Source: Dictyoglomus turgidum DSM 6724 (lineage in GTDB: Bacteria > Dictyoglomota > Dictyoglomia > Dictyoglomales > Dictyoglomaceae). From it: a stretch of 64,000 bases of DNA. Below the pieces are notes generated by a model, which saw only the letters and a list, made by a program, of their open reading frames with translations, made no database searches and had not been told where the DNA came from. Position 1 is the first letter of the stretch, and every line of letters starts with the position of its first letter. Of the stretch, positions 1 through 64,000 are shown one piece after another. The position numbers and the translations under genes were made by a program. The stretch is from NCBI RefSeq assembly GCF_000021645.1, contig NC_011661.1, positions 1,644,723 to 1,708,722 of the forward strand, given 5' to 3'.

Positions 1-495
1 AACCTCTTCTCTTGGAACTTTTTCTACTGCTATGACGGAACATTTATACCTTTCATATATCTCTATCATCTGCTTTATACAAGGTACATCGCTCACAATA
101 AGATCATCACTTAATATTACAGCAAAAGGTTCATTCTTAACAAGCTCCTTAGTAACCAAGACTGCATGGCCAAGACCAAGAGGCTCTTTCTGCCTAATAT
201 AGTAAACGGTAGCAAGCTCTGAAATCTCTCTTACTTGTTTCAATAAGTCCAGTTCTCCTTTTTTCTGCAAAAAATACTCCAATTCAAAGGATATATCAAA
301 ATGATCTTCAATTGCTCTTTTATTTCTCCCTGTAACAATAATTATCTCGTCAATTCCAGAGTTAACAGCTTCTTCTACAGCATACTGAATTATTGGTTTA
401 TCTACTACAGGAAGCATTTCCTTAGGCTGAGCTTTTGTAGCTGGAAGAAACCTTGTACCAAGGCCCGCTGCAGGAAAAATAGCCTTTTTTATCAT
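1..495 (-). CDS. galU: UTP--glucose-1-phosphate uridylyltransferase, 3' end missing (runs off the window)
   Basis: Reverse-strand translation from the ATG at 495 begins [20 protein letters not shown], the GalU nucleotide-binding signature, and continues with [11 protein letters not shown] and a VILSDD metal-binding segment. The enzyme makes UDP-glucose from UTP and glucose-1-phosphate in the cytoplasm for glycan synthesis. About 165 residues are present of a protein usually near 290; the C-terminal part lies beyond base 1. A GGGGGAT ribosome binding site precedes the start, and the cupin gene ends 12 bases upstream, so the two are probably cotranscribed. Family call is firm. Confidence 0.95.
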
Positions 496-507
496 ATACT
501 TATCCCC

Positions 508-861
508 CTATTCCTCTGGAATTTTTACAATAATAATATTTAAGGATCCTTCTTCCACTATAAGCTGATGAGGAGTATTAGCGGAAATAAGAAGAACATC
601 TCCACTTTGCATCTCCACATTTTCAGGATTCAAGATATTACACCCTCTAATTTCATAAGGTTCAATTTCTTTTCCTCCTTCATATTTATCACTTAATAAA
701 ACTTTCGCTTTTCCAGAATATATGATGTATATATCGTTTACCTTTTTATGTACCTCTGTATCGCTCTTAAAGGGGGCTTGAAATTTTAAAAATCTAATTA
801 AAAAATTTCCCTTTTTAAAATCTTCTAATTTCTCATCCCTTACTGAGAATTTGCAATACAT
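508..861 (-). CDS. small cupin-domain protein (sugar-phosphate isomerase-like)
   Basis: The 117-residue protein has a single cupin barrel: EVHKKVNDIYIIYSG around residues 37-51 is cupin motif 1 and GDVLLISANTPHQLIV near residues 87-102 is motif 2, with histidines suited to metal binding. Such stand-alone cupins resemble the C-terminal half of mannose-6-phosphate isomerase, and the tight link to galU fits nucleotide-sugar metabolism, but the substrate cannot be read from sequence. No signal peptide or membrane segment is visible, so it should be cytoplasmic. Confidence 0.75.
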   Translation of the reverse strand: MYCKFSVRDEKLEDFKKGNFLIRFLKFQAPFKSDTEVHKKVNDIYIIYSGKAKVLLSDKYEGGKEIEPYEIRGCNILNPENVEMQSGDVLLISANTPHQLIVEEGSLNIIIVKIPEE

Positions 862-991
862 ATAATAACCTCCTAAAAAATTAAGAAGTCTTAATTATTT
901 TATCCTCTAAAGGTCATTTAAGCAACTTTAAGAATTAACATTACTTTAAATATTTACTCCCTTCTTTTTTAAGCAATTATATGCTAAAATT

Positions 992-997
992 TATAAT
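992..997 (+). promoter_or_regulatory. candidate -10 element of the homocitrate-synthase operon
   Basis: TATAAT lies about 105 bases before the first gene of the operon. No convincing -35 hexamer is seen at 17 bases and the extended TGn motif is absent. A start near 1004 would place the hairpin at 1022-1052 inside the untranslated leader. Confidence 0.5.
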
Positions 998-1021
998 GTA
1001 ACTAAAAAATACTAAAAATGC

Positions 1022-1057
1022 GAAGGCGCTTTGGAAGTCATTCCTAAGCGCCTTTTT
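1022..1057 (+). terminator. leader terminator/attenuator before the homocitrate-synthase operon
   Basis: AAGGCGCTT pairs with AAGCGCCTT (9 bp); after a T-T mismatch the inner GGAA/TTCC pairs close a GTCA tetraloop, and a T tract follows on the plus strand. The gene on its left is divergent, so this intrinsic terminator does not end any upstream plus-strand gene. It lies between the presumed start site and the first ORF, as expected for transcription attenuation. No T-box consensus or leucine-rich leader peptide is seen. Confidence 0.7.
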
Positions 1058-1100
1058 AGTTTTATAGACAAAATTTACATTAACTGGGAGGCGCAAAGTT

Positions 1101-2249
1101 ATGAAAAATACTGAGATAAAAATTGTAGACACCACATTAAGAGATGGTGAGCAAACTGCTGGTGTAGTATTCTCAAAAGCTGAAAAACTTCAGATTGCAA
1201 GAATGCTTGATGAGATAGGAGTACATCAGATTGAGGCGGGAATTCCGGTGATGGGAGGAGACGAGGAAGAAGCAATAAAAGCTATAGTCAAAGCAGGATT
1301 AAAGGCAAGTATTATGGGATGGAATAGAGCTGTAATAAGTGATATTGAGGCATCTTTAAGATGTGGTGTAGATGCGGTGGCTATTTCTATTTCCACATCA
1401 GATATTCATATTAAATATAAGCTTAAGAAAACCAGAGAGTGGGTCTTAGAAAGTATGGTAAAAGCAACAGAATTTGCAAAAAAACACGGAGTTTACATAT
1501 CAGTAAATGCCGAGGATGCTTCCAGAACTGATATGGACTTCCTATTACAGTTTGCAAAAGCTGCAAAAGAAGCGGGAGCAGATCGTCTAAGATATTGTGA
1601 CACTGTAGGAATAATGGAACCCTTCACCATGTACGAGGTGATAAAGACCATCATTGAAAAAGTAGGAATACCTGTGGAAATGCACACCCATAATGATTTT
1701 GGAATGGCTACTGCTAATGCTCTTGCAGGGGTGAGAGCAGGTGCAACCTATGTGGGGGTAACTGTAAATGGACTTGGAGAAAGAGCAGGAAATGCTGCAT
1801 TAGAAGAAGTAGTTATGGCACTTAAATATATCTATAACATTGATGTGGGCATCAAAACCTATAAACTCAGAGAGCTTAGCGAATATGTAGCAAAAGCCTC
1901 TCAAAGGGAGCTCCCTGTAAATAAAGCAATTGTAGGTAAAAATATTTTTGCCCATGAATCAGGAATCCATGCTGATGGTGTAATTAAATATCCAAAAACC
2001 TACGAGGTTTTCTCTCCTGAAGAAGTGGGAGGAGAGAGACAGATAGTTATTGGAAAACATTCAGGAACCCATGCTCTTATAAGAAAATTCCAAGAGTATG
2101 GTATTACCCTTTCGGAAGAAGATGCCCAAGAATTACTTAAGAAAGTAAGAGCCCTTGCAGTAGAGCTTAAAAGACCATTATTTGATAAAGAGTTAATGTA
2201 TCTCTATCAAGATTATCTGAAAGAGAAGGCTGAAAAAGAAGGAGTGTAA
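1101..2249 (+). CDS. homocitrate synthase (NifV-type), isopropylmalate synthase superfamily
   Basis: The 382-residue DRE-TIM metallolyase carries DTTLRDGEQ at residues 10-18, the metal-binding MHTHNDFG near 195-202 and HESGIHADG near 284-292. The segment EAGIPVMG and the phrase VAISISTSDIH resemble NifV/homocitrate synthases more than LeuA, and the long C-terminal allosteric domain of LeuA is missing. It should condense acetyl-CoA with 2-oxoglutarate. The start follows GGGAGGCG. It heads an operon with an aconitase-like pair, fitting the upper part of the alpha-aminoadipate route; no nif genes are present here. A LeuA or citramalate-synthase role cannot be excluded. Confidence 0.8.
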   Translation: MKNTEIKIVDTTLRDGEQTAGVVFSKAEKLQIARMLDEIGVHQIEAGIPVMGGDEEEAIKAIVKAGLKASIMGWNRAVISDIEASLRCGVDAVAISISTSDIHIKYKLKKTREWVLESMVKATEFAKKHGVYISVNAEDASRTDMDFLLQFAKAAKEAGADRLRYCDTVGIMEPFTMYEVIKTIIEKVGIPVEMHTHNDFGMATANALAGVRAGATYVGVTVNGLGERAGNAALEEVVMALKYIYNIDVGIKTYKLRELSEYVAKASQRELPVNKAIVGKNIFAHESGIHADGVIKYPKTYEVFSPEEVGGERQIVIGKHSGTHALIRKFQEYGITLSEEDAQELLKKVRALAVELKRPLFDKELMYLYQDYLKEKAEKEGV

Positions 2250-2256
2250 GAAAAAG

Positions 2257-3513
2257 ATGGGAAAAACAATAGCTGAAAAGATCTTTTCAGCTCATGTGGG
2301 AAGAGATGTGAAAGCTGGAGATTTAGTTATTGCAAAGCTCGATGCCTTAATGGGACAAGATGGGACTTCTCCTCTTGCAATCAAAGTTTTTGAGGAATTA
2401 GGAGGAGAGAAGGTTGTAAATGCAGATAGAGTTCTTTTAGTAATGGATCATTCTGTCCCTCCTCCAAATGAAGGTGTAGCAAATCTTCATAAACTAATGA
2501 GAGATTTTGCAGAAAAGTATGGTACTCAAATAACAGAGTTTGGAGAAGGAGTATGCCACCAGGTATTTATGGAAAGAGGGCTTGCAACCCCTGGAAGTCT
2601 TGTAATTGGTGCCGATTCTCATACTTGTACCTATGGGGTTTTAAATTGTTTTTCCACAGGAGTAGGTTCCAGTGAACTTGCAGCAGCTATGTATACAGGT
2701 AAACTGTGGTTTAAAGTTCCAAGTACTGTAAAAATTATTTTAAATGGAAAACTTTCCAAGGGTGTAGTATCTAAGGATGTGATATTATTCCTTGCAGGAT
2801 ATTTCAAGGCTGATGGTTTAACTTACAAAGCCATAGAATTTGATGGAGAAGTAATCAATAACCTTTCTATTGATGGAAGAGCAACCATAACCAATATGGT
2901 AGTTGAAATGGGAGCTAAAGCAGGTATTATGCCTTTTGATGAAAAAACCAAGGAATTTTTTAAAAGCATAGGCCTTCCTCAAGAAAAAGGAGTAGAAGCA
3001 GATCCTGATGCAGAATACGAAGCAGTTTATGAATTTAACCTTTCTAATTTAGAGCCTCAGGTAGCACTACCACATACTGTAGACAATGTGTATCCTATAT
3101 CCCAAATAGAGAATATAAAAATACATGAAGCATTTATTGGTACATGTACTAATGGTAGATTAGAAGACTTGAGACTTGCAGCATCAATCCTTAAAGGAAG
3201 AAAAGTTGCAAAGAATGTGAAAATGATTGTAACCCCTGCCTCTAAACGAATCTTCATGCAAGCCATGAAGGAAGGACTTGTTGATATATTCTTAGAAGCA
3301 GGAGCTATAGTAACAAATCCAGGTTGTGGTCCCTGTGTAGGAACCCATCAAGGTGTACCTGCAGATGGAGAAAACATTATATCCACTGCTAACAGAAACT
3401 TCAAAGGGAGAATGGGAAACAATAAAGCCTTTATATATTTAGCTTCTCCTCTTACTGTAGCTGCTTCAGCTGTCTTAGGTAAGATTACTGATCCCAGAGA
3501 ACTGCTTAGTTAG
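2257..3513 (+). CDS. leuC: homoaconitase / 3-isopropylmalate dehydratase, large subunit
   Basis: This 418-residue protein is of the short archaeal-type LeuC/HacA class. It has GADSHTC near residues 119-125, the first cluster cysteine in FIGTCTNGR near residue 299 and the remaining two in NPGCGPCVG near 355-363, together ligating the [4Fe-4S] cluster. It hydrates and dehydrates a 2-hydroxy-tricarboxylate: homocitrate if the preceding gene is a true homocitrate synthase, isopropylmalate otherwise. It starts 7 bases after the synthase and ends 4 bases before the small subunit, indicating translational coupling. The substrate is inferred, the family is certain. Confidence 0.88.
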   Translation: MGKTIAEKIFSAHVGRDVKAGDLVIAKLDALMGQDGTSPLAIKVFEELGGEKVVNADRVLLVMDHSVPPPNEGVANLHKLMRDFAEKYGTQITEFGEGVCHQVFMERGLATPGSLVIGADSHTCTYGVLNCFSTGVGSSELAAAMYTGKLWFKVPSTVKIILNGKLSKGVVSKDVILFLAGYFKADGLTYKAIEFDGEVINNLSIDGRATITNMVVEMGAKAGIMPFDEKTKEFFKSIGLPQEKGVEADPDAEYEAVYEFNLSNLEPQVALPHTVDNVYPISQIENIKIHEAFIGTCTNGRLEDLRLAASILKGRKVAKNVKMIVTPASKRIFMQAMKEGLVDIFLEAGAIVTNPGCGPCVGTHQGVPADGENIISTANRNFKGRMGNNKAFIYLASPLTVAASAVLGKITDPRELLS

Positions 3514-3517
3514 GAGG

Positions 3518-4027
3518 ATGGCTCTCATGTTAATTAGAGGAAAAGCTCATAAATTTGGAGATGACATAAACACTGATTACATAATTTCAGGAAAGTACAA
3601 GTTTAAAAGCTTAGACTTTAACGAGATGTCAAAACATCTTTTTGAAGATTTGGATCCTGATTTTTATAAAAAGATAACTCCAGGAGATATAATCGTAGCT
3701 GGTAAAAACTTTGGATGCGGTTCATCCAGAGAACAAGCACCTTTGGTAATTAAGCATGCAGGAATAAGTTTAGTAATAGCCAAAAGCTTTGCAAGAATTT
3801 TCTATAGAAACTCCATAAATGTAGGACTGCCCCTTCTTGAAGCTGATACAAATCAGATAGATCAAGGAGATGAATTGGAAGTGGACCTCTTTAATGGTAA
3901 AATCTTTAATAAGACAAAAAATGTAGTAATAAATTCAAAAAGTACCTTTCCAGATATAATGGTAAAAATATTACAGGCAGGAGGACTTGTAGAGTATCTG
4001 AAAAAAGAGGGAGATTTTAAAATTTAG
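3518..4027 (+). CDS. leuD: homoaconitase / 3-isopropylmalate dehydratase, small subunit
   Basis: The 169-residue swivel-domain subunit has [15 protein letters not shown] near residues 14-28 and [14 protein letters not shown] near 62-75, the loop that recognises the substrate side chain. It works with the large subunit encoded just upstream. The residues between the two motifs decide isopropylmalate versus homocitrate preference in characterised members, but I cannot assign this from memory. The GGAGG site overlaps the 3' end of the large-subunit gene. Its stop codon is directly followed by the ATG of the alcohol dehydrogenase gene. Confidence 0.88.
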
Positions 4028-5179
4028 ATGCAGTACTTTAATTTTTATATCCCAGTAAGGATAAAATTTGGAGTAGGACTCTGGGAAAAAATTCCTGAAG
4101 AGTCCTACTCCTTAGGGGCTAAAAAGATCTTAATTGTAACAGGAAAGAAACATTTAAAAAGTACAGGAATCCTTGCTAGACTTATAAATATATATAACAA
4201 TTATCCTATTGATGTTTACATTTTTGACGAAGTGCCCCCTGAGCCTCCTTATTATGTGGTAGACCAAGGAGCAGAAATTGTTAAAACTAAAAATATAGAT
4301 CTTATAGTAGGTATTGGGGGTGGAAGTGCCCTTGATGTAGCAAAAGCAATTGCAGTTAAAGTAAATTTACCGGGGACTATATGGGACTATGTGGGAGAAA
4401 ATAGCAATAAAATAACCATGAAAGGAATACCTACTATTCTTGCTCCTACGACAGCAGGAACAGCAAGCGAGGTTACAAGAGTATCTGTCCTAATTAATCC
4501 AGAGACAAAGGAAAAGCTAAGTATAAGACATGATTTTTTATATGCAACTCTTGCCATTATAGATCCTTATCTTACTCTCTCCTTGCCCAAGGAAAATACT
4601 GCTTATAGTGGTCTTGATGCTTTTATTCATTCTTTAGAATCCTTTCTCTCCATAAATAGCAATATGGTTACAGAACCCCTTGCCCTTACAGCGTTAAGAA
4701 CCATATATAAATATCTTCCCCGGGTATATAATAACCTTGAAAGAATTGATCTAAGAGAAAAAGTATTGTATGCCAGTACTATTAGTGGAATAGCCTTTAC
4801 CCAAACAGGACTTGGGGGAATCCACGCTCTTGCTCATCCCATTGGAGCTTATGCAAATATTCCTCACGGACTTGCTTGTGCCATCATAACTATTCCTGTT
4901 TTAGAATATAACTTAGAGATACTTACAAAAGAGAAAATCTCAGCCTTAGGAAGAGCATTAGGCGTTTACTCTTTAAGATCAGCAAAAGAAAGAATCTTGA
5001 AAAAAATAGCTGAGCTCTTTTCCGTGCTAAATATTAGGCTTGGACTTCACAATTATGGAATTAAATGGCAGGACCTTCCTAATATAGCAAAAGAAGCTCC
5101 TAAGACAGGCTCTTATAAGACAAATCCAAGAACCTTGACCTATGAAGTTGTCCTTGAAATATTGAAAAAGGCTTTTTAA
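4028..5179 (+). CDS. iron-containing alcohol dehydrogenase
   Basis: The 383-residue group III (Fe-ADH) protein has the NAD(P)-binding GIGGGSALDVAKA near residues 96-108, PTTAGTASEV near 138-147, and the metal ligands in GLDAFIHSLE and the HALAHPIGA...IPHG pair of histidines. It reduces aldehydes or oxidises alcohols in the cytoplasm. It abuts the small dehydratase subunit with no gap, so it is part of that operon. It is not a beta-decarboxylating dehydrogenase and cannot replace homoisocitrate or isopropylmalate dehydrogenase, so its reason for being here is unclear. Confidence 0.88.
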   Translation: MQYFNFYIPVRIKFGVGLWEKIPEESYSLGAKKILIVTGKKHLKSTGILARLINIYNNYPIDVYIFDEVPPEPPYYVVDQGAEIVKTKNIDLIVGIGGGSALDVAKAIAVKVNLPGTIWDYVGENSNKITMKGIPTILAPTTAGTASEVTRVSVLINPETKEKLSIRHDFLYATLAIIDPYLTLSLPKENTAYSGLDAFIHSLESFLSINSNMVTEPLALTALRTIYKYLPRVYNNLERIDLREKVLYASTISGIAFTQTGLGGIHALAHPIGAYANIPHGLACAIITIPVLEYNLEILTKEKISALGRALGVYSLRSAKERILKKIAELFSVLNIRLGLHNYGIKWQDLPNIAKEAPKTGSYKTNPRTLTYEVVLEILKKAF

Positions 5180-5181
5180 AT

Positions 5182-5856
5182 CTATTTTACGTCTGTAATA
5201 TCTAAATTAGGTTTAAATTTTACAATACTGTTTTCTGGAATAAAACCTCTTACACTGGCATTAGGATAAATTAGCACTCTTTTTCCTATAATAGTTCCTG
5301 GATTGAGAACAGAGTTGCATCCTGTTTCACTATCATCCCCAATAATGGCTCCTAATTTCCTAAGTCCAGTATCATATACTTCTTCCTTTACCTTTATCTT
5401 CACAGTACCTGAAAGCCCTATTTTTAAATTTGATATCTTAGTACCTGCTCCCAAATTTACATTGTGGCCAAGAATGCTATCTCCTACATAATTAAAATGA
5501 GGAGCCTTTGCCCCAGAGAGTAAAACACTATTTTTAACTTCTGTGGTATGCCCCACCACACAATTGTCTCCAATAAAAACATTACCTCTTATATAAGCAC
5601 CTTGCCTTATTTCACAGTTTTTCCCTATATAAGCAGGACCCTTTATATATACAAAAGGCTCAATCACTGTTCCTTCATCTATAAATACATTTCCCTCTAT
5701 AAACACTCCACCTTTTATTACTCCTCTAATTTCAGGTCTTGCATATTCCTTTAAAAACTTCTCAAGTTTTCTTAGCACTTCCCAAACTAAATTAACATTT
5801 TCAAAAAGTTCTTTCTCAATACCCGACAAATCGAAAAACTCTTCAGGTTCAAACAC
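5182..5856 (-). CDS. left-handed beta-helix (hexapeptide-repeat) protein, GlmU C-terminal-like
   Basis: This 224-residue protein consists of hexapeptide repeats ([LIV]-G-x4) from about residue 60 on, for example AYIGKNCEIRQGAYI and GNVFIGDNCVVG, preceded by a short helical N-terminus. KAPHFNYVGDSILGHNVN and NLGAGTKISNLK resemble the acetyltransferase site of GlmU, but the uridylyltransferase half is absent. The GTG start at 5856 is chosen because GGGAGG lies 9 bases upstream. It is the last gene of the minus-strand one-carbon operon, 16 bases after metF. The acyl or nucleotidyl substrate is unknown. Confidence 0.75.
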   Translation of the reverse strand: MFEPEEFFDLSGIEKELFENVNLVWEVLRKLEKFLKEYARPEIRGVIKGGVFIEGNVFIDEGTVIEPFVYIKGPAYIGKNCEIRQGAYIRGNVFIGDNCVVGHTTEVKNSVLLSGAKAPHFNYVGDSILGHNVNLGAGTKISNLKIGLSGTVKIKVKEEVYDTGLRKLGAIIGDDSETGCNSVLNPGTIIGKRVLIYPNASVRGFIPENSIVKFKPNLDITDVK

Positions 5857-5872
5857 TTCACTGTGCCTCCCT

Positions 5873-6739
5873 TCACCATTTTAATAGATCCAACACTTTA
5901 ATTATATCTGAAGGTCTTGAAGCAAGAAAATGTATACCATCGAGAAGTTTACTCTCTTTCAGCTTAGAACAAAACTCAACACAAAATTCAATACTTAAAG
6001 CTTTTATATCCTTAGTGTTTTTAAACATTTCTATGACTCTCTCAGGAATTTTTATACCAGGAACATTATCCATCATATACTCTAACATTTCCAAAGATTT
6101 AAAAATAGTAACTCCAGCTATGATTTTTACATCATCTCCAACCCTATCCCTTACCCTCTCCATAAGGGAAAGCTCAAAAAAAAGTTGGGTCTGAAAAAAC
6201 TCAGCTCCAGCCTTTTTCTTTTTTAATAGTTTTAAGATTTCTATCTCTAAAGGAACAAGATTAGGATTGAATACTGCTCCCAAGAAAAAATCAGGACTCT
6301 TATTTAACTTCTTGCCTGAAAAATCCTCTCCTTCTTCTAACTTTTTGGCAATCACTAATATATTGGTAGCATCAAGATCAAATACAGGCTTTGCAGATTT
6401 TACTATTCCCGTAGTAGTATAATCACCAGTGAGCACCAACACATTTCTAATCCCAAGAGCATAAGCACTCAAGAGCTCCCCTGATATAGCTACCCTATTT
6501 CTATCCCTTGCAGTTATCTGAAAAATAGGCTCAAATCCTTCTCTTAGAAGAAGATAACTTCCCACAAGAGATGTAATTCTTACTCCCACATTTTGAAAAT
6601 CAGTAACATTAACCGCATCAATTCTATTCTTTAAAAGAAGAGTCTTCTCAATAAAAGAACTAACATCCACCCCTCTTGGTGGACTTACCTCTGCAGTTAT
6701 AACAAACTTTCCAGACTTCAACTTTTGCTCAAAGTTCAT
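5873..6739 (-). CDS. metF: 5,10-methylenetetrahydrofolate reductase (MetF)
   Basis: The 288-residue TIM-barrel flavoprotein has EVSPPRG near residues 18-24, VTDFQN near 45-50, and GDYTTTG near residue 105 for FAD. It reduces methylene-THF to methyl-THF for methionine synthesis or the methyl branch of the Wood-Ljungdahl pathway. Its ATG overlaps the stop of the MetV-like gene (ATGA), the pairing seen for two-subunit MetFV reductases in anaerobes. This suggests the subunits form one complex and that NADH may not be the direct donor. Family is certain; electron donor is inferred. Confidence 0.92.
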   Translation of the reverse strand: MNFEQKLKSGKFVITAEVSPPRGVDVSSFIEKTLLLKNRIDAVNVTDFQNVGVRITSLVGSYLLLREGFEPIFQITARDRNRVAISGELLSAYALGIRNVLVLTGDYTTTGIVKSAKPVFDLDATNILVIAKKLEEGEDFSGKKLNKSPDFFLGAVFNPNLVPLEIEILKLLKKKKAGAEFFQTQLFFELSLMERVRDRVGDDVKIIAGVTIFKSLEMLEYMMDNVPGIKIPERVIEMFKNTKDIKALSIEFCVEFCSKLKESKLLDGIHFLASRPSDIIKVLDLLKW

Positions 6740-7341
6740 TCTTGAAAAAGGATCTTACTAAAGTCTTTGGGTGGGATAATCTTTAAAAACTCCTCTTCGG
6801 TAATTCTCTTATTTTTAAAAAGAATAACCCATGGACATAATCTATTAAATACTTCACACATACCCTCTTCGGAACCCCCACAAGGGCCATTTCTCATTTT
6901 TTTAGGGCACAATTTCTCCATACATAAATTTCCAGTATAATATATCCAGCATTCTCCACAAGCAGAACACAATCTTGCAAAGCTTCCAAGACTTCTACCA
7001 GGCTCTATCTTCAAAGTGTTTGTAGCTGGAAAAACCTGTTTTTTAACATAATTGGGAATAATCTGAGGAAGGCCTCCACACGTAAAAGTTAAAATTGCCT
7101 CTGCTTCATTTACCCCCTTTAAATCCTTAACAATTTTCAAAAACGAACCCACATTACACTCTTCCTTTTTTAAAGTGTACATACCTACCAATTCATAACC
7201 CAAAGCACTAATATAATCTAAAACTTGTTGATTCTTCTCTTCCACCTTTGCAAAACCACAATTATCACAAGAAAAGACAAAAACTTTATTACCTTTTACA
7301 AAACCTTTAATCTCTTCTATAGGTTTAAACTCAAGCCTCAA
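6736..7341 (-). CDS. MetV-like methylenetetrahydrofolate reductase partner (MTHFR C-terminal zinc/Fe-S domain)
   Basis: This 201-residue protein is rich in cysteines: FSCDNCGFAKVEE near residues 23-35 and a C-terminal block LCSACGECWIYY, LCMEKLCPKKMRNGPCGG and CEVFNRLCPW. That last block is the hallmark of the MTHFR_C domain of MetV. MetV proteins bind zinc and/or an Fe-S cluster and are needed for activity of the short MetF next door. It overlaps folD by 11 bases and metF by 4, so the operon is tightly coupled. Confidence 0.85.
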   Translation of the reverse strand: MRLEFKPIEEIKGFVKGNKVFVFSCDNCGFAKVEEKNQQVLDYISALGYELVGMYTLKKEECNVGSFLKIVKDLKGVNEAEAILTFTCGGLPQIIPNYVKKQVFPATNTLKIEPGRSLGSFARLCSACGECWIYYTGNLCMEKLCPKKMRNGPCGGSEEGMCEVFNRLCPWVILFKNKRITEEEFLKIIPPKDFSKILFQE

Positions 7342-8176
7342 CTTTTTTCACCGCCTTAAGAAGGTTCATAGCAAGAACTCGAGTGGTTATTACTCCTATA
7401 CCCCCAGGAACAGGAGTTATATACTCTACTTTATCTTTTACCTCTTCAAAATTTACATCTCCTACAAGCTTTCCATCTACCACATTAGTGCCCACATCAA
7501 TTATTACTTGTCCTTCTCCTACCATATCCTTACCCACAAAATAAGGTTTTCCAATAGCTACTATGAGAATTTCTGCTTTTTTAGTAAACTCTACTAAATT
7601 TTTAGTCTTTGAATGGCATACAGTAATTGTCGCATTCCTATTCAAAAGCAACAAAGAGAGGGGTTTCCCTACCGATATACTTCTTCCTACAACCACCACA
7701 TTTTTCCCTTCCACAGGAATTTGATAAAAATCTAAAAGCTCAAGAACTGCCTGTGGCGTACAAGGATGAAAAGAGTCCTCTCCCACCAAAAGTCTACCTA
7801 AATTTTCATAGGTTACTCCTTCCACATCCTTCTTAGTGGGTAAAAATTGAAAAGCCTTACCTCTTTCAAGCTCTTCAGGAAGAGGTCTTAAAATCAATAC
7901 TCCATGGATAGCGCTGTCTTCTTCTAATTCCTTCATAATTTTTTTGAAATCTACTAAGGAGATCTCTTCATTAAAATTTTTTCTTTCTATATTAATACCT
8001 ATTTTTGAAAAAAATTTTTCTATACTCTTTGCGTAAGCTTCTGCCTCAGCATTTTTGCCAACCTTAACTATACATAAAGTAGGAATAACACCTTGTGATT
8101 TATAAAATTGAATTTTTTCTTTAATCTCCTTCTCTAATTTCTCAGCAACAGGCTTTCCTTCAAGGATAACCCCCAT
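7331..8176 (-). CDS. folD: bifunctional methylenetetrahydrofolate dehydrogenase / methenyltetrahydrofolate cyclohydrolase (FolD)
   Basis: The 281-residue protein has PLPEEL (residues ~98-103), KDVEGV (~117-122), PCTPQAV (~138-144), the dinucleotide-binding GRSISVGKP (~164-172) and the C-terminal PVPGGIGVITT signature. It interconverts methylene-, methenyl- and formyl-THF using NAD(P). It starts 9 bases after fhs and overlaps the MetV-like gene, placing the three consecutive THF one-carbon steps in one transcript. Length and motifs are typical. Confidence 0.95.
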   Translation of the reverse strand: MGVILEGKPVAEKLEKEIKEKIQFYKSQGVIPTLCIVKVGKNAEAEAYAKSIEKFFSKIGINIERKNFNEEISLVDFKKIMKELEEDSAIHGVLILRPLPEELERGKAFQFLPTKKDVEGVTYENLGRLLVGEDSFHPCTPQAVLELLDFYQIPVEGKNVVVVGRSISVGKPLSLLLLNRNATITVCHSKTKNLVEFTKKAEILIVAIGKPYFVGKDMVGEGQVIIDVGTNVVDGKLVGDVNFEEVKDKVEYITPVPGGIGVITTRVLAMNLLKAVKKVEA

Positions 8177-8185
8177 AAATACCTC

Positions 8186-9820
8186 CTACAAAAGACCTAT
8201 TATATTTCCATTTTCATCCAAATCCATATTGTAAGCAGAGGGAACCTTGGGAAGTCCTGGCATGGTCATTATATTACCCGTATAAACTACCAGAAAACCA
8301 GCCCCGCCTGAGATTTTCACTCCTTGAACATTTATTACGAAGTCTTCAGGTCTTCCTAAAAGCTTGGGATTGTCCGATAAAGAATATTGAGTTTTTGCCA
8401 TACAAACTGGTAAGTTTACAAAACCCCAACTTTCAATTCTTTTTAAATCTTCTTTTGCACTCTCAGAAAATATTACTTCCCTTGCCCCATATACTCTCTT
8501 ACATATTTTGTCTATTTTATCTTTATAGCTTTCATTTAAATCATATAGATAGGAAAATTCATTTTTATCTTCCTCTATAGCTTTAATCACTTCTTGAGCA
8601 AGTTGAATTCCACCTAAGCCCCCTTTTTCATAAACTTCCGAAATAGCTACCCTTATGTTTCTATCCCTAAGCTCCGAAAGTACATATTCTATTTCCCTTT
8701 CACTATCCTTAGGAAATCTATTTAAAGCTACCACCACAGGTAATTTAAAAACATCTCTTATCACGTCCACATGATGTAAAAGGTTAGGAAGACCCTTTTT
8801 TATAGCCTCTATATTTTCTCCTTCAAGATCTTTCTTTATTCCACCATGAAACTTTAATGCCCTTACAGATACCACGATTACTACAGCACTTGGTTTTATA
8901 TTTCCTAATCTACATTTAATATTAAAAAACTTCTCTGCTCCAAGATCCACACCAAAACCAGCCTCTGTTATCACATAGTCAGAAAGTTTTAGTGCCATCT
9001 CGGTAGCAATAAGAGAATTAGCACCATGGGCAATATTAGCAAAAGGACCACCATGCACAAAAGCAGGAGTACCCTCAAGAGTTTGAACCAAATTAGGAGA
9101 TATAGCATCCTTTAAAACTACACTCATAGATCCTTGAGCTCCTATATCTTTACATAAAACGGGCATACCATTTTTATTAATCCCAATTACAATATTACCT
9201 AATCTTTCTTTTAACTCAGAAATATTCCTTGATAGCGATATTATTGCCATAACCTCCGAAGCTGCAGTTATATCAAAACCGTCTTCTCGAGGTATACCAT
9301 TTGCTCTTCCTCCAAGCCCACTCACAATAAATCTCAATTGTCTATCATTCATGTCTAAACATCTCTTCCAAAAAATCTGCCTTACATCAATGCTCAATTC
9401 ATTCCCATGATAGATATGATTGTCTATCAAAGCTGATAAAAGATTATGAGCCGAAGTAACAGCATGAATATCTCCCGTAAAGTGAAGATTAATGATGTCC
9501 TCAGGAACTACCTTTGCCTTACCCCCTCCCACAGCTCCCCCTTTTATACCAAACACAGGACCCATAGATGGCTCACGAATACATACAAAAGAACGATAAG
9601 AAAGTCTTCTAATGGCATCACCTAATCCAATAGTCGTAGTAGTTTTTCCCTCTCCATATGGTGTAGGATTCATGGCACTTACTAGGATTAACTTACCTGA
9701 GGGATTATTTTGTATTTCTTTATAATAATTCCATTTAACTTTTCCAACATACCACCCATAAGGGATAAAAAATTCCTCGGGAATTCCTAACTCCAAAACA
9801 ACCTCCAAAATCCTTTTCAA
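8186..9820 (-). CDS. fhs: formate--tetrahydrofolate ligase (formyl-THF synthetase)
   Basis: The protein has the P-loop-like NPTPYGEGKTTTTIG near residues 51-65, GAVGGGKAKVVP, LHFTGDIHAV and the C-terminal NIMTMPGLPKVPSAYNMD block, all diagnostic of Fhs. It activates formate onto THF at the cost of ATP. The reading frame opens with a TTG at 9835, but that codon and the next four form the GGGAGGAAGG ribosome binding site. The TTG at 9820 is therefore the more likely start, giving about 544 residues, close to the family norm of ~555. It overlies the stop region of the upstream phosphodiesterase. Confidence 0.93.
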   Translation of the reverse strand: MKRILEVVLELGIPEEFFIPYGWYVGKVKWNYYKEIQNNPSGKLILVSAMNPTPYGEGKTTTTIGLGDAIRRLSYRSFVCIREPSMGPVFGIKGGAVGGGKAKVVPEDIINLHFTGDIHAVTSAHNLLSALIDNHIYHGNELSIDVRQIFWKRCLDMNDRQLRFIVSGLGGRANGIPREDGFDITAASEVMAIISLSRNISELKERLGNIVIGINKNGMPVLCKDIGAQGSMSVVLKDAISPNLVQTLEGTPAFVHGGPFANIAHGANSLIATEMALKLSDYVITEAGFGVDLGAEKFFNIKCRLGNIKPSAVVIVVSVRALKFHGGIKKDLEGENIEAIKKGLPNLLHHVDVIRDVFKLPVVVALNRFPKDSEREIEYVLSELRDRNIRVAISEVYEKGGLGGIQLAQEVIKAIEEDKNEFSYLYDLNESYKDKIDKICKRVYGAREVIFSESAKEDLKRIESWGFVNLPVCMAKTQYSLSDNPKLLGRPEDFVINVQGVKISGGAGFLVVYTGNIMTMPGLPKVPSAYNMDLDENGNIIGLL

Positions 9821-9835
9821 CTTCCTTCCTCCCAA

Positions 9836-10333
9836 TCAGATCTCAATTGGTACTATCTCTCCCCAAATTTTATCCTTGTCCACATATAGATAGCCTATGG
9901 TATTTTTGTCGGTAAAAAATTTATCTGTGGGAGAGCCCGGATTAAAAAAGAGTATATTATTTTCCCATTCTATCACTGCTTTATGAGTATGTCCAAAAAC
10001 TATAGCATTCAAAGTTTCTCCTTCAAAAACATTCCTAACCCTTTCCTTAATACCCCATGGAGCACCACTACCATGAGTAATCCCTATCTTAACATTCTCA
10101 ACAGTTATGATCCTTTTTGCTGGAAGAACTCTTTTCACCTCAAAATTATCCATATTTCCATGTACTCCTACAACTTCTGCGATCCTCTGAAGTTCTGGTA
10201 AAAAGAAAATATCTTCCCAATCTCCAGCATGAATTATTAAATTCACTCCTTGAAGCTTTTCAACAATAACTTGAGGAAGATAAGGAAAACGAGAAGGAAG
10301 ATGAGTATCCGAAATTACCCCAATTTTTACCAT
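9836..10333 (-). CDS. MJ0936/YfcE-type metallophosphodiesterase
   Basis: Five metallophosphatase motifs are present: ISDTHLP near residues 7-13, HAGDWED, HGNMDN, THGSG and FGHTHKA, followed by a typical NPGSPTD. Such small (165 aa) two-metal enzymes hydrolyse phosphodiesters in the cytoplasm; natural substrates are usually unknown. The open frame continues upstream into the tRNA gene, but GGAGGACTT just before the ATG at 10333 fixes the start. It is the first gene of the minus-strand cluster leading into fhs. Confidence 0.85.
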   Translation of the reverse strand: MVKIGVISDTHLPSRFPYLPQVIVEKLQGVNLIIHAGDWEDIFFLPELQRIAEVVGVHGNMDNFEVKRVLPAKRIITVENVKIGITHGSGAPWGIKERVRNVFEGETLNAIVFGHTHKAVIEWENNILFFNPGSPTDKFFTDKNTIGYLYVDKDKIWGEIVPIEI

Positions 10334-10371
10334 AAGTCCTCCTTCTCTGTTACTACTATGTATTAAAAAAT

Positions 10372-10461
10372 TGGCGGGGAGGGTGGGACTCGAACCCACA
10401 TGGCCACGAAGGCCTTACCGGTTTTCAAGACCGGCCCCTTAGCCAATTCGGACACCTCCCC
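10372..10461 (-). tRNA. tRNA-Ser (anticodon TGA)
   Basis: Read on the minus strand, the acceptor strands GGGGAGG and CCTCCCC pair, followed by discriminator G and an encoded CCA at 10374-10372. The anticodon arm is CCGGT-CTTGAAA-ACCGG giving TGA (Ser). A long variable arm (GGCCTTCGTGGCC region) and a GTGGG-TTCGAGT-CCCAC T arm confirm a class II serine tRNA of about 90 nt including CCA. Confidence 0.96.
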
Positions 10462-10513
10462 GATGTCCAAAAAAATTATACCATAAATTTTTTAATTTTA
10501 AGTTAAAATTTTG

Positions 10514-10522
10514 TGGTATAAT
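10514..10522 (+). promoter_or_regulatory. extended -10 promoter (TGGTATAAT) of the nitroreductase gene
   Basis: TGG precedes TATAAT at 10517-10522; transcription would start near 10529 and give a leader of about 20 bases containing the GAAGGTG ribosome binding site. No clear -35 element is seen, as expected for extended -10 promoters. Confidence 0.65.
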
Positions 10523-10551
10523 CTTATTCACAAAAAAAGAAGGTGAATTTT

Positions 10552-11106
10552 ATGGAAGTAAAAAGAATAATTCAGGAGAGAAGATCTCTAAGATCCCTTG
10601 AGCCTTTTGAAGTAACTCAAGAGTTAATATATGATCTTGCTGAATCAGCCTCTCTTGCCCCTTCATGCTTTAACAATCAACCTTGGCGCTTTATTTTTAC
10701 CTATGATCAAAATATCCTTAAAGAGTTGTATACCGCTTTAACCCCAAGAAATAATTGGGCTTATAAATCCCCTCTAATAGTTACAGTCTTTACAAAGGAT
10801 GAGTTAGATTGTCAAATAAAAGGAAGAAATTATGCCCTTCTTGATACTGGGATGGCTGTGGGATTCATGCTTTTAAGGGCCACAGAGTTAGGATTAATAG
10901 CTCATCCTATAGCAGGTTATGATGAGGAAAAGGTAAAAAAGATCTTAAATATACCTGAAGATATGACGGCAATTCTATTAATCGTATTTGGAAAACAAGC
11001 AAAAGAGATAAATCCAAATCTTTCTGAGGAACAAAAAGAAAGAGAACTGAAAAGGCCAGAAAGACTTCCAATAAAAGATTTTGTGTATTTTAACAAATAC
11101 AGGTAA
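10552..11106 (+). CDS. nitroreductase-family flavoprotein
   Basis: The protein of about 184 residues begins EVKRIIQERRSLRSL, the FMN-phosphate-binding Arg-Arg-Ser signature, and contains SCFNNQPWRFI and a central GRNYALLDTGMA helix. Family members are homodimeric FMN enzymes that reduce nitro compounds, quinones or enones with NAD(P)H. An in-frame GTG at 10543 is possible, but GAAGGTG spaced 6-7 bases from the ATG at 10552 makes that ATG the better start. Three bases separate it from the next gene, so the two form an operon. Confidence 0.87.
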   Translation: MEVKRIIQERRSLRSLEPFEVTQELIYDLAESASLAPSCFNNQPWRFIFTYDQNILKELYTALTPRNNWAYKSPLIVTVFTKDELDCQIKGRNYALLDTGMAVGFMLLRATELGLIAHPIAGYDEEKVKKILNIPEDMTAILLIVFGKQAKEINPNLSEEQKERELKRPERLPIKDFVYFNKYR

Positions 11107-11109
11107 AAG

Positions 11110-11922
11110 ATGTTAATTTCTTGTTCAACTGCAGCCTTTATAAATCCAGAAATGACCATAGATGAAAAATTAAAAAATTCTATTGAGGCTTTAACCACTA
11201 TTTTAGAAAACAACTTCGATGGAATTGAACTCTTTCTTCCTAAGGACTTTGATGAGGAAAAAAGAGAAACCCTCTTTAATGAAGCAAAAAAAATCAGAGG
11301 AAAAATATTAACTTTACATGCCCCTAAAAACATTCTTCATAAACCTATAAAGTCTGTACTCCCTGATCTAGTAAAACTAATTAAGGAATGCTATGAGTTG
11401 GAAATAAAAATTATTGTTATGCATCCTCCCTTTCAAAAATCCATGGATTCTTTGTTAAAAAATGTATTCTCCATATTCGACAATGTAATCCACTTTGCTT
11501 CAAGACATAATGTAATATTAACCATAGAAAATGTACCTTATCTTCTTGATCCACCTCAATTTTACTCTGCTCTTGTGAAGAGATACAGAAATTCTATTGG
11601 CATAACCATTGATGTAGAGTATCTTCACTCCACAAAGTATTCCTTGGACAAATATCCTAAAGAATTATTAAAAAACTATCTCCGAAATATACATATAAGG
11701 GATTATGATGGACAAAGCTTTGATGAAGAAGGAAAAAGGAGATATTTAAAGTTAGGAGAAGGATTAATCAATTTTAAAGAACTATTTGAAAAGATATTTG
11801 AAATTGGATATGACGGTCCTTTAACTGTGGAGACTGTTTTTGATAATAAAATCGAAGACCTAAAATATAGTAGAAACTTTATTATAAAAAACCTTCCTCA
11901 AAAATCATTAGCCTCTGGATAA
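11110..11922 (+). CDS. sugar phosphate isomerase/epimerase-like TIM barrel (AP endonuclease 2 family)
   Basis: The 270-residue protein has the layout of xylose-isomerase-like barrels: NFDGIELFLP near residues 34-43, ILTLHAPKN, IIVMHPPF, LTIENVPYL near 140-148, IDVEYLH and IHIRDYDG, ending with GYDGPLTVE. The His/Glu/Asp set would bind one or more divalent metals. The group includes sugar epimerases, inosose enzymes and endonuclease IV relatives, so the precise reaction is open. Its 3' end overlaps the convergent pheA by 25 bases. Confidence 0.75.
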   Translation: MLISCSTAAFINPEMTIDEKLKNSIEALTTILENNFDGIELFLPKDFDEEKRETLFNEAKKIRGKILTLHAPKNILHKPIKSVLPDLVKLIKECYELEIKIIVMHPPFQKSMDSLLKNVFSIFDNVIHFASRHNVILTIENVPYLLDPPQFYSALVKRYRNSIGITIDVEYLHSTKYSLDKYPKELLKNYLRNIHIRDYDGQSFDEEGKRRYLKLGEGLINFKELFEKIFEIGYDGPLTVETVFDNKIEDLKYSRNFIIKNLPQKSLASG

Positions 11923-12968
11923 GAGCCTAATATCTTAAAGTCTATACATTCTTCCTTTACCCTCTCAAGGGCTTGAGAGACCTTTTCATCCCATATATGT
12001 CCTTGAAAATCTACAAAGAACCTATACTCAAAGGGTTTAGCAGGAACAGGTCTTGATTGAATTAAAGTCATATTTAAACCAAAATCATGTAGTGGTCTCA
12101 AAGCCCTGTATAAAGCTCCTGCTTGGTGCTTAACCGAGAAAATTATAGAGGTTTTATCCTTACCCGTTGGTTTTGGAATGTCTTTTCCAAGTACTAAAAA
12201 TCTTGTCTTATTGTTCCAAGAATCCTGAATATTCTCAGCAAGAATATTTAATCCAAAGACCTCTGCTGCAAAATTACTTGCGATAGCCGCACTTTCTTTT
12301 TCTTCCTTTACTATTTTAGCAGCAAAACTTGTGCTTGAGGTTGGTATCTCTTGTACGTTAGGTAAATTTTGCCTCAACCACCTTTTGCACTGGGCAAGAG
12401 CTTGGGGATGAGAGTATACCCTTTTGACCTTATTCATGGAATCTTCAGAAGATATTAAAGAATGTCTTACATCTAAATAAACCTCCCCAATCACTTTTTT
12501 AGTAGTAACAGCAAGAAGATCCATGGTACTTCCTACCGTACCTTCTAAAGAATTTTCTATGGGAACTACAGCATATTCAGATCCTTCCTCTAAGGACTTA
12601 AAAATGTCCTCCACCAAAAGTAAAGGTTTAAACTTTACACCCTCTCCAAAAAACTTTACCGCAGCCTGATGAGTAAAACTGCCTTCAGGACCTAAATATA
12701 AAACCTCAATATCTTTCTCAAGAGCCCTTAAGTAGCTCATGATAGTCTTAAAGATTCCTATTATTGCCTTCTCATCTAAAGGTCCCTGGTTTTCTTTAAC
12801 TAATCTTTCCAAAAGTTCTTTCTCCCTTGAAGGATCAAAAATAGGATAATTATTTTTAATCTTCCAATTTCTTATTTGAAGTACTATTTGGGCTCTTTTA
12901 TTTATAATCTCAAGCAATTTCCTATCTAATTCATCTATCTCTCTTCTAAGTTCCTCGAGTTCTCTCAC
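11898..12968 (-). CDS. pheA: bifunctional chorismate mutase / prephenate dehydratase (P-protein)
   Basis: Residues 1-85 are an AroQ-type chorismate mutase helix bundle (LRREIDELDRKLLEIINKRA). Residues ~90-265 are prephenate dehydratase, beginning LGPEGSFTHQAA with VPIENSLEGTVG. Residues ~275-350 are an ACT domain with the phenylalanine-sensing GALYRALRPL and IQSRP motifs (ESRP in most members). The enzyme commits chorismate to phenylalanine and is expected to be feedback-inhibited. The 356-residue length is typical. It is a single-gene unit convergent with the TIM-barrel gene. Confidence 0.95.
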   Translation of the reverse strand: MRELEELRREIDELDRKLLEIINKRAQIVLQIRNWKIKNNYPIFDPSREKELLERLVKENQGPLDEKAIIGIFKTIMSYLRALEKDIEVLYLGPEGSFTHQAAVKFFGEGVKFKPLLLVEDIFKSLEEGSEYAVVPIENSLEGTVGSTMDLLAVTTKKVIGEVYLDVRHSLISSEDSMNKVKRVYSHPQALAQCKRWLRQNLPNVQEIPTSSTSFAAKIVKEEKESAAIASNFAAEVFGLNILAENIQDSWNNKTRFLVLGKDIPKPTGKDKTSIIFSVKHQAGALYRALRPLHDFGLNMTLIQSRPVPAKPFEYRFFVDFQGHIWDEKVSQALERVKEECIDFKILGSYPEANDF

Positions 12969-13104
12969 AGATAATCTCTCCCTTGAATATATTTTTATAA
13001 ATTCTATAGAAATATTCTTTTGTGGTCAATATTGCATTTTTTTCAAAATAAAACTATACTACTATGGGAAAACGATAACGTAAACTTTTCTAAGAGAGGG
13101 GTTG

Positions 13105-14058
13105 ATGAAGATAAAGTCCAACAAGCAAAACTTAAGATTTTATTTTCGTGAATTAAATATTCTTCTTGCTCTTGCCGTGTTATGTGTCTTCATTACAATA
13201 ATGAATCCTAAGTTTATTACCCCCTTTAACCTTCAGGTGGTTGCAAGACAAATAGCAATTTATGGGCTTCTTGCTATTGGGGAAACGTTAATAATTATTG
13301 GTGGTGGTATAGATCTTTCCGTGGGATCTCTTGTGGCTCTAACAGGTGTCCTTGTAGCTCTTTTCATGAAAAATGGTATAGATATGGTAGTAGCAATTCT
13401 TTTGGTGCTAATTATATCTTGTCTTATAGGATTTTGGCATGGGTTCTTTGTCACCAAACTAAATGTTCCCCCCTTTATAATAACCTTAGGAACCCTCACT
13501 GCTGCAAGAGGACTTGCCTCAGTTATTACAAAAGGATGGCCCATTATTGGTCTCCCCGAAAAATTCTTCTTTATAGGCCAAGGAGATCTTTGGGGAATTC
13601 CTTTCCCTACTGTGATATTAATTGTCTTTGCAATTTTAGCCTTCTTTATTACAAAGTACACAGTGCTTGGAAGGGATTTATATGCAGTAGGAGGAAATAT
13701 TGAGGCTGCAAGACTTTCTGGAATAGATGTGGATAAAGTAAGAATGTTTACCTACGTTTTTGGATCCTTCCTTGCAGGAATCACAGGGATAATCATTGCC
13801 TCAAGACTAAGCCAAGGACAAGCAGGAGTCGGAGGGGGCTATGAATTGAGTGCTATCGCAGCTGCAGTAATAGGAGGTACCTCTCTTTCGGGTGGCGAGG
13901 GTACGATTTTAGGTACCATAATTGGAGCAAGTATTATGTCAGTGATTTATAATGGACTCATACTTCTTGAAATATCTTCATATTGGCATGATGTAGTAAT
14001 GGGACTTGTGATAGTTACAGCAGTCACAATAGACATTTGGAGAAAGAGAAAAAGATAA
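13105..14058 (+). CDS. ribose/xylose-type sugar ABC transporter permease
   Basis: The ~317-residue integral membrane protein belongs to the RbsC/BPD_transp_2 family. It has about 8-10 hydrophobic segments, the conserved GGIDLSVGS near residues 69-77, and the C-terminal [21 protein letters not shown] that contacts the ATPase. It would form the homodimeric channel for a pentose or hexose. A TTG three bases upstream is in frame, but the GAGAGGGG site favours the ATG at 13105. It begins an operon with the unusual order permease, binding protein, ATPase. Confidence 0.9.
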   Translation: MKIKSNKQNLRFYFRELNILLALAVLCVFITIMNPKFITPFNLQVVARQIAIYGLLAIGETLIIIGGGIDLSVGSLVALTGVLVALFMKNGIDMVVAILLVLIISCLIGFWHGFFVTKLNVPPFIITLGTLTAARGLASVITKGWPIIGLPEKFFFIGQGDLWGIPFPTVILIVFAILAFFITKYTVLGRDLYAVGGNIEAARLSGIDVDKVRMFTYVFGSFLAGITGIIIASRLSQGQAGVGGGYELSAIAAAVIGGTSLSGGEGTILGTIIGASIMSVIYNGLILLEISSYWHDVVMGLVIVTAVTIDIWRKRKR

Positions 14059-14146
14059 ATCCTAATTTGGGGGGGGGTGAGAAAATATTTTAATTCCTAT
14101 CTCTTTTCCAATTTTAAAGAAATTCAACTAGTGGGAGGTGTTCTTT

Positions 14147-15163
14147 ATGCGTAAAGTTTTGGTTGCTATTTTAATTATTCTTTTCCCTATTATATTCTCT
14201 ATAGGGTATTCTAAAGAAATACATGTAGCAGTTATTGGAAAATCAGTACATCCTTACTGGGCAGAGGTAGAACTCGGAGTAAAACAGGCAGCTAAAGATT
14301 TGGGAGTAAAAGCTACCTTCTTCGTACCTCAAAAAGAAGATATCCCTGCACAAATATCCCAGATGGAGTCCTTTATTGCTATGGGTGTTGATGGTATTGC
14401 TATTGCTCCTTCTGACCCAACCGCTATAGCTCCAACCATTGAAAAAGCAATGGCAAAAGGTATTCCAGTAATTACCCTTGATACCGATGCCCCTCAAAGC
14501 AAGAGATTAGTATACATCGGAACTGACAACTACTCAGCAGGAAAAATTGCTGGCATGGTAATGAATGATCTACTTGGAATAAAAGGAGGAAAGGTAGCTA
14601 TAGGAACAGGATCTCTTACTGCAATGAACTCCTTAGAGAGAATCCGTGGTTTCATGGATGGCATAGCTTCTAACAAAAGAATTGTTGTAGTAACTAAACC
14701 AGCTCTTTGCGATTTTGAAGACACAGGAAGAGCTGTTACCCTTGCAGAACAAGCACTCTTGACCTATCCAGACCTTAGAGGATTCTTTGGAGTCTATGCT
14801 TTCAATGGACCCGCTGCAGCAAAAGCAGTAAAATCTGCTGGAAAAGTAGGTCAAGTGTTAATAGTATGTTTTGACACCACTGCAGAACATATGCAACTTA
14901 TAAAAGAAGGAGTAATATCCGCTACTGTAGGTCAAAGGCCATATATGATGGGATACAAGAGCGTAGAAGTTCTAACCAAAATGGCACAAAAGGGCGTTGA
15001 CGCAACTCTTAAAGAATTACCAGCAAACAGAATTATTGACACTGGTGTAGATGTGGTAGCCGGAGATAAATACGTAAAGAGCATAAAGAGTGTACAAGCA
15101 CTAACAGTAGAGCAATATAGAAAGAAATTACAAGAACTTGGTATACCTGTTCAGGGATGGTAG
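14147..15163 (+). CDS. ribose-type sugar ABC transporter substrate-binding protein
   Basis: A cleavable signal peptide occupies roughly residues 1-22 (hydrophobic VAILIILFPIIFSIGYS). The mature periplasmic-binding-protein type 1 fold begins KEIHVAVIGKSVHPYW and contains GVDGIAIAPSDP and PVITLDTDAP. It should capture a monosaccharide and deliver it to the permease and ATPase on either side. An in-frame GTG at 14138 is part of the GGGAGGTG site; the ATG at 14147 is the start. A strong hairpin follows its stop codon. Confidence 0.9.
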   Translation: MRKVLVAILIILFPIIFSIGYSKEIHVAVIGKSVHPYWAEVELGVKQAAKDLGVKATFFVPQKEDIPAQISQMESFIAMGVDGIAIAPSDPTAIAPTIEKAMAKGIPVITLDTDAPQSKRLVYIGTDNYSAGKIAGMVMNDLLGIKGGKVAIGTGSLTAMNSLERIRGFMDGIASNKRIVVVTKPALCDFEDTGRAVTLAEQALLTYPDLRGFFGVYAFNGPAAAKAVKSAGKVGQVLIVCFDTTAEHMQLIKEGVISATVGQRPYMMGYKSVEVLTKMAQKGVDATLKELPANRIIDTGVDVVAGDKYVKSIKSVQALTVEQYRKKLQELGIPVQGW

Positions 15164-15173
15164 CAAAGAAATA

Positions 15174-15195
15174 GGGGGAGGAGCTCTCCTCCCCC
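15174..15195 (+). other. intercistronic hairpin between binding-protein and ATPase genes
   Basis: GGGGGAGGAG is followed after two bases by its exact complement CTCCTCCCCC, so the RNA can form a nine- to ten-pair stem. No T tract follows on the plus strand, so it is probably a 3'-end-stabilising structure for the binding-protein message rather than an efficient terminator. Confidence 0.75.
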
Positions 15196-15220
15196 AAAAC
15201 ATACATAGGAGGCTTGAAAA

Positions 15221-16708
15221 ATGAATCAGGATCTCCTATTAAAAATGGAGAAAATTTCAAAAAGCTTTCCTGGAGTAAAAGCTTTGGACCAAGTAGATTT
15301 AGAAGTCTACAAGGGTGAAATTCTTGCCCTTGTGGGAGAAAACGGAGCTGGAAAATCTACCCTTATGAAAATTCTAACAGGAGTTTACCAAAAAGACGAA
15401 GGAAGAATCCTATTTAAAGGAAAGGAAATAAGCCCTCAAAATCCTCATGAAGCCCAAAAATTAGGTATTTCTATTATTTATCAAGAATTTAATTTGGCCC
15501 CAAACCTTGATATTGCTACAAACATATTTTTAGGTAATGAGCCCAGAAAGGGTAAATTTATAAAAATTTTTGATTATAAGAAAGCCTACGAAGAATCATT
15601 AAAACTCTTAGATTTACTTGGCTTAAATTTATCACCAGACACCTTAGTAAAAGATCTTACTGTAGCCGAACAACAAATGGTAGAAATTGCGAAGGCTCTT
15701 GCTCAAAAAACAGAACTTATCATAATGGATGAACCTACCTCGGCTCTTGCCGGAAGAGAGGTTAAAAAACTATTTGAGATAATGAGAAGGCTTAAAAGTG
15801 AGAATATTTCAATAATATTTATTACTCATAGGCTTGAAGAGGTATTTGAAATTGCTGACAGAATTGTAGTATTAAGAGATGGGAAAAGAGTTGGAGAATT
15901 ACCTGCTCAAAGGGATAAGTATGATGATGTAATAAGAATGATGGTAGGAAGAGAGATAAGAGTAATACCAAAACCTTCTACAAAAACAGAAGAACCTATC
16001 TTTGAGGTAAGAAATCTATCTTCTAAAAAGATCAAAAATATATCTTTCCAACTTAGAAAAGGAGAAGTCTTAGGGATTGCAGGTCTCGTAGGAGCAGGAA
16101 GAACAGAGATTATTAGAGCCATATTTGGAGCTGATCCTATAATTTCTGGAGAAATATATCTCGAAGGAAAAAGGATTGAAATTAAATCACCAAAGGATGC
16201 GGTACAACAAAAAATAGGCTTAGTACCTGAAGATAGAAAGCTTCAAGGACTTATTCTGGATATGGCGGTTTATGAGAATATTTCTTTACCTTCTTTAATA
16301 TATTTATTCCCTAATGGAATTATAAAAAAGAAAACAGAGTATGATCTTGCTGAGTATTTTGTTAAAAAACTACAAATAAAAACGCCAAGTATTTTCCAAA
16401 AAGTTATAAACCTCTCTGGAGGAAATCAGCAAAAAGTTGTGCTTGCAAAATGGCTTGCTTTAAAACCTAAGATTCTTATTCTTGATGAACCTACAAGGGG
16501 AATAGATGTGGGAGCAAAAGCAGAAATACATAGACTTATTGGAGAAATGGCTCAAGAAGGAATTGGAATTATCCTTATCTCTTCAGAACTTCCTGAAATT
16601 CTCGCCCTTTCTGATAGAATTCTTGTAGTATCAAAGGGAAGAATCACAGGAGAAATAAGCAAAGAAGAAGCAACACAGGAGAAAATAATGCAATATGCAA
16701 TAATTTAA
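15221..16708 (+). CDS. ribose-type sugar ABC transporter ATP-binding protein (tandem ATPase)
   Basis: The 495-residue RbsA/MglA-type protein carries two ATPase domains. The first has Walker A GENGAGKST near residue 40, signature LTVAEQQMVEIAKAL and Walker B LIIMDEPTSAL. The second has the degenerate Walker A GLVGAGRTE near 288, an intact LSGGNQQKV signature and LILDEPTRGIDVGAK. Having one degenerate site is normal for the family. It energises the permease encoded at 13105 and ends this sugar-uptake operon. Confidence 0.93.
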   Translation: MNQDLLLKMEKISKSFPGVKALDQVDLEVYKGEILALVGENGAGKSTLMKILTGVYQKDEGRILFKGKEISPQNPHEAQKLGISIIYQEFNLAPNLDIATNIFLGNEPRKGKFIKIFDYKKAYEESLKLLDLLGLNLSPDTLVKDLTVAEQQMVEIAKALAQKTELIIMDEPTSALAGREVKKLFEIMRRLKSENISIIFITHRLEEVFEIADRIVVLRDGKRVGELPAQRDKYDDVIRMMVGREIRVIPKPSTKTEEPIFEVRNLSSKKIKNISFQLRKGEVLGIAGLVGAGRTEIIRAIFGADPIISGEIYLEGKRIEIKSPKDAVQQKIGLVPEDRKLQGLILDMAVYENISLPSLIYLFPNGIIKKKTEYDLAEYFVKKLQIKTPSIFQKVINLSGGNQQKVVLAKWLALKPKILILDEPTRGIDVGAKAEIHRLIGEMAQEGIGIILISSELPEILALSDRILVVSKGRITGEISKEEATQEKIMQYAII

Positions 16709-16758
16709 TCTATAATTATAATACCATAAGTCTTTCACAAAAGAAGGAGGATTCTAAC

Positions 16759-17460
16759 ATGTCAAATTATACCGTATTTATAACAGGAGCCTCTAAAGGG
16801 TTAGGTTTTTCTCTGACAAAACTCTACCTTGAAAAAGGACATAAAGTAATAGCAACCTATCGAAAGAATCTTGAAAAATTAGAAGAAATAAAAAATCATC
16901 CAAACTTAATCCTTTATACGATGGATGTATCCGATGAAAACTCAGTCAAAAATGCCTTTGATTTTTTAAAAGACAAAATTAGTCACATTGACATTCTTAT
17001 AAACAATGCAGCTGTATATTTAGAAGACAAAACTAAAACCATAGAGAATGTAGATATTGAAGAAGCCATTACAACTTTAAATATAAACTCCATAGGTCCC
17101 TTAAGAGTCTTAAAATACTTTTATTCCTTTGTGGAGAGGGGAAATAAGAAATTAATAATAAATGTATCATCAGAAGCTGGAAGTATTTCCAACTGTTGGA
17201 GAGATAGGGAATATGCCTATTGTATGTCAAAATCAGCTTTAAATATGCTCTCTGCCATATTGCAAAATTATAGCATACCTAAAGGTATAAAAGTTTTAGC
17301 CATTCATCCTGGCTGGATGAGAACTGACATGGGGGGTCCCAATGCAGATATAGCTCCTGAAGAAGCAGCTGAAGGTATATACAATCTCTCTATGAAAGAT
17401 TGGGATATAAGCGATAAAAATATATACATGGATTATAAAGGAAATTTAATGACTTGGTAA
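16759..17460 (+). CDS. short-chain dehydrogenase/reductase
   Basis: The 233-residue Rossmann protein has the cofactor loop TGASKGLG near residues 9-16, NNAAVY near 84-89, the catalytic serine in NVSSEAGS and the active-site YCMSK near residues 154-158. HPGWMRTDMGG near the C-terminus is typical of the C-factor/sniffer-like branch. It is an NAD(P)-dependent oxidoreductase of unknown substrate. It lies 50 bases after the sugar ATPase gene with its own GGAGG site and ends at a bidirectional terminator. Confidence 0.85.
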   Translation: MSNYTVFITGASKGLGFSLTKLYLEKGHKVIATYRKNLEKLEEIKNHPNLILYTMDVSDENSVKNAFDFLKDKISHIDILINNAAVYLEDKTKTIENVDIEEAITTLNINSIGPLRVLKYFYSFVERGNKKLIINVSSEAGSISNCWRDREYAYCMSKSALNMLSAILQNYSIPKGIKVLAIHPGWMRTDMGGPNADIAPEEAAEGIYNLSMKDWDISDKNIYMDYKGNLMTW

Positions 17461-17462
17461 AA

Positions 17463-17496
17463 ATATGGGGGCGGTTTTGCTATTCGCCCCCTATAT
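17463..17496. terminator. bidirectional intrinsic terminator
   Basis: ATATGGGGGCG and CGCCCCCTATAT pair around an 11-base loop (one bulged T), with T-rich tails on both strands. It ends the SDR transcript and the convergent secreted-protein gene. Confidence 0.8.
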
Positions 17497-17497
17497 T

Positions 17498-18034
17498 TTA
17501 AAGTATCTCAAAAGTACTTAAACTCTTTTCAAAAGCAGGTAAATTCTTCTCAAAATTATCTTTTAAAGAAGTAAAAGTAAAAATGTAAAATCTTCCTTCA
17601 TAGATAATATAAACTTGTTTTTGTTCGAAAGACAAACCTTTATCCACGTTTAGAGTATAAACAATCTCATAACCTTTATATTTTGATACATCCCTTACTC
17701 CTTCGGAAATAAACTCTAAAGAACCATAATATTCTCCTACAGCTTCTAATTGGACTTTTATTTCACTTATAAGATCTTCATTTATCTCTGTAACCTCACC
17801 AGGAAGATTTACCACATTTATATTGAAATTGGGCATAAATCCTTCATCAGCAGGACCTACAAACATCACCGCTAAATTATAAGGTTTTCCGTCTTTTACC
17901 TCCCATCCTTCGGGAGGCACAATAGAAAAACCTAACTTTTCATCCACGTATTTATTAGTATCTGCTAAAAGAATATTAAAGGAAAAACATAAAATTAAAC
18001 TAATAAAAAGTAACAATTTTAAAAGCTTTCTCAT
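17498..18034 (-). CDS. secreted PsbP/DcrB-like protein of unknown function
   Basis: The 178-residue protein has a clear signal peptide (residues ~1-25, LLKLLLFISLILCFSFNILLA). A small domain follows, starting with YVDEKLGFSIVPPEGWEV, which resembles the PsbP/DcrB fold (antiparallel sheet, conserved Gly-Trp). No lipobox or catalytic motif is visible. In other bacteria such domains occur in exported, often envelope-associated proteins of unknown role. It is downstream of the xylanase gene by about 30 bases and may be cotranscribed with it. Confidence 0.65.
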   Translation of the reverse strand: MRKLLKLLLFISLILCFSFNILLADTNKYVDEKLGFSIVPPEGWEVKDGKPYNLAVMFVGPADEGFMPNFNINVVNLPGEVTEINEDLISEIKVQLEAVGEYYGSLEFISEGVRDVSKYKGYEIVYTLNVDKGLSFEQKQVYIIYEGRFYIFTFTSLKDNFEKNLPAFEKSLSTFEIL

Positions 18035-18065
18035 TTAACAATCCCTCCTATATTCATATATTTCT

Positions 18066-19124
18066 TTAAAACTTCACAATTTCCCAAAAAGCCTTTTTAG
18101 GGTTATGATTCTTATCAAAGAGTAATGGATAGTCTTCTCTTCCCCTTACAGGCCAGAAGTAAAGCCAAGTATAATCATCAGCTACACCCCAAAAAGTAAC
18201 CCCAGTGACCACCCCTCTATATTTCCTTAAGATCTCAAAGGCTTGTTTATAAAGTTGAGCCTGCTTCTCAATCCTATCATCGGGTGGAACTTTAAAATTA
18301 TTATTTTCATTTCTGTCATAGTAAATAGATATATCAAATTCAGTAATCTGAACCTCAACACCAAGCTCTGAAAATCTCTTTATAGAGTCTTCAAGCATCT
18401 TAGGTGTAGGCCATGCTAATGTCCAGTGGCCCTGTATTCCAACACCATGAATTGGGATCCCTTTCTCTTTAAGCCTTTTTACCAATTGATAAGCCTTTTC
18501 CCTCTTTATGGGATCCTCTAAGTTATAATCATTATAAAATAATTTAGCATTAGGATCTGCTTCATTAGCCCAAATAAATGCTTTTTCAATAACTTCCTCC
18601 CCACAAATATCATACCAGGGAGCCTTTCTCAAAAACTCATTAGGGTTATCTGATAGGGCCTCATTAACCACATCCCAAGCGTAAACCTTACCTTTATAGT
18701 GTCCTACCACCTCATAAATATGCTCTTTCAATCTTGCAAGAATCTCATCTTTAGTTCCTGCATAAACCCATCCTGGAGTCTGATTATGCCAAACTAAGGT
18801 ATGTCCCCTTACCTTCATACCATTTTTCATGGCAAAATCTACAATCTCATCGGCAGGACCAAAATCATAAACATAGGGTTTAGGATGAATAACTTCCCAT
18901 TTCATTTGATTTTCAGGTGTTAGACTATTAAAGTGTTTCTTAAGAAGATCCTCATAAGTATAGATGTTTAAATGGCTAACCGCTGCACCAATGGGAAAGT
19001 AATCTTTATATACTTCTTTCAGGGATGGAATCTCCATACCTACTGCCTCCTTCCTTAAATCGCTTATGGAAAAAATTAAAAGGAATAATAAGAGTGCAAA
19101 GATGGAAAACCTTTGCTTAATCAT
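18066..19124 (-). CDS. xynA: endo-1,4-beta-xylanase, glycoside hydrolase family 10
   Basis: The 352-residue protein has a hydrophobic export signal (residues ~1-29) and one GH10 (beta/alpha)8 catalytic domain. The acid/base glutamate is in WDVVNEAL near residue 155 and the nucleophile in VQITEFDIS near residue 260. HTLVWHNQTPGW and TFWGVADDYTW are also family landmarks. No carbohydrate-binding module is attached. It should cleave xylan outside the cell. Length and organisation match the thermostable GH10 xylanase I remember from Dictyoglomus thermophilum; identity was not checked. The region before the ATG has only a modest GGAG site. Confidence 0.93.
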   Translation of the reverse strand: MIKQRFSIFALLLFLLIFSISDLRKEAVGMEIPSLKEVYKDYFPIGAAVSHLNIYTYEDLLKKHFNSLTPENQMKWEVIHPKPYVYDFGPADEIVDFAMKNGMKVRGHTLVWHNQTPGWVYAGTKDEILARLKEHIYEVVGHYKGKVYAWDVVNEALSDNPNEFLRKAPWYDICGEEVIEKAFIWANEADPNAKLFYNDYNLEDPIKREKAYQLVKRLKEKGIPIHGVGIQGHWTLAWPTPKMLEDSIKRFSELGVEVQITEFDISIYYDRNENNNFKVPPDDRIEKQAQLYKQAFEILRKYRGVVTGVTFWGVADDYTWLYFWPVRGREDYPLLFDKNHNPKKAFWEIVKF

Positions 19125-19145
19125 TTTACCAACAACTCCTTTCTA

Positions 19146-20033
19146 TCAAAAAATTTTACTGCCTAAAAACCCCTCACTTTCTAATAATTTTATCACATTA
19201 TTTTCACCTATTAAATGTCCAGCCCCAACTACTATAAATAAGGATTTATATTCTCCTAATAATCTCTTTATTCTCTCTGCAAACTTAAAGTTCCTCCTAT
19301 AGAATATATGCTCATAAAATATTTTATATTCTTTTTTCTCTCTATCTTTCATTAAAAAATTCAACAATTTTTCTTCATCCCCATTTTTGTATGCATCAAG
19401 CAATAATGATAAATCATTCTTACTGTGCTCTTCTTGCTTTAATCCTTGTAAAATAGTTTTCAAAATATTCAATTGATCCTCTTCCGGTATTTCAGAAAAT
19501 GCATCAAGTTGCTCCTCTACAGTCTCTAAGGGTATTATTTTTTTATTTAATTTCTTGGCTCTATTCAAAAAATAGAAATCAATCCCATATCTCATATCCG
19601 AAGCAGAATTTAAAACAGAAGAGCTAATTTGAAGCAATAATACCCAAGGCTTAAAGATCTTTATTTGCTCAAAATTCTCCTCGCCCAAAAGCTTCTTTAA
19701 ATACCCTACCGATTCAGAATCCAAATAATTCTCAATACTATCTCCTTTTTTATATATTCCTCTCCTAGATAAATAACTTTGAGTTTTAAATATATTTTGG
19801 GAATCAGTTATATCCAGTTCAACAACTAATGCCTCTGTCTCAATAAAAACCTTCTCAATCAATGGATCAAGAGGGTATAAGTCGGGAGTTCCATAATGGA
19901 TAGATCCCAAAATATACGCCTTACCATAATCAGATCTTACCTCATAGAAAATCCCCTTAGTTCCACAAAAAACAAAGTTGAGTAACAAAATAGAAATGAT
20001 TACAAAAGAAATAAGTCTTTTTAAATACTTCAT
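19146..20033 (-). CDS. TraB/GumN-family protein (Tiki-like fold), exported
   Basis: The 295-residue protein has a signal peptide or N-terminal anchor (about residues 1-23). It then shows the family motifs YILGSIHYGTPDLYPL near residues 40-55 and VGAGHLIGENN near 271-281, with the paired histidines and glutamates thought to bind metal. Related Tiki proteins are metalloproteases; bacterial members are mostly uncharacterised. It lies 21 bases upstream of the xylanase gene and 23 bases after the MscS gene, so the minus-strand genes may be cotranscribed. Confidence 0.82.
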   Translation of the reverse strand: MKYLKRLISFVIISILLLNFVFCGTKGIFYEVRSDYGKAYILGSIHYGTPDLYPLDPLIEKVFIETEALVVELDITDSQNIFKTQSYLSRRGIYKKGDSIENYLDSESVGYLKKLLGEENFEQIKIFKPWVLLLQISSSVLNSASDMRYGIDFYFLNRAKKLNKKIIPLETVEEQLDAFSEIPEEDQLNILKTILQGLKQEEHSKNDLSLLLDAYKNGDEEKLLNFLMKDREKKEYKIFYEHIFYRRNFKFAERIKRLLGEYKSLFIVVGAGHLIGENNVIKLLESEGFLGSKIF

Positions 20034-20056
20034 TATCCCTTCCCCCCTACTACTAA

Positions 20057-20827
20057 TTAATTCTTTGTTATCCTCAGATCAACGACCATATATGGAATAG
20101 AAATATTATTTTCATCAAAAACCTTCTTAATTCTAGTACTTAAAGCATTGATAGCATCAAAATAACTATCTCTATTCACCCAAAAATATACAGTATAGGT
20201 TATTCCCGAATTTCCATACTCTTTAAAAACCACCATATTATTTACACTCTCATCCTTTACTACGAGTTCTTCCTCTTCTAAAGCTCTTTTTAATAAACTT
20301 ATAACCTTCTCAAGATCAGAAGAATAATCCACACTAACATCAAAACTTACTCTCCTATAAGGACCTGGCCAAAATTTTGTCACTGTTCCAGACCATACTT
20401 TTCTATTGGGTATTAATACCATCTTCCCATCAAAAGTCTTTATCCTTGTATGGTTCATCTCCACCATATCCACTATTCCACTAATTCCATCTACATCTAA
20501 AGCTTCTCCCTCAAAGACTTTTCTTGTCACCAAAACCAATATTCCAGAAAGAAAATTTGTAAGCGGTTCCTGAAAAGCAAGACCTAAAACCACACCCGAA
20601 ATTCCAAGTCCTGTAAGATAGGGCATTAGATTTACATTCCAAATGGACAAAATAATAGCTACACCAAAGCCAAATATTAAGAAGCCAATAAGCATGGAAA
20701 CAGTTTTTGGAGCCTTTATCTCCCTTCCTGCTCTTGAAGCGACATTATTTATAGCTTTCATAATGATTTTATGAATAAAAAAGGATACAAAGAGAATAAA
20801 TAAAGACCATATAATATTCATATACAT
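20057..20827 (-). CDS. MscS-family mechanosensitive ion channel
   Basis: The 256-residue membrane protein has about three N-terminal transmembrane segments. The pore helix reads GLGISGVVLGLAFQEPLTNF (near residues 72-91), the Gly/Ala-rich MscS pore helix. The beta domain follows, with NRKVWSGTVTKFWPGPYRR. It would open on membrane tension to release solutes during hypo-osmotic shock. It is shorter than E. coli MscS at the C-terminus. The pore Ala/Gly pattern supports the assignment strongly. Confidence 0.88.
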   Translation of the reverse strand: MYMNIIWSLFILFVSFFIHKIIMKAINNVASRAGREIKAPKTVSMLIGFLIFGFGVAIILSIWNVNLMPYLTGLGISGVVLGLAFQEPLTNFLSGILVLVTRKVFEGEALDVDGISGIVDMVEMNHTRIKTFDGKMVLIPNRKVWSGTVTKFWPGPYRRVSFDVSVDYSSDLEKVISLLKRALEEEELVVKDESVNNMVVFKEYGNSGITYTVYFWVNRDSYFDAINALSTRIKKVFDENNISIPYMVVDLRITKN

Positions 20828-21207
20828 TATAAATCACCCTTTATATATATCTTTCAAAAAATACGCATATCACAAATATCTGTAGCATAAACTTCAAGTC
20901 CATTTTTTGCAAAAAAATATATAATATCTTCTTTCGCACCCAAGATCTAAAATCTTAATCAAAGACATTATATCATTAAAATCTTATGCCTTACAATTTT
21001 TTAGTAAGCTTTTTTTGAATTTATAAGAAGTTTATAAAAATACGAAAGAGGATAAACCTTGATGTGGAAGAATAGAACCAAATGAAACATATAATATTAT
21101 AAATCCTCTTCAGAAGATTTTTAAGTAATAAAAGGTATAGGTTCAAAAAATCATCCTAAAGAAAAGACTATGAGGATCTAAATTTAACATTAGGAAGTTA
21201 AAGGAAA
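20828..21207. other. long AT-rich intergenic stretch
   Basis: About 380 bases upstream of the MscS gene with no plausible coding frame, RNA gene or strong hairpin. It presumably holds the MscS promoter. The stretch is unusual in this otherwise dense region and merges into a decayed reading frame. Confidence 0.5.
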
Positions 21208-21421
21208 TTAAAAAGAGAAGGGCTTCATTATAATGCCCTTCCCATTTATGTATAGAAATTTCGCTTTGTTTTCAATCTTCTCTCCCTTTAGAGTAACCTC
21301 TAATATCTCTTTAATATCCTTAGCCCTATAGGTTCCTGCAAGTAATAAGCTCTGTATGTTCTAAAGGCTGAATCTTTACAGAGTGTTCTAATTCTAATAC
21401 TCTATTAAGCATATCAACTCC
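21208..21421 (-). pseudogene. decayed reading frame, unrecognised family
   Basis: On the minus strand 21421-21332 reads without stops as DMLNRVLELEHSVKIQPL and so on, then stops. Shifting frame by one at about 21335 resumes with AGTYRAKDIKEILEVTLKG and continues to LYINGKGIIMKPFSF and a TAA at 21208. Together this is a 65-70 residue coherent fragment interrupted by one frameshift, with no start codon in good context. I do not recognise the family. It is downstream of rubrerythrin in the same direction and looks like the last 3' piece of a lost gene. Confidence 0.5.
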
Positions 21422-21427
21422 ATATAA

Positions 21428-21940
21428 TTATATTGAGAACTCTTTATAAGAACTCTTTGGTGCACCACATAAAGGACACTTCTCAGGAGGCTCGCCTTCT
21501 ATCGTATGTCCACAGACCGGGCATATATAAATCTTAGTTGCAGTATAATCTTCGTTTTTACTCACCAATTCTTTAGCCTTTTTATACATTTCTGCATGAA
21601 TTTTTTCTGCTTCCCAAGCAAATCTTGTGCTCCTTTCTGCTCCTTTTTCGTTTTGAAATACAGCAGTATTGTTATATACGGGGTACATTTCTTCAATTTC
21701 GTAAGTTTCTCCATCTATGCACTGTTGAACATTGTCTGGCATATCCTGCTTTAAAAGTCCAAGTTCCCTAAAATGATTCCTAGCATGTACAAATTCTGCA
21801 TAAGCAATAGCTCTAAACAAATTAGCAAGCTTGACTAAACCTTTTCTTTCCGCTTCTTCAGCAAAAATTAGGTACTTCATATGTGCCATACTTTCTCCTG
21901 CAAAAGCATTATGGAGAAATTCTTCGGTCATTTTTCTCAT
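21428..21940 (-). CDS. rubrerythrin
   Basis: The 170-residue protein is a ferritin-like diiron domain followed by a C-terminal rubredoxin domain. The first has EExxxH-type ligands in AFAGESMAHMKYLIFAEEAE and AWEAEKIHAEMYKKA. The second has CPVCGHTIEG near residues 140-149 and CPLCGAP near 155-161. It reduces hydrogen peroxide in anaerobes using electrons from rubredoxin or NADH oxidoreductases. GGGGGTGA precedes the start. The gene is monocistronic, divergent from the DOMON gene. Confidence 0.95.
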   Translation of the reverse strand: MRKMTEEFLHNAFAGESMAHMKYLIFAEEAERKGLVKLANLFRAIAYAEFVHARNHFRELGLLKQDMPDNVQQCIDGETYEIEEMYPVYNNTAVFQNEKGAERSTRFAWEAEKIHAEMYKKAKELVSKNEDYTATKIYICPVCGHTIEGEPPEKCPLCGAPKSSYKEFSI

Positions 21941-21969
21941 AAATTCACCCCCATTATTGAATTTTTATA

Positions 21970-21998
21970 ATTATAACCCTTAAAAACTTTTTAAGCAA
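21970..21998 (-). promoter_or_regulatory. promoter of the rubrerythrin gene
   Basis: On the minus strand TTGCTT (21998-21993) and TATAAT (21975-21970) are separated by exactly 17 bases. Transcription would begin near 21963, giving a ~22-base leader with the GGGGGTGA site. Confidence 0.7.
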
Positions 21999-22093
21999 TT
22001 AGAAAATTATTCTTAATATAAATTTAATGTTAAAAAAAATTAAAACATAGTATAATTTAAATTGTGAAAAATATATTAAAAAGGGGCTAAACT

Positions 22094-22651
22094 ATGGAAG
22101 GAATTTTAAAAATTTTAATACTATCTCTAATTCTTCTTTTAACTTTTACTTTCGCCCAAACTCAAAAGCCTAATATTGATGGAAAACTTTCCCCTAATGA
22201 ATATCCAAATTATGCTTCCTTTTCTAATGGAGAATTTCAAATATATTGGAAAATTGTGGGAGACGAAGTTTACATACTCATGACTGGAAAAACAAAAGGG
22301 TATGTAGCTTTGGGAATTGATCCCAAAGTAAAAGCAGGTGACGCAGATTATATTATAGGATATGTAACTGAAAAAGGAACTCAGGTACTTGACTATTATG
22401 CACCTGAAAAACATTTTGGGCATACTCAAGATGAAAAACTTGGTGGAAAGAATGATATTCCTGAATTTTCAGGCAGAGAAGATAAAGAATATACATATAT
22501 TGAGTTTAGAAGAAAATTAGACACAAAAGACAAATATGACAAAGTTTTTCCAAAAACAGGAACACTAAAAATAGTGTGGGCATTAGGAAGCTCTGATGAT
22601 CCAGTATCTATACATTCTAAGAGAGGTTATGGGGAATTAAAAATAAACTAA
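22094..22651 (+). CDS. secreted DOMON-domain protein, probable heme-b binding
   Basis: A signal peptide (residues ~1-21) precedes a single DOMON beta-sandwich of about 160 residues. Landmarks are GEFQIYWKIVGDEVYILMTGKTKGYVALGIDP and the terminal DDPVSIHSKRGYG, taken together as two separate blocks. In heme-binding DOMON domains a methionine in the first strand region and a histidine near the end ligate heme; Met near residue 63 and the late His fit. A soluble extracytoplasmic electron carrier is the natural inference. No fused reductase or cytochrome b561 domain is present. SD AAGGGG precedes the ATG. Confidence 0.75.
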   Translation: MEGILKILILSLILLLTFTFAQTQKPNIDGKLSPNEYPNYASFSNGEFQIYWKIVGDEVYILMTGKTKGYVALGIDPKVKAGDADYIIGYVTEKGTQVLDYYAPEKHFGHTQDEKLGGKNDIPEFSGREDKEYTYIEFRRKLDTKDKYDKVFPKTGTLKIVWALGSSDDPVSIHSKRGYGELKIN

Positions 22652-22657
22652 AACATC

Positions 22658-22685
22658 AAAAAGGGAGGGCTTAAGCCCTCCCTTT
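22658..22685. terminator. bidirectional intrinsic terminator
   Basis: AAAGGGAGGGCTT is followed immediately by AAGCCCTCCCTTT, a perfect 13+13 palindrome (loop from the centre), with T runs on both strands. It separates the DOMON gene from the convergent broken ABC transporter gene, whose stop codon lies within the palindrome. Confidence 0.85.
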
Positions 22686-24251
22686 ATTCTACCTTGCTAA
22701 ATTGAAAACTCTTCTCCCAAAGATGCTTATATTTCCCATTTCTTAACAAAAGCTCTTGATGAGTTCCCTCCTCTACTATATTTCCTTCTTCTATAACCAT
22801 AATATTATCAGCATCCTTCACAGTAGATAGTCTATGAGCAATAATTAAAGCGGTTCTATCTCTTATTAAATTATTCAATGCTTGAAGAAACAAACTTTCT
22901 GACTCAGAATCAAGAGAAGACGTTGGCTCATCAAGAAGGAGAATTGGAGAATTCTTCAATATGGCTCGGGCAATACTCAGTCTCTGCCTTTGTCCACCTG
23001 AAAGAAATACTCCCCTCTCTCCAACCCTTGTATTTAAACCATTAGGAAATCTTATTACAAAATCATAAGCAAGGACCTTCTTTGCAGAATTTATAATTCT
23101 CTCATCATCAGCATTATAATTTCCATATTTTATATTTTCTTTTACTGACTCAGGAAAAAGATAAACATCCTGATTTGCCACAGAGATGATATTTCTAAGA
23201 GACTTAAGATCCCATTTATCAATATCTAAACCCATTATCTTGATACAACCTTTGACAGGCTTGTAAAACCCAAGAATAAGCTTTACTATGGTAGACTTAC
23301 CACTACCACTCTCTCCTACTATAGCTACTTTTTCTCCTTTCCTAATTTTGAAAGAAACATTATCAAGAACATTATTAGAATCTCCATAGGAAAAAGTTAC
23401 ATTCTCAAACTCTACTGAATAGGAATAGTAAGGATCATAAGTTTTTACCACTCCCCCTTTTTCCTCTTCTGCTAATATTACTTCGTGAATTCTATCTAAA
23501 TCGGAGCTATGAATACATTAATAAGCCCTATAAAAGCTATTATTCCTCCTACACTCATCTCTCCACTTATTACCAACCTACTACCAAACAAAAACATCAT
23601 TATAAACGGGCTTAAACTAATAATTTCTTTTAATGGATCAAGAAGAGCTTCAAATTTAGCAGATCTTAGTCCTTCTTTAAAAACTCTTTCAAGCTTTTCA
23701 TCAAATAGACTAATTATCTCCGACCTGAGATTAAAAGCCTTTACTAAAGTTATTCCTGACAGTGTATCTTGAACCACTGCGTTCAAATTTCTATACTCAT
23801 TCTGTTGCCTTTTTGTATATTTTTCTACAGGCTTTGTAATAATAACTGAAAGATAAATACATAGGGGAATTATGGCAAAAGTAAAAAGGGTTAACTTCCA
23901 ATTTATAAGTAAAGCAAGAATTAATCCAAGGGTAAAGACAAAAGGTTGATAAAAAATATCACCCAAAGAAGAGTTAAGAAAATAATGTAGTCTTATTTAG
24001 TTTTTCTCCAATCCTTAATCTTAGATCATTTACATATCTTTCTGAGAATTTACTTAAATTAAAAGCTTTGATATATTCCAAAATAATTCTAAAAATAGAG
24101 ATCAATAGAACAGTAAAGAAAATCTCTTTAAATCCGTTTCCATATTTTTGAAATAAATATTTATAAACGCAACTACAGTTGATAAAAGGAGTGCTAATAC
24201 GTTTAAAGTCCAATCCTTCTTAAAAATCTCACGCATAAGCCCCTTTTTCAT
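22684..24251 (-). pseudogene. ABC exporter (fused membrane domain + ATPase), multiply broken
   Basis: Reading 24251 to 22684, the frame begins MKKGLMREIFKKDWTLNVLA and then shifts (~24170) into YGNGFKEIFFTVLLISIFRI. It stops at TAA just after TTLFS (~23974) and resumes one base off as LNSSLGDIFYQPFVFTLGL, where roughly 30 residues of the usual coupling region are missing. It stops again at TAG (23498), and DLDRIHEVILAEEEKGG follows in another frame. The ATPase part (22684-23451) is intact: GESGSGKST, LSGGQRQRLS, LLLDEPTSSLDS. At least three frameshifts plus internal deletions make a functional transporter implausible, though the ATPase segment could still be translated. Confidence 0.88.
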
Positions 24252-24427
24252 CTATCACCTCTAAATCCTTAATTTTTACTTAACATATTTTAAAATTGAA
24301 TTTTAATTTTTGTCAATATATACCTTAAAAAATTTCAAATTAACCCTCCATGAATGCAAAAAAATCAATAAAGATAAAGGGATAGATGATATTTATGGGG
24401 AAATATTTTTTACTATAAGTAAACTAT

Positions 24428-25363
24428 TTATCTCTTTCTCACTCTTATATCAAAAGCTTCACTTGGATTATTAACAAGTAACTTTTCAACAATCTCCTCA
24501 CTTATGCCCTTTTCTTCCAGTTTAGGAATAAACTTATAAGATATGTCTGTATAAGGCCTTATATTTTGTTCCTCTTTAGATTTTCCTACAGTAAACCATC
24601 CTGCATCATGGGAGATCAGGATCCTATCTATGAACCCCTCTTTTATAACCTTCTCCATAAGGTTTAAATGATACTCCATTGGTCTTGCCCCAATGGAATC
24701 GTACTCAAGAAAAGCTCCTTTTTCTAACAATTCAAGGTGCACTTCAAAGTTTTCAATGGCATCAGCATGAACAATGATCAAAGCTGAAAGATCTACTTTC
24801 TCTTCCTCAAAAATTCTTGCCACTTCGAGGGCACACCTTTCTTCTCCTGTATGACATGCCACTGTAAGCCCAGTCTCAAGATGAGTAAAAGCAGAAGCTC
24901 TTATCAATTTTTTATCTATCTCATTTAGAGGTCCAGGATTTACTGCAGTTTTAATAAAACCGGGCTTAATACCATCTTCAATTCCTTTTTCCCATTCTTC
25001 AATCCACATTTTTGCAAAATCTTCTGAAGAAAGATTCCAATACTTTTTGGGCACATGTTTATCTTCGCCTGCCCCATAAAAACCTGTATTTGTTATGACA
25101 TTTAATCCAGTTTTTTCTGATAGAATTTTCAAAACCTTTACATCTCTTCCTACATACTTGGGAGTACATTCAAAGAAAGTACTATAACCTAAATTTTTAA
25201 TCTCCATTAAATACGGTAACATTATCTCTACAATCTCATTTCTCAAATTATCATCAATCTTTATTTGTTCTTCGGCAGGAGAGAAATCCACAAGAATATG
25301 CTCATGAACTAAGGTTTTTCCCATATCTTTTTTATCAACAAAACCTTTTACAGTCATAACCAT
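24428..25363 (-). CDS. phosphotriesterase-family metal-dependent hydrolase
   Basis: The protein of about 311 residues is an amidohydrolase barrel. LVHEHI near residues 18-23 supplies the HxH metal pair, a lysine lies in FIKTAVN near 174, and VACHTGEE, IIVHAD and ISHDAGW supply further ligands. The family includes phosphotriesterase-like lactonases and homologues of unknown role, so the true substrate is probably a lactone or ester but is not proven. A GTG at 25372 is in frame but belongs to the AGGGGTGA site; the ATG at 25363 is preferred. Divergent from the DUF523-like gene, sharing one 50-base control region. Confidence 0.85.
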   Translation of the reverse strand: MVMTVKGFVDKKDMGKTLVHEHILVDFSPAEEQIKIDDNLRNEIVEIMLPYLMEIKNLGYSTFFECTPKYVGRDVKVLKILSEKTGLNVITNTGFYGAGEDKHVPKKYWNLSSEDFAKMWIEEWEKGIEDGIKPGFIKTAVNPGPLNEIDKKLIRASAFTHLETGLTVACHTGEERCALEVARIFEEEKVDLSALIIVHADAIENFEVHLELLEKGAFLEYDSIGARPMEYHLNLMEKVIKEGFIDRILISHDAGWFTVGKSKEEQNIRPYTDISYKFIPKLEEKGISEEIVEKLLVNNPSEAFDIRVRKR

Positions 25364-25377
25364 AAGGTTCACCCCTT

Positions 25378-25406
25378 TTGCTTTTTACAAATGATATTGA
25401 TATAAT
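25378..25406 (+). promoter_or_regulatory. promoter of the DUF523/DUF1722-like gene with palindromic operator
   Basis: TTGCTT (25378-25383), a 17-base spacer and TATAAT (25401-25406, preceded by TGA) form a strong promoter. A perfect palindrome TTGATAT-A-ATATCAA spans 25397-25411 over the -10 element, a likely repressor site that could also control the divergent hydrolase. Transcription would start at about 25413. Confidence 0.75.
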
Positions 25407-25413
25407 ATCAAAC

Positions 25414-26364
25414 ATGAGAAATTTTACAAAGCCAAGAATAGTATATAGTGCTTGTCTTAATTCAGAACCAGTAAGATACGATGGTGGAATAATAAAAGAT
25501 AGTTTTGCTCTGAAATTAAAAGAATATTGTGAAATTATAACAGTATGTCCAGAAGTCTCTATAGGGCTTGGGGTACCCAGGGAAAAGATCATAGTATATG
25601 TGGAAGAGAATAGATTAGGAATCTATCAACCCAAAACTGGATTAGACCTAACCGATAAGATACTTGACTTTTCCGAAAATTTTCTAAATACCTTACCTGA
25701 AATAGATGGATTCCTCCTAAAAAGTAAATCTCCTTCCTGTGGCCTATCAAACACCATGATTTATAAAGATAGAGAAGGAAAAATCTTCCACTCTAAAGGA
25801 AAGGGAATCTTTGCTCAAAAGGTTTTAGAAAAATTTCCTTACATTCCAGCAGAAGACGAGGGAAGGTTAAGAAATCCAGAAATTAGGGAGAGATTTCTAA
25901 CGAGAATTTTTGCTCTATCAGAGTTAAGAAATCTCAAGAATAAAGATAATACAAAAGTAAAAGACCTAATAGAGTTTCATCAAAACAACAAATATCTCCT
26001 TATGGTTTATTCTCAAAAGCATTTGAAAGAACTTGGAAATCTTTTAGCCAATCAGTCTAAATATCCCTTTGAAGAGCTAATTGAGAAATATGCCCTCTTG
26101 TTTAAAGAAGCACTCTCTACAAATCTTAAAAGAGGAAATCATGTTAATGCCATCTTCCATATATATGGATATTTTTCTAGAAAATTAAAAGCGGGAGAAA
26201 AAAATCATTTTCTACATCTTTTAGATCTTTATAGAAGAGCGAAAATAAATTTAAGCCCTCTTGTTGAAATCTTGAGAAGTTGGGCATATAGATTTGATGA
26301 CCAATATCTTTTAAATCAAACCTATTTAAATCCTTATCCTAATGAACTATCTTATATTGAATAA
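25414..26364 (+). CDS. DUF523 + DUF1722 domain protein
   Basis: The product of about 316 residues has an N-terminal DUF523-like domain (residues ~1-150) with SACLNSEPVRYDGG, VCPEVSIGLGVPRE and LKSKSPSCGL, whose conserved cysteines may bind a metal or Fe-S cluster. The C-terminal DUF1722-like helical part contains LLMVYSQKHLKELGNLLA. The role of these domains is not established. The frame extends upstream to a TTG, but that overlaps the promoter; the ATG at 25414 coincides with the predicted transcription start and has no ribosome binding site, suggesting a leaderless mRNA. Confidence 0.75.
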   Translation: MRNFTKPRIVYSACLNSEPVRYDGGIIKDSFALKLKEYCEIITVCPEVSIGLGVPREKIIVYVEENRLGIYQPKTGLDLTDKILDFSENFLNTLPEIDGFLLKSKSPSCGLSNTMIYKDREGKIFHSKGKGIFAQKVLEKFPYIPAEDEGRLRNPEIRERFLTRIFALSELRNLKNKDNTKVKDLIEFHQNNKYLLMVYSQKHLKELGNLLANQSKYPFEELIEKYALLFKEALSTNLKRGNHVNAIFHIYGYFSRKLKAGEKNHFLHLLDLYRRAKINLSPLVEILRSWAYRFDDQYLLNQTYLNPYPNELSYIE

Positions 26365-26377
26365 ATTCTAACTTTTA

Positions 26378-26386
26378 TGGTATAAT
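26378..26386 (+). promoter_or_regulatory. extended -10 promoter (TGGTATAAT) of the thiamine operon
   Basis: TGG directly precedes TATAAT at 26381-26386, placing the transcription start near 26393, just upstream of the TPP riboswitch aptamer. Confidence 0.65.
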
Positions 26387-26405
26387 TTTCCCAAAATTAA
26401 ATATG

Positions 26406-26512
26406 GTTTTCCAGGGGAGCTGAGGGGATAAGCTCGGCTGAGAGGAGACCTAAGATCCCGGTCTCGACCCTTTGAACCTGACCCGGGTAATGCCGGCGGA
26501 GGGAGTGAAAGG
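26406..26512 (+). ncRNA. TPP riboswitch (THI element)
   Basis: All conserved THI-box blocks are present in order. These are AGGGGAGCTGAGG at about 26413, GGCTGAGAGG near 26436, ACCCTTTGAACCTGAC near 26467, and GGGTAATGCCGGCGGAGGGA ending near 26504. TTTTC and GAAAG at the ends can form P1. It binds thiamine pyrophosphate in the nascent leader and lowers expression of the thiSGHFECD operon that begins 70 bases downstream. Confidence 0.96.
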
Positions 26513-26524
26513 TATAAAAAATCA

Positions 26525-26558
26525 AAGGACCGCTCGGTATAAACCGGGTGGTCCTTTA
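26525..26558 (+). terminator. riboswitch expression-platform hairpin
   Basis: AAAGGACC (26524-26531) pairs with GGTCCTTT (26550-26557) and TCGG with CCGG inside, followed by TATGTTTAATAG. The U tract is poor, so control might act on translation or a factor-assisted termination rather than by a classic intrinsic terminator. It ends 17 bases before the thiS ribosome binding site. Confidence 0.65.
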
Positions 26559-26580
26559 TGTTTAATAGGGAGGGAAAAAC

Positions 26581-26769
26581 ATGCTTGTAAACGATAAAGA
26601 AGTAAATTTTAAAGGAAATTTAAAAGAATTGCTTCTTTCTCTTAATTATCCCACCGAAAAAATAGTTGTACTAGTAAACGGAGAAATTGTAAAAAAGGAA
26701 AATTGGGATAACGTAGAGTTAAGAGATGAAGACTACATAGAAATTGTCTCTCTTGTGGGAGGGGGATAA
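26581..26769 (+). CDS. thiS: sulfur carrier protein ThiS
   Basis: The 62-residue beta-grasp protein ends in LVGGG, with the Gly-Gly tail that ThiF adenylates and that is then thiocarboxylated to supply sulfur for the thiazole ring. MLVNDKEVNFKGNLKELL is typical of ThiS. GGGAGGG precedes the ATG. First gene of the riboswitch-controlled thi operon. Confidence 0.95.
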   Translation: MLVNDKEVNFKGNLKELLLSLNYPTEKIVVLVNGEIVKKENWDNVELRDEDYIEIVSLVGGG

Positions 26770-26773
26770 TAAT

Positions 26774-27547
26774 ATGGGCTTAATAATTGATAATACTATT
26801 ATAAATAACCGTCTCTTTGTAGGGACAGGTAAACTGCCAGATTATAGTGTTATCCCCAAAATGCATGAAGAACTAAAAATAGAAGTATTTGCTGTGGCAG
26901 TAAGAAGAATAAACCCCGAAATCAATAAGGGTTATTCTATCTTAGATTTCCTTCCTAAAACGGCAAAAATAATGATTAACACCTCTGGAGCAAGAAATCA
27001 TAAAGAAGCAGTTAAAATTGCGGAAATAGGAAGAGAACTTACGGGTTCTGATTGGGTAAAAATAGAGATATCAGGAGAATTAAAATACCTTTTACCCGAT
27101 AATGAAGAGACCATAAAGGCAGCAGAAATACTTGTCAAAGATGGATTTAAAGTCTTTCCCTATATATCTCCAGACCTTATCGTAGCAAAAAAATTAGAAG
27201 AAATAGGAGTTTCTGCAGTAATGCCTTTAGGCTCTCCCATAGGAAGTAACAAGGGAATCGATTGTGAAACTTTGCTTAAGGCGATTATAAATGAAATCTC
27301 TATTCCTGTTATTATCGATGCTGGTATAGGAAGGCCTTCCCACGCTTCAAAAGCTATGGAATTAGGTGCTGATGCAGTACTTATAAATACAGCCATTGCT
27401 ACATCCAATGATCCCTTTAAAATGGCTGAGGCTTTTAATTTAGCGGTAAAAGCAGGAAGAATTGCCTACGAAATTGGTCTTCCCGAAGAAAAAGACTATG
27501 CTGACGCTTCGTCACCACTGATAGATTTTATAAAAGGAATTAGGTGA
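26774..27547 (+). CDS. thiG: thiazole synthase ThiG
   Basis: The protein of about 257 residues begins MGLIIDNTIINNRLFVGTGK and includes VFAVAVRRIN, the phosphate-binding AVMPLGSPIGSNKGI and VIIDAGIGRPSHASKAMELG. It is a TIM barrel that joins deoxyxylulose phosphate, dehydroglycine and ThiS thiocarboxylate into the thiazole. An upstream in-frame ATG-like opening at 26744 overlaps thiS and is rejected because GGGAGGGGG lies just before the ATG at 26774. Confidence 0.95.
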   Translation: MGLIIDNTIINNRLFVGTGKLPDYSVIPKMHEELKIEVFAVAVRRINPEINKGYSILDFLPKTAKIMINTSGARNHKEAVKIAEIGRELTGSDWVKIEISGELKYLLPDNEETIKAAEILVKDGFKVFPYISPDLIVAKKLEEIGVSAVMPLGSPIGSNKGIDCETLLKAIINEISIPVIIDAGIGRPSHASKAMELGADAVLINTAIATSNDPFKMAEAFNLAVKAGRIAYEIGLPEEKDYADASSPLIDFIKGIR

Positions 27548-27552
27548 AAAAC

Positions 27553-28662
27553 ATGCTCAGGGAGATTCTTAAAGAAGCAGATGAAATCTTGAGAAAATCT
27601 CATGTCTTAGAGAATAAAGGAGGAAATGTCAGAAAAATAATTGATAAAGACAAGATATCAAAAGAGGACCTTTTTATTCTCCTCACTGATAATTCCGATG
27701 AAACTTTAATATTAATGGCTAATAAAGCAAAGAGACTTACAGAAAGGTATTTCGGAAAAGTTATAACCCTATTTACTCCTCTTTACCTTTCTAATTATTG
27801 TCTTTCTCCCTGTGAGTACTGTGGATTCTCAGCTAAACTTCAAATTCCAAGGAAGAAACTAAAGGAGGAAGAGATAATAAGAGAATACGAAGCCATCAAA
27901 CAAACCAGCATTGACAGTATTTTACTTTTAACAGGTTGTGATAAAATTAATACTCCCTTTGAATATATCCTCTATGCAGTTAAACTTGCTAAAAAATATT
28001 TTTCAGAGATCTCCATTGAAGCATATCCTATGGAGGAGGAAGAATACAGAGTCTTAGTAAAGGAGGGTTTAACAGGAGTTGTTCAATATCAAGAAACTTA
28101 TAATAAGGAAACCTATAAGAAGCTCCACCCTGTAGGTCCTAAGAGTGATTACGAATATAGATTACATACTCAAGAAAGAGCACTAAATGCAGGAGTTTAT
28201 GAGGTAACTGTAGGAGTACTTTTAGGAATTAATGATCCCTATGAAGATGTGTTTAAGAGCATTCTTCATGCGGAGTACCTCTCTCAAAAATATCCAAAGG
28301 CTGAGATTAATATATCTTTCCCAAGATTTAGAGACCCCAAAACAGGCTTCAAACCCAAGTACCAAGTAAACGAAAAATTACTTTTAAGGTTTATTTTCTG
28401 TGCAAGAATTTACCTACCCCATGTAGGAATAACCATATCCACAAGAGAAAACAGCAGATTCAGAGATAATATCATTGGCTATGGAGTCACTAAAATGTCT
28501 GCAGGTTCAAAAACTACTGTAGGGGGATATGCTCAAACTGAAACAACAAGTGTTCAATTTGAAACTGATGACAGAAGAACTGTAAATGAAGTTATTAATG
28601 CAATAAAAAATAGAGGATATAGACCAGAATTCACAAATTGGATAAAAGGAGGCCTATATTAA
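27553..28662 (+). CDS. thiH: 2-iminoacetate synthase ThiH (radical SAM)
   Basis: The ~369-residue radical SAM enzyme has the CLSPCEYCGF cluster motif (CX3CX2C) near residue 81 and the ThiH-typical VVQYQETYNKETYKKLHPVG region. It cleaves tyrosine to dehydroglycine in anaerobes, replacing the oxygen-dependent ThiO. A GTG at 27544 overlaps the thiG stop, but TTAGGTGA spaced before the ATG at 27553 supports the latter. The stop codon overlaps the thiF start (TAATG). Confidence 0.95.
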   Translation: MLREILKEADEILRKSHVLENKGGNVRKIIDKDKISKEDLFILLTDNSDETLILMANKAKRLTERYFGKVITLFTPLYLSNYCLSPCEYCGFSAKLQIPRKKLKEEEIIREYEAIKQTSIDSILLLTGCDKINTPFEYILYAVKLAKKYFSEISIEAYPMEEEEYRVLVKEGLTGVVQYQETYNKETYKKLHPVGPKSDYEYRLHTQERALNAGVYEVTVGVLLGINDPYEDVFKSILHAEYLSQKYPKAEINISFPRFRDPKTGFKPKYQVNEKLLLRFIFCARIYLPHVGITISTRENSRFRDNIIGYGVTKMSAGSKTTVGGYAQTETTSVQFETDDRRTVNEVINAIKNRGYRPEFTNWIKGGLY

Positions 28663-29264
28663 TGAATTCTTTTGAGGAAATGCTCCTTAACTATTTCACA
28701 AAAGAACAACTTGATAAAATTCAAAAAACCCGCATTGTAATAATGGGATGCGGAGGGCTTGGTTCCAATGGTGCCATTTCTCTAACACGCACAGGATTCA
28801 AAAACTTTATCCTCATAGATTACGATAAGGTTGAAATTTCAAATCTTAATCGTCAAGCCTACTTTCTCCATCAAATAGGAATGCCTAAGGTAAAAGCTCT
28901 AAAAGAAAATTTATTAAAAATAAATCCCGACTGTAATATTGAGGAATATGAAGAAAAAATAACCCCTGAAAATATAGAAATATTTATGAATAAAGGGGAT
29001 ATTATCATGGAGGCCGTGGATTCAGCCCAAACAAAAACTCTTATTCTCAATACTGCTATAAAACTTAACAAGAAAATTGTCTCTGCATCGGGAGTATGTG
29101 GTTATGGAAATTCTGAAAAAATAAAAATAAAAAGATTTAATAATATCTCTATCGTAGGTGATTTTGAAAGTGATAACTCTCTTTTCAAACCCTATGCCCC
29201 TAAGGTAATTGCAATTTCAAATATTCAATGTGATGAAATCCTAAGGATGGTGCTTTATGAATAA
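28662..29264 (+). CDS. thiF: ThiF-family ThiS adenylyltransferase (short form)
   Basis: The 200-residue E1-like protein has the nucleotide loop MGCGGLGSNGA near residues 26-36, DYDKVEISNLNRQ near 50-62 and VDSAQTK. It adenylates the C-terminal glycine of ThiS. It is shorter than E. coli ThiF (~250) and lacks the C-terminal zinc-binding cysteine pairs, matching the short clostridial-type ThiF. AAAGGAGG overlaps the end of thiH and sets the ATG at 28662. It could also charge the second ThiS-like protein at 41973, since no other E1 gene is seen here. Confidence 0.88.
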   Translation: MNSFEEMLLNYFTKEQLDKIQKTRIVIMGCGGLGSNGAISLTRTGFKNFILIDYDKVEISNLNRQAYFLHQIGMPKVKALKENLLKINPDCNIEEYEEKITPENIEIFMNKGDIIMEAVDSAQTKTLILNTAIKLNKKIVSASGVCGYGNSEKIKIKRFNNISIVGDFESDNSLFKPYAPKVIAISNIQCDEILRMVLYE

Positions 29265-29928
29265 AAAAGAAAAATTAGAGCTATTAAAAGATTTCAATCT
29301 ATACTGCCTAACCTGTGAAGAATATTCCATAGGAAGGAAGAATATTGATGTGGTAAGAGAAATTCTTGAAGCAGGGGTAAAGATTATACAATACCGAGAA
29401 AAGAAAAAACCTATGAGAGAAAAATATCATGAAGTCGTAAAAATAAGAGATTTAACTGCTAAGTATAATGCTTTACTTATAGTAAATGATCACCTAGATC
29501 TTACAAAAATAGTTGAAGCAGATGGGGTACATATTGGACAAGAAGATTATCCTATAGAGGTTGCTAAAGAGTTCTTAGGGGAAAACTTCATTATAGGTCT
29601 CACTACTCATACAAAGGAACAAGTTATGGAGGCATTACGAAAAGGAGCTGATTATATTGGACTTGGACCTATATTTCCAAGTTATACAAAAGAAAAACCT
29701 CACCCACCAATCGGAATAGAGATTCTTGATTGGGCTATCAAGAATATCAGTATTCCCGTTGTTGCCATTGGGGGTATAAAAGAATCCAATATCCATGAGA
29801 TACTAAATCTGGGAGCCAAATGTATAGCTATGGTGACTGAGATTGTTTCTTCTCCAAATATTTATGAGAAAACGAGAAAAATCATCCACATATTGGAGGG
29901 ATATAAAAATGGAAAATACATTGCTTGA
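29257..29928 (+). CDS. thiE: thiamine-phosphate synthase ThiE
   Basis: The 223-residue barrel has IIQYREKKKP near residues 45-54, LIVNDHLDL near 71-79, GVHIGQED, GLTTHTKEQ, YIGLGPIFPS and VVAIGGIKESN, the complete ThiE set. It couples HMP-pyrophosphate and the thiazole phosphate to form thiamine phosphate. Its start overlaps the thiF stop by 8 bases, and its end overlaps nothing functional, though thiC begins 20 bases before its stop. Confidence 0.95.
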   Translation: MNKKEKLELLKDFNLYCLTCEEYSIGRKNIDVVREILEAGVKIIQYREKKKPMREKYHEVVKIRDLTAKYNALLIVNDHLDLTKIVEADGVHIGQEDYPIEVAKEFLGENFIIGLTTHTKEQVMEALRKGADYIGLGPIFPSYTKEKPHPPIGIEILDWAIKNISIPVVAIGGIKESNIHEILNLGAKCIAMVTEIVSSPNIYEKTRKIIHILEGYKNGKYIA

Positions 29929-31162
29929 AAAAGCCCAAAAAGGAGAACTTTCTTATGAGATAAAATCTGCATTTGAAAATGAAGAAATACCAGCAATGGA
30001 AATCTTATTAAAAAACATAGTTGAAGGAAAAACTGTTATTCCTGCTAATAAAAAAAGAAAAAGAAACAAATACTATGCCATTGGAAAGGATTGTACAGTG
30101 AAAATAAATGCAAATATAGGAGTTACAGGAAGCTATTCTAGCTTTGATAAAGAACTTAAAAAGGCTGAACTTTGTGAAAAATATAATGTGGAATCAGTTA
30201 TGGATCTCTCTTGCGGTACTTTTGCTAAAAGATTTAGAGAAAAGCTTATAAATGAATTCTCTTTTATAGTGGGAAGTGTTCCTATATATGATCTTTCCGT
30301 TAAATTTAAGGATTTTACAAAAGCAAAGCCAAAGGATTTTTTGGAAGTTCTTGAAGAACACGTAGAAACTGGAGTTGACTTTGTTACTATACATGCAGGA
30401 ATAAATAGGGAACTTGTGGAAAAATTGAAAGATAAAAACCGTCTCCTAAATATTGTGTCTCGTGGTGGCTCCATGATCTATAAGTGGATGGAGACAAATA
30501 ACTTCGAAAACCCCTATTTTGAATATTTTGAAGATGTACTTAAAATATTGAAAAAATATGATGCGACTATAAGTATAGGTGATGCTTTTAGACCAGGATG
30601 CATACAAGATGCAGGAGAAGAGCTACAAGTAAGAGAAACTTACATAGTAAGTAAACTCGCAGAAAAGGCAAGGGAATATGGTGTACAAGTAATTATTGAA
30701 GGTCCTGGCCATGTAAGAGCTAATGAAATTTATTGGACAGTAAAAATGATTAAAAAAATCTGCAAAGATGCCCCTTTATATGTTTTGGGGCCCCTTACTA
30801 CAGATATTGCAGCAGGCTATGATCATATATCTGGAAGTATGGGAGCATTGATTGCATCCCTTGCTGGAGCTGACTTCCTCTGCTATGTCACTCCTGCAGA
30901 ACATTTAAGACTTCCAGATTTAGAAGATGTAAAAGAAGGAATTATTGCTTTTAAAATCGCAGCCCATAGTGCCAATATAGCAAGAGGATTTAGAAAATCT
31001 ATTGAAAAGGATATAGAGATGTCCTTGGCAAGAAGAGAGTTGAACTGGGAAAAGATTATAAATCTTTCTATAGATCCTGAGAAGACAAAAAGATATAGAG
31101 GAGAACTCCATAATACTTGTACCATGTGTGGTGAACTTTGTGCCATCAAAAACAGTAGTTAA
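29909..31162 (+). CDS. thiC: phosphomethylpyrimidine synthase ThiC
   Basis: The 417-residue protein has VMDLSCGTFAKRFRE, the substrate-binding FRPGCIQDAG, VIIEGPGHV, and the C-terminal TCTMCGELCAIK carrying the CX2CX4C radical-SAM cluster. It rearranges aminoimidazole ribotide to HMP phosphate. The frame opens earlier at 29843 inside thiE; the ATG at 29909 follows GGAGGG and is the start. It shares 20 bases with the end of thiE. Length is typical of the short ThiC form. Confidence 0.95.
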   Translation: MENTLLEKAQKGELSYEIKSAFENEEIPAMEILLKNIVEGKTVIPANKKRKRNKYYAIGKDCTVKINANIGVTGSYSSFDKELKKAELCEKYNVESVMDLSCGTFAKRFREKLINEFSFIVGSVPIYDLSVKFKDFTKAKPKDFLEVLEEHVETGVDFVTIHAGINRELVEKLKDKNRLLNIVSRGGSMIYKWMETNNFENPYFEYFEDVLKILKKYDATISIGDAFRPGCIQDAGEELQVRETYIVSKLAEKAREYGVQVIIEGPGHVRANEIYWTVKMIKKICKDAPLYVLGPLTTDIAAGYDHISGSMGALIASLAGADFLCYVTPAEHLRLPDLEDVKEGIIAFKIAAHSANIARGFRKSIEKDIEMSLARRELNWEKIINLSIDPEKTKRYRGELHNTCTMCGELCAIKNSS

Positions 31163-31931
31163 AATATTAGTTATAGCGGGATTAGATCCATCAGGGGGTG
31201 CGGGAATATTCCTGGATATAAAAACAATCCAAAGGCTTGGAGGATATGCTTTTGGTATTCCTACCTGTCTTACTGTCCAAAATACCCAAAAAGTCTACAA
31301 AGTTTACGAAATAAATCCAAGATACTTTTTGAAAACCTTTGAAGTTTTAATTAAGGATGTAGGAGAACTTGATAGTGTAAAAATAGGAGTCCTATATTCA
31401 AAAAAAATTATTGACTTAACTATAGAACTTATTAAAAAATATCAACTTAAAAACATAGTTCTTGATCCAGTAATAAACCCTACAAAAGGAGTTTTACTCC
31501 TTAAAAAAGATGCTTTTTCCTCTTTCCTAAGGCTGATATCCTTATGTACAGTGATAACTCCAAACATACCAGAAGCAGAAATCCTAAGTGGAAAGAGAAT
31601 AAAATCCTTGGAAGATATGGAAACTTCTATAGAAGAAATCAGTAAAAAATTTGAAATTGAAAATATAGTTTTAAAGGGTGGACATTTAAATATAGAAAAC
31701 AAGGTTTATGACTTACTTTATTCTAGAAATAGATTTGTATTATTTGAAAAGGAGTATTTAAAAGATCAAAATATCCATGGGACAGGATGTCTGTTTTCCT
31801 CAATTCTCTCCTTTTTTCTTGCCCAAAATTTAAACATAGAAAAAGCATTTTATGAAACACAAAACTTTTTTCAGAAAATCATTAAAAAAACTATAAAGAT
31901 AGGAAAAGGGCAGGACTTAGTAAATTTTTAA
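31140..31931 (+). CDS. thiD: hydroxymethylpyrimidine/phosphomethylpyrimidine kinase ThiD
   Basis: The ~263-residue ribokinase-fold protein has VIAGLDPSGGAG near residues 9-20, TCLTVQNT, VLDPVINPTKG, TPNIPEAEIL and the anion-hole IHGTGCLFSS near the end. It phosphorylates HMP phosphate to the pyrophosphate. Start choice is uncertain: in-frame GTGs lie at 31128, 31131 and 31140; I prefer 31140 because GGTGA is 5 bases upstream. All overlap the 3' end of thiC. Last intact gene of the thi operon; there is no terminator directly after it. Confidence 0.9.
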   Translation: MPSKTVVKILVIAGLDPSGGAGIFLDIKTIQRLGGYAFGIPTCLTVQNTQKVYKVYEINPRYFLKTFEVLIKDVGELDSVKIGVLYSKKIIDLTIELIKKYQLKNIVLDPVINPTKGVLLLKKDAFSSFLRLISLCTVITPNIPEAEILSGKRIKSLEDMETSIEEISKKFEIENIVLKGGHLNIENKVYDLLYSRNRFVLFEKEYLKDQNIHGTGCLFSSILSFFLAQNLNIEKAFYETQNFFQKIIKKTIKIGKGQDLVNF

Positions 31932-32530
31932 GACTTTTCATAATTTTCTCAGAAACTGCTTGTACAACTCCTTCTACTCCGCCTCCTACTGGACCCGAAG
32001 AGGATACAGCAATATTTAATTTTGAGGATGGAACTCAAGGATGGCAAAAAGCAAGTGGTGATGATGGGTCAGCAGTAATAGGTGTTTCTCAGGATACCAC
32101 AAAAGCTTATAAAGGAAATGGTAGTTTAAAAGTAGACGTAAAGTTAATTAAGGGAACTCAAGAAAAAGCGGGAGTAGAAATATATTTTGCTGAACCTGTA
32201 GATATGACTGGAAAAACATTGACAATACACATGTACATTGATCCTAGCTTAAAAGGAAACAATAATGGCATACAAATATTTGCAAAGGACAGTGATTGGT
32301 CTTATGGAGCAGGACCTTGGATCAACGTATCTGACAGCAATGTAGGAACATGGACAGAAGTAACACTAAATTTTGATAACCCAAATTGGAGTTGGGCAGG
32401 TGGAGGATCTGATGGTCAATTAGATATAACCAAAATAAAGGCAATTGGAATCAAAATCCTGATGGGTGGAAATGCTCCAGCAGGAGAAACTCTTGAAGGT
32501 TCCTATTGGCTTGATTCTATAAACTACTAA
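31931..32530 (+). pseudogene. 3' remnant of a carbohydrate-binding protein gene (start missing)
   Basis: An uninterrupted frame runs from before thiD's stop to TAA at 32530 but contains no ATG, GTG or TTG before 32204. It reads ...SETACTTPSTPPPTGPEEDT, a Thr/Pro linker or lipoprotein-like segment. A beta-sandwich module follows: FNFEDGTQGWQ, AYKGNGSLKVDV, MTGKTLTIHMYI and a final LEGSYWLDSINY. This is the pattern of galactose-binding-like CBMs found in mannanases and xylanases. The catalytic or anchoring 5' part seems to have been deleted at the junction with thiD. Translation from the internal ATG at 32204 would give only half the module. Confidence 0.7.
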
Positions 32531-32540
32531 CATAAAAATT

Positions 32541-32576
32541 AGAGCGAGAGGCTACTTTTATTAAGCCTCTCGCTCT
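32541..32576. terminator. bidirectional intrinsic terminator
   Basis: AGAGCGAGAGGCT and AGCCTCTCGCTCT form a perfect 13-bp stem around a 10-base loop. On the minus strand it is followed by AATTTTTATG. The stop codon of the convergent phosphoesterase gene sits in the stem. Confidence 0.85.
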
Positions 32577-33333
32577 ACCAATTTAGTCTAACCACTTCTT
32601 CATTTATACCTTCATCGCTGACTTTTATCAAAATAAAATGAGGCTTTCCCTCATCAAGGTTCGATGAAATGTAAGGACGGGCGCCACCAATTCCAGAGAT
32701 GATATAAACAACTCCGTTAATTTCTTTCCTATAATACATATGAATATGCCCTGAAAAAACATAATTTACATGATATTCCTCAAATAATTTCATTAATATT
32801 TTAGACTCTACAGGATCTGCCTTGTGAAAAAGGAAAAACCAACTTGGAGATATAACTGGTTGGTGCATAAAAACAAATTTATATTTCTTATTGGTCCCCT
32901 TAAGTACTTCAATTAACCATTCAAGCTGAACCTTTCCAAGAGATCCCGAAGCGTTATTCAGAATAATAAATCTTGCATTCTCATAGTCAAAATAATAATA
33001 CAAGGGTCTCTTAGTAAAGCTTTGAAACCTTGCCCCCTTAGGATCTTTATATAAATCATGATTCCCAGGAACGATATAAAAGGGTACACTTACATTCTTT
33101 AAAATGCTTCCCACATACCGATACTCTTCGTCACTACTTTCTACCAGAATATCTCCCAGCTGAACTATAAAATCAGGTTTTCTTTTTACAACTTCAGAAA
33201 GATTTCTTTCAAAAACTCCAAAAACAGGCCTTCCCGCTCTATCTCCAATTACCGCAAAAGTAAAAGCATAAATTGTTGAATATAGACTAATAAATAAAAA
33301 AATTATTGCTAATATTTTACTTGTATTTCTCAT
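32575..33333 (-). CDS. exported calcineurin-like metallophosphoesterase
   Basis: The 252-residue protein has a signal peptide (residues ~1-23) and the calcineurin-like motifs VIGDRAG, QLGDI, GNHDLY, FMHQPV and SGHIHMYYR, ending with an IISGIGGA segment. The first motif is GDR rather than the usual GDxH, common in the extracytoplasmic PhoD/Icc-like groups. It probably hydrolyses a phosphomonoester or diester outside the membrane. Its ATG overlaps the stop of the PATAN-like gene (ATGA), so they are co-translated. Confidence 0.82.
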   Translation of the reverse strand: MRNTSKILAIIFLFISLYSTIYAFTFAVIGDRAGRPVFGVFERNLSEVVKRKPDFIVQLGDILVESSDEEYRYVGSILKNVSVPFYIVPGNHDLYKDPKGARFQSFTKRPLYYYFDYENARFIILNNASGSLGKVQLEWLIEVLKGTNKKYKFVFMHQPVISPSWFFLFHKADPVESKILMKLFEEYHVNYVFSGHIHMYYRKEINGVVYIISGIGGARPYISSNLDEGKPHFILIKVSDEGINEEVVRLNW

Positions 33334-34727
33334 CTTATTAGACTAATATATATCTCCTTCTCTTTTACAACTTTACTTTCTATCTCCCTTATAATTTTAT
33401 TAAAAACTTCATCCTTATTAGATTTACTTAGTTTACTCTCTAACACACTATAAATCAATCCCCCAGCCTCAACTATAAAGTTTTTAATTTCATCTTCGCT
33501 GTATTTGTCCTTCTCTTTATAAAAATATATAAAGTTAGGCCTTCTATCAAGCACTATATGATTAAATAAATATCGTACATCAAGCAAAGAACTTCCTACA
33601 AACTCACTCCATACTTTTTCGATCTCCTTGATCAAACTCTCTTCCTTTAGTTCCCTTTTTAAAGTATTCCAAAAAATATAGAAAGAATAAATCATAGCTA
33701 TTTTATAGTCACTCTTCACATTTATCAAACAATTATTAATTATTAAATTAGCAATAACATTTTGAGTATATATTTTCTCTAAAGGAGAATAATCAAAAAC
33801 TTGCCTTAAAGTTCTCTCTCCATCAAAGAAAAGAGAAACCACAAATTCATCTGTCCTTAAATCTCTACATACAGGAACAAATATATCATTTCCCTCACCC
33901 TTTAATACTACCGAAAATTGTTCAGCTTTTGTCTTGTCGATTTCACTTTTCACATACTTATTCAGAAAATCAAATACATCTCTTATAGCTAATTCCACTT
34001 CATTAAAATCAAATCTTGTCAAATGCCTATAGAAGTAATGCCATGACATCTTTTCAGAATTTATCAAATCCTCTAACAAGCCTGAAAAATCCTCATGAAT
34101 TTTAGAGACAAAACTCTGAATATCCTTTTTCAGCCCTCTTTCATTAATCAAGTATCTTCTGCCTTCTTCCTGCATCAAAAATTTCCAAAACCTCCATAGT
34201 ATATATATCCAGAAGAGCCTCTCATCATCGTCTACTCTAAGAAGCTTTCCCTCCCTTATCAATTTCTGAATTAACTCAAGAGCTTTTAGCTCTCCTAATG
34301 GTGAGTTTAAAACCACATCCCTTACTTTAGCAGTACCATCAAAAGAGGAAGATACCACTTCTTCTTCTAAAGCAAGTCCATCCATTCTAACAGGAAGTAG
34401 CACAAAGTCGCTTAAATAGTTCATTAAGTCAAGATGTTTAGAGAAATTTACAATAATCTCAAGAGGATCTAAATTCAAAGTTTTATTCTGGGTCTTCCCT
34501 TCAGGATAAAAAACAAAGTCCCCTATATTCCAGAGCACAAGTCCCAAAACTGCATTATATCCCTCTATAAAACCAGTTTTAACATTAACTATCTTACCAT
34601 TTTCAAAAAATACCTCTACCCTCTTTAAGCCGTTATCTATTTCAAGCTTTCCTGTCTTTCTTCCTATGGAAAGAGTCTGAAGTACTTCCCAAAGAGGAAT
34701 ACTTTGTAAATCTCCCCTTATACCCAT
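33330..34727 (-). CDS. DUF4388 (PATAN)-domain protein
   Basis: The 465-residue protein starts GIRGDLQSIPLWEVLQTLSI and continues with TGKLEIDN and VEVFFENGKIVNVKTG, the PATAN/DUF4388 module (residues ~1-95) linked to two-component and gliding-motility signalling in other bacteria. The remaining ~370 residues are mostly helical, hydrophilic and unrecognised, with a second possible winged-helix-like repeat near 120-165. No DNA-binding or enzymatic motif is clear. It lies just after the sugar permease gene and is translationally coupled to the phosphoesterase. Confidence 0.7.
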   Translation of the reverse strand: MGIRGDLQSIPLWEVLQTLSIGRKTGKLEIDNGLKRVEVFFENGKIVNVKTGFIEGYNAVLGLVLWNIGDFVFYPEGKTQNKTLNLDPLEIIVNFSKHLDLMNYLSDFVLLPVRMDGLALEEEVVSSSFDGTAKVRDVVLNSPLGELKALELIQKLIREGKLLRVDDDERLFWIYILWRFWKFLMQEEGRRYLINERGLKKDIQSFVSKIHEDFSGLLEDLINSEKMSWHYFYRHLTRFDFNEVELAIRDVFDFLNKYVKSEIDKTKAEQFSVVLKGEGNDIFVPVCRDLRTDEFVVSLFFDGERTLRQVFDYSPLEKIYTQNVIANLIINNCLINVKSDYKIAMIYSFYIFWNTLKRELKEESLIKEIEKVWSEFVGSSLLDVRYLFNHIVLDRRPNFIYFYKEKDKYSEDEIKNFIVEAGGLIYSVLESKLSKSNKDEVFNKIIREIESKVVKEKEIYISLIR

Positions 34728-34760
34728 AACATTCCCCCTTTTCCCCTTCCTAAATAAATT

Positions 34761-35744
34761 TTATCTTAGTAAACCCATTTTTCTTTTCCTATATTGATCA
34801 AAGATAATTGCTGCTATAATTATTGCACCTATAGCTGAGGGTTGCCAGTAAGCTGGAAAACCTAAAAGTACCATTCCTGTTCTTAGAACCTGCATAATAG
34901 CAGCTCCAATAATAACTCCAAGAACTGTTCCTTCACCTCCAGCAAGAGAAGCTCCACCTATAACTGCCGCAGCAATTACATCAAGCTCATAACCTAAAGC
35001 TGCTGTTGGGGCAGCTACGCCTAATCTTGCAGTCATTAAAATACCACCAATAGCTGTAAGAACACCACAGAGAGTATATACTAAAATTTTTATTCTTCCA
35101 GTATTAATACCTGAAAGCCTTGCAGCCTGCTCATTTCCACCAACCGCATATATCTTATATCCCCAAGAGGTTCTATTAAGAAAAATTGATGTAATTACTC
35201 CTAAAATTATCATAAATATTACAGGAAGAGGTATACCTACACCTAAAAAGGGAACATCATATTGGCCAAGGAAATTAAAGGATTTTGGAAGATCTCTAAC
35301 GGGCCACCCACCTGTTACTCCATAACAAAAGCCCCTTGCAATATTCATAGTACCAAGAGTAGCTATAAAGGGCGGAAGATTAGTTTTACTTATGAGTATT
35401 CCATTTATAAAACCTATTAATCCTCCAATAAATATTCCACCAAGAATAGAGAGAAAAACCCCAAAATTTGCTTTAAGCATCATGGCTGTTATTAGTCCTG
35501 CCATAGCCATTACTGAACCTACAGAAAGATCTATTCCTCCAGTAATAATAACCATCAATATACCAAAACCACTAATGGCAATCCAAGAAAAAGCCCGTAA
35601 TATATTAAATATATTTGTAGAGGTTAAAAATGTTTCGGTAGTTAAGCTTAGAAAAAGAGATAGTAAAAATAATATGACCAATATTCCTAACTCTTGAATC
35701 CTACCAGTTTTTATTAGCCTTTTACTTTTCACACCCTCTTTCAT
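34761..35744 (-). CDS. ribose-type sugar ABC transporter permease (second set)
   Basis: The ~327-residue RbsC-family membrane protein has [15 protein letters not shown] near residues 68-82, [11 protein letters not shown] and the late [19 protein letters not shown] coupling segment. It is a paralogue of the permease at 13105. The frame has an ATG at 35762, but the intervening AGAGGAGG is the ribosome binding site and the ATG at 35744 is the likely start. Third gene in the order binding protein, ATPase, permease. Confidence 0.9.
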
Positions 35745-35762
35745 TTCTAATCCTCCTCTCAT

Positions 35763-37271
35763 TTAATTAACTATATTTCCAGAGGCATATGCCATAATTT
35801 TTTCTTGCGTGGCCTCTTCCCTTGAAACTTCTGCTACAATCTTTCCTTCACTCATAACAAGAATTCTATCGCTCATGGCAAGGACTTCAGGCATTTCCGA
35901 AGATATCATGATTATAGAAATTCCAGATCTGGCAAGTTGACTCATAATCGCATGTATCTCAGCCTTTGCTCCTACGTCTATTCCTCGAGTAGGTTCATCA
36001 AGAATAAGTATCTTAGGCTCGGAAGCAAGCCACTTTGAAAGTACTACTTTTTGTTGGTTTCCTCCCGAAAGATAAAGAACTTTCTCAAATACCGAAGGAG
36101 TCTTTATATTTAATCTCCTAACAAATTCTTCTGAAATCTTTGTAAGCTTAGCTTTATCAACAAAATTCAAAAGTTTTAATAATTTCTTTATAATTGTTAT
36201 TCCTATGTTTTCTCTAATAGGCATATTTAATATCAAGCCTTGATTCTGTCTATCCTCAGGTACTAATCCAATTCCAAATTTAACAGCATCCTCAGGAGAA
36301 TTTATCTCTACTTTATTACCCTCAATAAAAATCTCTCCTGATTTTTTAGGATCAGCACCAAAAATCAGTCTCACAAGTTCTGTTCTTCCCGAACCTACAA
36401 GTCCTGCAATTCCAAGAATCTCTCCTTTATAAAGAGTGAAACTAACATTTTTAACCACATTACTACTCAAATTTCTAACCTCAAGAATTGGCTCTCCCTT
36501 GATACCTTCTTCCCTCTTAAACATATCTCCAATAGGCCTATTTACCATAAGATAAATAACTTTGTCCGGTGTAGCCTCGTCCTTAGACATATATCCCACT
36601 AATTTACCATCTCTTAATATGGTTATTCTATCGGCAATTCTAAATACCTCTTCCAATCTATGAGAAATGAAAACAATAGCAATACCCTGATCTTTCAACT
36701 GCTTTATTACTTCAAAAAGTTTTTCTACTTCTTCCGGACCAAGAGCTGAGGTAGGCTCATCCATAATTATTATTTTTGCCTTGAGAGCTAAAGCTTTTGC
36801 TATTTCTACAAGTTGGATCTGAGCTACCGAGAGATTTTTAACCAGCTCATCAGGAGGAATGTTAGCTCCTACCCTTTCTAAAAGCTTTTTTGCTCTCTCC
36901 TCTATTTCTTTTTTATCCACAAAACCAAGAAAACCCCATATTCCTTTTCTCTTAATCTCCCTTCCAAGAAATATATTCTGTGCCACAGTTTGATTAGGAG
37001 TTACATTCAATTCCTGATGAATAGTACTAATTCCTAAAAGCTGAGCATGATAAGGATCTTGTATCTCAACCCTCTTACCTTCAAGATAAATCCTCCCTGA
37101 ATCCCTTTTATAAACTCCACTTAAGATCTTCACAAGGGTTGACTTACCTGCACCATTTTCTCCCACAAGTGCCATAACCTCGCCAGCATATGCCTCAAAA
37201 TCTACCCTATCAAGAGCTTGAACTCCTGGAAATGCTTTAGATATTCCCTCCATCCTTAAAATTGGCTCCAA
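35763..37271 (-). CDS. ribose-type sugar ABC transporter ATP-binding protein (second set)
   Basis: The 502-residue tandem ATPase has GENGAGKST near residue 39, LSVAQIQLVEIAKALA and IIMDEPTSALG in its first half. In the second half it has GLVGSGRTE, an intact LSGGNQQKVVLSKW and LILDEPTRGIDVGAK. It matches RbsA/XylG and is paralogous to the protein at 15221. It follows the binding-protein gene after a strong terminator-like hairpin. Confidence 0.93.
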   Translation of the reverse strand: MEPILRMEGISKAFPGVQALDRVDFEAYAGEVMALVGENGAGKSTLVKILSGVYKRDSGRIYLEGKRVEIQDPYHAQLLGISTIHQELNVTPNQTVAQNIFLGREIKRKGIWGFLGFVDKKEIEERAKKLLERVGANIPPDELVKNLSVAQIQLVEIAKALALKAKIIIMDEPTSALGPEEVEKLFEVIKQLKDQGIAIVFISHRLEEVFRIADRITILRDGKLVGYMSKDEATPDKVIYLMVNRPIGDMFKREEGIKGEPILEVRNLSSNVVKNVSFTLYKGEILGIAGLVGSGRTELVRLIFGADPKKSGEIFIEGNKVEINSPEDAVKFGIGLVPEDRQNQGLILNMPIRENIGITIIKKLLKLLNFVDKAKLTKISEEFVRRLNIKTPSVFEKVLYLSGGNQQKVVLSKWLASEPKILILDEPTRGIDVGAKAEIHAIMSQLARSGISIIMISSEMPEVLAMSDRILVMSEGKIVAEVSREEATQEKIMAYASGNIVN

Positions 37272-37295
37272 GCTTACTCACCTCCTTATTTAAAA

Positions 37296-37328
37296 AGAGG
37301 GTACGGCCTTAAAAAAGCCGTACCCTCT
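37296..37328 (-). terminator. intra-operon terminator after the binding-protein gene
   Basis: AGAGGGTACGGC and GCCGTACCCTCT form a perfect 12-bp stem with a 9-base loop. In the minus direction the stem is followed by TTTTTAAAT, so this is an intrinsic terminator. It lies between the binding protein and the ATPase of the same operon and would let more binding protein than ATPase be made. Confidence 0.82.
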
Positions 37329-37351
37329 ATACTTCTTAGTGTATCATTAGT

Positions 37352-38347
37352 TTAGAATGGAGGTGGAAGAGGTGTCTTGAAATCTTTCAAGAGCCATGCC
37401 CTAATCATTGCATCTACATTTTTCTGGGTTACAATATCCATTCCAGAGTCAATCCAATCTGGGAACTTTTCGTTATTTACCACTTTCCTATAAAGGATAT
37501 CTATAGCATCATAACCCCAACCCCAATATTTTTGACCTACTAAACCGCAAAGATATCCCTCTTTAAGTAATTGTAGTTCCACAGGAAGAGTATCAAAAGC
37601 AACAGTAAATACTTTCTTAGCCTTTGCAGCCTTTTCCCAAAGAGGCATAGATCCTCTTTCTGCAAAGAGGGGCCAAAGTCCTACAAAGAACCAACCTCTA
37701 AGCTTTGGATACTTCTGCATAGTCTCTTCTACTACCTGTACTCCTCTATTAATATCATCATAACAAGCTACAGTAGTAACAATCTTTATCTTTGGATATT
37801 TCTTAATTTCATCTTTGAATCCTCTCATTCTTTCCTCTAAGTTAAGAGCTCCAGGTACACCAGTTAAAAGTGCCACATCTCCACTGGTACCCATAGCTTT
37901 TACAAGGAGTTTTGCAGCCCATTTACCGCCCTCATAGTTGTTAACTCCAAGATATGTGAATCTCTTACTCTTGGGAGAATCCGCGTCAAAAGTCATTACC
38001 GGAATTCCTGCCTCAACTGCCTTATTAATTACATCTATCAAAGCGGTAGGATCATTACAAGAAATAGCTATCCCATCAACCTTTCTTGCAACGACATCTT
38101 CCACAACTCTTGCTTGCTCCGTAGCATCAGAAGCTACTGATGCCACATATAGAACCTCTACTTTATAAGGACCTTTCTTAGATAGTTCTTCTGCTCTCTT
38201 AAAAGCACCGTCTCTACCAAGCTCAAATACTGGGTTATTCAAAGCTTTAGGAATCCATGCGAATACGAGTTTTTTAGGAGTCTGGGCTGTAGTAGCCATC
38301 AAAAGGAATACCGTAACGATGAATAGAATTACTAAAAGCTTTTTCAT
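37352..38347 (-). CDS. ribose-type sugar ABC transporter substrate-binding protein (second set)
   Basis: A 331-residue periplasmic-binding-protein type 1 with signal peptide (residues ~1-21). The mature part begins [20 protein letters not shown] and has [34 protein letters not shown] and [14 protein letters not shown]. It should bind a monosaccharide or small sugar alcohol outside the cell for import by the two downstream proteins. It is only distantly like the protein at 14147, so the two systems probably serve different sugars. The start is preceded by GGGGGTGAGG. Confidence 0.9.
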
Positions 38348-38490
38348 TACCTCACCCCCATTAAATTAGTTAGTAAGACTCATAAATAAAGAAACCTTAA
38401 GAAAATCTTTCACCTGAACGCTAACCCCTATATCACCCCTTCCTATTCAGTGTGTAGAATAATTATATAACACTCCTTAAAAATTGACAA

Positions 38491-38499
38491 TGTTATAAT
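38491..38499 (+). promoter_or_regulatory. extended -10 promoter (TGTTATAAT) of the serpin gene
   Basis: TGT precedes TATAAT (38494-38499); transcription would start near 38506, and AGGAGG follows at 38517, leaving a short leader before the ATG at 38528. A TTGACA at 38484 is too close to serve as its -35. Confidence 0.6.
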
Positions 38500-38527
38500 A
38501 AATCAATAAAAATTTTAGGAGGCTACC

Positions 38528-39730
38528 ATGAAAAACACAACTAAAATTTTCGTCTTGTTAATTCTTCTTATTTTCTCCTTTGCTCTTGCCGAAAACGTGG
38601 ACAAAAATCTATTAACCATAGCTAAGGGGAATAACCTTTTTGGCCTGAACCTCTATCAAAAACTAACTATAAAAGAAGGAGGAAATATTTTCATCTCACC
38701 TTATAGCATATCTTCAGCTCTCGCCATGACTTATGCTGGTGCAAGTGGAAACACTAAAAAACAAATGTCAGAGGTATTATATTTTAATTTGCCTGATGAT
38801 GAATTACATTTCGCCTTCTCAAAACTAAACTCCATACTCAATACCCCTAAAAGTGATTTTCAACTTGCCATTGCCAACTCTCTATGGGGACAGATTAATT
38901 ATCCTTTCCAAGAAGACTTTCTTGATCTTGTTAAAAAATATTATTCTGCTGGATTTAATTTAGTAGATTTTGTAGACGAAATTAATAGAGAAAAGGCAAG
39001 AAATGAGATAAACAAATGGGTAGAAGACAGGACAAACCAAAAAATAAGAGAACTAATACACAAAGAAGATCTCAATCCTATGACAAGACTTGTCCTTGTC
39101 AATGCTATCTACTTTAAAGGCAAGTGGAAGTACACTTTTAATAAAGAAGAAACAAGAGAAATGCCATTTTTCCTCAATGAAAATAAAACCTTAAAGGTTT
39201 CTATGATGCACCAAATTAATGAGTTTAATTACTATGAAGATAAAAATCTTCAAGCTATTGAGCTTCCCTACTCAGGTAATGAACTCTCTATGGTGGTAAT
39301 CCTTCCTAAGGAAAGAAATCTTTCAAAAATTGAGAAAAATCTAACTTATGATATGTTAAACAGTATTAGTCGTAGTATGGAGAAAGAAAAAGTAGATTTA
39401 TATATTCCCAGATTTAAAATAGAGAAAAGATATATCTTAAATGAAGCTTTAATGAAACTTGGAATGACCGATGCTTTTATTGATATGCTTGCAGACTTTT
39501 CAGGAATGACAGGAGATAAAGACCTTTACATAAGTAAAGTAATTCACCAATCCTTCATAGAAGTTAACGAAGAAGGAACCGAGGCAGCTGCAGCAACAGC
39601 AGTTATAATGTCAGGAAAAAGTATAGGATTAGGCCCTAAAGTATTCAAAGCTGATCATCCATTTCTCTTTTTCATAATTCATAAGCCCACAAATACAATT
39701 CTCTTCATGGGGAGATTTATAGAACCTTGA
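38528..39730 (+). CDS. secreted serpin (serine protease inhibitor)
   Basis: The 400-residue protein has a signal peptide (residues ~1-21) and a full serpin fold. Evidence includes NIFISPYSISSALAMTYAGA near residues 54-73, LVNAIYFKGKW, LPYSGNELSMVVILP, the hinge EVNEEGTEAAAATA near 354-367, and the C-terminal ADHPFLFFI plus FMGRF. Counting from the hinge Gly as P15 gives Lys at P1 and Ser at P1', predicting inhibition of trypsin-like or Lys-preferring subtilisin-like proteases. The Ala-rich hinge suggests a true inhibitor. Bacterial serpins are uncommon; this one is exported and next to a glycosidase gene. Confidence 0.93.
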   Translation: MKNTTKIFVLLILLIFSFALAENVDKNLLTIAKGNNLFGLNLYQKLTIKEGGNIFISPYSISSALAMTYAGASGNTKKQMSEVLYFNLPDDELHFAFSKLNSILNTPKSDFQLAIANSLWGQINYPFQEDFLDLVKKYYSAGFNLVDFVDEINREKARNEINKWVEDRTNQKIRELIHKEDLNPMTRLVLVNAIYFKGKWKYTFNKEETREMPFFLNENKTLKVSMMHQINEFNYYEDKNLQAIELPYSGNELSMVVILPKERNLSKIEKNLTYDMLNSISRSMEKEKVDLYIPRFKIEKRYILNEALMKLGMTDAFIDMLADFSGMTGDKDLYISKVIHQSFIEVNEEGTEAAAATAVIMSGKSIGLGPKVFKADHPFLFFIIHKPTNTILFMGRFIEP

Positions 39731-39772
39731 TTTTTTGGTAATATTAATAAAAAAATAATTTGAGGTGATAAA

Positions 39773-41953
39773 ATGCCTATAATATATGATAGAGAAAATA
39801 ATATTTTTCACTTAATGGCAGGAGATTCCAGTTATATTATAAAAATCTTTAAAAACAAATATCCTGTACATCTTTACTGGGGGAAAAGACTAAACCATTC
39901 TCATTTCTCAGAAGCTTTTATCACCTCTCCCTTTGGGGCAAATCCAGATCCTAATGACAAATCCTTCACTTTTGACAGAATGCTATTAGAGTATCCTTCG
40001 TATGGAAATTCTGATTTCAGACATCCAGCCTTTCAAGTAGAGCAAGAAGACGGTTCCCGAATAACCCATTTAGTTTTTAACAACTACAGAATATATAAAG
40101 GAAAGCCTAAGCTTGAAGGTTTACCCGCAACATACGTAGAAGACGAAGATGAGGCAGAAACCCTTGAATTAGAACTTGCAGATGAACTTATAAACTTAAG
40201 AGTCATTCTATTATACACCGTTTATAAAGATTATAACGTAATTACAAGAAGCATTAAATTTATAAATGAGGGAAATCAAAAACTAAAGATATTAAGAGCT
40301 CTAAGTACTTGTGTTGACTTTGATCATTGTAATTTTGATCTTCTTCATCTTTGGGGATCATGGGCAAGGGAAAGATACGTAGAGAGAGTACCATTGATGC
40401 ATGGCATAAAAGTAATTGAAAGCTCCCGTGGAGAAAGCTCTCACCAACACAACCCCTTTATAGCTTTACTCTCCAAAGATGCTACTGAGAAACATGGCGA
40501 TGTATATGGATTTAGCTTAGTATATAGTGGAAACTTTGCAGCAAACGTAGAGGTGGATCAATTTAATACCACAAGAGTCACTATGGGTATTAATCCCTTT
40601 GAATTTACATGGATTCTTGAAAAGGGTGAAAGTTTTCAAACACCAGAAGTAGTAATGGTTTATTCCTCTCAAGGAATAGGAGAAATGTCTAGAACTTATC
40701 ACAGATTATATAGAAAAAGACTTGTGAGAGGAGTTTATAGAGATAAAAGAAGACCTATTCTTGTAAACACATGGGAGGCAGTTTATTTTAATATAAATGA
40801 AGAAAAACTTCTCTCCTTAGCTAAAGAGGCTAAAGAACTTGGAATTGAACTTTTTGTCCTTGATGATGGATGGTTTGGAAGAAGAGACGATGATACAAGT
40901 TCTCTTGGAGATTGGTATGTGGACAAAAGAAAATTACCTAACGGACTTGACGGATTGGGCAAAAAATTAAATGAGATAGGACTTAAATTTGGACTTTGGT
41001 TTGAGCCTGAAATGGTTTCTCCTGATAGCGAACTATATAGAAAACATCCTGATTGGTGTATACAAGTTAGGGGAAGAACTCTCTCTCAATGTAGAAATCA
41101 GTATGTGCTTGACATCACGAGAAAAGAAGTAAGAGAAGAAATATTAAGAATGATGAAAGAGATTATAAAAAATGCACCTATAGAATATATCAAATGGGAC
41201 ATGAATAGACCTTTAACTGAAGTAGGTTCTCTTGCTCTCCCTCCAGAAAGACAAAAAGAAGTATTTCATAGATATGTGTTAGCTTTATATGAAATGATGG
41301 AGGAACTTATTTCAGAATTTCCCTATATCCTCTTTGAGGGATGCTCAGGAGGAGGAGGCAGATTTGACCCCGGAATTCTCTATTATATGCCTCAAATTTG
41401 GACCAGTGATGACACCGATGCTATAGAAAGATTAAAGATACAATGGGGAACCAGTATAGTATATCCAGCATCCACCATTGGAGCCCATGTATCTGCAGTT
41501 CCCAATCATCAGGTAGGAAGAATAACTCCCTTAAAAACCAGAGGCTATGTAGCCATGTCTGGTGTATTTGGATACGAAATGGATCTTACAAAATTAACTC
41601 CTGAGGAAAAGGAATTAGTAAAAGAACAAATAGAGATATATAAAAGAATATGGCATATTGTCTTTGAGGGTGACCTCTACAGACTTGTAAGCCCCTTTGA
41701 GGAAAACTCTGCTTCTTGGATGTTTGTTACTCCTGATAAAAAAGAGGCTTTTGTGATTTATGTAAATATGTTAGCTGAACCTAATCCTCCTTTTAAAAAG
41801 CTTAAACTTGATGGATTAGATCCCAACAAAAAGTATATAATCGAGGGTACCGACAAGGAATACTATGGAGATGAACTTATGAACATTGGTATAAATATAC
41901 CTCCTATGAGAGATTTTGATTCTTTCGCTTTTATATTAAAAGAAAAATCTTAA
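39773..41953 (+). CDS. alpha-galactosidase, glycoside hydrolase family 36
   Basis: The 726-residue protein has an N-terminal beta-sandwich, a catalytic barrel from about residue 315 and a small C-terminal sheet, as in the long bacterial GH36 enzymes. The nucleophile is in YIKWDMNRP near residue 472 and the acid/base in WTSDDTDAIERL near residue 543. LDDGWFGRRDDD, GLWFEPEMVSP and EGCSGGGGRFDPG are also present. No signal peptide is seen, so it acts on imported raffinose-type or galactomannan oligosaccharides. It is followed after 19 bases by the ThiS-like gene and may share its transcript. Confidence 0.95.
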   Translation: MPIIYDRENNIFHLMAGDSSYIIKIFKNKYPVHLYWGKRLNHSHFSEAFITSPFGANPDPNDKSFTFDRMLLEYPSYGNSDFRHPAFQVEQEDGSRITHLVFNNYRIYKGKPKLEGLPATYVEDEDEAETLELELADELINLRVILLYTVYKDYNVITRSIKFINEGNQKLKILRALSTCVDFDHCNFDLLHLWGSWARERYVERVPLMHGIKVIESSRGESSHQHNPFIALLSKDATEKHGDVYGFSLVYSGNFAANVEVDQFNTTRVTMGINPFEFTWILEKGESFQTPEVVMVYSSQGIGEMSRTYHRLYRKRLVRGVYRDKRRPILVNTWEAVYFNINEEKLLSLAKEAKELGIELFVLDDGWFGRRDDDTSSLGDWYVDKRKLPNGLDGLGKKLNEIGLKFGLWFEPEMVSPDSELYRKHPDWCIQVRGRTLSQCRNQYVLDITRKEVREEILRMMKEIIKNAPIEYIKWDMNRPLTEVGSLALPPERQKEVFHRYVLALYEMMEELISEFPYILFEGCSGGGGRFDPGILYYMPQIWTSDDTDAIERLKIQWGTSIVYPASTIGAHVSAVPNHQVGRITPLKTRGYVAMSGVFGYEMDLTKLTPEEKELVKEQIEIYKRIWHIVFEGDLYRLVSPFEENSASWMFVTPDKKEAFVIYVNMLAEPNPPFKKLKLDGLDPNKKYIIEGTDKEYYGDELMNIGINIPPMRDFDSFAFILKEKS

Positions 41954-41972
41954 AAAGGAGGAGTTCTGTGAA

Positions 41973-42170
41973 ATGAGGGTAATTATACGTAGAAATAATG
42001 AGATAAGGGAGATTAAAGGAGATCTTAAAGTAAGGGAAATATTTAAGGTCCTAAATATAAACCCAGAAACAGCTCTTGTAATAAAGGGAGAAGAGATTCT
42101 TACCCCCGACAAAATAGTAAGAGATGATGAAGAGATAGAAATCATACCCGTGATTTCTGGAGGAAGGTAA
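41973..42170 (+). CDS. ThiS/MoaD-like beta-grasp protein ending Gly-Gly-Arg (TtuB-like)
   Basis: The 65-residue protein has the ubiquitin-like beta-grasp pattern and ends IEIIPVISGGR. The terminal arginine after the diglycine is directly readable (GGA GGA AGG TAA). A usable sulfur carrier needs a C-terminal Gly-Gly, so either the arginine is removed or this carrier works differently. Its stop codon overlaps the start of a TtuA-like gene, strongly suggesting it is the TtuB-type sulfur donor. The GGAGGAAGG coding the tail is also the ribosome binding site of the next gene. It is distinct from ThiS at 26581. Confidence 0.85.
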   Translation: MRVIIRRNNEIREIKGDLKVREIFKVLNINPETALVIKGEEILTPDKIVRDDEEIEIIPVISGGR

Positions 42171-43126
42171 TGCACTGTACTAAGTGTCATAATGAAGCAA
42201 GCATATATATAAGAAGGCATAATACTGCCTTTTGTAAGGAACATTTTATAGAATATATATATGGACAAGTAGAGAAAGCTATTAAAAAATATAAGATGTT
42301 TGAAAAAAATGACCAAATCCTTGTTGCAGTCTCCGGAGGAAAGGACAGCCTTGCCCTATGGGATATTTTAATTTCCTTAGGATATAAAGCTGATGGCTTA
42401 CATATCGATCTTGGAATTTCAGAATATTCTGAGAAATCAAAGGAAACTGTTAAAAAATTTGCAGAAAGTAAAAACTTAAAACTCCATATCATCTCTATAA
42501 AGGACCTATATGGTTTAGGAATAAAAGAAATTGCTCATAAAAATAGAAAAACCCCCTGCGCTACTTGTGGCGTAATAAAGAGGTACATAATGAACTTAGC
42601 TGCTCTGGAATTAAAATATAATGTGATTGCCACAGGACACAATCTTGATGACGAATCTGCAACTCTCCTTGGAAACATCCTTCATTGGCAAATAGACTAT
42701 CTTAAAGCCCACTCTCCAATACTCCTTGAAGATGAGGTTGGATTTGCAAGAAAAGTTAAGCCCCTTTATAGAGTCTCAGAGTACGAAACCTCTGCCTATT
42801 GTATTATGAAGAAAATTGAATACATAATTGACGAATGTCCTATGTCCATAGATGCTCAATCTCTTAAATATAAGGAAATCTTAAATATCATTGAAAGGGA
42901 TTCCCCCGGAACAAAAGAACAATTTTATTTTGGTTTTTTAGAAAAAGGAAAAATTTATTTTAGCCCAGAAAAAAGAGATATAAAGCTAAATAATTGTAAA
43001 ATCTGTGGACAACCTACTACCTCAGAAATATGCGGATTTTGCAGGCAAATGACAAAGGCAAATTTAGAACCTCTACGGATAAAAGAATTTGTAATAAAGT
43101 TAAAAGATTCTTATGGGCAAATTTAA
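42170..43126 (+). CDS. ttuA: tRNA 2-thiouridine synthetase of the TtuA/TtcA family
   Basis: The 318-residue protein has an N-terminal zinc finger (CTKCHNEAS, CKEHF), the PP-loop VSGGKDSLA near residues 55-63, the cluster cysteines CATCG near 129-133 and a C-terminal zinc finger (CKICGQPT, CGFC). This layout is that of TtuA, which thiolates U54 of tRNA in thermophiles with sulfur from TtuB. The third cluster Cys is plausibly in DECPMS. Coupled to the ThiS-like gene (TAATG), it is a strong context match; the related TtcA/Ncs6 functions remain alternatives. Confidence 0.88.
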   Translation: MHCTKCHNEASIYIRRHNTAFCKEHFIEYIYGQVEKAIKKYKMFEKNDQILVAVSGGKDSLALWDILISLGYKADGLHIDLGISEYSEKSKETVKKFAESKNLKLHIISIKDLYGLGIKEIAHKNRKTPCATCGVIKRYIMNLAALELKYNVIATGHNLDDESATLLGNILHWQIDYLKAHSPILLEDEVGFARKVKPLYRVSEYETSAYCIMKKIEYIIDECPMSIDAQSLKYKEILNIIERDSPGTKEQFYFGFLEKGKIYFSPEKRDIKLNNCKICGQPTTSEICGFCRQMTKANLEPLRIKEFVIKLKDSYGQI

Positions 43127-43519
43127 TATATCCTCATCTTTTTTAAAATAAGCATCAAGTTTTATGGTGGGATTAGTATTAATTCTCAAAGAAAAAACTA
43201 AATAACATATCTCTGGAATCATACTATTTTTGTCCTTTTCTGACAAATACTGTCCTCCTTCAGGATGGGAATGATAAACCCCTATAAAGTTTTGCCCAAT
43301 TTTCTCTATAAATCTTAAAATTTTAATCTCTTCCCATGGATCTATAAGATATTCTCTATAAGGATCTGAAGAAACATTCTTAGTCGTAAAATAGCTTTTA
43401 ACGATAATTTGAGAAGCTCCCACCTCACCCCCAAGAATTCCACACGCCTCAAAGGGATATTCATGGATGGAATGTACAACAAGCATCTTAAAAATATCCT
43501 TAGGAAGATAAATTTCCAT
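43100..43519 (-). CDS. JAMM/MPN-domain metallopeptidase (JAB1/Mec+-like)
   Basis: The 139-residue protein shows the full JAMM zinc-protease signature: a glutamate in PFEACGILGG near residue 24, then VYHSHPEGGQYLSEKD near 90-105, i.e. HxHPx6SxxD. Prokaryotic members cleave after the Gly-Gly of ubiquitin-like proteins or sulfur carriers. The neighbour on the opposite strand encodes such a protein ending GGR. It begins 4 bases after the radical SAM gene, and its 3' end overlaps the TtuA-like gene by 27 bases. Confidence 0.9.
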   Translation of the reverse strand: MEIYLPKDIFKMLVVHSIHEYPFEACGILGGEVGASQIIVKSYFTTKNVSSDPYREYLIDPWEEIKILRFIEKIGQNFIGVYHSHPEGGQYLSEKDKNSMIPEICYLVFSLRINTNPTIKLDAYFKKDEDILNLPIRIF

Positions 43520-43523
43520 TATC

Positions 43524-44504
43524 TTATAAAAAAGACAAAACCTTAGGACAATAAGGATCTGGTTTACTAATATCCCTTTCTACTATATAAGATCTCGCAT
43601 AACACCCCCCTTTACAGAATTCTGCTACACCGCAACCAAAACAAAGTTTATATCTTTCTTTAAGTAACTTATAAAATCCATTCCGTTCCACTTCTCTTAA
43701 TGCTTCAGAAAGAGATTTTGTCCTTATTTCAGAAAGAGGCATATCCAGTACGTCACAAAGCATAATATCACCTGTAGGAGCAAGATCTATACAATCAAAA
43801 ACATGGCATTCATCTACAATAACATAGTTTGAGAGTTTCATACTCTTCATAAAAGGCACACACCAAAGTATTACGGGATATTCTTCCTTCTCAGCCTCAT
43901 AAGAAACTTCCCTAATGGTATCTATTAAGATTTTGGAATCTATATAGATTCCTGTGTTCTTAGCTTCTCCAGAGGGAATTACTGGTATCATACAAAGATC
44001 TTTTGCCCCAATATTCTTGGCAAATTTTACCATATTTTTAGCGTCATAATAATTCAAGGAAGAAATAGAAAAAATTATGGAATAAGGAATAGCAAATTCA
44101 TTGATTAAGTCTATACTATTTAACAGCTTGTCAAAATTACCTCTACCCCTCATCTTTTCAAAAGTCTCTCTATTAGAGCCATCAATAGAAACATAAAGAT
44201 ATACATTATTGTCTTTCAAAAACTTCGCTATTTCCCTGGTAAGCAGAAGAACATTAGAATTCAAAGACACTTCAAGTCCTAAAGAACGAGCCTTTTCTAT
44301 ATATTCAAAAAGATCTTCTATTAAAAGAGGTTCCCCTCCTGTGAAATCTATACTTTTAATGGATAGTTCCTTTACTTCTTCTATCAGTTTTAAGGCTCTC
44401 TTTTTTGAGATTCTTCTCTCCCAATTCCTCCTATGGACATAACAGTGAGGACAATTTAAATTACATCTTATGTCAAGGATCCAAATAATATTAGTAATGA
44501 ATAT
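43524..44504 (-). CDS. radical SAM / SPASM-domain protein with non-canonical start
   Basis: From 44504 the frame reads (I)FITNIIWILDIRC and then CNLNCPHCY (CX3CX2C radical-SAM cluster), FTGGEP, VSIDGSN and a C-terminal SPASM region: CHVFDCIDLAPTGDIMLCD and CFGCGVAEFCKGGCY. About 326 residues, normal for the family. No ATG, GTG or TTG occurs in frame between the TGA at 44517 and the internal GTG at 44270, which lies beyond the catalytic cysteines. GGGAGG is 5 bases before an in-frame ATA (44504) and 11 before ATT. A rare start codon or a sequence error are the options. Substrate unknown; likely a peptide or protein modifier. Confidence 0.78.
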   Translation of the reverse strand: MFITNIIWILDIRCNLNCPHCYVHRRNWERRISKKRALKLIEEVKELSIKSIDFTGGEPLLIEDLFEYIEKARSLGLEVSLNSNVLLLTREIAKFLKDNNVYLYVSIDGSNRETFEKMRGRGNFDKLLNSIDLINEFAIPYSIIFSISSLNYYDAKNMVKFAKNIGAKDLCMIPVIPSGEAKNTGIYIDSKILIDTIREVSYEAEKEEYPVILWCVPFMKSMKLSNYVIVDECHVFDCIDLAPTGDIMLCDVLDMPLSEIRTKSLSEALREVERNGFYKLLKERYKLCFGCGVAEFCKGGCYARSYIVERDISKPDPYCPKVLSFL

Positions 44505-44541
44505 ATCAACCTCCCTTCACAGTTTTATAATAGTCTGTTAT

Positions 44542-44571
44542 ATTTTACTATTAATAAAATTTTTATGTCAA
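44542..44571 (-). promoter_or_regulatory. promoter of the radical SAM-JAMM operon
   Basis: On the minus strand TTGACA (44571-44566), an 18-base spacer and TAAAAT (44547-44542) predict a start near 44535, leaving about 30 bases before the GGGAGG site. No small precursor-peptide gene fits in this leader. Confidence 0.6.
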
Positions 44572-44663
44572 AACCACATGAAAACTCAATTACAAAACCA
44601 AATTTCTAAATGTGAAAAATACTAATAATGAAAAAACTATAATGTAACCAATACCAATACCTT

Positions 44664-44693
44664 TTGACAAAGAAACTAAATCTGTGTTAAACT
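44664..44693 (+). promoter_or_regulatory. candidate promoter of the amylase gene
   Basis: TTGACA (44664-44669) and TAAACT (44688-44693) at 18-base spacing. Transcription near 44700 would give a ~98-base leader that includes a strong hairpin and a palindrome next to the ribosome binding site. Confidence 0.5.
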
Positions 44694-44720
44694 CTATTCA
44701 AGAAGCGTAGGGTAGGAAAA

Positions 44721-44755
44721 AAGCCCGGGAATATGGATTTTATCCACCCGGGCTT
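44721..44755 (-). terminator. minus-strand intrinsic terminator in the amylase leader
   Basis: AAGCCCGGG pairs with CCCGGGCTT and an inner TGGAT/ATCCA stem closes a TTT loop. Read on the minus strand the stem is followed by TTTTTT then CCTACC, an intrinsic terminator. On the plus strand the tail is TCTAAAATC, so there it is a leader hairpin. No minus-strand gene ends nearby; the closest is the kinase gene 1.5 kb away. Confidence 0.7.
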
Positions 44756-44769
44756 CTAAAATCAAAAAT

Positions 44770-44787
44770 TATTAACACATGTTAATA
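44770..44787 (+). repeat. inverted repeat at the amylase ribosome binding site
   Basis: TATTAACA-CA-TGTTAATA is an 8-bp inverted repeat immediately before the AGAGGTGA ribosome binding site. It could be a repressor operator or an RNA hairpin; the sequence is too AT-rich to form a stable stem. Confidence 0.5.
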
Positions 44788-44797
44788 GAGGTGAAAA

Positions 44798-46297
44798 ATG
44801 AGAAAAAAGTTCTTCATTAAGAAAGCTTTTGTCCTCATATTTATACTCTTAATTTTTATAACCTATATTCATGGATATAATGAACCCTGGTATAAAGATT
44901 CCATCTTCTATGAGGTATTTGTAAGATCCTTTGCAGACAGTGACGAAGACAAGGTAGGAGATATAAATGGACTTATAGAGAAATTAGACTACTTTAAAAA
45001 TCTAAATATTAATGCTTTATGGTTGATGCCCATCTTTCCCTCAATAAGCTATCATGGCTATGACGTTACTGATTATTATGATATTCATCCCGCTTATGGT
45101 ACCTTAGAAGATTTTGAAAATTTGGTAAAAAAAGCCCATGAAAAAAATATTAAAATTATTCTTGATTTAGTAATAAACCATACTTCTTCTAGACATCCTT
45201 GGTTTGTCTCTGCTACATCTTCTTACACTTCCCCTTATAGGGACTATTATATATGGAGTCCAAAAAAGCCTGATAAAAATCCTAATTTATGGTATCAAAA
45301 ACCCACAGGATACTACTATGCATTATTTTGGTCAGAAATGCCTGATCTAAATTTTGACAATCCCAAAGTAAGAGAAGAGGTTAAGAAGATTGCAAAATTC
45401 TGGATAGAAAAGGGTGTTGATGGATTTAGACTTGATGCAGTCAAACATATCTACGATGATGACTATAAAAACATCCAATGGTGGAAGGAGTTCTACTCAT
45501 ATCTAAAAGGTATAAAACCTGATATTTATCTTGTAGGTGAGGTTTGGGATAATGAGTATAAGATAGCAGAATATTACAAAGGTTTACCATCAAACTTTAA
45601 TTTTCCCCTCGCTGATAAAATAATAAATTCTGTAGCAAACCAAAGAGACTTAGGACTTATAGAATTCCTACAATTTGAAAGAGAACTTTTTAAAGAAAGC
45701 AATCCTAACTTTATTGATGCCATCTTTTTGAGAAACCATGATCAAGTAAGAGTTAGAACATCTTTCGGAGGAAGCATAGATAAGAGTATTCTTGCTGGAT
45801 CTATTTATTTGACTTTACCAGGAACTCCTTTTATATATTATGGAGAAGAAATAGGAATGGAGGGAGCAAAACCTGATGAGTATATAAGGGAGCCCTTCAA
45901 ATGGACCGATGATATGAAATCCAAGTATCAGACCTATTGGATCATCCCAAGATATAATTTTATAGGAAACGGTATAGCCTTTGATACGGAAGAAAAAGAT
46001 CCTAATAGTATATATAATCACTACAAAAGAATTTTAGAGTTAAGAAGTAAATATAAAGCTTTATCTCTGGGAAGTATTGAGAGGATAGAAACTCAAGACA
46101 AATCTATCCTTGCCTATAAGCGAGAACTAAACAACGAAGGATTAATAGTTATTCACAATCTAAATAGAGTAGAAACCACCTTTAACCTTAGTTTTAGCGT
46201 AAAAAATGAGGATATTCTCTATATTAGAAATGCTAAACTTAATAATAACAAAGTGATTTTAGGTTCTTATAGCACTGTTATAATCAAAATTCCATAA
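44798..46297 (+). CDS. exported alpha-amylase-family enzyme, glycoside hydrolase family 13
   Basis: The 499-residue protein has a signal peptide (residues ~1-26) and GH13 regions I-IV: DLVINHTS near 125-132, GFRLDAVKHI near 209-218 with the nucleophile Asp, LVGEVWD near 244-250 with the acid/base Glu, and FLRNHDQVR near 307-315. A short C-terminal beta domain ends at VIIKIP. The YHGYDVTDYYDIHPAYGT region points to alpha-amylase/oligo-glucosidase types. It may correspond to the ~498-residue AmyC remembered from Dictyoglomus. Its 3' end overlaps the convergent kinase gene by 39 bases. Confidence 0.93.
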   Translation: MRKKFFIKKAFVLIFILLIFITYIHGYNEPWYKDSIFYEVFVRSFADSDEDKVGDINGLIEKLDYFKNLNINALWLMPIFPSISYHGYDVTDYYDIHPAYGTLEDFENLVKKAHEKNIKIILDLVINHTSSRHPWFVSATSSYTSPYRDYYIWSPKKPDKNPNLWYQKPTGYYYALFWSEMPDLNFDNPKVREEVKKIAKFWIEKGVDGFRLDAVKHIYDDDYKNIQWWKEFYSYLKGIKPDIYLVGEVWDNEYKIAEYYKGLPSNFNFPLADKIINSVANQRDLGLIEFLQFERELFKESNPNFIDAIFLRNHDQVRVRTSFGGSIDKSILAGSIYLTLPGTPFIYYGEEIGMEGAKPDEYIREPFKWTDDMKSKYQTYWIIPRYNFIGNGIAFDTEEKDPNSIYNHYKRILELRSKYKALSLGSIERIETQDKSILAYKRELNNEGLIVIHNLNRVETTFNLSFSVKNEDILYIRNAKLNNNKVILGSYSTVIIKIP

Positions 46298-47245
46298 GTA
46301 ATCCCAAATTTCATCCGTTAGGACACAGCCTCCTTTCTCATAAGCAATAAGTACTGCTCCTACAGCTGGTGGAATCTTAAGAGGGATTACTTTACACTTT
46401 TCTGCATAAACCCTTAACTTTCCCTGAATATATTCGGGAAGCCATTCTGCTCCTTTATAAACACTTCCTGCAAGAACCACAGGAGTTTCTTCCCTTAAAA
46501 GATCTAGTTTTTTCATAAGATTATAAGCTGAAATAACAGTCTCATCTACAACCCTTTCTACAATTTTTATGGCTACCTTATCCCCCATTCTTACAGCCTC
46601 AAAGAGTAAAGGAGCAAGTTCTAATGCCTTGTTATATTCTGAGGGATTATAATAGAGTCTTTTAGCAAGATCAACATAATCCTTTTCATTAAAAAAGTTA
46701 AGAACAATGTCTTCTAATAATGTCTTTTCTCCCCTTCCATCATAGGATCTAAAAGCATGAAAAAGCATCTCTTGTACTATAGAAGAAGCGCCACCCCAAT
46801 CTCCAAAAATATATCCCTCACCAAAATACCTATACCATCTACCATTCTTTGCTCTTCCATAACCATTATTTCCCGTTCCCATCACAATAATTACTCCCCA
46901 AAACTCTTTGTTTCCAGCTCTAAGAGCAATGGGAGCATCATTCTCCACTATAAATTCCTTTGCTATATTAAGTTCTTTAATCTCCTTCTCAAGCATAATA
47001 AAATCTTCGGGAAAATCTGCTCCAGCAAGCCCAAAACAGGCAACCTCAAACTCTATATTCCTTCTTTCCCCCTTTGCCTTTTCAATTGCTAAAATCCAAT
47101 TTCTTTTTGCTTCTTCAACTCCTATTCCCTCATAATTCCCAGGACCAGACCTCCCAATACCTACTATCCTTCCTTCCCCATCCAAAATAACAGCTTCCGT
47201 CTTTGTTCCCCCCGCATCCACTCCGAGAAAATACTTCATCTTCAA
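46259..47245 (-). CDS. BadF/BadG-type ATPase, N-acetylglucosamine kinase-like
   Basis: The protein (326-328 residues) has the ASKHA phosphate-1 loop LGVDAGGTKTEAVILD near residues 7-22, a second phosphate loop MGTGNNGYGR and an adenosine-binding VVLAGSVYKGA. Relatives are N-acetylglucosamine or glucosamine kinases. The start may be the TTG at 47245 or the ATG six bases on; AAAGGAGA fits both. It lies 16 bases after the GH4 gene in the same direction, so it may supply or use phosphorylated sugars handled by that enzyme. No terminator is seen at its 3' end. Confidence 0.83.
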   Translation of the reverse strand: MKMKYFLGVDAGGTKTEAVILDGEGRIVGIGRSGPGNYEGIGVEEAKRNWILAIEKAKGERRNIEFEVACFGLAGADFPEDFIMLEKEIKELNIAKEFIVENDAPIALRAGNKEFWGVIIVMGTGNNGYGRAKNGRWYRYFGEGYIFGDWGGASSIVQEMLFHAFRSYDGRGEKTLLEDIVLNFFNEKDYVDLAKRLYYNPSEYNKALELAPLLFEAVRMGDKVAIKIVERVVDETVISAYNLMKKLDLLREETPVVLAGSVYKGAEWLPEYIQGKLRVYAEKCKVIPLKIPPAVGAVLIAYEKGGCVLTDEIWDYLWNFDYNSAIRT

Positions 47246-47261
47246 TCTTCTCCTTTTTATA

Positions 47262-48512
47262 TTACTTCAATTCTGGAAAGAGTCCTTTATTCACCTCTAT
47301 TAATTTATTTAACAGTTTTTCAGAAAGAGAAAGAGAAGAAATAAGGGGATGTTGAGAAAGAGCTAAGAGAGCTTTTTTATACGAACCTTCCATAGCTGCC
47401 TCAATGGTTAGCCTCTCATAAACTTTTACCGCTTGTATTAATCCTCTAACTTCTATAGGTAAACCCCCGATAACATATCTGTGAAATCTATCTTTTTGTA
47501 CATAAACAGGTATCTCTACTACGCTATCTTGAGGAAGATCAAGAATACTTCCATCGTTTCTCACATTGATTATTTGAAAACCTTCCTGCAAGCCATAAAG
47601 ATGTGATATTAAGTTTACAGCAGCCTTAGAATATAAAGCCCCTCCTCTTTTAGAAAGCTCCATTGGTTTTGTATCAAGATTTGGATCTTGATAAAGCTTT
47701 AAAAGGTCTTCCTCTACTTTCATAACTTCTTCAGCCCTCTTAGGTTTATGCTTTAGCTCTTCAACCATCTCTTCTCGAAAGTAATAATATCTAAGATAAT
47801 AATTAGGAAACATCTTTAAGTAATCTATTATTTTCTTTTCCGAATCTGAAGCTTTCTCTTTTGCCTTCTCCAAAAGTTCGCTGGTTCTATCTTCACCTCT
47901 AACAAAAATCCTTCTTACAAAACTTAAATGATTTAACCCAAAATAATCTAAAAAAACCTCTTTCATATCTACCTCAGCAAGGTCTGCAAAAAACTTTTGA
48001 AAATTTATAGGAACATTACACAAACCTATAGCCTTTACCTTTGTATAATTTAAGAGCATCTCAGTTATGATTCCTGAAGGATTTGTAAAATTAATAAAAT
48101 AGGAATTTGGAGCATAGTTTTCAACTTTCTTAGCAATATTATAAACCACAGGAATAGTTCTTAATGCATTAGCAAAGCCACCAGGGCCTGTAGTCTCTTG
48201 TCCTAAAAGGTTAAATTCTAAAGGAATTGTTTCATCAAGAAGTCTTGCTTTGTTTCCTCCTACTCTGATTTGATTTATTATAAAATCAGCTCCAGGAAGT
48301 ATCTTATCAAGATCAGTGGATTTTTTAAGATCTATTTTAGCTTTGACTTTATGGATCATTCTCTTCAAAAACTCATAGACAATATTTAACCTATTTTCAT
48401 CTATATCCATAAGAACTATTTCTAAGGAATCAACTTTATCCCATATATCAAAAAATCCCTCAATCAATTCTGGGGTGTAGGTACTCCCTCCTCCAATAAC
48501 AACTACCTTCAT
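47262..48512 (-). CDS. 6-phospho-glycosidase, glycoside hydrolase family 4
   Basis: The 416-residue NAD- and Mn-dependent enzyme has the Rossmann loop VVIGGGSTYTPELIEG at residues 3-18, INQIRVGG near 80-87, NFTNPSGI near 146-153, metal ligands in GLCNVP (Cys near 170) and GLNHLS (His near 199). It hydrolyses by oxidation-elimination rather than classical inversion or retention. The subgroup looks like 6-phospho-beta-glucosidase/ChbF. There is no PTS gene in the window to make 6-phospho-disaccharides; the downstream kinase could do so. GGAGG precedes the ATG. Confidence 0.9.
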   Translation of the reverse strand: MKVVVIGGGSTYTPELIEGFFDIWDKVDSLEIVLMDIDENRLNIVYEFLKRMIHKVKAKIDLKKSTDLDKILPGADFIINQIRVGGNKARLLDETIPLEFNLLGQETTGPGGFANALRTIPVVYNIAKKVENYAPNSYFINFTNPSGIITEMLLNYTKVKAIGLCNVPINFQKFFADLAEVDMKEVFLDYFGLNHLSFVRRIFVRGEDRTSELLEKAKEKASDSEKKIIDYLKMFPNYYLRYYYFREEMVEELKHKPKRAEEVMKVEEDLLKLYQDPNLDTKPMELSKRGGALYSKAAVNLISHLYGLQEGFQIINVRNDGSILDLPQDSVVEIPVYVQKDRFHRYVIGGLPIEVRGLIQAVKVYERLTIEAAMEGSYKKALLALSQHPLISSLSLSEKLLNKLIEVNKGLFPELK

Positions 48513-48600
48513 GAGGTAAACCTCCTCAAAACAAGTTTAAAGATATTATAAACCACCCCAAAATTTTTGTAAAGTATGTTTACTAAATATACTTTTAATT

Positions 48601-49455
48601 TTACTGAAACTCTTTTACTATCTTTTCAAAAACCTCAACAGGCGATCTAACCTTCTTATAAAGGGGTTCACCTTTTAGTTGAGGTAAAATTTCCTCAAAA
48701 GTTTGTCTTTCGTTTTTATAGATAATCCCAATAGGTATTTTATTCCCCCATTCTAAAGACTTTTCAAAAGCCTTCATAACATCTGTAGGATCATAATCTG
48801 GACCAAGTTTATAAATTCTTTCCTTATACCATTGATAGGTATTTATCCTATTAAAGGTAACACAGGGCTGAAGAATATCAAGCAAAGCAAAACCTTTGTG
48901 TAAAATAGCTTGCTTCATCATCTCCACTAAATGATCTGGATCTCCTGAAAAAGACCTTGCCACAAAAGATGCCCCCTGAGATATGGCTAAGGCTATAGGA
49001 TTTAGGGGCTTATAAGGAACCCCTAAGGGCTGTACCTTTGTTTTCATTCCTTGATCACTTGTAGGCGATGCTTGTCCTTTTGTAAGACCATAAATTTGGT
49101 TATTATGGACAAAAACCTTTATATTTAAATTTCTCCTAATGTTATGTATAAGATGATTACCACCCTCTCCATAGGTATTTCCATCTCCAGACTCGCAAAT
49201 TACTATTAAATCTTTATTAGCAATTTTAGCTCCCACAGCAGCAGGAATATCCCTTCCATGAAGTCCATTAAAAAGATTGCATTTAAAATAATGGGGTGCC
49301 TTTGCTGCCTGACCTATTCCTGAGACCATAAGAAGATCCTTAGGTTTAATTTCTAATTCAGAAAGAACCCTTTTCAAACAATTTAAGATAGACCAATTTC
49401 CACATCCAGGACACCATGCAGGTATTTGATTGTTTTCAAAATCCTCTATTCTCAT
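48601..49455 (-). CDS. korB: 2-oxoacid:ferredoxin oxidoreductase, beta subunit
   Basis: The 284-residue subunit has WCPGCGNWSI near residues 14-23, GIGQAAKAPHYF, GLHGRDIPAAVGAK near 84-97 and the thiamine-pyrophosphate GDGNTYGEGGNH near 109-120. It carries TPP and a [4Fe-4S] cluster and, with the alpha subunit, decarboxylates a 2-oxoacid to acyl-CoA while reducing ferredoxin. The start overlaps the alpha gene stop by 4 bases. It is closest in layout to KorB (2-oxoglutarate) or the two-subunit OFOR; substrate is not certain. Confidence 0.92.
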   Translation of the reverse strand: MRIEDFENNQIPAWCPGCGNWSILNCLKRVLSELEIKPKDLLMVSGIGQAAKAPHYFKCNLFNGLHGRDIPAAVGAKIANKDLIVICESGDGNTYGEGGNHLIHNIRRNLNIKVFVHNNQIYGLTKGQASPTSDQGMKTKVQPLGVPYKPLNPIALAISQGASFVARSFSGDPDHLVEMMKQAILHKGFALLDILQPCVTFNRINTYQWYKERIYKLGPDYDPTDVMKAFEKSLEWGNKIPIGIIYKNERQTFEEILPQLKGEPLYKKVRSPVEVFEKIVKEFQ

Positions 49456-51131
49456 CCCATTATCTCCTTTACCCCCTTTATAATCTCTTCCACATAAAAG
49501 GGAAATCCATTATATTTAACTACTCCTCTCTCCACATTTATACCCGTTTCCTTTCTCAATAAAGCAGCAAATTGTCCTTGATAATTCTGTTCTATGGTAT
49601 AAAGTTTCCTTCCCTTAAATTTCTCCAAGGATTCTTTAGCTATAGGATACACATCGGAAAAATGTAGATGCCCAATAGGGTAACCTTCATTAATTAGCCT
49701 CTCTATTCCCTCCCTTATTACGCCATAAGTAGATCCCCATCCGATAAATACAAATTCGGGATTATCCACACCAAAGAATAGGGGTTCCTCAATCTCTTTT
49801 AGTAAAAGTTCTTTTTTCTTCATCCTCTTTTCTACCATTTTCTTCCTAATTTCAAGGTCTTCTGTTATATGCCCCTCTTCATCATGTTCATCACTATCGG
49901 TAATCACAAGAGCTTCTGATTCTCCTGGAATAGCAAAGGGAGAAACCCCGTCTTCAGTAATTCTATGTCTTAAGTAATCAGCATTACCTTTTGTCCTATA
50001 GGACTTTATTTCAGAAGGCGGAATCAATCCTTCTATTACTGCTTTGGAGTCAATTAGGTATTGATCGGTAAGAATTATAGATGGGATTTGATATTTTTCA
50101 GCAAGTTCAAAGGCCTTTATGGTTTTATAAAAAGCATCCTTTTGATCTCTTGGAGCAGTGATGTATCTTGCAAACTCACCATGTCCTGCATGAACCACAA
50201 AATTTAGATCACCTTGTTCAGTTCTTGTGGGAAGTCCTGTCGCAGGTCCTGGACGCTGACCTATATGAATAACTACTGGTGTTTCTGTCATACCTGAGAG
50301 ACTTAACCCTTCTACCATTAGAGCAAAACCTCCACCAGAAGTAGTAACCATAGACCTTGCCCCAGCAAAGAAAGCTCCAATTGCCATATTGATTGCAGCT
50401 ATCTCATCTTCTGCCTGTTCCACCACTATATCAAAATCCAATTCATGCTCTGCAATAAAGTTCATAACCGCTGTACCAGGAGTCATAGGGTAGGAAGCTA
50501 AAAATTTACAACCTGCAACTATGGCTCCAAATCCTACAGCCTCAGCCCCATTTACTAGTAATCTTTTACCTCTACTTCTCTTAGGAAATTTCCCACAACT
50601 CTTTCCCAAATTTAGAGTATGTTTATAACCTTCTTCCAAGGCTCTTAAATTTATTTCAAAATACTCCTCTTTGAAACCTTCAGAAATAACCCTTTTCATT
50701 TCCTCCATATCTCCCCTACTTAATGCAAGAAGAGCTCCACAAAAGATGGTGTTTTCTACAAGTCTTGACTTTAATTCTTGGGTTATCCTCCTAACAGGGA
50801 TTTTAATAATTCTGTCTTCCTTAGGAAAATCTTCTGTGTTTATGTTCTCATCGCAGAGGATATACCCTTCTCTCTTTACTTCAGGAATATGCAACTTAAT
50901 AGTTTCCAAATTTAAAGCAATAAGAATGTCTATTTTATCATCATCAATGGCATATATGGGTCTGTCGGATATCCTAAGGAGACTATAGTTATGCCCACCC
51001 CTAATACGAGATTGATAGCTTTCAACAGTAAATACATAATAGCCAATCCTAAAAAAATATTTTGAAAGAATATTTGATACAGTCTGAATTCCCTGACCTG
51101 CTTCTCCCCCTATCAGGATCTTACATTCCAT
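49452..51131 (-). CDS. korA: 2-oxoacid:ferredoxin oxidoreductase, fused gamma-alpha subunit
   Basis: Residues ~1-175 are the gamma domain (ILIGGEAGQGIQTVSNIL, ESYQSRIRGGHNY) and residues ~190-560 the alpha (pyrimidine and CoA binding) domain, with FLASYPMTPGTA, EQAEDEIAAINMAIGA and TTSGGGFALMVEG. This fused form is common in KorA of thermophiles and archaea. An ATG at 51140 is in frame but only one base after GGGGGA; the ATG at 51131, nine bases after it, is preferred. There is no ferredoxin-like delta gene here, so an external ferredoxin must be used. Confidence 0.93.
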   Translation of the reverse strand: MECKILIGGEAGQGIQTVSNILSKYFFRIGYYVFTVESYQSRIRGGHNYSLLRISDRPIYAIDDDKIDILIALNLETIKLHIPEVKREGYILCDENINTEDFPKEDRIIKIPVRRITQELKSRLVENTIFCGALLALSRGDMEEMKRVISEGFKEEYFEINLRALEEGYKHTLNLGKSCGKFPKRSRGKRLLVNGAEAVGFGAIVAGCKFLASYPMTPGTAVMNFIAEHELDFDIVVEQAEDEIAAINMAIGAFFAGARSMVTTSGGGFALMVEGLSLSGMTETPVVIHIGQRPGPATGLPTRTEQGDLNFVVHAGHGEFARYITAPRDQKDAFYKTIKAFELAEKYQIPSIILTDQYLIDSKAVIEGLIPPSEIKSYRTKGNADYLRHRITEDGVSPFAIPGESEALVITDSDEHDEEGHITEDLEIRKKMVEKRMKKKELLLKEIEEPLFFGVDNPEFVFIGWGSTYGVIREGIERLINEGYPIGHLHFSDVYPIAKESLEKFKGRKLYTIEQNYQGQFAALLRKETGINVERGVVKYNGFPFYVEEIIKGVKEIMG

Positions 51132-51194
51132 AAATATCATTCCCCCAATTTTTTAAACTATTATAACATTTGAAGATAAAAAATAGAATAAATC

Positions 51195-52325
51195 TTATTT
51201 TAGTAATTCTCTAAAGTAGTTTATAAAACCTAATATACCTGCTCCAATAAGAAGCCCATCATTTCCCAAGGGTGATGTATAGAAATATATCTTATCTTTT
51301 AAATATTCAAAGACATATTTATCAACTTTGTCTTTAAGAATTTTAGTAAAAAGATTTAAGATATCCTTTGTCATACCCCTATTACCAGAGATACATATGG
51401 CTTCAGGTGCAAGAATATGTATAGTATTTGCTAAAGAAATTCCGAGAAATTCAAAGATTTCTTGCAAGACAGAGTTTTTGTTATCTTGGATATAATTTAT
51501 GAGTGCCTTCTCTAAACTTCCCAAATCCAATATCTTTTCCTGAATCTTTGGAATTGAAGCAATACTCTCAAGACATCCTTTATTTCCACACCAACATTTT
51601 TCTCCTATTTCCTTACTTACTATAGTATGTCCAATCTCCCCTTCAATATTATTAAAGCCTTCAATAATATTCCCTTTATAGTAAATCCCAAGTCCTATGC
51701 CTTTTTCAAACAAGAGATAAAAGAGAATATTGAAATTTTTACCTTCACCAAACCAAAGTTCTGAAAGGAGTCCAGAATTTGTATCTTTCTCCATGTAAAT
51801 AGGATAATTAGGATATTTTTCTTTCAAAAATTCTTTTAATTTAAAGTTTTTCCAGTTTAAACCTACAGAGAGAATTACTTCTCCATTATATTTATCAATA
51901 ATACCGGGAACCGAAAGAGAAATAGCTACTACATTATTTTTGTATTTTATAAGCAAAGGATCTATGAGTTGAAAGAGATCCTCTTTCTTCTCTATAGGAT
52001 GATACCTATCTTCTTCAATTTTTCCATTAGCATTGACAACTCCTACTCTTCCCTCTAATCCACTTAAATCAATCGCTAAAACCTTTAACTCAGGATTAAT
52101 GGTCAATTTAGTAGGTCTCCTACCCCTTGAAGTTTCAACCTTTCCTACCTCTATAAGAATATTTTTTTCAATGAGCTCGTCTACAATCTCAGATATGGCC
52201 GTCTTTGTCAACTTAGATATTCTTGCGAGTTCTGCCCTAGATTTGGGACCTATTTTTATAAGAATCTCAAGAACAAGATTTTTATTGTATAAGCCTATAT
52301 ATTCTGGTTTTCTTCCCTCTCTCAT
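51195..52325 (-). CDS. ROK-family transcriptional regulator
   Basis: An N-terminal winged helix (residues ~15-75: NLVLEILIKIGPKSRAELARISKL taken as the HTH region) is followed by a ROK sugar-kinase-like domain with IDLSGLEGRVGVV, GEIGHTIV and the zinc motif CWCGNKGCLE. Such proteins are sugar-responsive repressors of the NagC/XylR/Mlc type. The frame opens with GTG at 52340, but GTGAGG is the ribosome binding site and ATG at 52325 the start. Divergent from the metal-uptake operon, with about 100 bases between. Confidence 0.88.
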   Translation of the reverse strand: MREGRKPEYIGLYNKNLVLEILIKIGPKSRAELARISKLTKTAISEIVDELIEKNILIEVGKVETSRGRRPTKLTINPELKVLAIDLSGLEGRVGVVNANGKIEEDRYHPIEKKEDLFQLIDPLLIKYKNNVVAISLSVPGIIDKYNGEVILSVGLNWKNFKLKEFLKEKYPNYPIYMEKDTNSGLLSELWFGEGKNFNILFYLLFEKGIGLGIYYKGNIIEGFNNIEGEIGHTIVSKEIGEKCWCGNKGCLESIASIPKIQEKILDLGSLEKALINYIQDNKNSVLQEIFEFLGISLANTIHILAPEAICISGNRGMTKDILNLFTKILKDKVDKYVFEYLKDKIYFYTSPLGNDGLLIGAGILGFINYFRELLK

Positions 52326-52365
52326 AATATCAAACCTCACTTTATTTTATTTTTATTTTATAAAT

Positions 52366-52394
52366 TTTAACACAAATTTCTATTGTGATATAAT
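52366..52394 (+). promoter_or_regulatory. promoter of the znu-type operon with inverted repeat
   Basis: TTAACA (52367-52372), 16-base spacer and TGATATAAT with -10 at 52389-52394. CACAA (52371-52375) and TTGTG (52383-52387) form a 5-bp inverted repeat in the spacer, a possible repressor site. Confidence 0.6.
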
Positions 52395-52423
52395 TAGAAC
52401 ACAAAAATGGGAGGTGGAAAGAA

Positions 52424-53257
52424 ATGAAGAACAAAATATGGAAACTCCTAATTATAGTTTTTCTTATACTCTCCATGTCCTATCCTCAAGAGAAAAATCT
52501 CGCAGTTTCCATATATCCCATTGGTAGCATTACCAAGTACATTGTAGGAAAATTATGGAATATCTCCATTTTATTACCATCTAACACTAACCCTCATCTC
52601 TTTGAACCCACTTCAGAAACCATGAGAGAAATAGAAAAGGCGAAACTCGTAATCATCAATGGGAAGGACGTGGATATTTGGGCAAAAAAACTTGCCGATT
52701 CTGCTAAAAAAGATGTTTTAGTAATCTCGGATTACTTGAAAGTTAGGGAATCCAATCCTCATTTCTGGCTTGACCCTATATTGGTAAAAGACATGGCAAA
52801 GATAATCTATAATAAAATTTCAACTCTTGATCCTTCAAATAAAGGCTATTACCTAAAAAACCTAAACGATTTTAACAAGAAAATAGATGAACTACACAAA
52901 TATATTATAAAAGAACTTTCTACTTTCAAAAATAAGAAAATAATAGCTTATCATCCTTCCTTTTACTACTTCTTTAAAAGATATAATATAGAGGTCCTAT
53001 CATATATAGAAGAAGGTGAAGGGAAAGAGCCATCCCTTAAAAAGATCTTAGGGATAATTGAGATTATAAAAAGGGAGAACATAAAATATATTGTTAAAGA
53101 GCCCTTTGTGAATAATCCCACATTGGAAACAATACAAAAAGAGACAGGAGTAAAATTGGTGGATATGGATCCTTTAGGATATAATAAAGATTATTTTAGC
53201 TTGATTAAAGAAAATGTAATTATACTAAAGGTGATCTTTAATGAACAAAATCCTTGA
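52424..53257 (+). CDS. znuA: zinc/manganese ABC transporter substrate-binding protein
   Basis: The 277-residue cluster A-I binding protein has a signal peptide (residues ~1-22, without a lipobox cysteine). The metal-binding histidines lie in TNPHLFEPT near residue 60, SNPHFWLDP near 113 and AYHPSFYYF near 175. A histidine-rich loop of zinc-specific ZnuA is absent, so zinc versus manganese cannot be settled. The bacterial start follows GGGAGGTGGAAAG. The stop overlaps the ATPase gene by 17 bases. Confidence 0.9.
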   Translation: MKNKIWKLLIIVFLILSMSYPQEKNLAVSIYPIGSITKYIVGKLWNISILLPSNTNPHLFEPTSETMREIEKAKLVIINGKDVDIWAKKLADSAKKDVLVISDYLKVRESNPHFWLDPILVKDMAKIIYNKISTLDPSNKGYYLKNLNDFNKKIDELHKYIIKELSTFKNKKIIAYHPSFYYFFKRYNIEVLSYIEEGEGKEPSLKKILGIIEIIKRENIKYIVKEPFVNNPTLETIQKETGVKLVDMDPLGYNKDYFSLIKENVIILKVIFNEQNP

Positions 53258-53984
53258 GATAAAAAATCTCTATCATAGCTATAACCATGAGCTTATACTT
53301 GAGAACATAAATTTGCACCTTTTAGAAGGAGAATTTTTAGGTATAATCGGTCCCAATGGTGCAGGAAAGTCTACTTTACTAAAAATTATTGTAGGGATAA
53401 TTAAACCATTAAAGGGAACAGTAAAAGTTTTCAATAAAGATGTACAATTCTTAAATGAAGAGAAAAAATGGATAGGCTACGTACCTCAAAAGCCTGATTT
53501 AGAAAAATATTTACCCCTAAAAGTTAAAGAAATCGTAGCCTTAGGAAGAAGGGTGGCGAATAATTGGCAAAAATTAACTGCCTATGATTTTGATTTAATT
53601 GATAGGGTTATGGAGGAAATGGAGATAAAAGATATAGAGAATAAAATCTACGGGGAGCTTTCAGGAGGACAACAGCAAAGGGTACTTATTGCAAGAGCCC
53701 TTGCTCAAGAACCTAAATTATTAATCCTTGATGAGCCTACGGTGGGAGTAGATATTAGCACCCAAAATAAATTTTACACCTTGTTGAGAAACTTTAAAAA
53801 ACAAAATACATCAGTTATCTTGGTATCCCATGATATTGGTATAATCACTAAAGAGGTAGATAAATTAGCTTGTCTAAATAGAAAACTTTATCTTCATGGT
53901 TGCCCCGAGGAAATAGCAATACATGGTACTTTAAAAGAGCTTTATGGAGAAAACTTCCTATTTCTTACCCATAAGGAGGAGTAA
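53241..53984 (+). CDS. znuC: zinc/manganese ABC transporter ATP-binding protein
   Basis: The 247-residue ATPase has Walker A IGPNGAGKST near residues 36-45, signature LSGGQQQRVLIARAL near 139-153, Walker B LLILDEPTVGVD and the switch histidine in SHDIG. It drives the permease encoded directly downstream and abuts it with no spacing. Domain composition and neighbours place it in the metal-uptake family. Confidence 0.93.
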   Translation: MNKILEIKNLYHSYNHELILENINLHLLEGEFLGIIGPNGAGKSTLLKIIVGIIKPLKGTVKVFNKDVQFLNEEKKWIGYVPQKPDLEKYLPLKVKEIVALGRRVANNWQKLTAYDFDLIDRVMEEMEIKDIENKIYGELSGGQQQRVLIARALAQEPKLLILDEPTVGVDISTQNKFYTLLRNFKKQNTSVILVSHDIGIITKEVDKLACLNRKLYLHGCPEEIAIHGTLKELYGENFLFLTHKEE

Positions 53985-54782
53985 ATGGAGATCCTTACTT
54001 ATACCTTTACCCAAAGAGCTCTCATTACAGGAGTTTTAATAAGTATACTCTCAAGCATAATAGGAATTTATTTGATTTATCGTGGAATGACTTTTATGAG
54101 TGCAGGAATAAGCCACGCAGTTTTCGGAGGACTTGCCATTGGCTATCTTTTAGGAATAAATATGACTTTAACCGCTATCCTTTTCACTCTTTTTTTAATA
54201 TGGAGCATACCCCACATTGTGAAAAGATCTAATTTAAAACAGGAAATTCCTGTAGGGATATTTTACTCCTCATCTATGGCACTTGGTGCTCTCTTACTTT
54301 CATTTCATAAGGGCTATACTACTGACCTTTTTAGTTTTCTCTTTGGAAGCATTCTCTCAGTAAAAGAAGAGGATATTATATTGACATTACTTCTCACAGC
54401 CATAACTTTAATATTCTTTGTTAAAAATTATTGGAAGATCATATTTATACTCTTTGATAAGGAGACAGCAGAAGCATCAGGAATTAAGGTTTTTAAAATT
54501 GAGAGATGGATCCTTATGCTCACTGGAATCTCTATTGTCCTTATAAGCAAATTAGTAGGAATTATTTTATCCTCAGCTCTTATTATAATACCTGCTGCAA
54601 CTATTATTCCCTTTGTTAAGGACATTAAAAAATCAATCTTATTCACAATTCTTCTTAATTTAATTTTCATTACTCTTGGACTAATTCTTTCTTATTACTT
54701 CAATATTCCTACAGGCTCTACTATTGTAATGATAGCTACAACGTTCTTCCTTATCTCACTCTTTATAAAAAAGAATTATTAA
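53985..54782 (+). CDS. znuB: zinc/manganese ABC transporter permease
   Basis: The 265-residue protein has about eight transmembrane segments and the family landmarks GMTFMSAGISHAVFGGLAIGYLLG (two overlapping blocks) and VLISKLVGIILSSALIIIPAATI. It forms the membrane channel of the ZnuABC/TroABC importer. Its stop is directly adjacent to the stop of the convergent ROK gene (54783), with no terminator between. Confidence 0.92.
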   Translation: MEILTYTFTQRALITGVLISILSSIIGIYLIYRGMTFMSAGISHAVFGGLAIGYLLGINMTLTAILFTLFLIWSIPHIVKRSNLKQEIPVGIFYSSSMALGALLLSFHKGYTTDLFSFLFGSILSVKEEDIILTLLLTAITLIFFVKNYWKIIFILFDKETAEASGIKVFKIERWILMLTGISIVLISKLVGIILSSALIIIPAATIIPFVKDIKKSILFTILLNLIFITLGLILSYYFNIPTGSTIVMIATTFFLISLFIKKNY

Positions 54783-55985
54783 TTACTCCTCTGTTTTCTC
54801 AAAGATTTTTTTAAGTAAAGTCTCTTCAATTACCTCTGATGCTGCCCCTATGGGACCTGTCAATGCTCCAAGTTTAGTAACCATGATCTCAGGTATAGGT
54901 GGAAAAGCATGAAGATTAACAATCCTTCTTACAGGTTCTAAAAGGAGTTCTCCCGCCTTAGACAATCCCCCTGCAATTATGATTATTTCTGGATTAAAAA
55001 GATTTATAAGATTAGCTATGCCAATCCCCAAATAGGTTCCCATCTCCTCAAAAATATTTAAAATAAATCTATCCCCACTTTTTCCTGCCTCTATTATCTC
55101 ATCTAATATTTCATCTTTTGTTTTATTTTCAATATTTACCTTGGTATACGCATTTTTTTGTATACCTTCAAAAACCTTTTCATATAGAACTTGGGTAGAG
55201 ACATAAGTTTCCAAACATCCATAACTACCACATTTACATTTTTTGCCATTTCTTTCTATTACTGTGTGTCCAAACTCTCCAGCTCTATCATTAGGACCTC
55301 TGTACAACTTTCCATCAAGTACAAAACCCGCACTCACGCCACTTCCAACCCTTACACATATGATATTATCCTTTCCAATCCCTGCTCCATACCACATCTC
55401 TCCATAGGTAACTGCCTTTATTATATGCTCAATAAAAAGGGGATAATCTTTAATATATTGTCCTAAATACTCTTTTATGTTTATATTTCTCCAACCAAGA
55501 TTTGGAGAAAAAATACATACCCCTTCTTTTCTATTTATGGTTCCTGGAACTGCAACCCCTACTCCAATTATCTCCTCTTTATTCACATCTTCTATAAGAG
55601 ATCTATAAACATTCACCACACTACCCAGGACCTCGTTTACATCAGTAGTATTTAAATTTATTACCTTGCTTTTTAAAATCTTCCCAGAAAGAGCCATAAG
55701 TATTCCTGTTATTTTGTCTTTTTCAATCTCTATACCTATAGGGTAATATCCTGTTTCATTTAAAGTAAGTTCTATAGGTCTTCTTCCTACCTTAGTGACT
55801 TTAGCAGGGGTCTCTTTAACTATGCCCACATTTATTAAATTTTCCACAATACTAGAAACAGCTGAAGGACTTAATTTTGTAATCTTAGAAATATCATAAC
55901 GGGAGATAGGTCCCATTCTCCTTATAGTATCCAAAACAAGAGAAACATTTGTCATTCTCATACTTTTAATATTTACCGGCTTCAA
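54783..55985 (-). CDS. ROK-family transcriptional regulator (second)
   Basis: About 400 residues: an N-terminal winged helix (GPISRYDISKITKLSPSAVS near residues 25-44) and a ROK domain with IGIEIEKDKITGILM, GEFGHTVIE and the CKCGSYGCLE zinc motif, then IANLINLFNPEIIIIAGGL. It is a paralogue of the regulator at 51195 and may sense sugar phosphates. The frame begins with TTG at 56000, but GGAGG overlies that region and the TTG at 55985, eight bases after it, is preferred. The gene ends against znuB. Confidence 0.87.
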   Translation of the reverse strand: MKPVNIKSMRMTNVSLVLDTIRRMGPISRYDISKITKLSPSAVSSIVENLINVGIVKETPAKVTKVGRRPIELTLNETGYYPIGIEIEKDKITGILMALSGKILKSKVINLNTTDVNEVLGSVVNVYRSLIEDVNKEEIIGVGVAVPGTINRKEGVCIFSPNLGWRNINIKEYLGQYIKDYPLFIEHIIKAVTYGEMWYGAGIGKDNIICVRVGSGVSAGFVLDGKLYRGPNDRAGEFGHTVIERNGKKCKCGSYGCLETYVSTQVLYEKVFEGIQKNAYTKVNIENKTKDEILDEIIEAGKSGDRFILNIFEEMGTYLGIGIANLINLFNPEIIIIAGGLSKAGELLLEPVRRIVNLHAFPPIPEIMVTKLGALTGPIGAASEVIEETLLKKIFEKTEE

Positions 55986-56095
55986 TTCTCCTACCTCCAA
56001 ATACTCATAATTTTTTTTAGTACTAAAAAATTATATTATTAACATAAAACCAAAGTCAATTGTATAATATATAAAAAATACAAAAGAGGAGAAAC

Positions 56096-56965
56096 ATGGA
56101 CAAGAAATTAATTATGATTCTTGAAAAAATGCAAAAAAACGAGATCACTGAATACTTTGTATACAAAAAGCTCTCTGAGTGGGAAAGAGACGAGAGGAAT
56201 AAGAAAATCTTTTTAGAAATTGCTGAGGATGAATTAAAGCATTTCAATCAACTTAAAGATTATACCAAGAAAGATTTAAAACCAGATAAAATAAAGATTT
56301 TCCTTACTTTATTCCTTACCAAAATATTGGGATTCACTTTCACTACAAAACTTATGGAAAGGGGAGAAGATAGAGCTATAGAAGGTTACAGCGATCTTCT
56401 ATCTTCTCTCCCCAATATAAACAAAATCATAGAAGAAGAAAAAACTCATGAGCAAAAACTATTAGAAATCCTCGACGAAGAGAGATTACATTATGTGGGA
56501 TCTATAGTCTTAGGTCTTTCTGATGCATTGGTAGAATTGACTGGAACTTTGGCAGGCTTAACTTTTGCCTTTCAAAACAATAAACTTATATCTCTTTCAG
56601 GACTTGTTACCGGAATTTCAGCGGCTCTTTCCATGGCTGGATCAGAGTATTTATCTACTAAAGCTGAAAGTTCTGAGAGAAACCCTCTAAAAGCAGCTAT
56701 TATTACAGGCATAACCTATATCATAACAGTAATAATATTGATTTTTCCTTACTTACTCACACCTAACTATGCCTTGTCTCTTGTATTGGCTTTAGTTTCT
56801 TCCATACTATTAGTGTTGATTTTTAATTACTATATTTCAGTGGCAAAAGACTTAGATTTTAAGAAAAGATTTGTCGAAATGTCCATCATAATATTCTCAG
56901 TATCCTTTATAAGTTTTGCTATTGGATTAATCATCAAAAGAGTTCTTGGGATAAATTTAGATTAA
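56096..56965 (+). CDS. ferritin-like domain fused to VIT1/CCC1-type iron/manganese transporter
   Basis: The 289-residue protein has an N-terminal ferritin/rubrerythrin-like helical region (residues ~1-135). Candidate diiron ligands lie in NEITEYFVYKKLSEWE, EIAEDELKHF and EEEKTHEQKLLE. The C-terminal CCC1/VIT1 domain follows with five predicted transmembrane helices (VLGLSDALVELTGTLAGL, SAALSMAGSEYLSTKAE). This resembles MbfA iron exporters, in which the cytoplasmic ferritin domain feeds or senses iron. GAGGAGA precedes the ATG. It is a single-gene unit. Confidence 0.87.
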   Translation: MDKKLIMILEKMQKNEITEYFVYKKLSEWERDERNKKIFLEIAEDELKHFNQLKDYTKKDLKPDKIKIFLTLFLTKILGFTFTTKLMERGEDRAIEGYSDLLSSLPNINKIIEEEKTHEQKLLEILDEERLHYVGSIVLGLSDALVELTGTLAGLTFAFQNNKLISLSGLVTGISAALSMAGSEYLSTKAESSERNPLKAAIITGITYIITVIILIFPYLLTPNYALSLVLALVSSILLVLIFNYYISVAKDLDFKKRFVEMSIIIFSVSFISFAIGLIIKRVLGINLD

Positions 56966-56967
56966 AA

Positions 56968-56989
56968 AGGGGAAGCCTATGCTTCCCCT
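56968..56989 (-). terminator. intrinsic terminator of the NuoF-like gene
   Basis: AGGGGAAGC and GCTTCCCCT pair (9 bp) with loop CTAT; on the minus strand TTTTTAATC follows. The NuoF stop codon lies inside the hairpin. Confidence 0.8.
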
Positions 56990-58614
56990 ACTAAACTTAA
57001 TCTTGGTTTACACCTTCCACTAACACAATATTTATCCTTAAAGTGAGAAACAAATTCTTCTCTGAAATACTTAACTGCAGAACTTACAGGAAGATAAACC
57101 GATTGCCCTAAGGGACAAAAAGAGGTATCTTTCATAACTAAACTTATATTAACCATCTCATCCAAATCCTCTTCTGTCCCTTCAAGAGACGCAAATCTTT
57201 CAATTATCTCCACAAGTCTCTTAGTACCTACTCTACAAGGGGTACATCTGCCACAGGACTCATGTTTAAAGAACCTCAAAATACTCTTAAGCATATCCAC
57301 AATACAAGCCCCATCGCTCATCACTAAAATAGCTCCAGAACCAAGAACCGCCTTATATTCCTTAAGATTTTCAAAATCCATTTTTACATCAAGCATCTCT
57401 TCCCCTAAAAAAGCTCCTGCAGCTCCTCCTACTAATGCACACTTAAATTTTCCACCATTCTTAATTCCACCGCCATATTGGAAGATAATGTCTCTTAAAG
57501 GAGTCCCCATTTCCACCTCAATCAGTCCTGCATTGACCACATCACCAAGAATGGTATAAACTTTTGTACCTGGACACTTCTCCGTTCCAAACTGCCTAAA
57601 CCATTTAGCCCCATTCCTTATAATATCAGGCACATTTGCCAAAGTTTCCACATTATTAACTACCGTAGGCTTATTTCTCAAGCCTTGAGATACGGGATAA
57701 GGAGGTTTTATGCGAGGAATGCCCCTTTTGCCTTCTAAGGACTCAATTAAAGCTGTCTCTTCTCCACAAATATAAGCGCCTGCTCCTTTTCTTACCTCTA
57801 TATCAAAGGAAAAATTAGTGCCCAATATGTTCTCTCCTAAGAGTCCATATTCTCTTGCTGTATTTATGGCTTTTTGCATTCTCTCAATGGAAAGCTTATA
57901 CTCCCCCCTTATATAGATATAACCCTTTTTAGCTCCCACAGCATAACCTGCTATGGTCATCGCCTCCACGATTCTAAAAGGATCACCTTCAAGAATCAAT
58001 CTATCCTTAAAAGTTCCAGGCTCACCCTCATCAGCATTACATACAACATATTTTTCGTCAGATGGTATTTTATAAGTAAACTCCCACTTTAGCCCTGCAG
58101 GAAACCCTGCCCCACCTCTACCTCTAAGTCCTGATTCTTTTATCTCTTTTATAACATCTTCAGGGGTCATCTCTGAAAGAGCCTTTGAAAGTCCTTCAAA
58201 TCCACCATTTGCAATATACTCTTCAATACTCTCAGGATTTATAACTCCACTATTCCTCAATACTATTCTTACTTGCCTTCGTGTGAGCCCAATCTCTTCT
58301 TTGGTTACTAAAGTTGGCATAGACACTCCTTCAATCATAAGTCTCTTTAAGGGCCTTCCTTTAATAAAATGCTCTTCTACGAGCTCTGGTACATCTTCTA
58401 ATTTTACATTTCCATAATAAATTCCCTCAGGATAAACCACCATAACCACACCTTTACCAATAATTCCCAAGGGTCCTGTTTCAATAACTGCTATCTCTTT
58501 ATCTAATCCCCTTTGCTTAAGTTCTCTTATTAACGCTTCTTCCACCTCTTTTGCTCCCGCAAGGAGAGTATTAGCGTCTATAGATATAAGCACATGGCTT
58601 CTCGCTATACTCAT
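56977..58614 (-). CDS. nuoF: NuoF-like NADH-binding flavoprotein subunit lacking N-terminal cluster cysteines
   Basis: The 545-residue protein has the NADH/FMN core GLRGRGGAGFPAG near residues 165-177, NADEGEPGTFKD near 199-210 and the [4Fe-4S] cysteines HESCGRCTPCRVG and SFCPLGQS. The N-terminal thioredoxin-like domain (residues ~1-95), which in HydB/NuoF relatives holds a [2Fe-2S] cluster, lacks all four Cys (SIDANTLLAGAKE, ETGPLGIIGKG). The C-terminal ferredoxin extension of HydB is also absent. It oxidises NADH and passes electrons on. It overlaps the NuoE-like gene by 4 bases. No hydrogenase HydA or other Nuo gene is near. Confidence 0.88.
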   Translation of the reverse strand: MSIARSHVLISIDANTLLAGAKEVEEALIRELKQRGLDKEIAVIETGPLGIIGKGVVMVVYPEGIYYGNVKLEDVPELVEEHFIKGRPLKRLMIEGVSMPTLVTKEEIGLTRRQVRIVLRNSGVINPESIEEYIANGGFEGLSKALSEMTPEDVIKEIKESGLRGRGGAGFPAGLKWEFTYKIPSDEKYVVCNADEGEPGTFKDRLILEGDPFRIVEAMTIAGYAVGAKKGYIYIRGEYKLSIERMQKAINTAREYGLLGENILGTNFSFDIEVRKGAGAYICGEETALIESLEGKRGIPRIKPPYPVSQGLRNKPTVVNNVETLANVPDIIRNGAKWFRQFGTEKCPGTKVYTILGDVVNAGLIEVEMGTPLRDIIFQYGGGIKNGGKFKCALVGGAAGAFLGEEMLDVKMDFENLKEYKAVLGSGAILVMSDGACIVDMLKSILRFFKHESCGRCTPCRVGTKRLVEIIERFASLEGTEEDLDEMVNISLVMKDTSFCPLGQSVYLPVSSAVKYFREEFVSHFKDKYCVSGRCKPRLSLVGEA

Positions 58615-59072
58615 AAATTCCCCCTCTTTTCCTCTAAGATTTTGTCTATCTTTTCAAAGGTAAGATTACCATATACCTCATCATTAATCATCATGGCAGG
58701 AGCCACAGCACATACCCCAAGACAGCTGGTAACTTCTAAAGTAAATACCCTATCTTCGGTCGTCTCTCCAACTTTAATATTTAATTTTCTCTCTAAATAC
58801 TCAAGTAGAGACTCTGATCCCACTAAGTGACATGGAGGAGAGTCACAAAGTCTTATTACATATCTTCCTCTGGGTTTTAAGCTAAACATGGAATAAAAGG
58901 ATGCAACTCCCTCCACATAACTTACAGGAAGCTCCAAATACTCCGCACAGGCTTTTATATCTTCTGGGGTAAGATAATTGTAAGGATTGTTATTTTGCAG
59001 TTCATGGAGAATCTCAATAATATAGTCTGGATCCCTAGGAAAGGACTCTAAGATTTCCTGTCGAGTTTTCAT
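58611..59072 (-). CDS. nuoE: NuoE-like [2Fe-2S] subunit
   Basis: The 153-residue thioredoxin-like ferredoxin has the four cluster cysteines in LCDSPPCHLVGS (near residues 79-90) and SCLGVCAVAP (near 115-124), plus VEGVASFYSMF. It partners with NuoF-like proteins in complex I, NAD-linked hydrogenases and related bifurcating enzymes. The start follows an unusual run of eight Gs that may act as ribosome binding site. Coupled to the NuoF-like gene (ATGA). Confidence 0.9.
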   Translation of the reverse strand: MKTRQEILESFPRDPDYIIEILHELQNNNPYNYLTPEDIKACAEYLELPVSYVEGVASFYSMFSLKPRGRYVIRLCDSPPCHLVGSESLLEYLERKLNIKVGETTEDRVFTLEVTSCLGVCAVAPAMMINDEVYGNLTFEKIDKILEEKRGNL

Positions 59073-59144
59073 TTTTTAAGCCCCCCCCAAATTATAAATC
59101 TTTTTTTATCTTTTAAATAGTGTAAAAAATAACGATTTACTCTG

Positions 59145-61085
59145 TCAAGATTTTTCTTCAACCTCTTCCTTGATAATCCCAATCATTATTTCTGCTAAAA
59201 AAGGATCAAACTGGGTACCTTTATTTTTCTCTATCTCTTGAATTGCTTCTTTTAAACTTAAAGCCTTTTTATATGGCCTTTCTGCAGTCATAGCCTCAAA
59301 AGCATCAGCAACAGCAATTATCCTTGACTCAAGGGGAATATTTTCTCCTGAAAGCCCATCAGGATATCCTTTTCCGTCCCACCTCTCATGATGATGCCTA
59401 ACTATTTTTCCCAGATCCTTCAACTCTTCCACTTGAGAAAGAATTTCTTCACTTTTTACAGGATGTATTTTTACAAATTCGTACTCGTCCTCTGTAAACC
59501 TGCCATTCTTATTAAGAAGGTTCTGAGGAATGTAAATTTTTCCAATATCATGAACAAGGGAAGCCCAATAAACCCTTTTAATTCTCTCCCTATCAAGACC
59601 AATCCTCTCGGCTATCTTCACCGCATACCTTGCTACCCTTTCTGAATGTCCTTGAGTATATCTATCATAATACTCCAGAGTTTTCACTAAAACAGTAATT
59701 AATTTTGTTAAATAAATTTCTCTCTCCTTTAAATAGCTCCTAAAAAAATAAAAAATTGATATGGTATTTGTAAACTTTTCTATCAGTTCTATATCAAATT
59801 CATCAAAATTTTCCTTACTATCCTCAGGAATATCAAGGCAGAAATATCCCCATAAATTATTATTCCATTTTAAAGGTACAATTAAAGATTCTTTTATAGG
59901 TTTACTGTATTTTAATAGGGTCTCTCTTAATTTCTCATTTCTTCTCTCAATTTTTAAAAGCTCCTTAACCACAATTGGTTTTTCAGAGCCTATGTAATTT
60001 CCTTCATCCAAGATCAATCCTTCTAAACTTTTCTCATGTCCTATGGTAGCTATTAGTTTTAAATTGTTTTCTTCTTTTAAAAATATGCTTCCATACATTG
60101 CTTTAGGAACAAGTTCAATGATCACCTCAAGAACCTTTCTTAAGAACTCTTCATCTTTTAAAGTCAAATTTGACATCTCTGATATTCCCATAAAAAAACT
60201 CCAGAATCTCTCTACGGAATCTTCAAGTTTTTTCCTTGTCCTTTTTATTTCATAAGAAAGCAGCCTACTATAGAGAAATATTAAAAAACCAATAAGAGAA
60301 ATAGAAATTAATATAGGATACACATATCTTTCAATTAAGGTTTTTTCTCTCTCTTCGGAGATTACATATTTTTCTGTTAATTCTTCCAACTCTCTTTTGG
60401 CAATTCTATCAATACCCTGATCTATTAGAGCTATAACCCAACCTTTGTTTTTAAGGGCTGCTACATGAAGATAATTAGTAGTAATAACAGGTCCCTTACT
60501 AAATTTATACAAAAGGTCGTGCTTAATAAGATAATAACTCGCAGGTATATCATCCATGAGAAAGACCTTTATCTCACCCTTTTTAGCAGATTCTACAATC
60601 TCAGAGTAATCATCAAAGAATTTAAAGCTGATATATGGGTTCTCCTTTAAAGCAACTTCTATCAAAGCATCTCCTCTTTTCACACCAACCAGATATGGAG
60701 TTAAATCCTTTAGAGAAGAGATCTTAGGTATTTCAGTTTTATAATATATGCTTGAAGTAATTTTAAAAATAGGCTTTGAGAAAATTAAGTATTTTTCTCT
60801 TTCAGGAGTCTCAAAGATAGTATCAATAGCATCAAACTTCCCTTCAAGAAGCGCCCTTTGAGCTTTTTCCCATTCCATAGGAAAAAGTTCCACCTTTATT
60901 CCCATTCTTTCACTCCATATTTTCCAAAAATCCACTGATATTCCTATCAAATTTCCCTTTTCATCTATGAAAGTGAAGGGGGGATAATCTTTATCAATAA
61001 TAATCTTTAAGGAATTTTGAGCATTAACCTGTAGATTTATAAGAAGAAATATTAAGATTGATAACAGTATATTTCTAAACTTCAT
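59145..61085 (-). CDS. membrane receptor with periplasmic SBP_bac_3 domain, GAF-like domain and HD-GYP output
   Basis: A signal anchor (residues ~1-22) leads to a periplasmic amino-acid-binding-like domain (PPFTFIDEKGNLIGISVDFW, IDTIFETPEREKYL; ~25-240). A transmembrane helix lies near 255-275, a GAF-like region at ~300-450 and an HD-GYP domain at the end. VHDIGKIYIP and HHERWDGKGYPDGLSG are the hallmark residues of c-di-GMP phosphodiesterases. The protein should lower cyclic di-GMP in response to a small solute. An ATG at 61091 is in frame, but AAGG spacing favours 61085. Confidence 0.88.
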   Translation of the reverse strand: MKFRNILLSILIFLLINLQVNAQNSLKIIIDKDYPPFTFIDEKGNLIGISVDFWKIWSERMGIKVELFPMEWEKAQRALLEGKFDAIDTIFETPEREKYLIFSKPIFKITSSIYYKTEIPKISSLKDLTPYLVGVKRGDALIEVALKENPYISFKFFDDYSEIVESAKKGEIKVFLMDDIPASYYLIKHDLLYKFSKGPVITTNYLHVAALKNKGWVIALIDQGIDRIAKRELEELTEKYVISEEREKTLIERYVYPILISISLIGFLIFLYSRLLSYEIKRTRKKLEDSVERFWSFFMGISEMSNLTLKDEEFLRKVLEVIIELVPKAMYGSIFLKEENNLKLIATIGHEKSLEGLILDEGNYIGSEKPIVVKELLKIERRNEKLRETLLKYSKPIKESLIVPLKWNNNLWGYFCLDIPEDSKENFDEFDIELIEKFTNTISIFYFFRSYLKEREIYLTKLITVLVKTLEYYDRYTQGHSERVARYAVKIAERIGLDRERIKRVYWASLVHDIGKIYIPQNLLNKNGRFTEDEYEFVKIHPVKSEEILSQVEELKDLGKIVRHHHERWDGKGYPDGLSGENIPLESRIIAVADAFEAMTAERPYKKALSLKEAIQEIEKNKGTQFDPFLAEIMIGIIKEEVEEKS

Positions 61086-61129
61086 AATCATACCTTAATA
61101 CCTCTTTAAATTAATTATATCAAGATTTA

Positions 61130-61138
61130 TGCTATACT
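61130..61138 (+). promoter_or_regulatory. extended -10 promoter (TGCTATACT) of the PrsW-HAD genes
   Basis: TGC precedes TATACT (61133-61138), with a predicted start near 61145, 24 bases before the PrsW ATG. Confidence 0.5.
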
Positions 61139-61168
61139 ATACCAAAAAGAAAAAGGATTTTGCAAAAA

Positions 61169-61843
61169 ATGGGACTTATAATTTTAGCTCTCGCTCCTGG
61201 GATCTCTATAGCGTGGTATGTATATAATAAAGATAAATGGAACAAAGAACCATCAAAATTGATTCTTTGGTCCTTCATCCTTGGAGTAATTATTTCCTTT
61301 CCTGCTGCTATTTTTGAGCTCATTATGGAATCTATCATTCCTTTTAATTTTAATAGTGATTTTGTTTCACTCTTTCTTTATTCCCTTTTAGGCATTGCCA
61401 TTATAGAGGAAGGAACAAAGTATTATGTGATATATAAGTATATATATCCAAAAGAGGAATTTGATGAGCCCTTTGATGGCATAGTATACTCAGTAATGGT
61501 AGGAATGGGTTTTGCTACTATTGAGAACTTCTTTTATGTAATTTCGGGAGGATATTTTGTAGGAATTACAAGAGCCTTTCTTGCGGTACCTGCTCACTTT
61601 GTTTTTTCCTTATTTATGGGATATTCTTTTGGACTCGCTAAGTTTGGAGCAAATCCTGAAAAGCATCTACTCCAAGCTCTTTATTATCCTGTATTTTGGC
61701 ATGCCTTATATGATTTTTTAATTATTACTCAAAAATGGTACTTATCAATTCTTATATTGCCCATAGTCTATGGGGTAGGAAGGTGGATATGGAAAAAAGG
61801 CCAAAAGCTTATTATCTTTAAATCGGAGGAAGAACATGCTTAA
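61169..61843 (+). CDS. PrsW-family intramembrane protease-like protein
   Basis: The ~224-residue multi-pass membrane protein has the family motifs IIEEGTKYYVIY near residues 89-100 (EExxK), GMGFATIENFFY and AVPAHFVFS, then FWHALYDFL. These Glu and His residues form the proposed metal site. PrsW cleaves anti-sigma factors within the membrane in Bacillus; the substrate here is unknown. A TTG at 61160 is in frame; AAAGGA sits 11 bases from the ATG at 61169 and 2 from the TTG, so the ATG is preferred with limited certainty. Confidence 0.8.
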   Translation: MGLIILALAPGISIAWYVYNKDKWNKEPSKLILWSFILGVIISFPAAIFELIMESIIPFNFNSDFVSLFLYSLLGIAIIEEGTKYYVIYKYIYPKEEFDEPFDGIVYSVMVGMGFATIENFFYVISGGYFVGITRAFLAVPAHFVFSLFMGYSFGLAKFGANPEKHLLQALYYPVFWHALYDFLIITQKWYLSILILPIVYGVGRWIWKKGQKLIIFKSEEEHA

Positions 61844-62549
61844 AGCAATTCTTTTTGATCTTGATGGCACCCTTCTTATGAACAATTTTGATTTATTTAT
61901 GAAGAATTATTTTTCCCTTCTAATGGAAGAATTCAAAAAGATAGGAGATGAGAAAGATCTTTTTAAAAATCTAAATTTTGCCATTGAAAAGATGCTCGCA
62001 AATAAGGGACCAAAAACCAACTATGATGTATTCTGGGAAGAGTTTACAAAGCTTACAGGAAAAGATAGAAAATACATGGAAGATTTCTTTATGGATTTTT
62101 ACTCAAAAAAATTTCCTCTTTTAAAAGAACTCTCCCAAGCAAGAGCAAATTCCTATGCTAAAGAGGTCGTTGAGAAATCCTTTGAATTAGGATTAAAAGT
62201 AGTGATTGCTACTAATGCGGTATTTCCCCTTATAGCCATAAAAGAAAGACTTAAATGGGCTAATCTTATTAACTATCCCTATGATTTGATAACTTCCATG
62301 GAGGTAATGCACTCCTGTAAACCGAACTTAGAATATTATAAAGAGATCTTAGAAAGGATAAATGTAACTCCAGAGAAAACTCTCATGGTAGGAAATGATA
62401 TAAAAGAGGACCTTTCAGCCTCCAAATTAGGAATCTTAACCTTTTTATACACCCCTCACAATAATCTCATCTTAAATCTTGATCATAAGCCTGATTTTAT
62501 GGGAGATCTTAAAGATCTTTTTAAGCTCCTTCCTCTACTATCTAAATAA
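61836..62549 (+). CDS. HAD-superfamily phosphatase
   Basis: The 237-residue protein has motif I FDLDGTLLM near residues 7-15, motif II-like VVIATNA, a lysine in MHSCKPNLEYY and motif III MVGNDIKEDLSASKLG near 191-206. It is a type I-cap HAD hydrolase (phosphatase or phosphoglycolate-type); substrate unknown. It overlaps the end of the PrsW gene by 8 bases and may be co-regulated with it. Confidence 0.85.
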   Translation: MLKAILFDLDGTLLMNNFDLFMKNYFSLLMEEFKKIGDEKDLFKNLNFAIEKMLANKGPKTNYDVFWEEFTKLTGKDRKYMEDFFMDFYSKKFPLLKELSQARANSYAKEVVEKSFELGLKVVIATNAVFPLIAIKERLKWANLINYPYDLITSMEVMHSCKPNLEYYKEILERINVTPEKTLMVGNDIKEDLSASKLGILTFLYTPHNNLILNLDHKPDFMGDLKDLFKLLPLLSK

Positions 62550-62556
62550 AGTAAGG

Positions 62557-62565
62557 TGTTATAAT
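62557..62565 (+). promoter_or_regulatory. extended -10 promoter (TGTTATAAT) of the small membrane-protein gene
   Basis: TGT precedes TATAAT (62560-62565); predicted start near 62572 and GGGAGGTG follows at 62585. Confidence 0.6.
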
Positions 62566-62597
62566 ATAGTATCCTTGAGGTTTTGGGAGGTGCAAAA

Positions 62598-62792
62598 ATG
62601 ATAAGTAAGATCCTAATAATTCTTTTTGGACTTGCTTCCATAATTCTTGGAATTTGGGGCCTAATAATCTGGTGGTCTTATTTTGTTAAGGCTCTCATGG
62701 CAGTAGTTCCAATATTTCTTTTATTCTTAGGGATAATATTAATCATTTTTGGATATTCAGAGTTAAAAGATCAACTCTCTAAAAAAGAATAA
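62598..62792 (+). CDS. small two-helix membrane protein
   Basis: A 64-residue protein with two hydrophobic helices (ILIILFGLASIILGIWGLII and AVVPIFLLFLGIILIIFG) and a short charged tail, KDQLSKKE. It has its own promoter and a GGAGGTG site seven bases before the ATG, which replaces an earlier TTG at 62583 that lies in the ribosome binding site. No family recognised. Confidence 0.7.
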   Translation: MISKILIILFGLASIILGIWGLIIWWSYFVKALMAVVPIFLLFLGIILIIFGYSELKDQLSKKE

Positions 62793-62799
62793 AAATTTA

Positions 62800-62823
62800 A
62801 TGGGAGGGGAAAACCCCTCCCAT
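62800..62823. terminator. bidirectional intrinsic terminator
   Basis: ATGGGAGGGG and CCCCTCCCAT form a perfect 10-bp stem with an AAAA loop; T-rich tails lie on both sides. It separates the small membrane-protein gene and the convergent hydroxyacid dehydrogenase gene. Confidence 0.85.
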
Positions 62824-62828
62824 GATTT

Positions 62829-63767
62829 TTAATATCCTAAGCTTTTATCTACCACATTCAGCATTCTACTAACCTCAGGATAATTTTTTAAATTATGAAT
62901 AAATATCTCTACAAGCCTATCATCGTAATAAGGGGTCATTCCTGCTATATGAGGAGTTATAATTACATTCTCAAGATTCCATAATGGACTTTCTTCTGGT
63001 AAAGGTTCTTCATAAAACACATCAAGAAGAGCACACTGAATCTGCCCATTTTCTAATGCCTTTACAAGAGCATCTTCTTTTACTGTCTTCCCTCTTCCTA
63101 CATTAATAAAGATGGCATCTTTCTTCATCACTTTAAATTCCTCTTCACCTATTAAATCCTTTGTCTCAGAAGTTAAAGGTAAAACTAAAACAATAATATC
63201 TGATCTTCTCAACACTTCATGTAAATCCTTATAGGAAAAAAGCTCGTCAGGGAGAAAAACCATATCATCCTTTTGATTTATATCTCTTTTTACTCCTATA
63301 ACTTTCATACCAAAACTCTTTGCGATTCTTCCTATCTCTTGACCTATTTTCCCATAGCCTATTATCCCCATGGTCTTTCCTGTAAGTTCCTCACACCATT
63401 TTATCTCATCTCTATTCCATTTCCTCTCAAATTTTCCCCTAAGAGCTATATTTATTCTCCTGGTCCAAGAAAGTAAAAGAGCAAACACATGTTCGGCAAT
63501 TGGTTTAGGATGAACACCACTTGCAGTAGTTATAATTATGTCTGAATTAAGAAGTTCTTCAAAAAGAAGATTATCAATACCTGCTGAGGAAGATTGAATC
63601 CATTTAAGATTTTTTGCCTTTTTAAGATCATCCTTAGAGATATGTCCCCCTAAAAACACCTCAGCTTCTTCAATATTTTCCACAATCTCAACATCATTTC
63701 TTGCCTCTTTTATCCGTTCTAAATATTCTTCTTTTAAAGGGTAAGCTATATATACTTTCATTTTCAC
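62829..63767 (-). CDS. D-isomer-specific 2-hydroxyacid dehydrogenase
   Basis: The 310-312 residue protein has the Rossmann loop TMGIIGYGKIGQEIGR near residues 135-150 and the catalytic triad Arg (INVGRGKTV near 228), Glu (YEEPLPEE near 257) and His (ITPHIAGM near 278). SSAGIDNLL near the start is typical. It reduces a 2-oxoacid with NAD(P)H; substrate could be glyoxylate, hydroxypyruvate or another small acid. Start is the GTG at 63767 or the ATG six bases on; GGGAGG fits either. Confidence 0.9.
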   Translation of the reverse strand: MKMKVYIAYPLKEEYLERIKEARNDVEIVENIEEAEVFLGGHISKDDLKKAKNLKWIQSSSAGIDNLLFEELLNSDIIITTASGVHPKPIAEHVFALLLSWTRRINIALRGKFERKWNRDEIKWCEELTGKTMGIIGYGKIGQEIGRIAKSFGMKVIGVKRDINQKDDMVFLPDELFSYKDLHEVLRRSDIIVLVLPLTSETKDLIGEEEFKVMKKDAIFINVGRGKTVKEDALVKALENGQIQCALLDVFYEEPLPEESPLWNLENVIITPHIAGMTPYYDDRLVEIFIHNLKNYPEVSRMLNVVDKSLGY

Positions 63768-63778
63768 ATTTCCTCCCT

Positions 63779-63808
63779 TTGAAATTTCTTATTATATTAT
63801 GTTATAAT
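63779..63808 (+). promoter_or_regulatory. promoter of cysS
   Basis: TTGAAA (63779-63784), 18-base spacer and TGTTATAAT with -10 at 63803-63808. The predicted transcription start (~63815) is only about four bases before the ATG at 63819, so the mRNA would be essentially leaderless. Confidence 0.7.
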
Positions 63809-63818
63809 CTTATTCACT

Positions 63819-64000
63819 ATGGAACTTTACTTATATAATACACTAACAAGAAGAAAAGAGAAATTTGAACCTTTAAATCCGCCCTATGTGGGGATGTATA
63901 CCTGTGGTCCCACAGTATATAACTATGCCCATATAGGAAATCTGAGGACTTATATTTTTGAGGATATATTAAAGAGAGTATTATTATATAATGGTTATAT
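63819..64000 (+). CDS. cysS: cysteinyl-tRNA synthetase, N-terminal part (runs off the window)
   Basis: The first 60 residues read [16 protein letters not shown], then [20 protein letters not shown], including the zinc-ligand Cys of the class I CysRS active site and the HIGN signature. It charges tRNA-Cys with cysteine. No ribosome binding site precedes the ATG; the promoter -10 lies 11 bases upstream. Confidence 0.93.

Follow-up and report, generated by a model that had tools for sequence, protein, structure and literature searches.

A sulfur carrier encoded with Gly-Gly-Arg in Dictyoglomus turgidum, and the association of extended TtuB-like carriers with JAMM proteases

A sulfur carrier of the TtuB type is expected to end in Gly-Gly, and the locus described here raises the question of why Dictyoglomus turgidum encodes one with an arginine after that motif and what becomes of the extra residue. 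The window (the whole stretch of 64,000 nucleotides that was analysed) is part of a single-contig genome of 1,855,560 bases. The first-pass annotation had described a carrier ending in ISGGR beside ttuA, with a JAMM protease gene convergent with and overlapping the latter, and this arrangement was confirmed by the coordinates of the open reading frames and by family scans. The features concerned are as follows:

41973..42170, forward strand: TtuB/ThiS-like ubiquitin-fold sulfur carrier, 65 aa, C-terminus ...IIPVISGGR, stop codon TAA at 42168-42170
42159..42167, forward strand: GGA GGA AGG, the Gly-Gly-Arg codons, which are also the Shine-Dalgarno sequence and spacer of ttuA
42170..43126, forward strand: ttuA, tRNA 2-thiouridine synthetase, 318 aa, with PP-loop SGGKDS, LIM-type zinc finger and CxxCGxxK containing Lys137
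43100..43519, reverse strand: JAMM/MPN+ metalloprotease, 139 aa, with E24, H83, H85, S93 and D96
43524..44504, reverse strand: radical SAM/SPASM protein, its gene on the same strand as that for JAMM and 4 nt upstream of it
26581..26769, forward strand: thiS of the thiamine operon, product ending LVGGG, unextended, an internal control
28638..29264, forward strand: thiF (E1-like), the strongest PF00899 match of the genome at 143 bits

The carrier has a ThiS-type beta-grasp sequence (PF02597, ThiS; 31.9 bits in the family scan, where the cut-off is 22.5) and adjoins ttuA, as a TtuB-type protein should. Its encoded C-terminus, however, is Gly-Gly-Arg and not Gly-Gly, and because the arginine is encoded last, the Gly-Gly becomes terminal only once that residue is gone. 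The protein would be expected to form a thiocarboxylate and to donate sulfur to tRNA. TtuA scored over the cut-off for PF01171 and TtuA_LIM_N (41.4 bits); among solved structures it comes closest to those of TtuA, 5b4e and 5gha, with an E-value of about 1e-86 (7e-87 for 5b4e). The PP-loop motif SGGKDS and the LIM-type zinc finger are present, the three active-site cysteines (C130, C133 and C223) are invariant, and K137, the lysine that follows the third CxxC, is kept in the D. turgidum protein.

Convergent with ttuA, the JAMM gene shares 27 nt with its 3' end. Its product matches PF14464 (48.1 against 25 bits in the family scan), and E24, H83, H85, S93 and D96 make up the EXnHSHX7SXXD motif, supplying the catalytic glutamate and the HxHx7SxxD zinc site; these residues are invariant in 15 of 15 aligned JAMM proteins. 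The AlphaFold model (mean pLDDT 95.5) has the MPN fold. Its matches are MPN+ enzymes of bacteria, archaea and eukaryotes, with BRCC36, the carrier-bound JAMM1-SAMP2 structure of Pyrococcus furiosus (5lda) and Rpn11 of Caldiarchaeum subterraneum (6fnn) among them. From this site and predicted fold the enzyme looks active, and a cut after the Gly-Gly of a ubiquitin-like carrier would be its expected reaction. The combination of a carrier with residues past Gly-Gly and a JAMM protein in the same genome is also that of the QbsE/QbsD and HcyS/HcyD pairs. Carrier, E1 and JAMM genes do not form a single pathway operon in Dictyoglomus, the JAMM gene lying outside the carrier operon behind the radical SAM gene, with thiF of D. 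turgidum in the thiamine operon at a distance of about 13 kb.

The order of the radical SAM/SPASM gene and then the JAMM gene is common to three Dictyoglomus genomes, and the former is a probable operon partner of the latter, whatever its relevance to the carrier. No ATG, GTG or TTG occurs ahead of the CNLNCPHC motif of this gene in the window; an ATA in frame (44504-44502) is preceded by a strong Shine-Dalgarno sequence (AGGGAGG), and the three Dictyoglomus genomes share the REVDIF reading, suggesting a non-standard start at the ATA at 44504, although the start codon is uncertain.

It is probable, in our judgement, that the JAMM enzyme removes the arginine and so exposes the glycine for use by ThiF and TtuA, and that the presence of such an enzyme leaves the stop codon free to move downstream. 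Translation would yield a carrier with one residue (Arg) past its functional Gly-Gly, the JAMM enzyme would take off this residue after Gly-Gly, the E1-like ThiF would adenylate the exposed glycine, a sulfur donor would make the thiocarboxylate and TtuA would thiolate tRNA with the thiocarboxylated carrier. ThiF is the likely activating enzyme for ThiS and would by extension activate the TtuB-like carrier as well. In Dictyoglomus the shift of the stop would have left the Gly-Gly codons as the ttuA Shine-Dalgarno sequence and the arginine codon and stop as its spacer, in a compact TAATG arrangement. The sequences, the conserved gene arrangement, the complete JAMM active site with its predicted fold and the link of tails with JAMM across genomes are what the analysis shows; the cut, its position and the part of ThiF and TtuA in using the trimmed product are inferred.

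The closest comparison is provided by the sister species, in which the carrier (77% identical) also ends in ISGGR, with AGA instead of the synonymous AGG as the arginine codon. TtuA is 85% identical, and the gene order, the convergent JAMM gene and the 27-nt overlap are the same. Since ISGGR is encoded there by a synonymous codon within the same arrangement, on this comparison the tail is not due to chance. A third Dictyoglomus genome keeps the order of ttuA, JAMM and radical SAM genes; its contig ends ahead of the carrier. In the three genomes of the sister genus (G004-G006) the carriers end exactly in VSGG with ttuA adjoining, and no JAMM was found with PF14464 beyond weak matches to ORFs of about 230 aa, taken as RadC. 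A Gly-Gly end where JAMM is lacking agrees with trimming. The first-pass annotation had held that close relatives of this kind would refute its proposal, which inverts the prediction, as these three genomes fit what trimming predicts; "close relatives" is to be read with the caveat that a single clade for the TtuA proteins of Dictyoglomus and the sister genus is rejected (AU p = 0.015). For this reason the carrier/ttuA operons of the two genera are probably of different origin, the contrast of GGR and GG within the Dictyoglomaceae is not a clean within-lineage change, and a simple gain of arginine inside the family was dropped as an account. The grouping of the Dictyoglomus TtuA with Anaerolineae is weakly supported (0.24).

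Comparison of the tail in genomes with and without JAMM, a check proposed in the first-pass annotation, was extended to 123 genomes with a TtuB-like carrier. Carriers were gathered from TtuA neighbourhoods and by profile search, tails were read with one HMM and JAMM presence was scored by PF14464. Three genomes with borderline JAB matches (G027, G029 and G036) were marked as doubtful, excluded from the two-by-two counts and treated as lacking JAMM in the tree. Weak PF14464 matches to ORFs of about 230-240 aa in genomes scored as lacking JAMM were judged by size and weak score to be probable RadC and were left uncounted; RadC scanning covered one RadC protein, that of the G312 fusion described below. 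Carriers extend past SGG in 49 of the 81 genomes with JAMM (the other 32 end at GG) as against 3 of the 39 without it (36 end at Gly), the three doubtful genomes making up the 123. The association is strong by genome (Fisher 1e-8) and holds by hand-grouped lineage (0.0016), the genome-level p-values overstating the evidence, as many lineages share their JAMM status by descent. There are 37 distinct tails, mostly of 1-4 residues (R, S, A, T, V, AE, QG, WG, YI, KF, VL, KIS, LEYL, VKRA and TQGA among them), with longer ones of 7, 21 and 26 residues. An opposite signature is seen where JAMM is lacking: the penultimate glycine is lost (SKG, SRG, STG, SAG) in 21 of 39 such genomes but in none of the 81 with JAMM, as would be expected if JAMM needs Gly-Gly. 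Carriers of the former group may have K, R, T or A in the penultimate position, and their last residue is always Gly save in three exceptions.

These exceptions (G044, G077 and G094) are Aquificota with a tail and no JAMM, none being found even with an Aquificota JAMM profile at E <= 10; the completeness of their assemblies is not stated, and G044 and G094 are fragmented. JAMM is carried by 98 of 136 genomes of the Aquificota group, and G091, a near relative of G094, has the same tail and a JAMM. The most extreme extension is that of G312, which has JAMM and in which the carrier, directly upstream of ttuA, runs through SGGADPAS... in frame into RadC (L280 530-1504); RadC is itself a JAB-fold protein.

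A number of other loci seen in this survey are recorded here as separate observations. A MoaD/CysO-like protein ending AGGR, a second GGR carrier but of another family, is encoded between cysteine synthase and JAMM genes in G246 (L292 1205-1483). In G326 a 411-aa ORF (L285 1423-2658) begins like an FTR1-type iron permease and carries the JAMM domain as its C-terminal part. In many Desulfurobacteriia that lack JAMM (most of L321-L336), the carrier ends SKG or SRG and is closely followed by a gene that by eye resembles RuvX/YqgF (MALDVGFKKIGVALSDP). Also by eye, the carrier tail overlaps or abuts a RodA/FtsW-like gene (LDWLLL...IQLFG) at many Aquificota loci (L304-L322), which may mean co-translation of the two and so a tie to a cell-wall gene there.

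Fitch counting on the TtuA tree, one parsimony reconstruction on one gene tree, gave 11 tail gains on branches with JAMM (length 10.9) as against one, G077, on those without it (18.7), which for these lengths corresponds to a binomial p of 1.3e-4; four losses were counted. In the "relatives" sample, which is less biased and was drawn from many families with completeness mostly over 90%, tails occur in 7 of 12 genomes with JAMM and 0 of 14 without (p = 0.0012), or by family in 5 of 8 and 0 of 9 (p = 0.009). On the parsimony reconstruction the tails arose repeatedly. Since they are almost wholly limited to genomes encoding JAMM, blocked carrier ends are very probably trimmed by that protease, and of the first-pass proposal the trimming of the carrier by JAMM is thus well supported by comparison; the association falls short of proof that the D. 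turgidum JAMM acts on its own carrier.

The slack at the C-terminus does not extend to the thiamine carrier. ThiS was recovered in 14 genomes with JAMM and is extended in none, always ending GG and usually VGGG, while nine of the 14 carry an extended TtuB-like carrier; within the sample the slack is thus specific to the TtuB-like family. The GGG end of ThiS in the D. turgidum thiamine operon was considered as a second tailed carrier and rejected, VGGG being usual in recovered thiamine carriers with or without JAMM. Elsewhere in the genome, at L009 2658-4230 (about 497.6-499.2 kb), pieces resembling threonine synthase, MoaD and MoeB/ThiF are broken over several frames, and a decayed or misread third carrier/E1 locus is proposed.

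The first-pass annotation had also suggested that the Shine-Dalgarno sequence of ttuA could by itself explain the arginine, and the overlap is indeed intimate. The carrier stop overlaps the ttuA start as TAATG, the sequence GGAGG (42159-42163) is built from the Gly-Gly codons, and the 6-nt spacer to the ATG at 42170 consists of the rest of the second glycine codon, AGG (Arg) and TA. A spacing survey found the same double use of the SGG codons (GGAGGN) in many genomes, with ttuA starting 5-6 nt downstream. The arginine might accordingly be a mere by-product of the Shine-Dalgarno sequence and spacer, harmlessly kept or cut by any carboxypeptidase, with JAMM unrelated to it, which we consider unlikely. 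The sister genus, which lacks JAMM, has near-identical spacing (offset 6) with TAA directly after GG and no tail, so the arginine is dispensable and not required by ttuA spacing; in Syntrophorhabdaceae the stop overlaps the ATG right at GG. Tails also occur with no contact to the ttuA start (QG and WG in Thermocrinis, GGLEYL, G078), at non-overlapping offsets of 14-21, and they follow the presence of JAMM, a pattern not expected from a general carboxypeptidase. A retained arginine is also at odds with the requirement of a C-terminal glycine for adenylation (PMC11323500). Spacing is thus insufficient as the full cause; it would explain the origin of the arginine codon, as raw material, and JAMM would explain its tolerance.

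A more serious alternative, though still a tentative one, is that the main task of JAMM is to release the carrier from proteins to which it is conjugated, such as TtuA at Lys137, as suggested for Thermus, with trimming secondary. In the Thermus TtuA this lysine is a site of TtuB conjugation (PMC3980101) and, as noted, it is kept here. Many genomes with JAMM also have carriers ending at GG, and deconjugation may be an equal or the main role of the enzyme. Taken alone, it leaves the link of tails with JAMM unexplained, yet the chemistry is the same and the activities are not exclusive; this reading is compatible with trimming, and the likelihoods we attach to the two are not shares of one total.

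That the tail makes a regulated pro-form, deliberately inactive until JAMM is switched on and so controlling tRNA thiolation, is quite improbable. By established E1 chemistry a carrier extended past its glycine cannot be adenylated there, and the arginine is conserved in two species. Tails are nonetheless unrelated in length and sequence (the 37 kinds above), have been lost on some branches and are not operon-coupled to JAMM. The claim of an inactive pro-form as a control device, made in the first-pass annotation, is not supported in view of this variety and of the many GG-only carriers in genomes with JAMM, both of which look like relaxed constraint. Equally doubtful is a role of JAMM as partner of the radical SAM/SPASM protein, acting on another peptide and only indirectly linked to the carrier. 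The 4-nt distance on one strand and the order shared by the three Dictyoglomus genomes would suit it, but the association of tails with JAMM persists in lineages whose JAMM has quite different neighbours.

Returning to trimming, we lean slightly towards a broader reading, that across bacteria JAMM makes the carrier C-terminus free coding space, available for gene overlap, for a Shine-Dalgarno sequence from Gly-Gly codons or for the carrier-SGG-RadC head of a polyprotein, whereas its absence would lock the stop at the last glycine and free the penultimate one (SKG, SRG, STG, SAG). If true, tails could be reliably predicted from a JAMM gene, and bacterial TtuB-linked JAMM proteins would generally act in maturation. 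A hallmark of ubiquitin biology in eukaryotes is the maturation of ubiquitin precursors, and what would be the simplest case of it, a bacterial sulfur carrier with a single residue beyond Gly-Gly, here tracks the JAMM gene. Repeated gains and the opposite signature without JAMM offer a testable rule for stand-alone bacterial JAMM proteins and would link protein maturation to gene overlap and translational coupling. The thermophile proteins suit structures and assays, and for annotation there is a warning that carriers not ending in GG should not be trimmed or rejected.

Several known systems resemble this one in part. In the QbsE/QbsD (Pseudomonas) and HcyS/HcyD (Wolinella) systems a JAMM-class protease removes 1-2 residues after Gly-Gly before thiocarboxylation; those serve siderophore and methionine pathways from dedicated operons, whereas in Dictyoglomus the pathway is tRNA thiolation and JAMM lies outside the carrier operon. 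The P. furiosus JAMM1-SAMP2 pair (5lda) is alike in fold (Foldseek E 6e-9, TMt 0.85) and in the kind of substrate, but JAMM1 is archaeal and about 23% identical to the Dictyoglomus enzyme. That carriers are processed by JAB proteins had been anticipated in 2006 (PMC1779556). JAMM maturation of sulfur carriers thus has precedents and for TtuB appears to be unreported, nothing on TtuB tails being found in the literature searched, with most subscription papers outside the reach of that search. In C. subterraneum it has been found by experiment that CsJAMM cleaves SAMP precursors and that CsRpn11 cleaves a ubiquitin precursor precisely after Gly-Gly (PMC6043591); there too a JAMM enzyme acts on a ThiS/MoaD-like or ubiquitin precursor, as is proposed here for the TtuB-like carrier, though that organism is an archaeon with separate ubiquitin machinery and no ttuA link shown (PMC6043591). 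Closest in components is TtuB/TtuA/TtuC of Thermus thermophilus, with a ubiquitin-like carrier, a PP-loop TtuA with the conjugation Lys137 conserved, one general E1 and a JAMM linked to deconjugation, which affects both carrier conjugates and tRNA thiolation (PMC3980101). Unlike those of Dictyoglomus and many Aquificota, whose tails would need removal, the carriers of two likely Thermus relatives in our set (G181 and G328, identified by inference) end exactly in GG.
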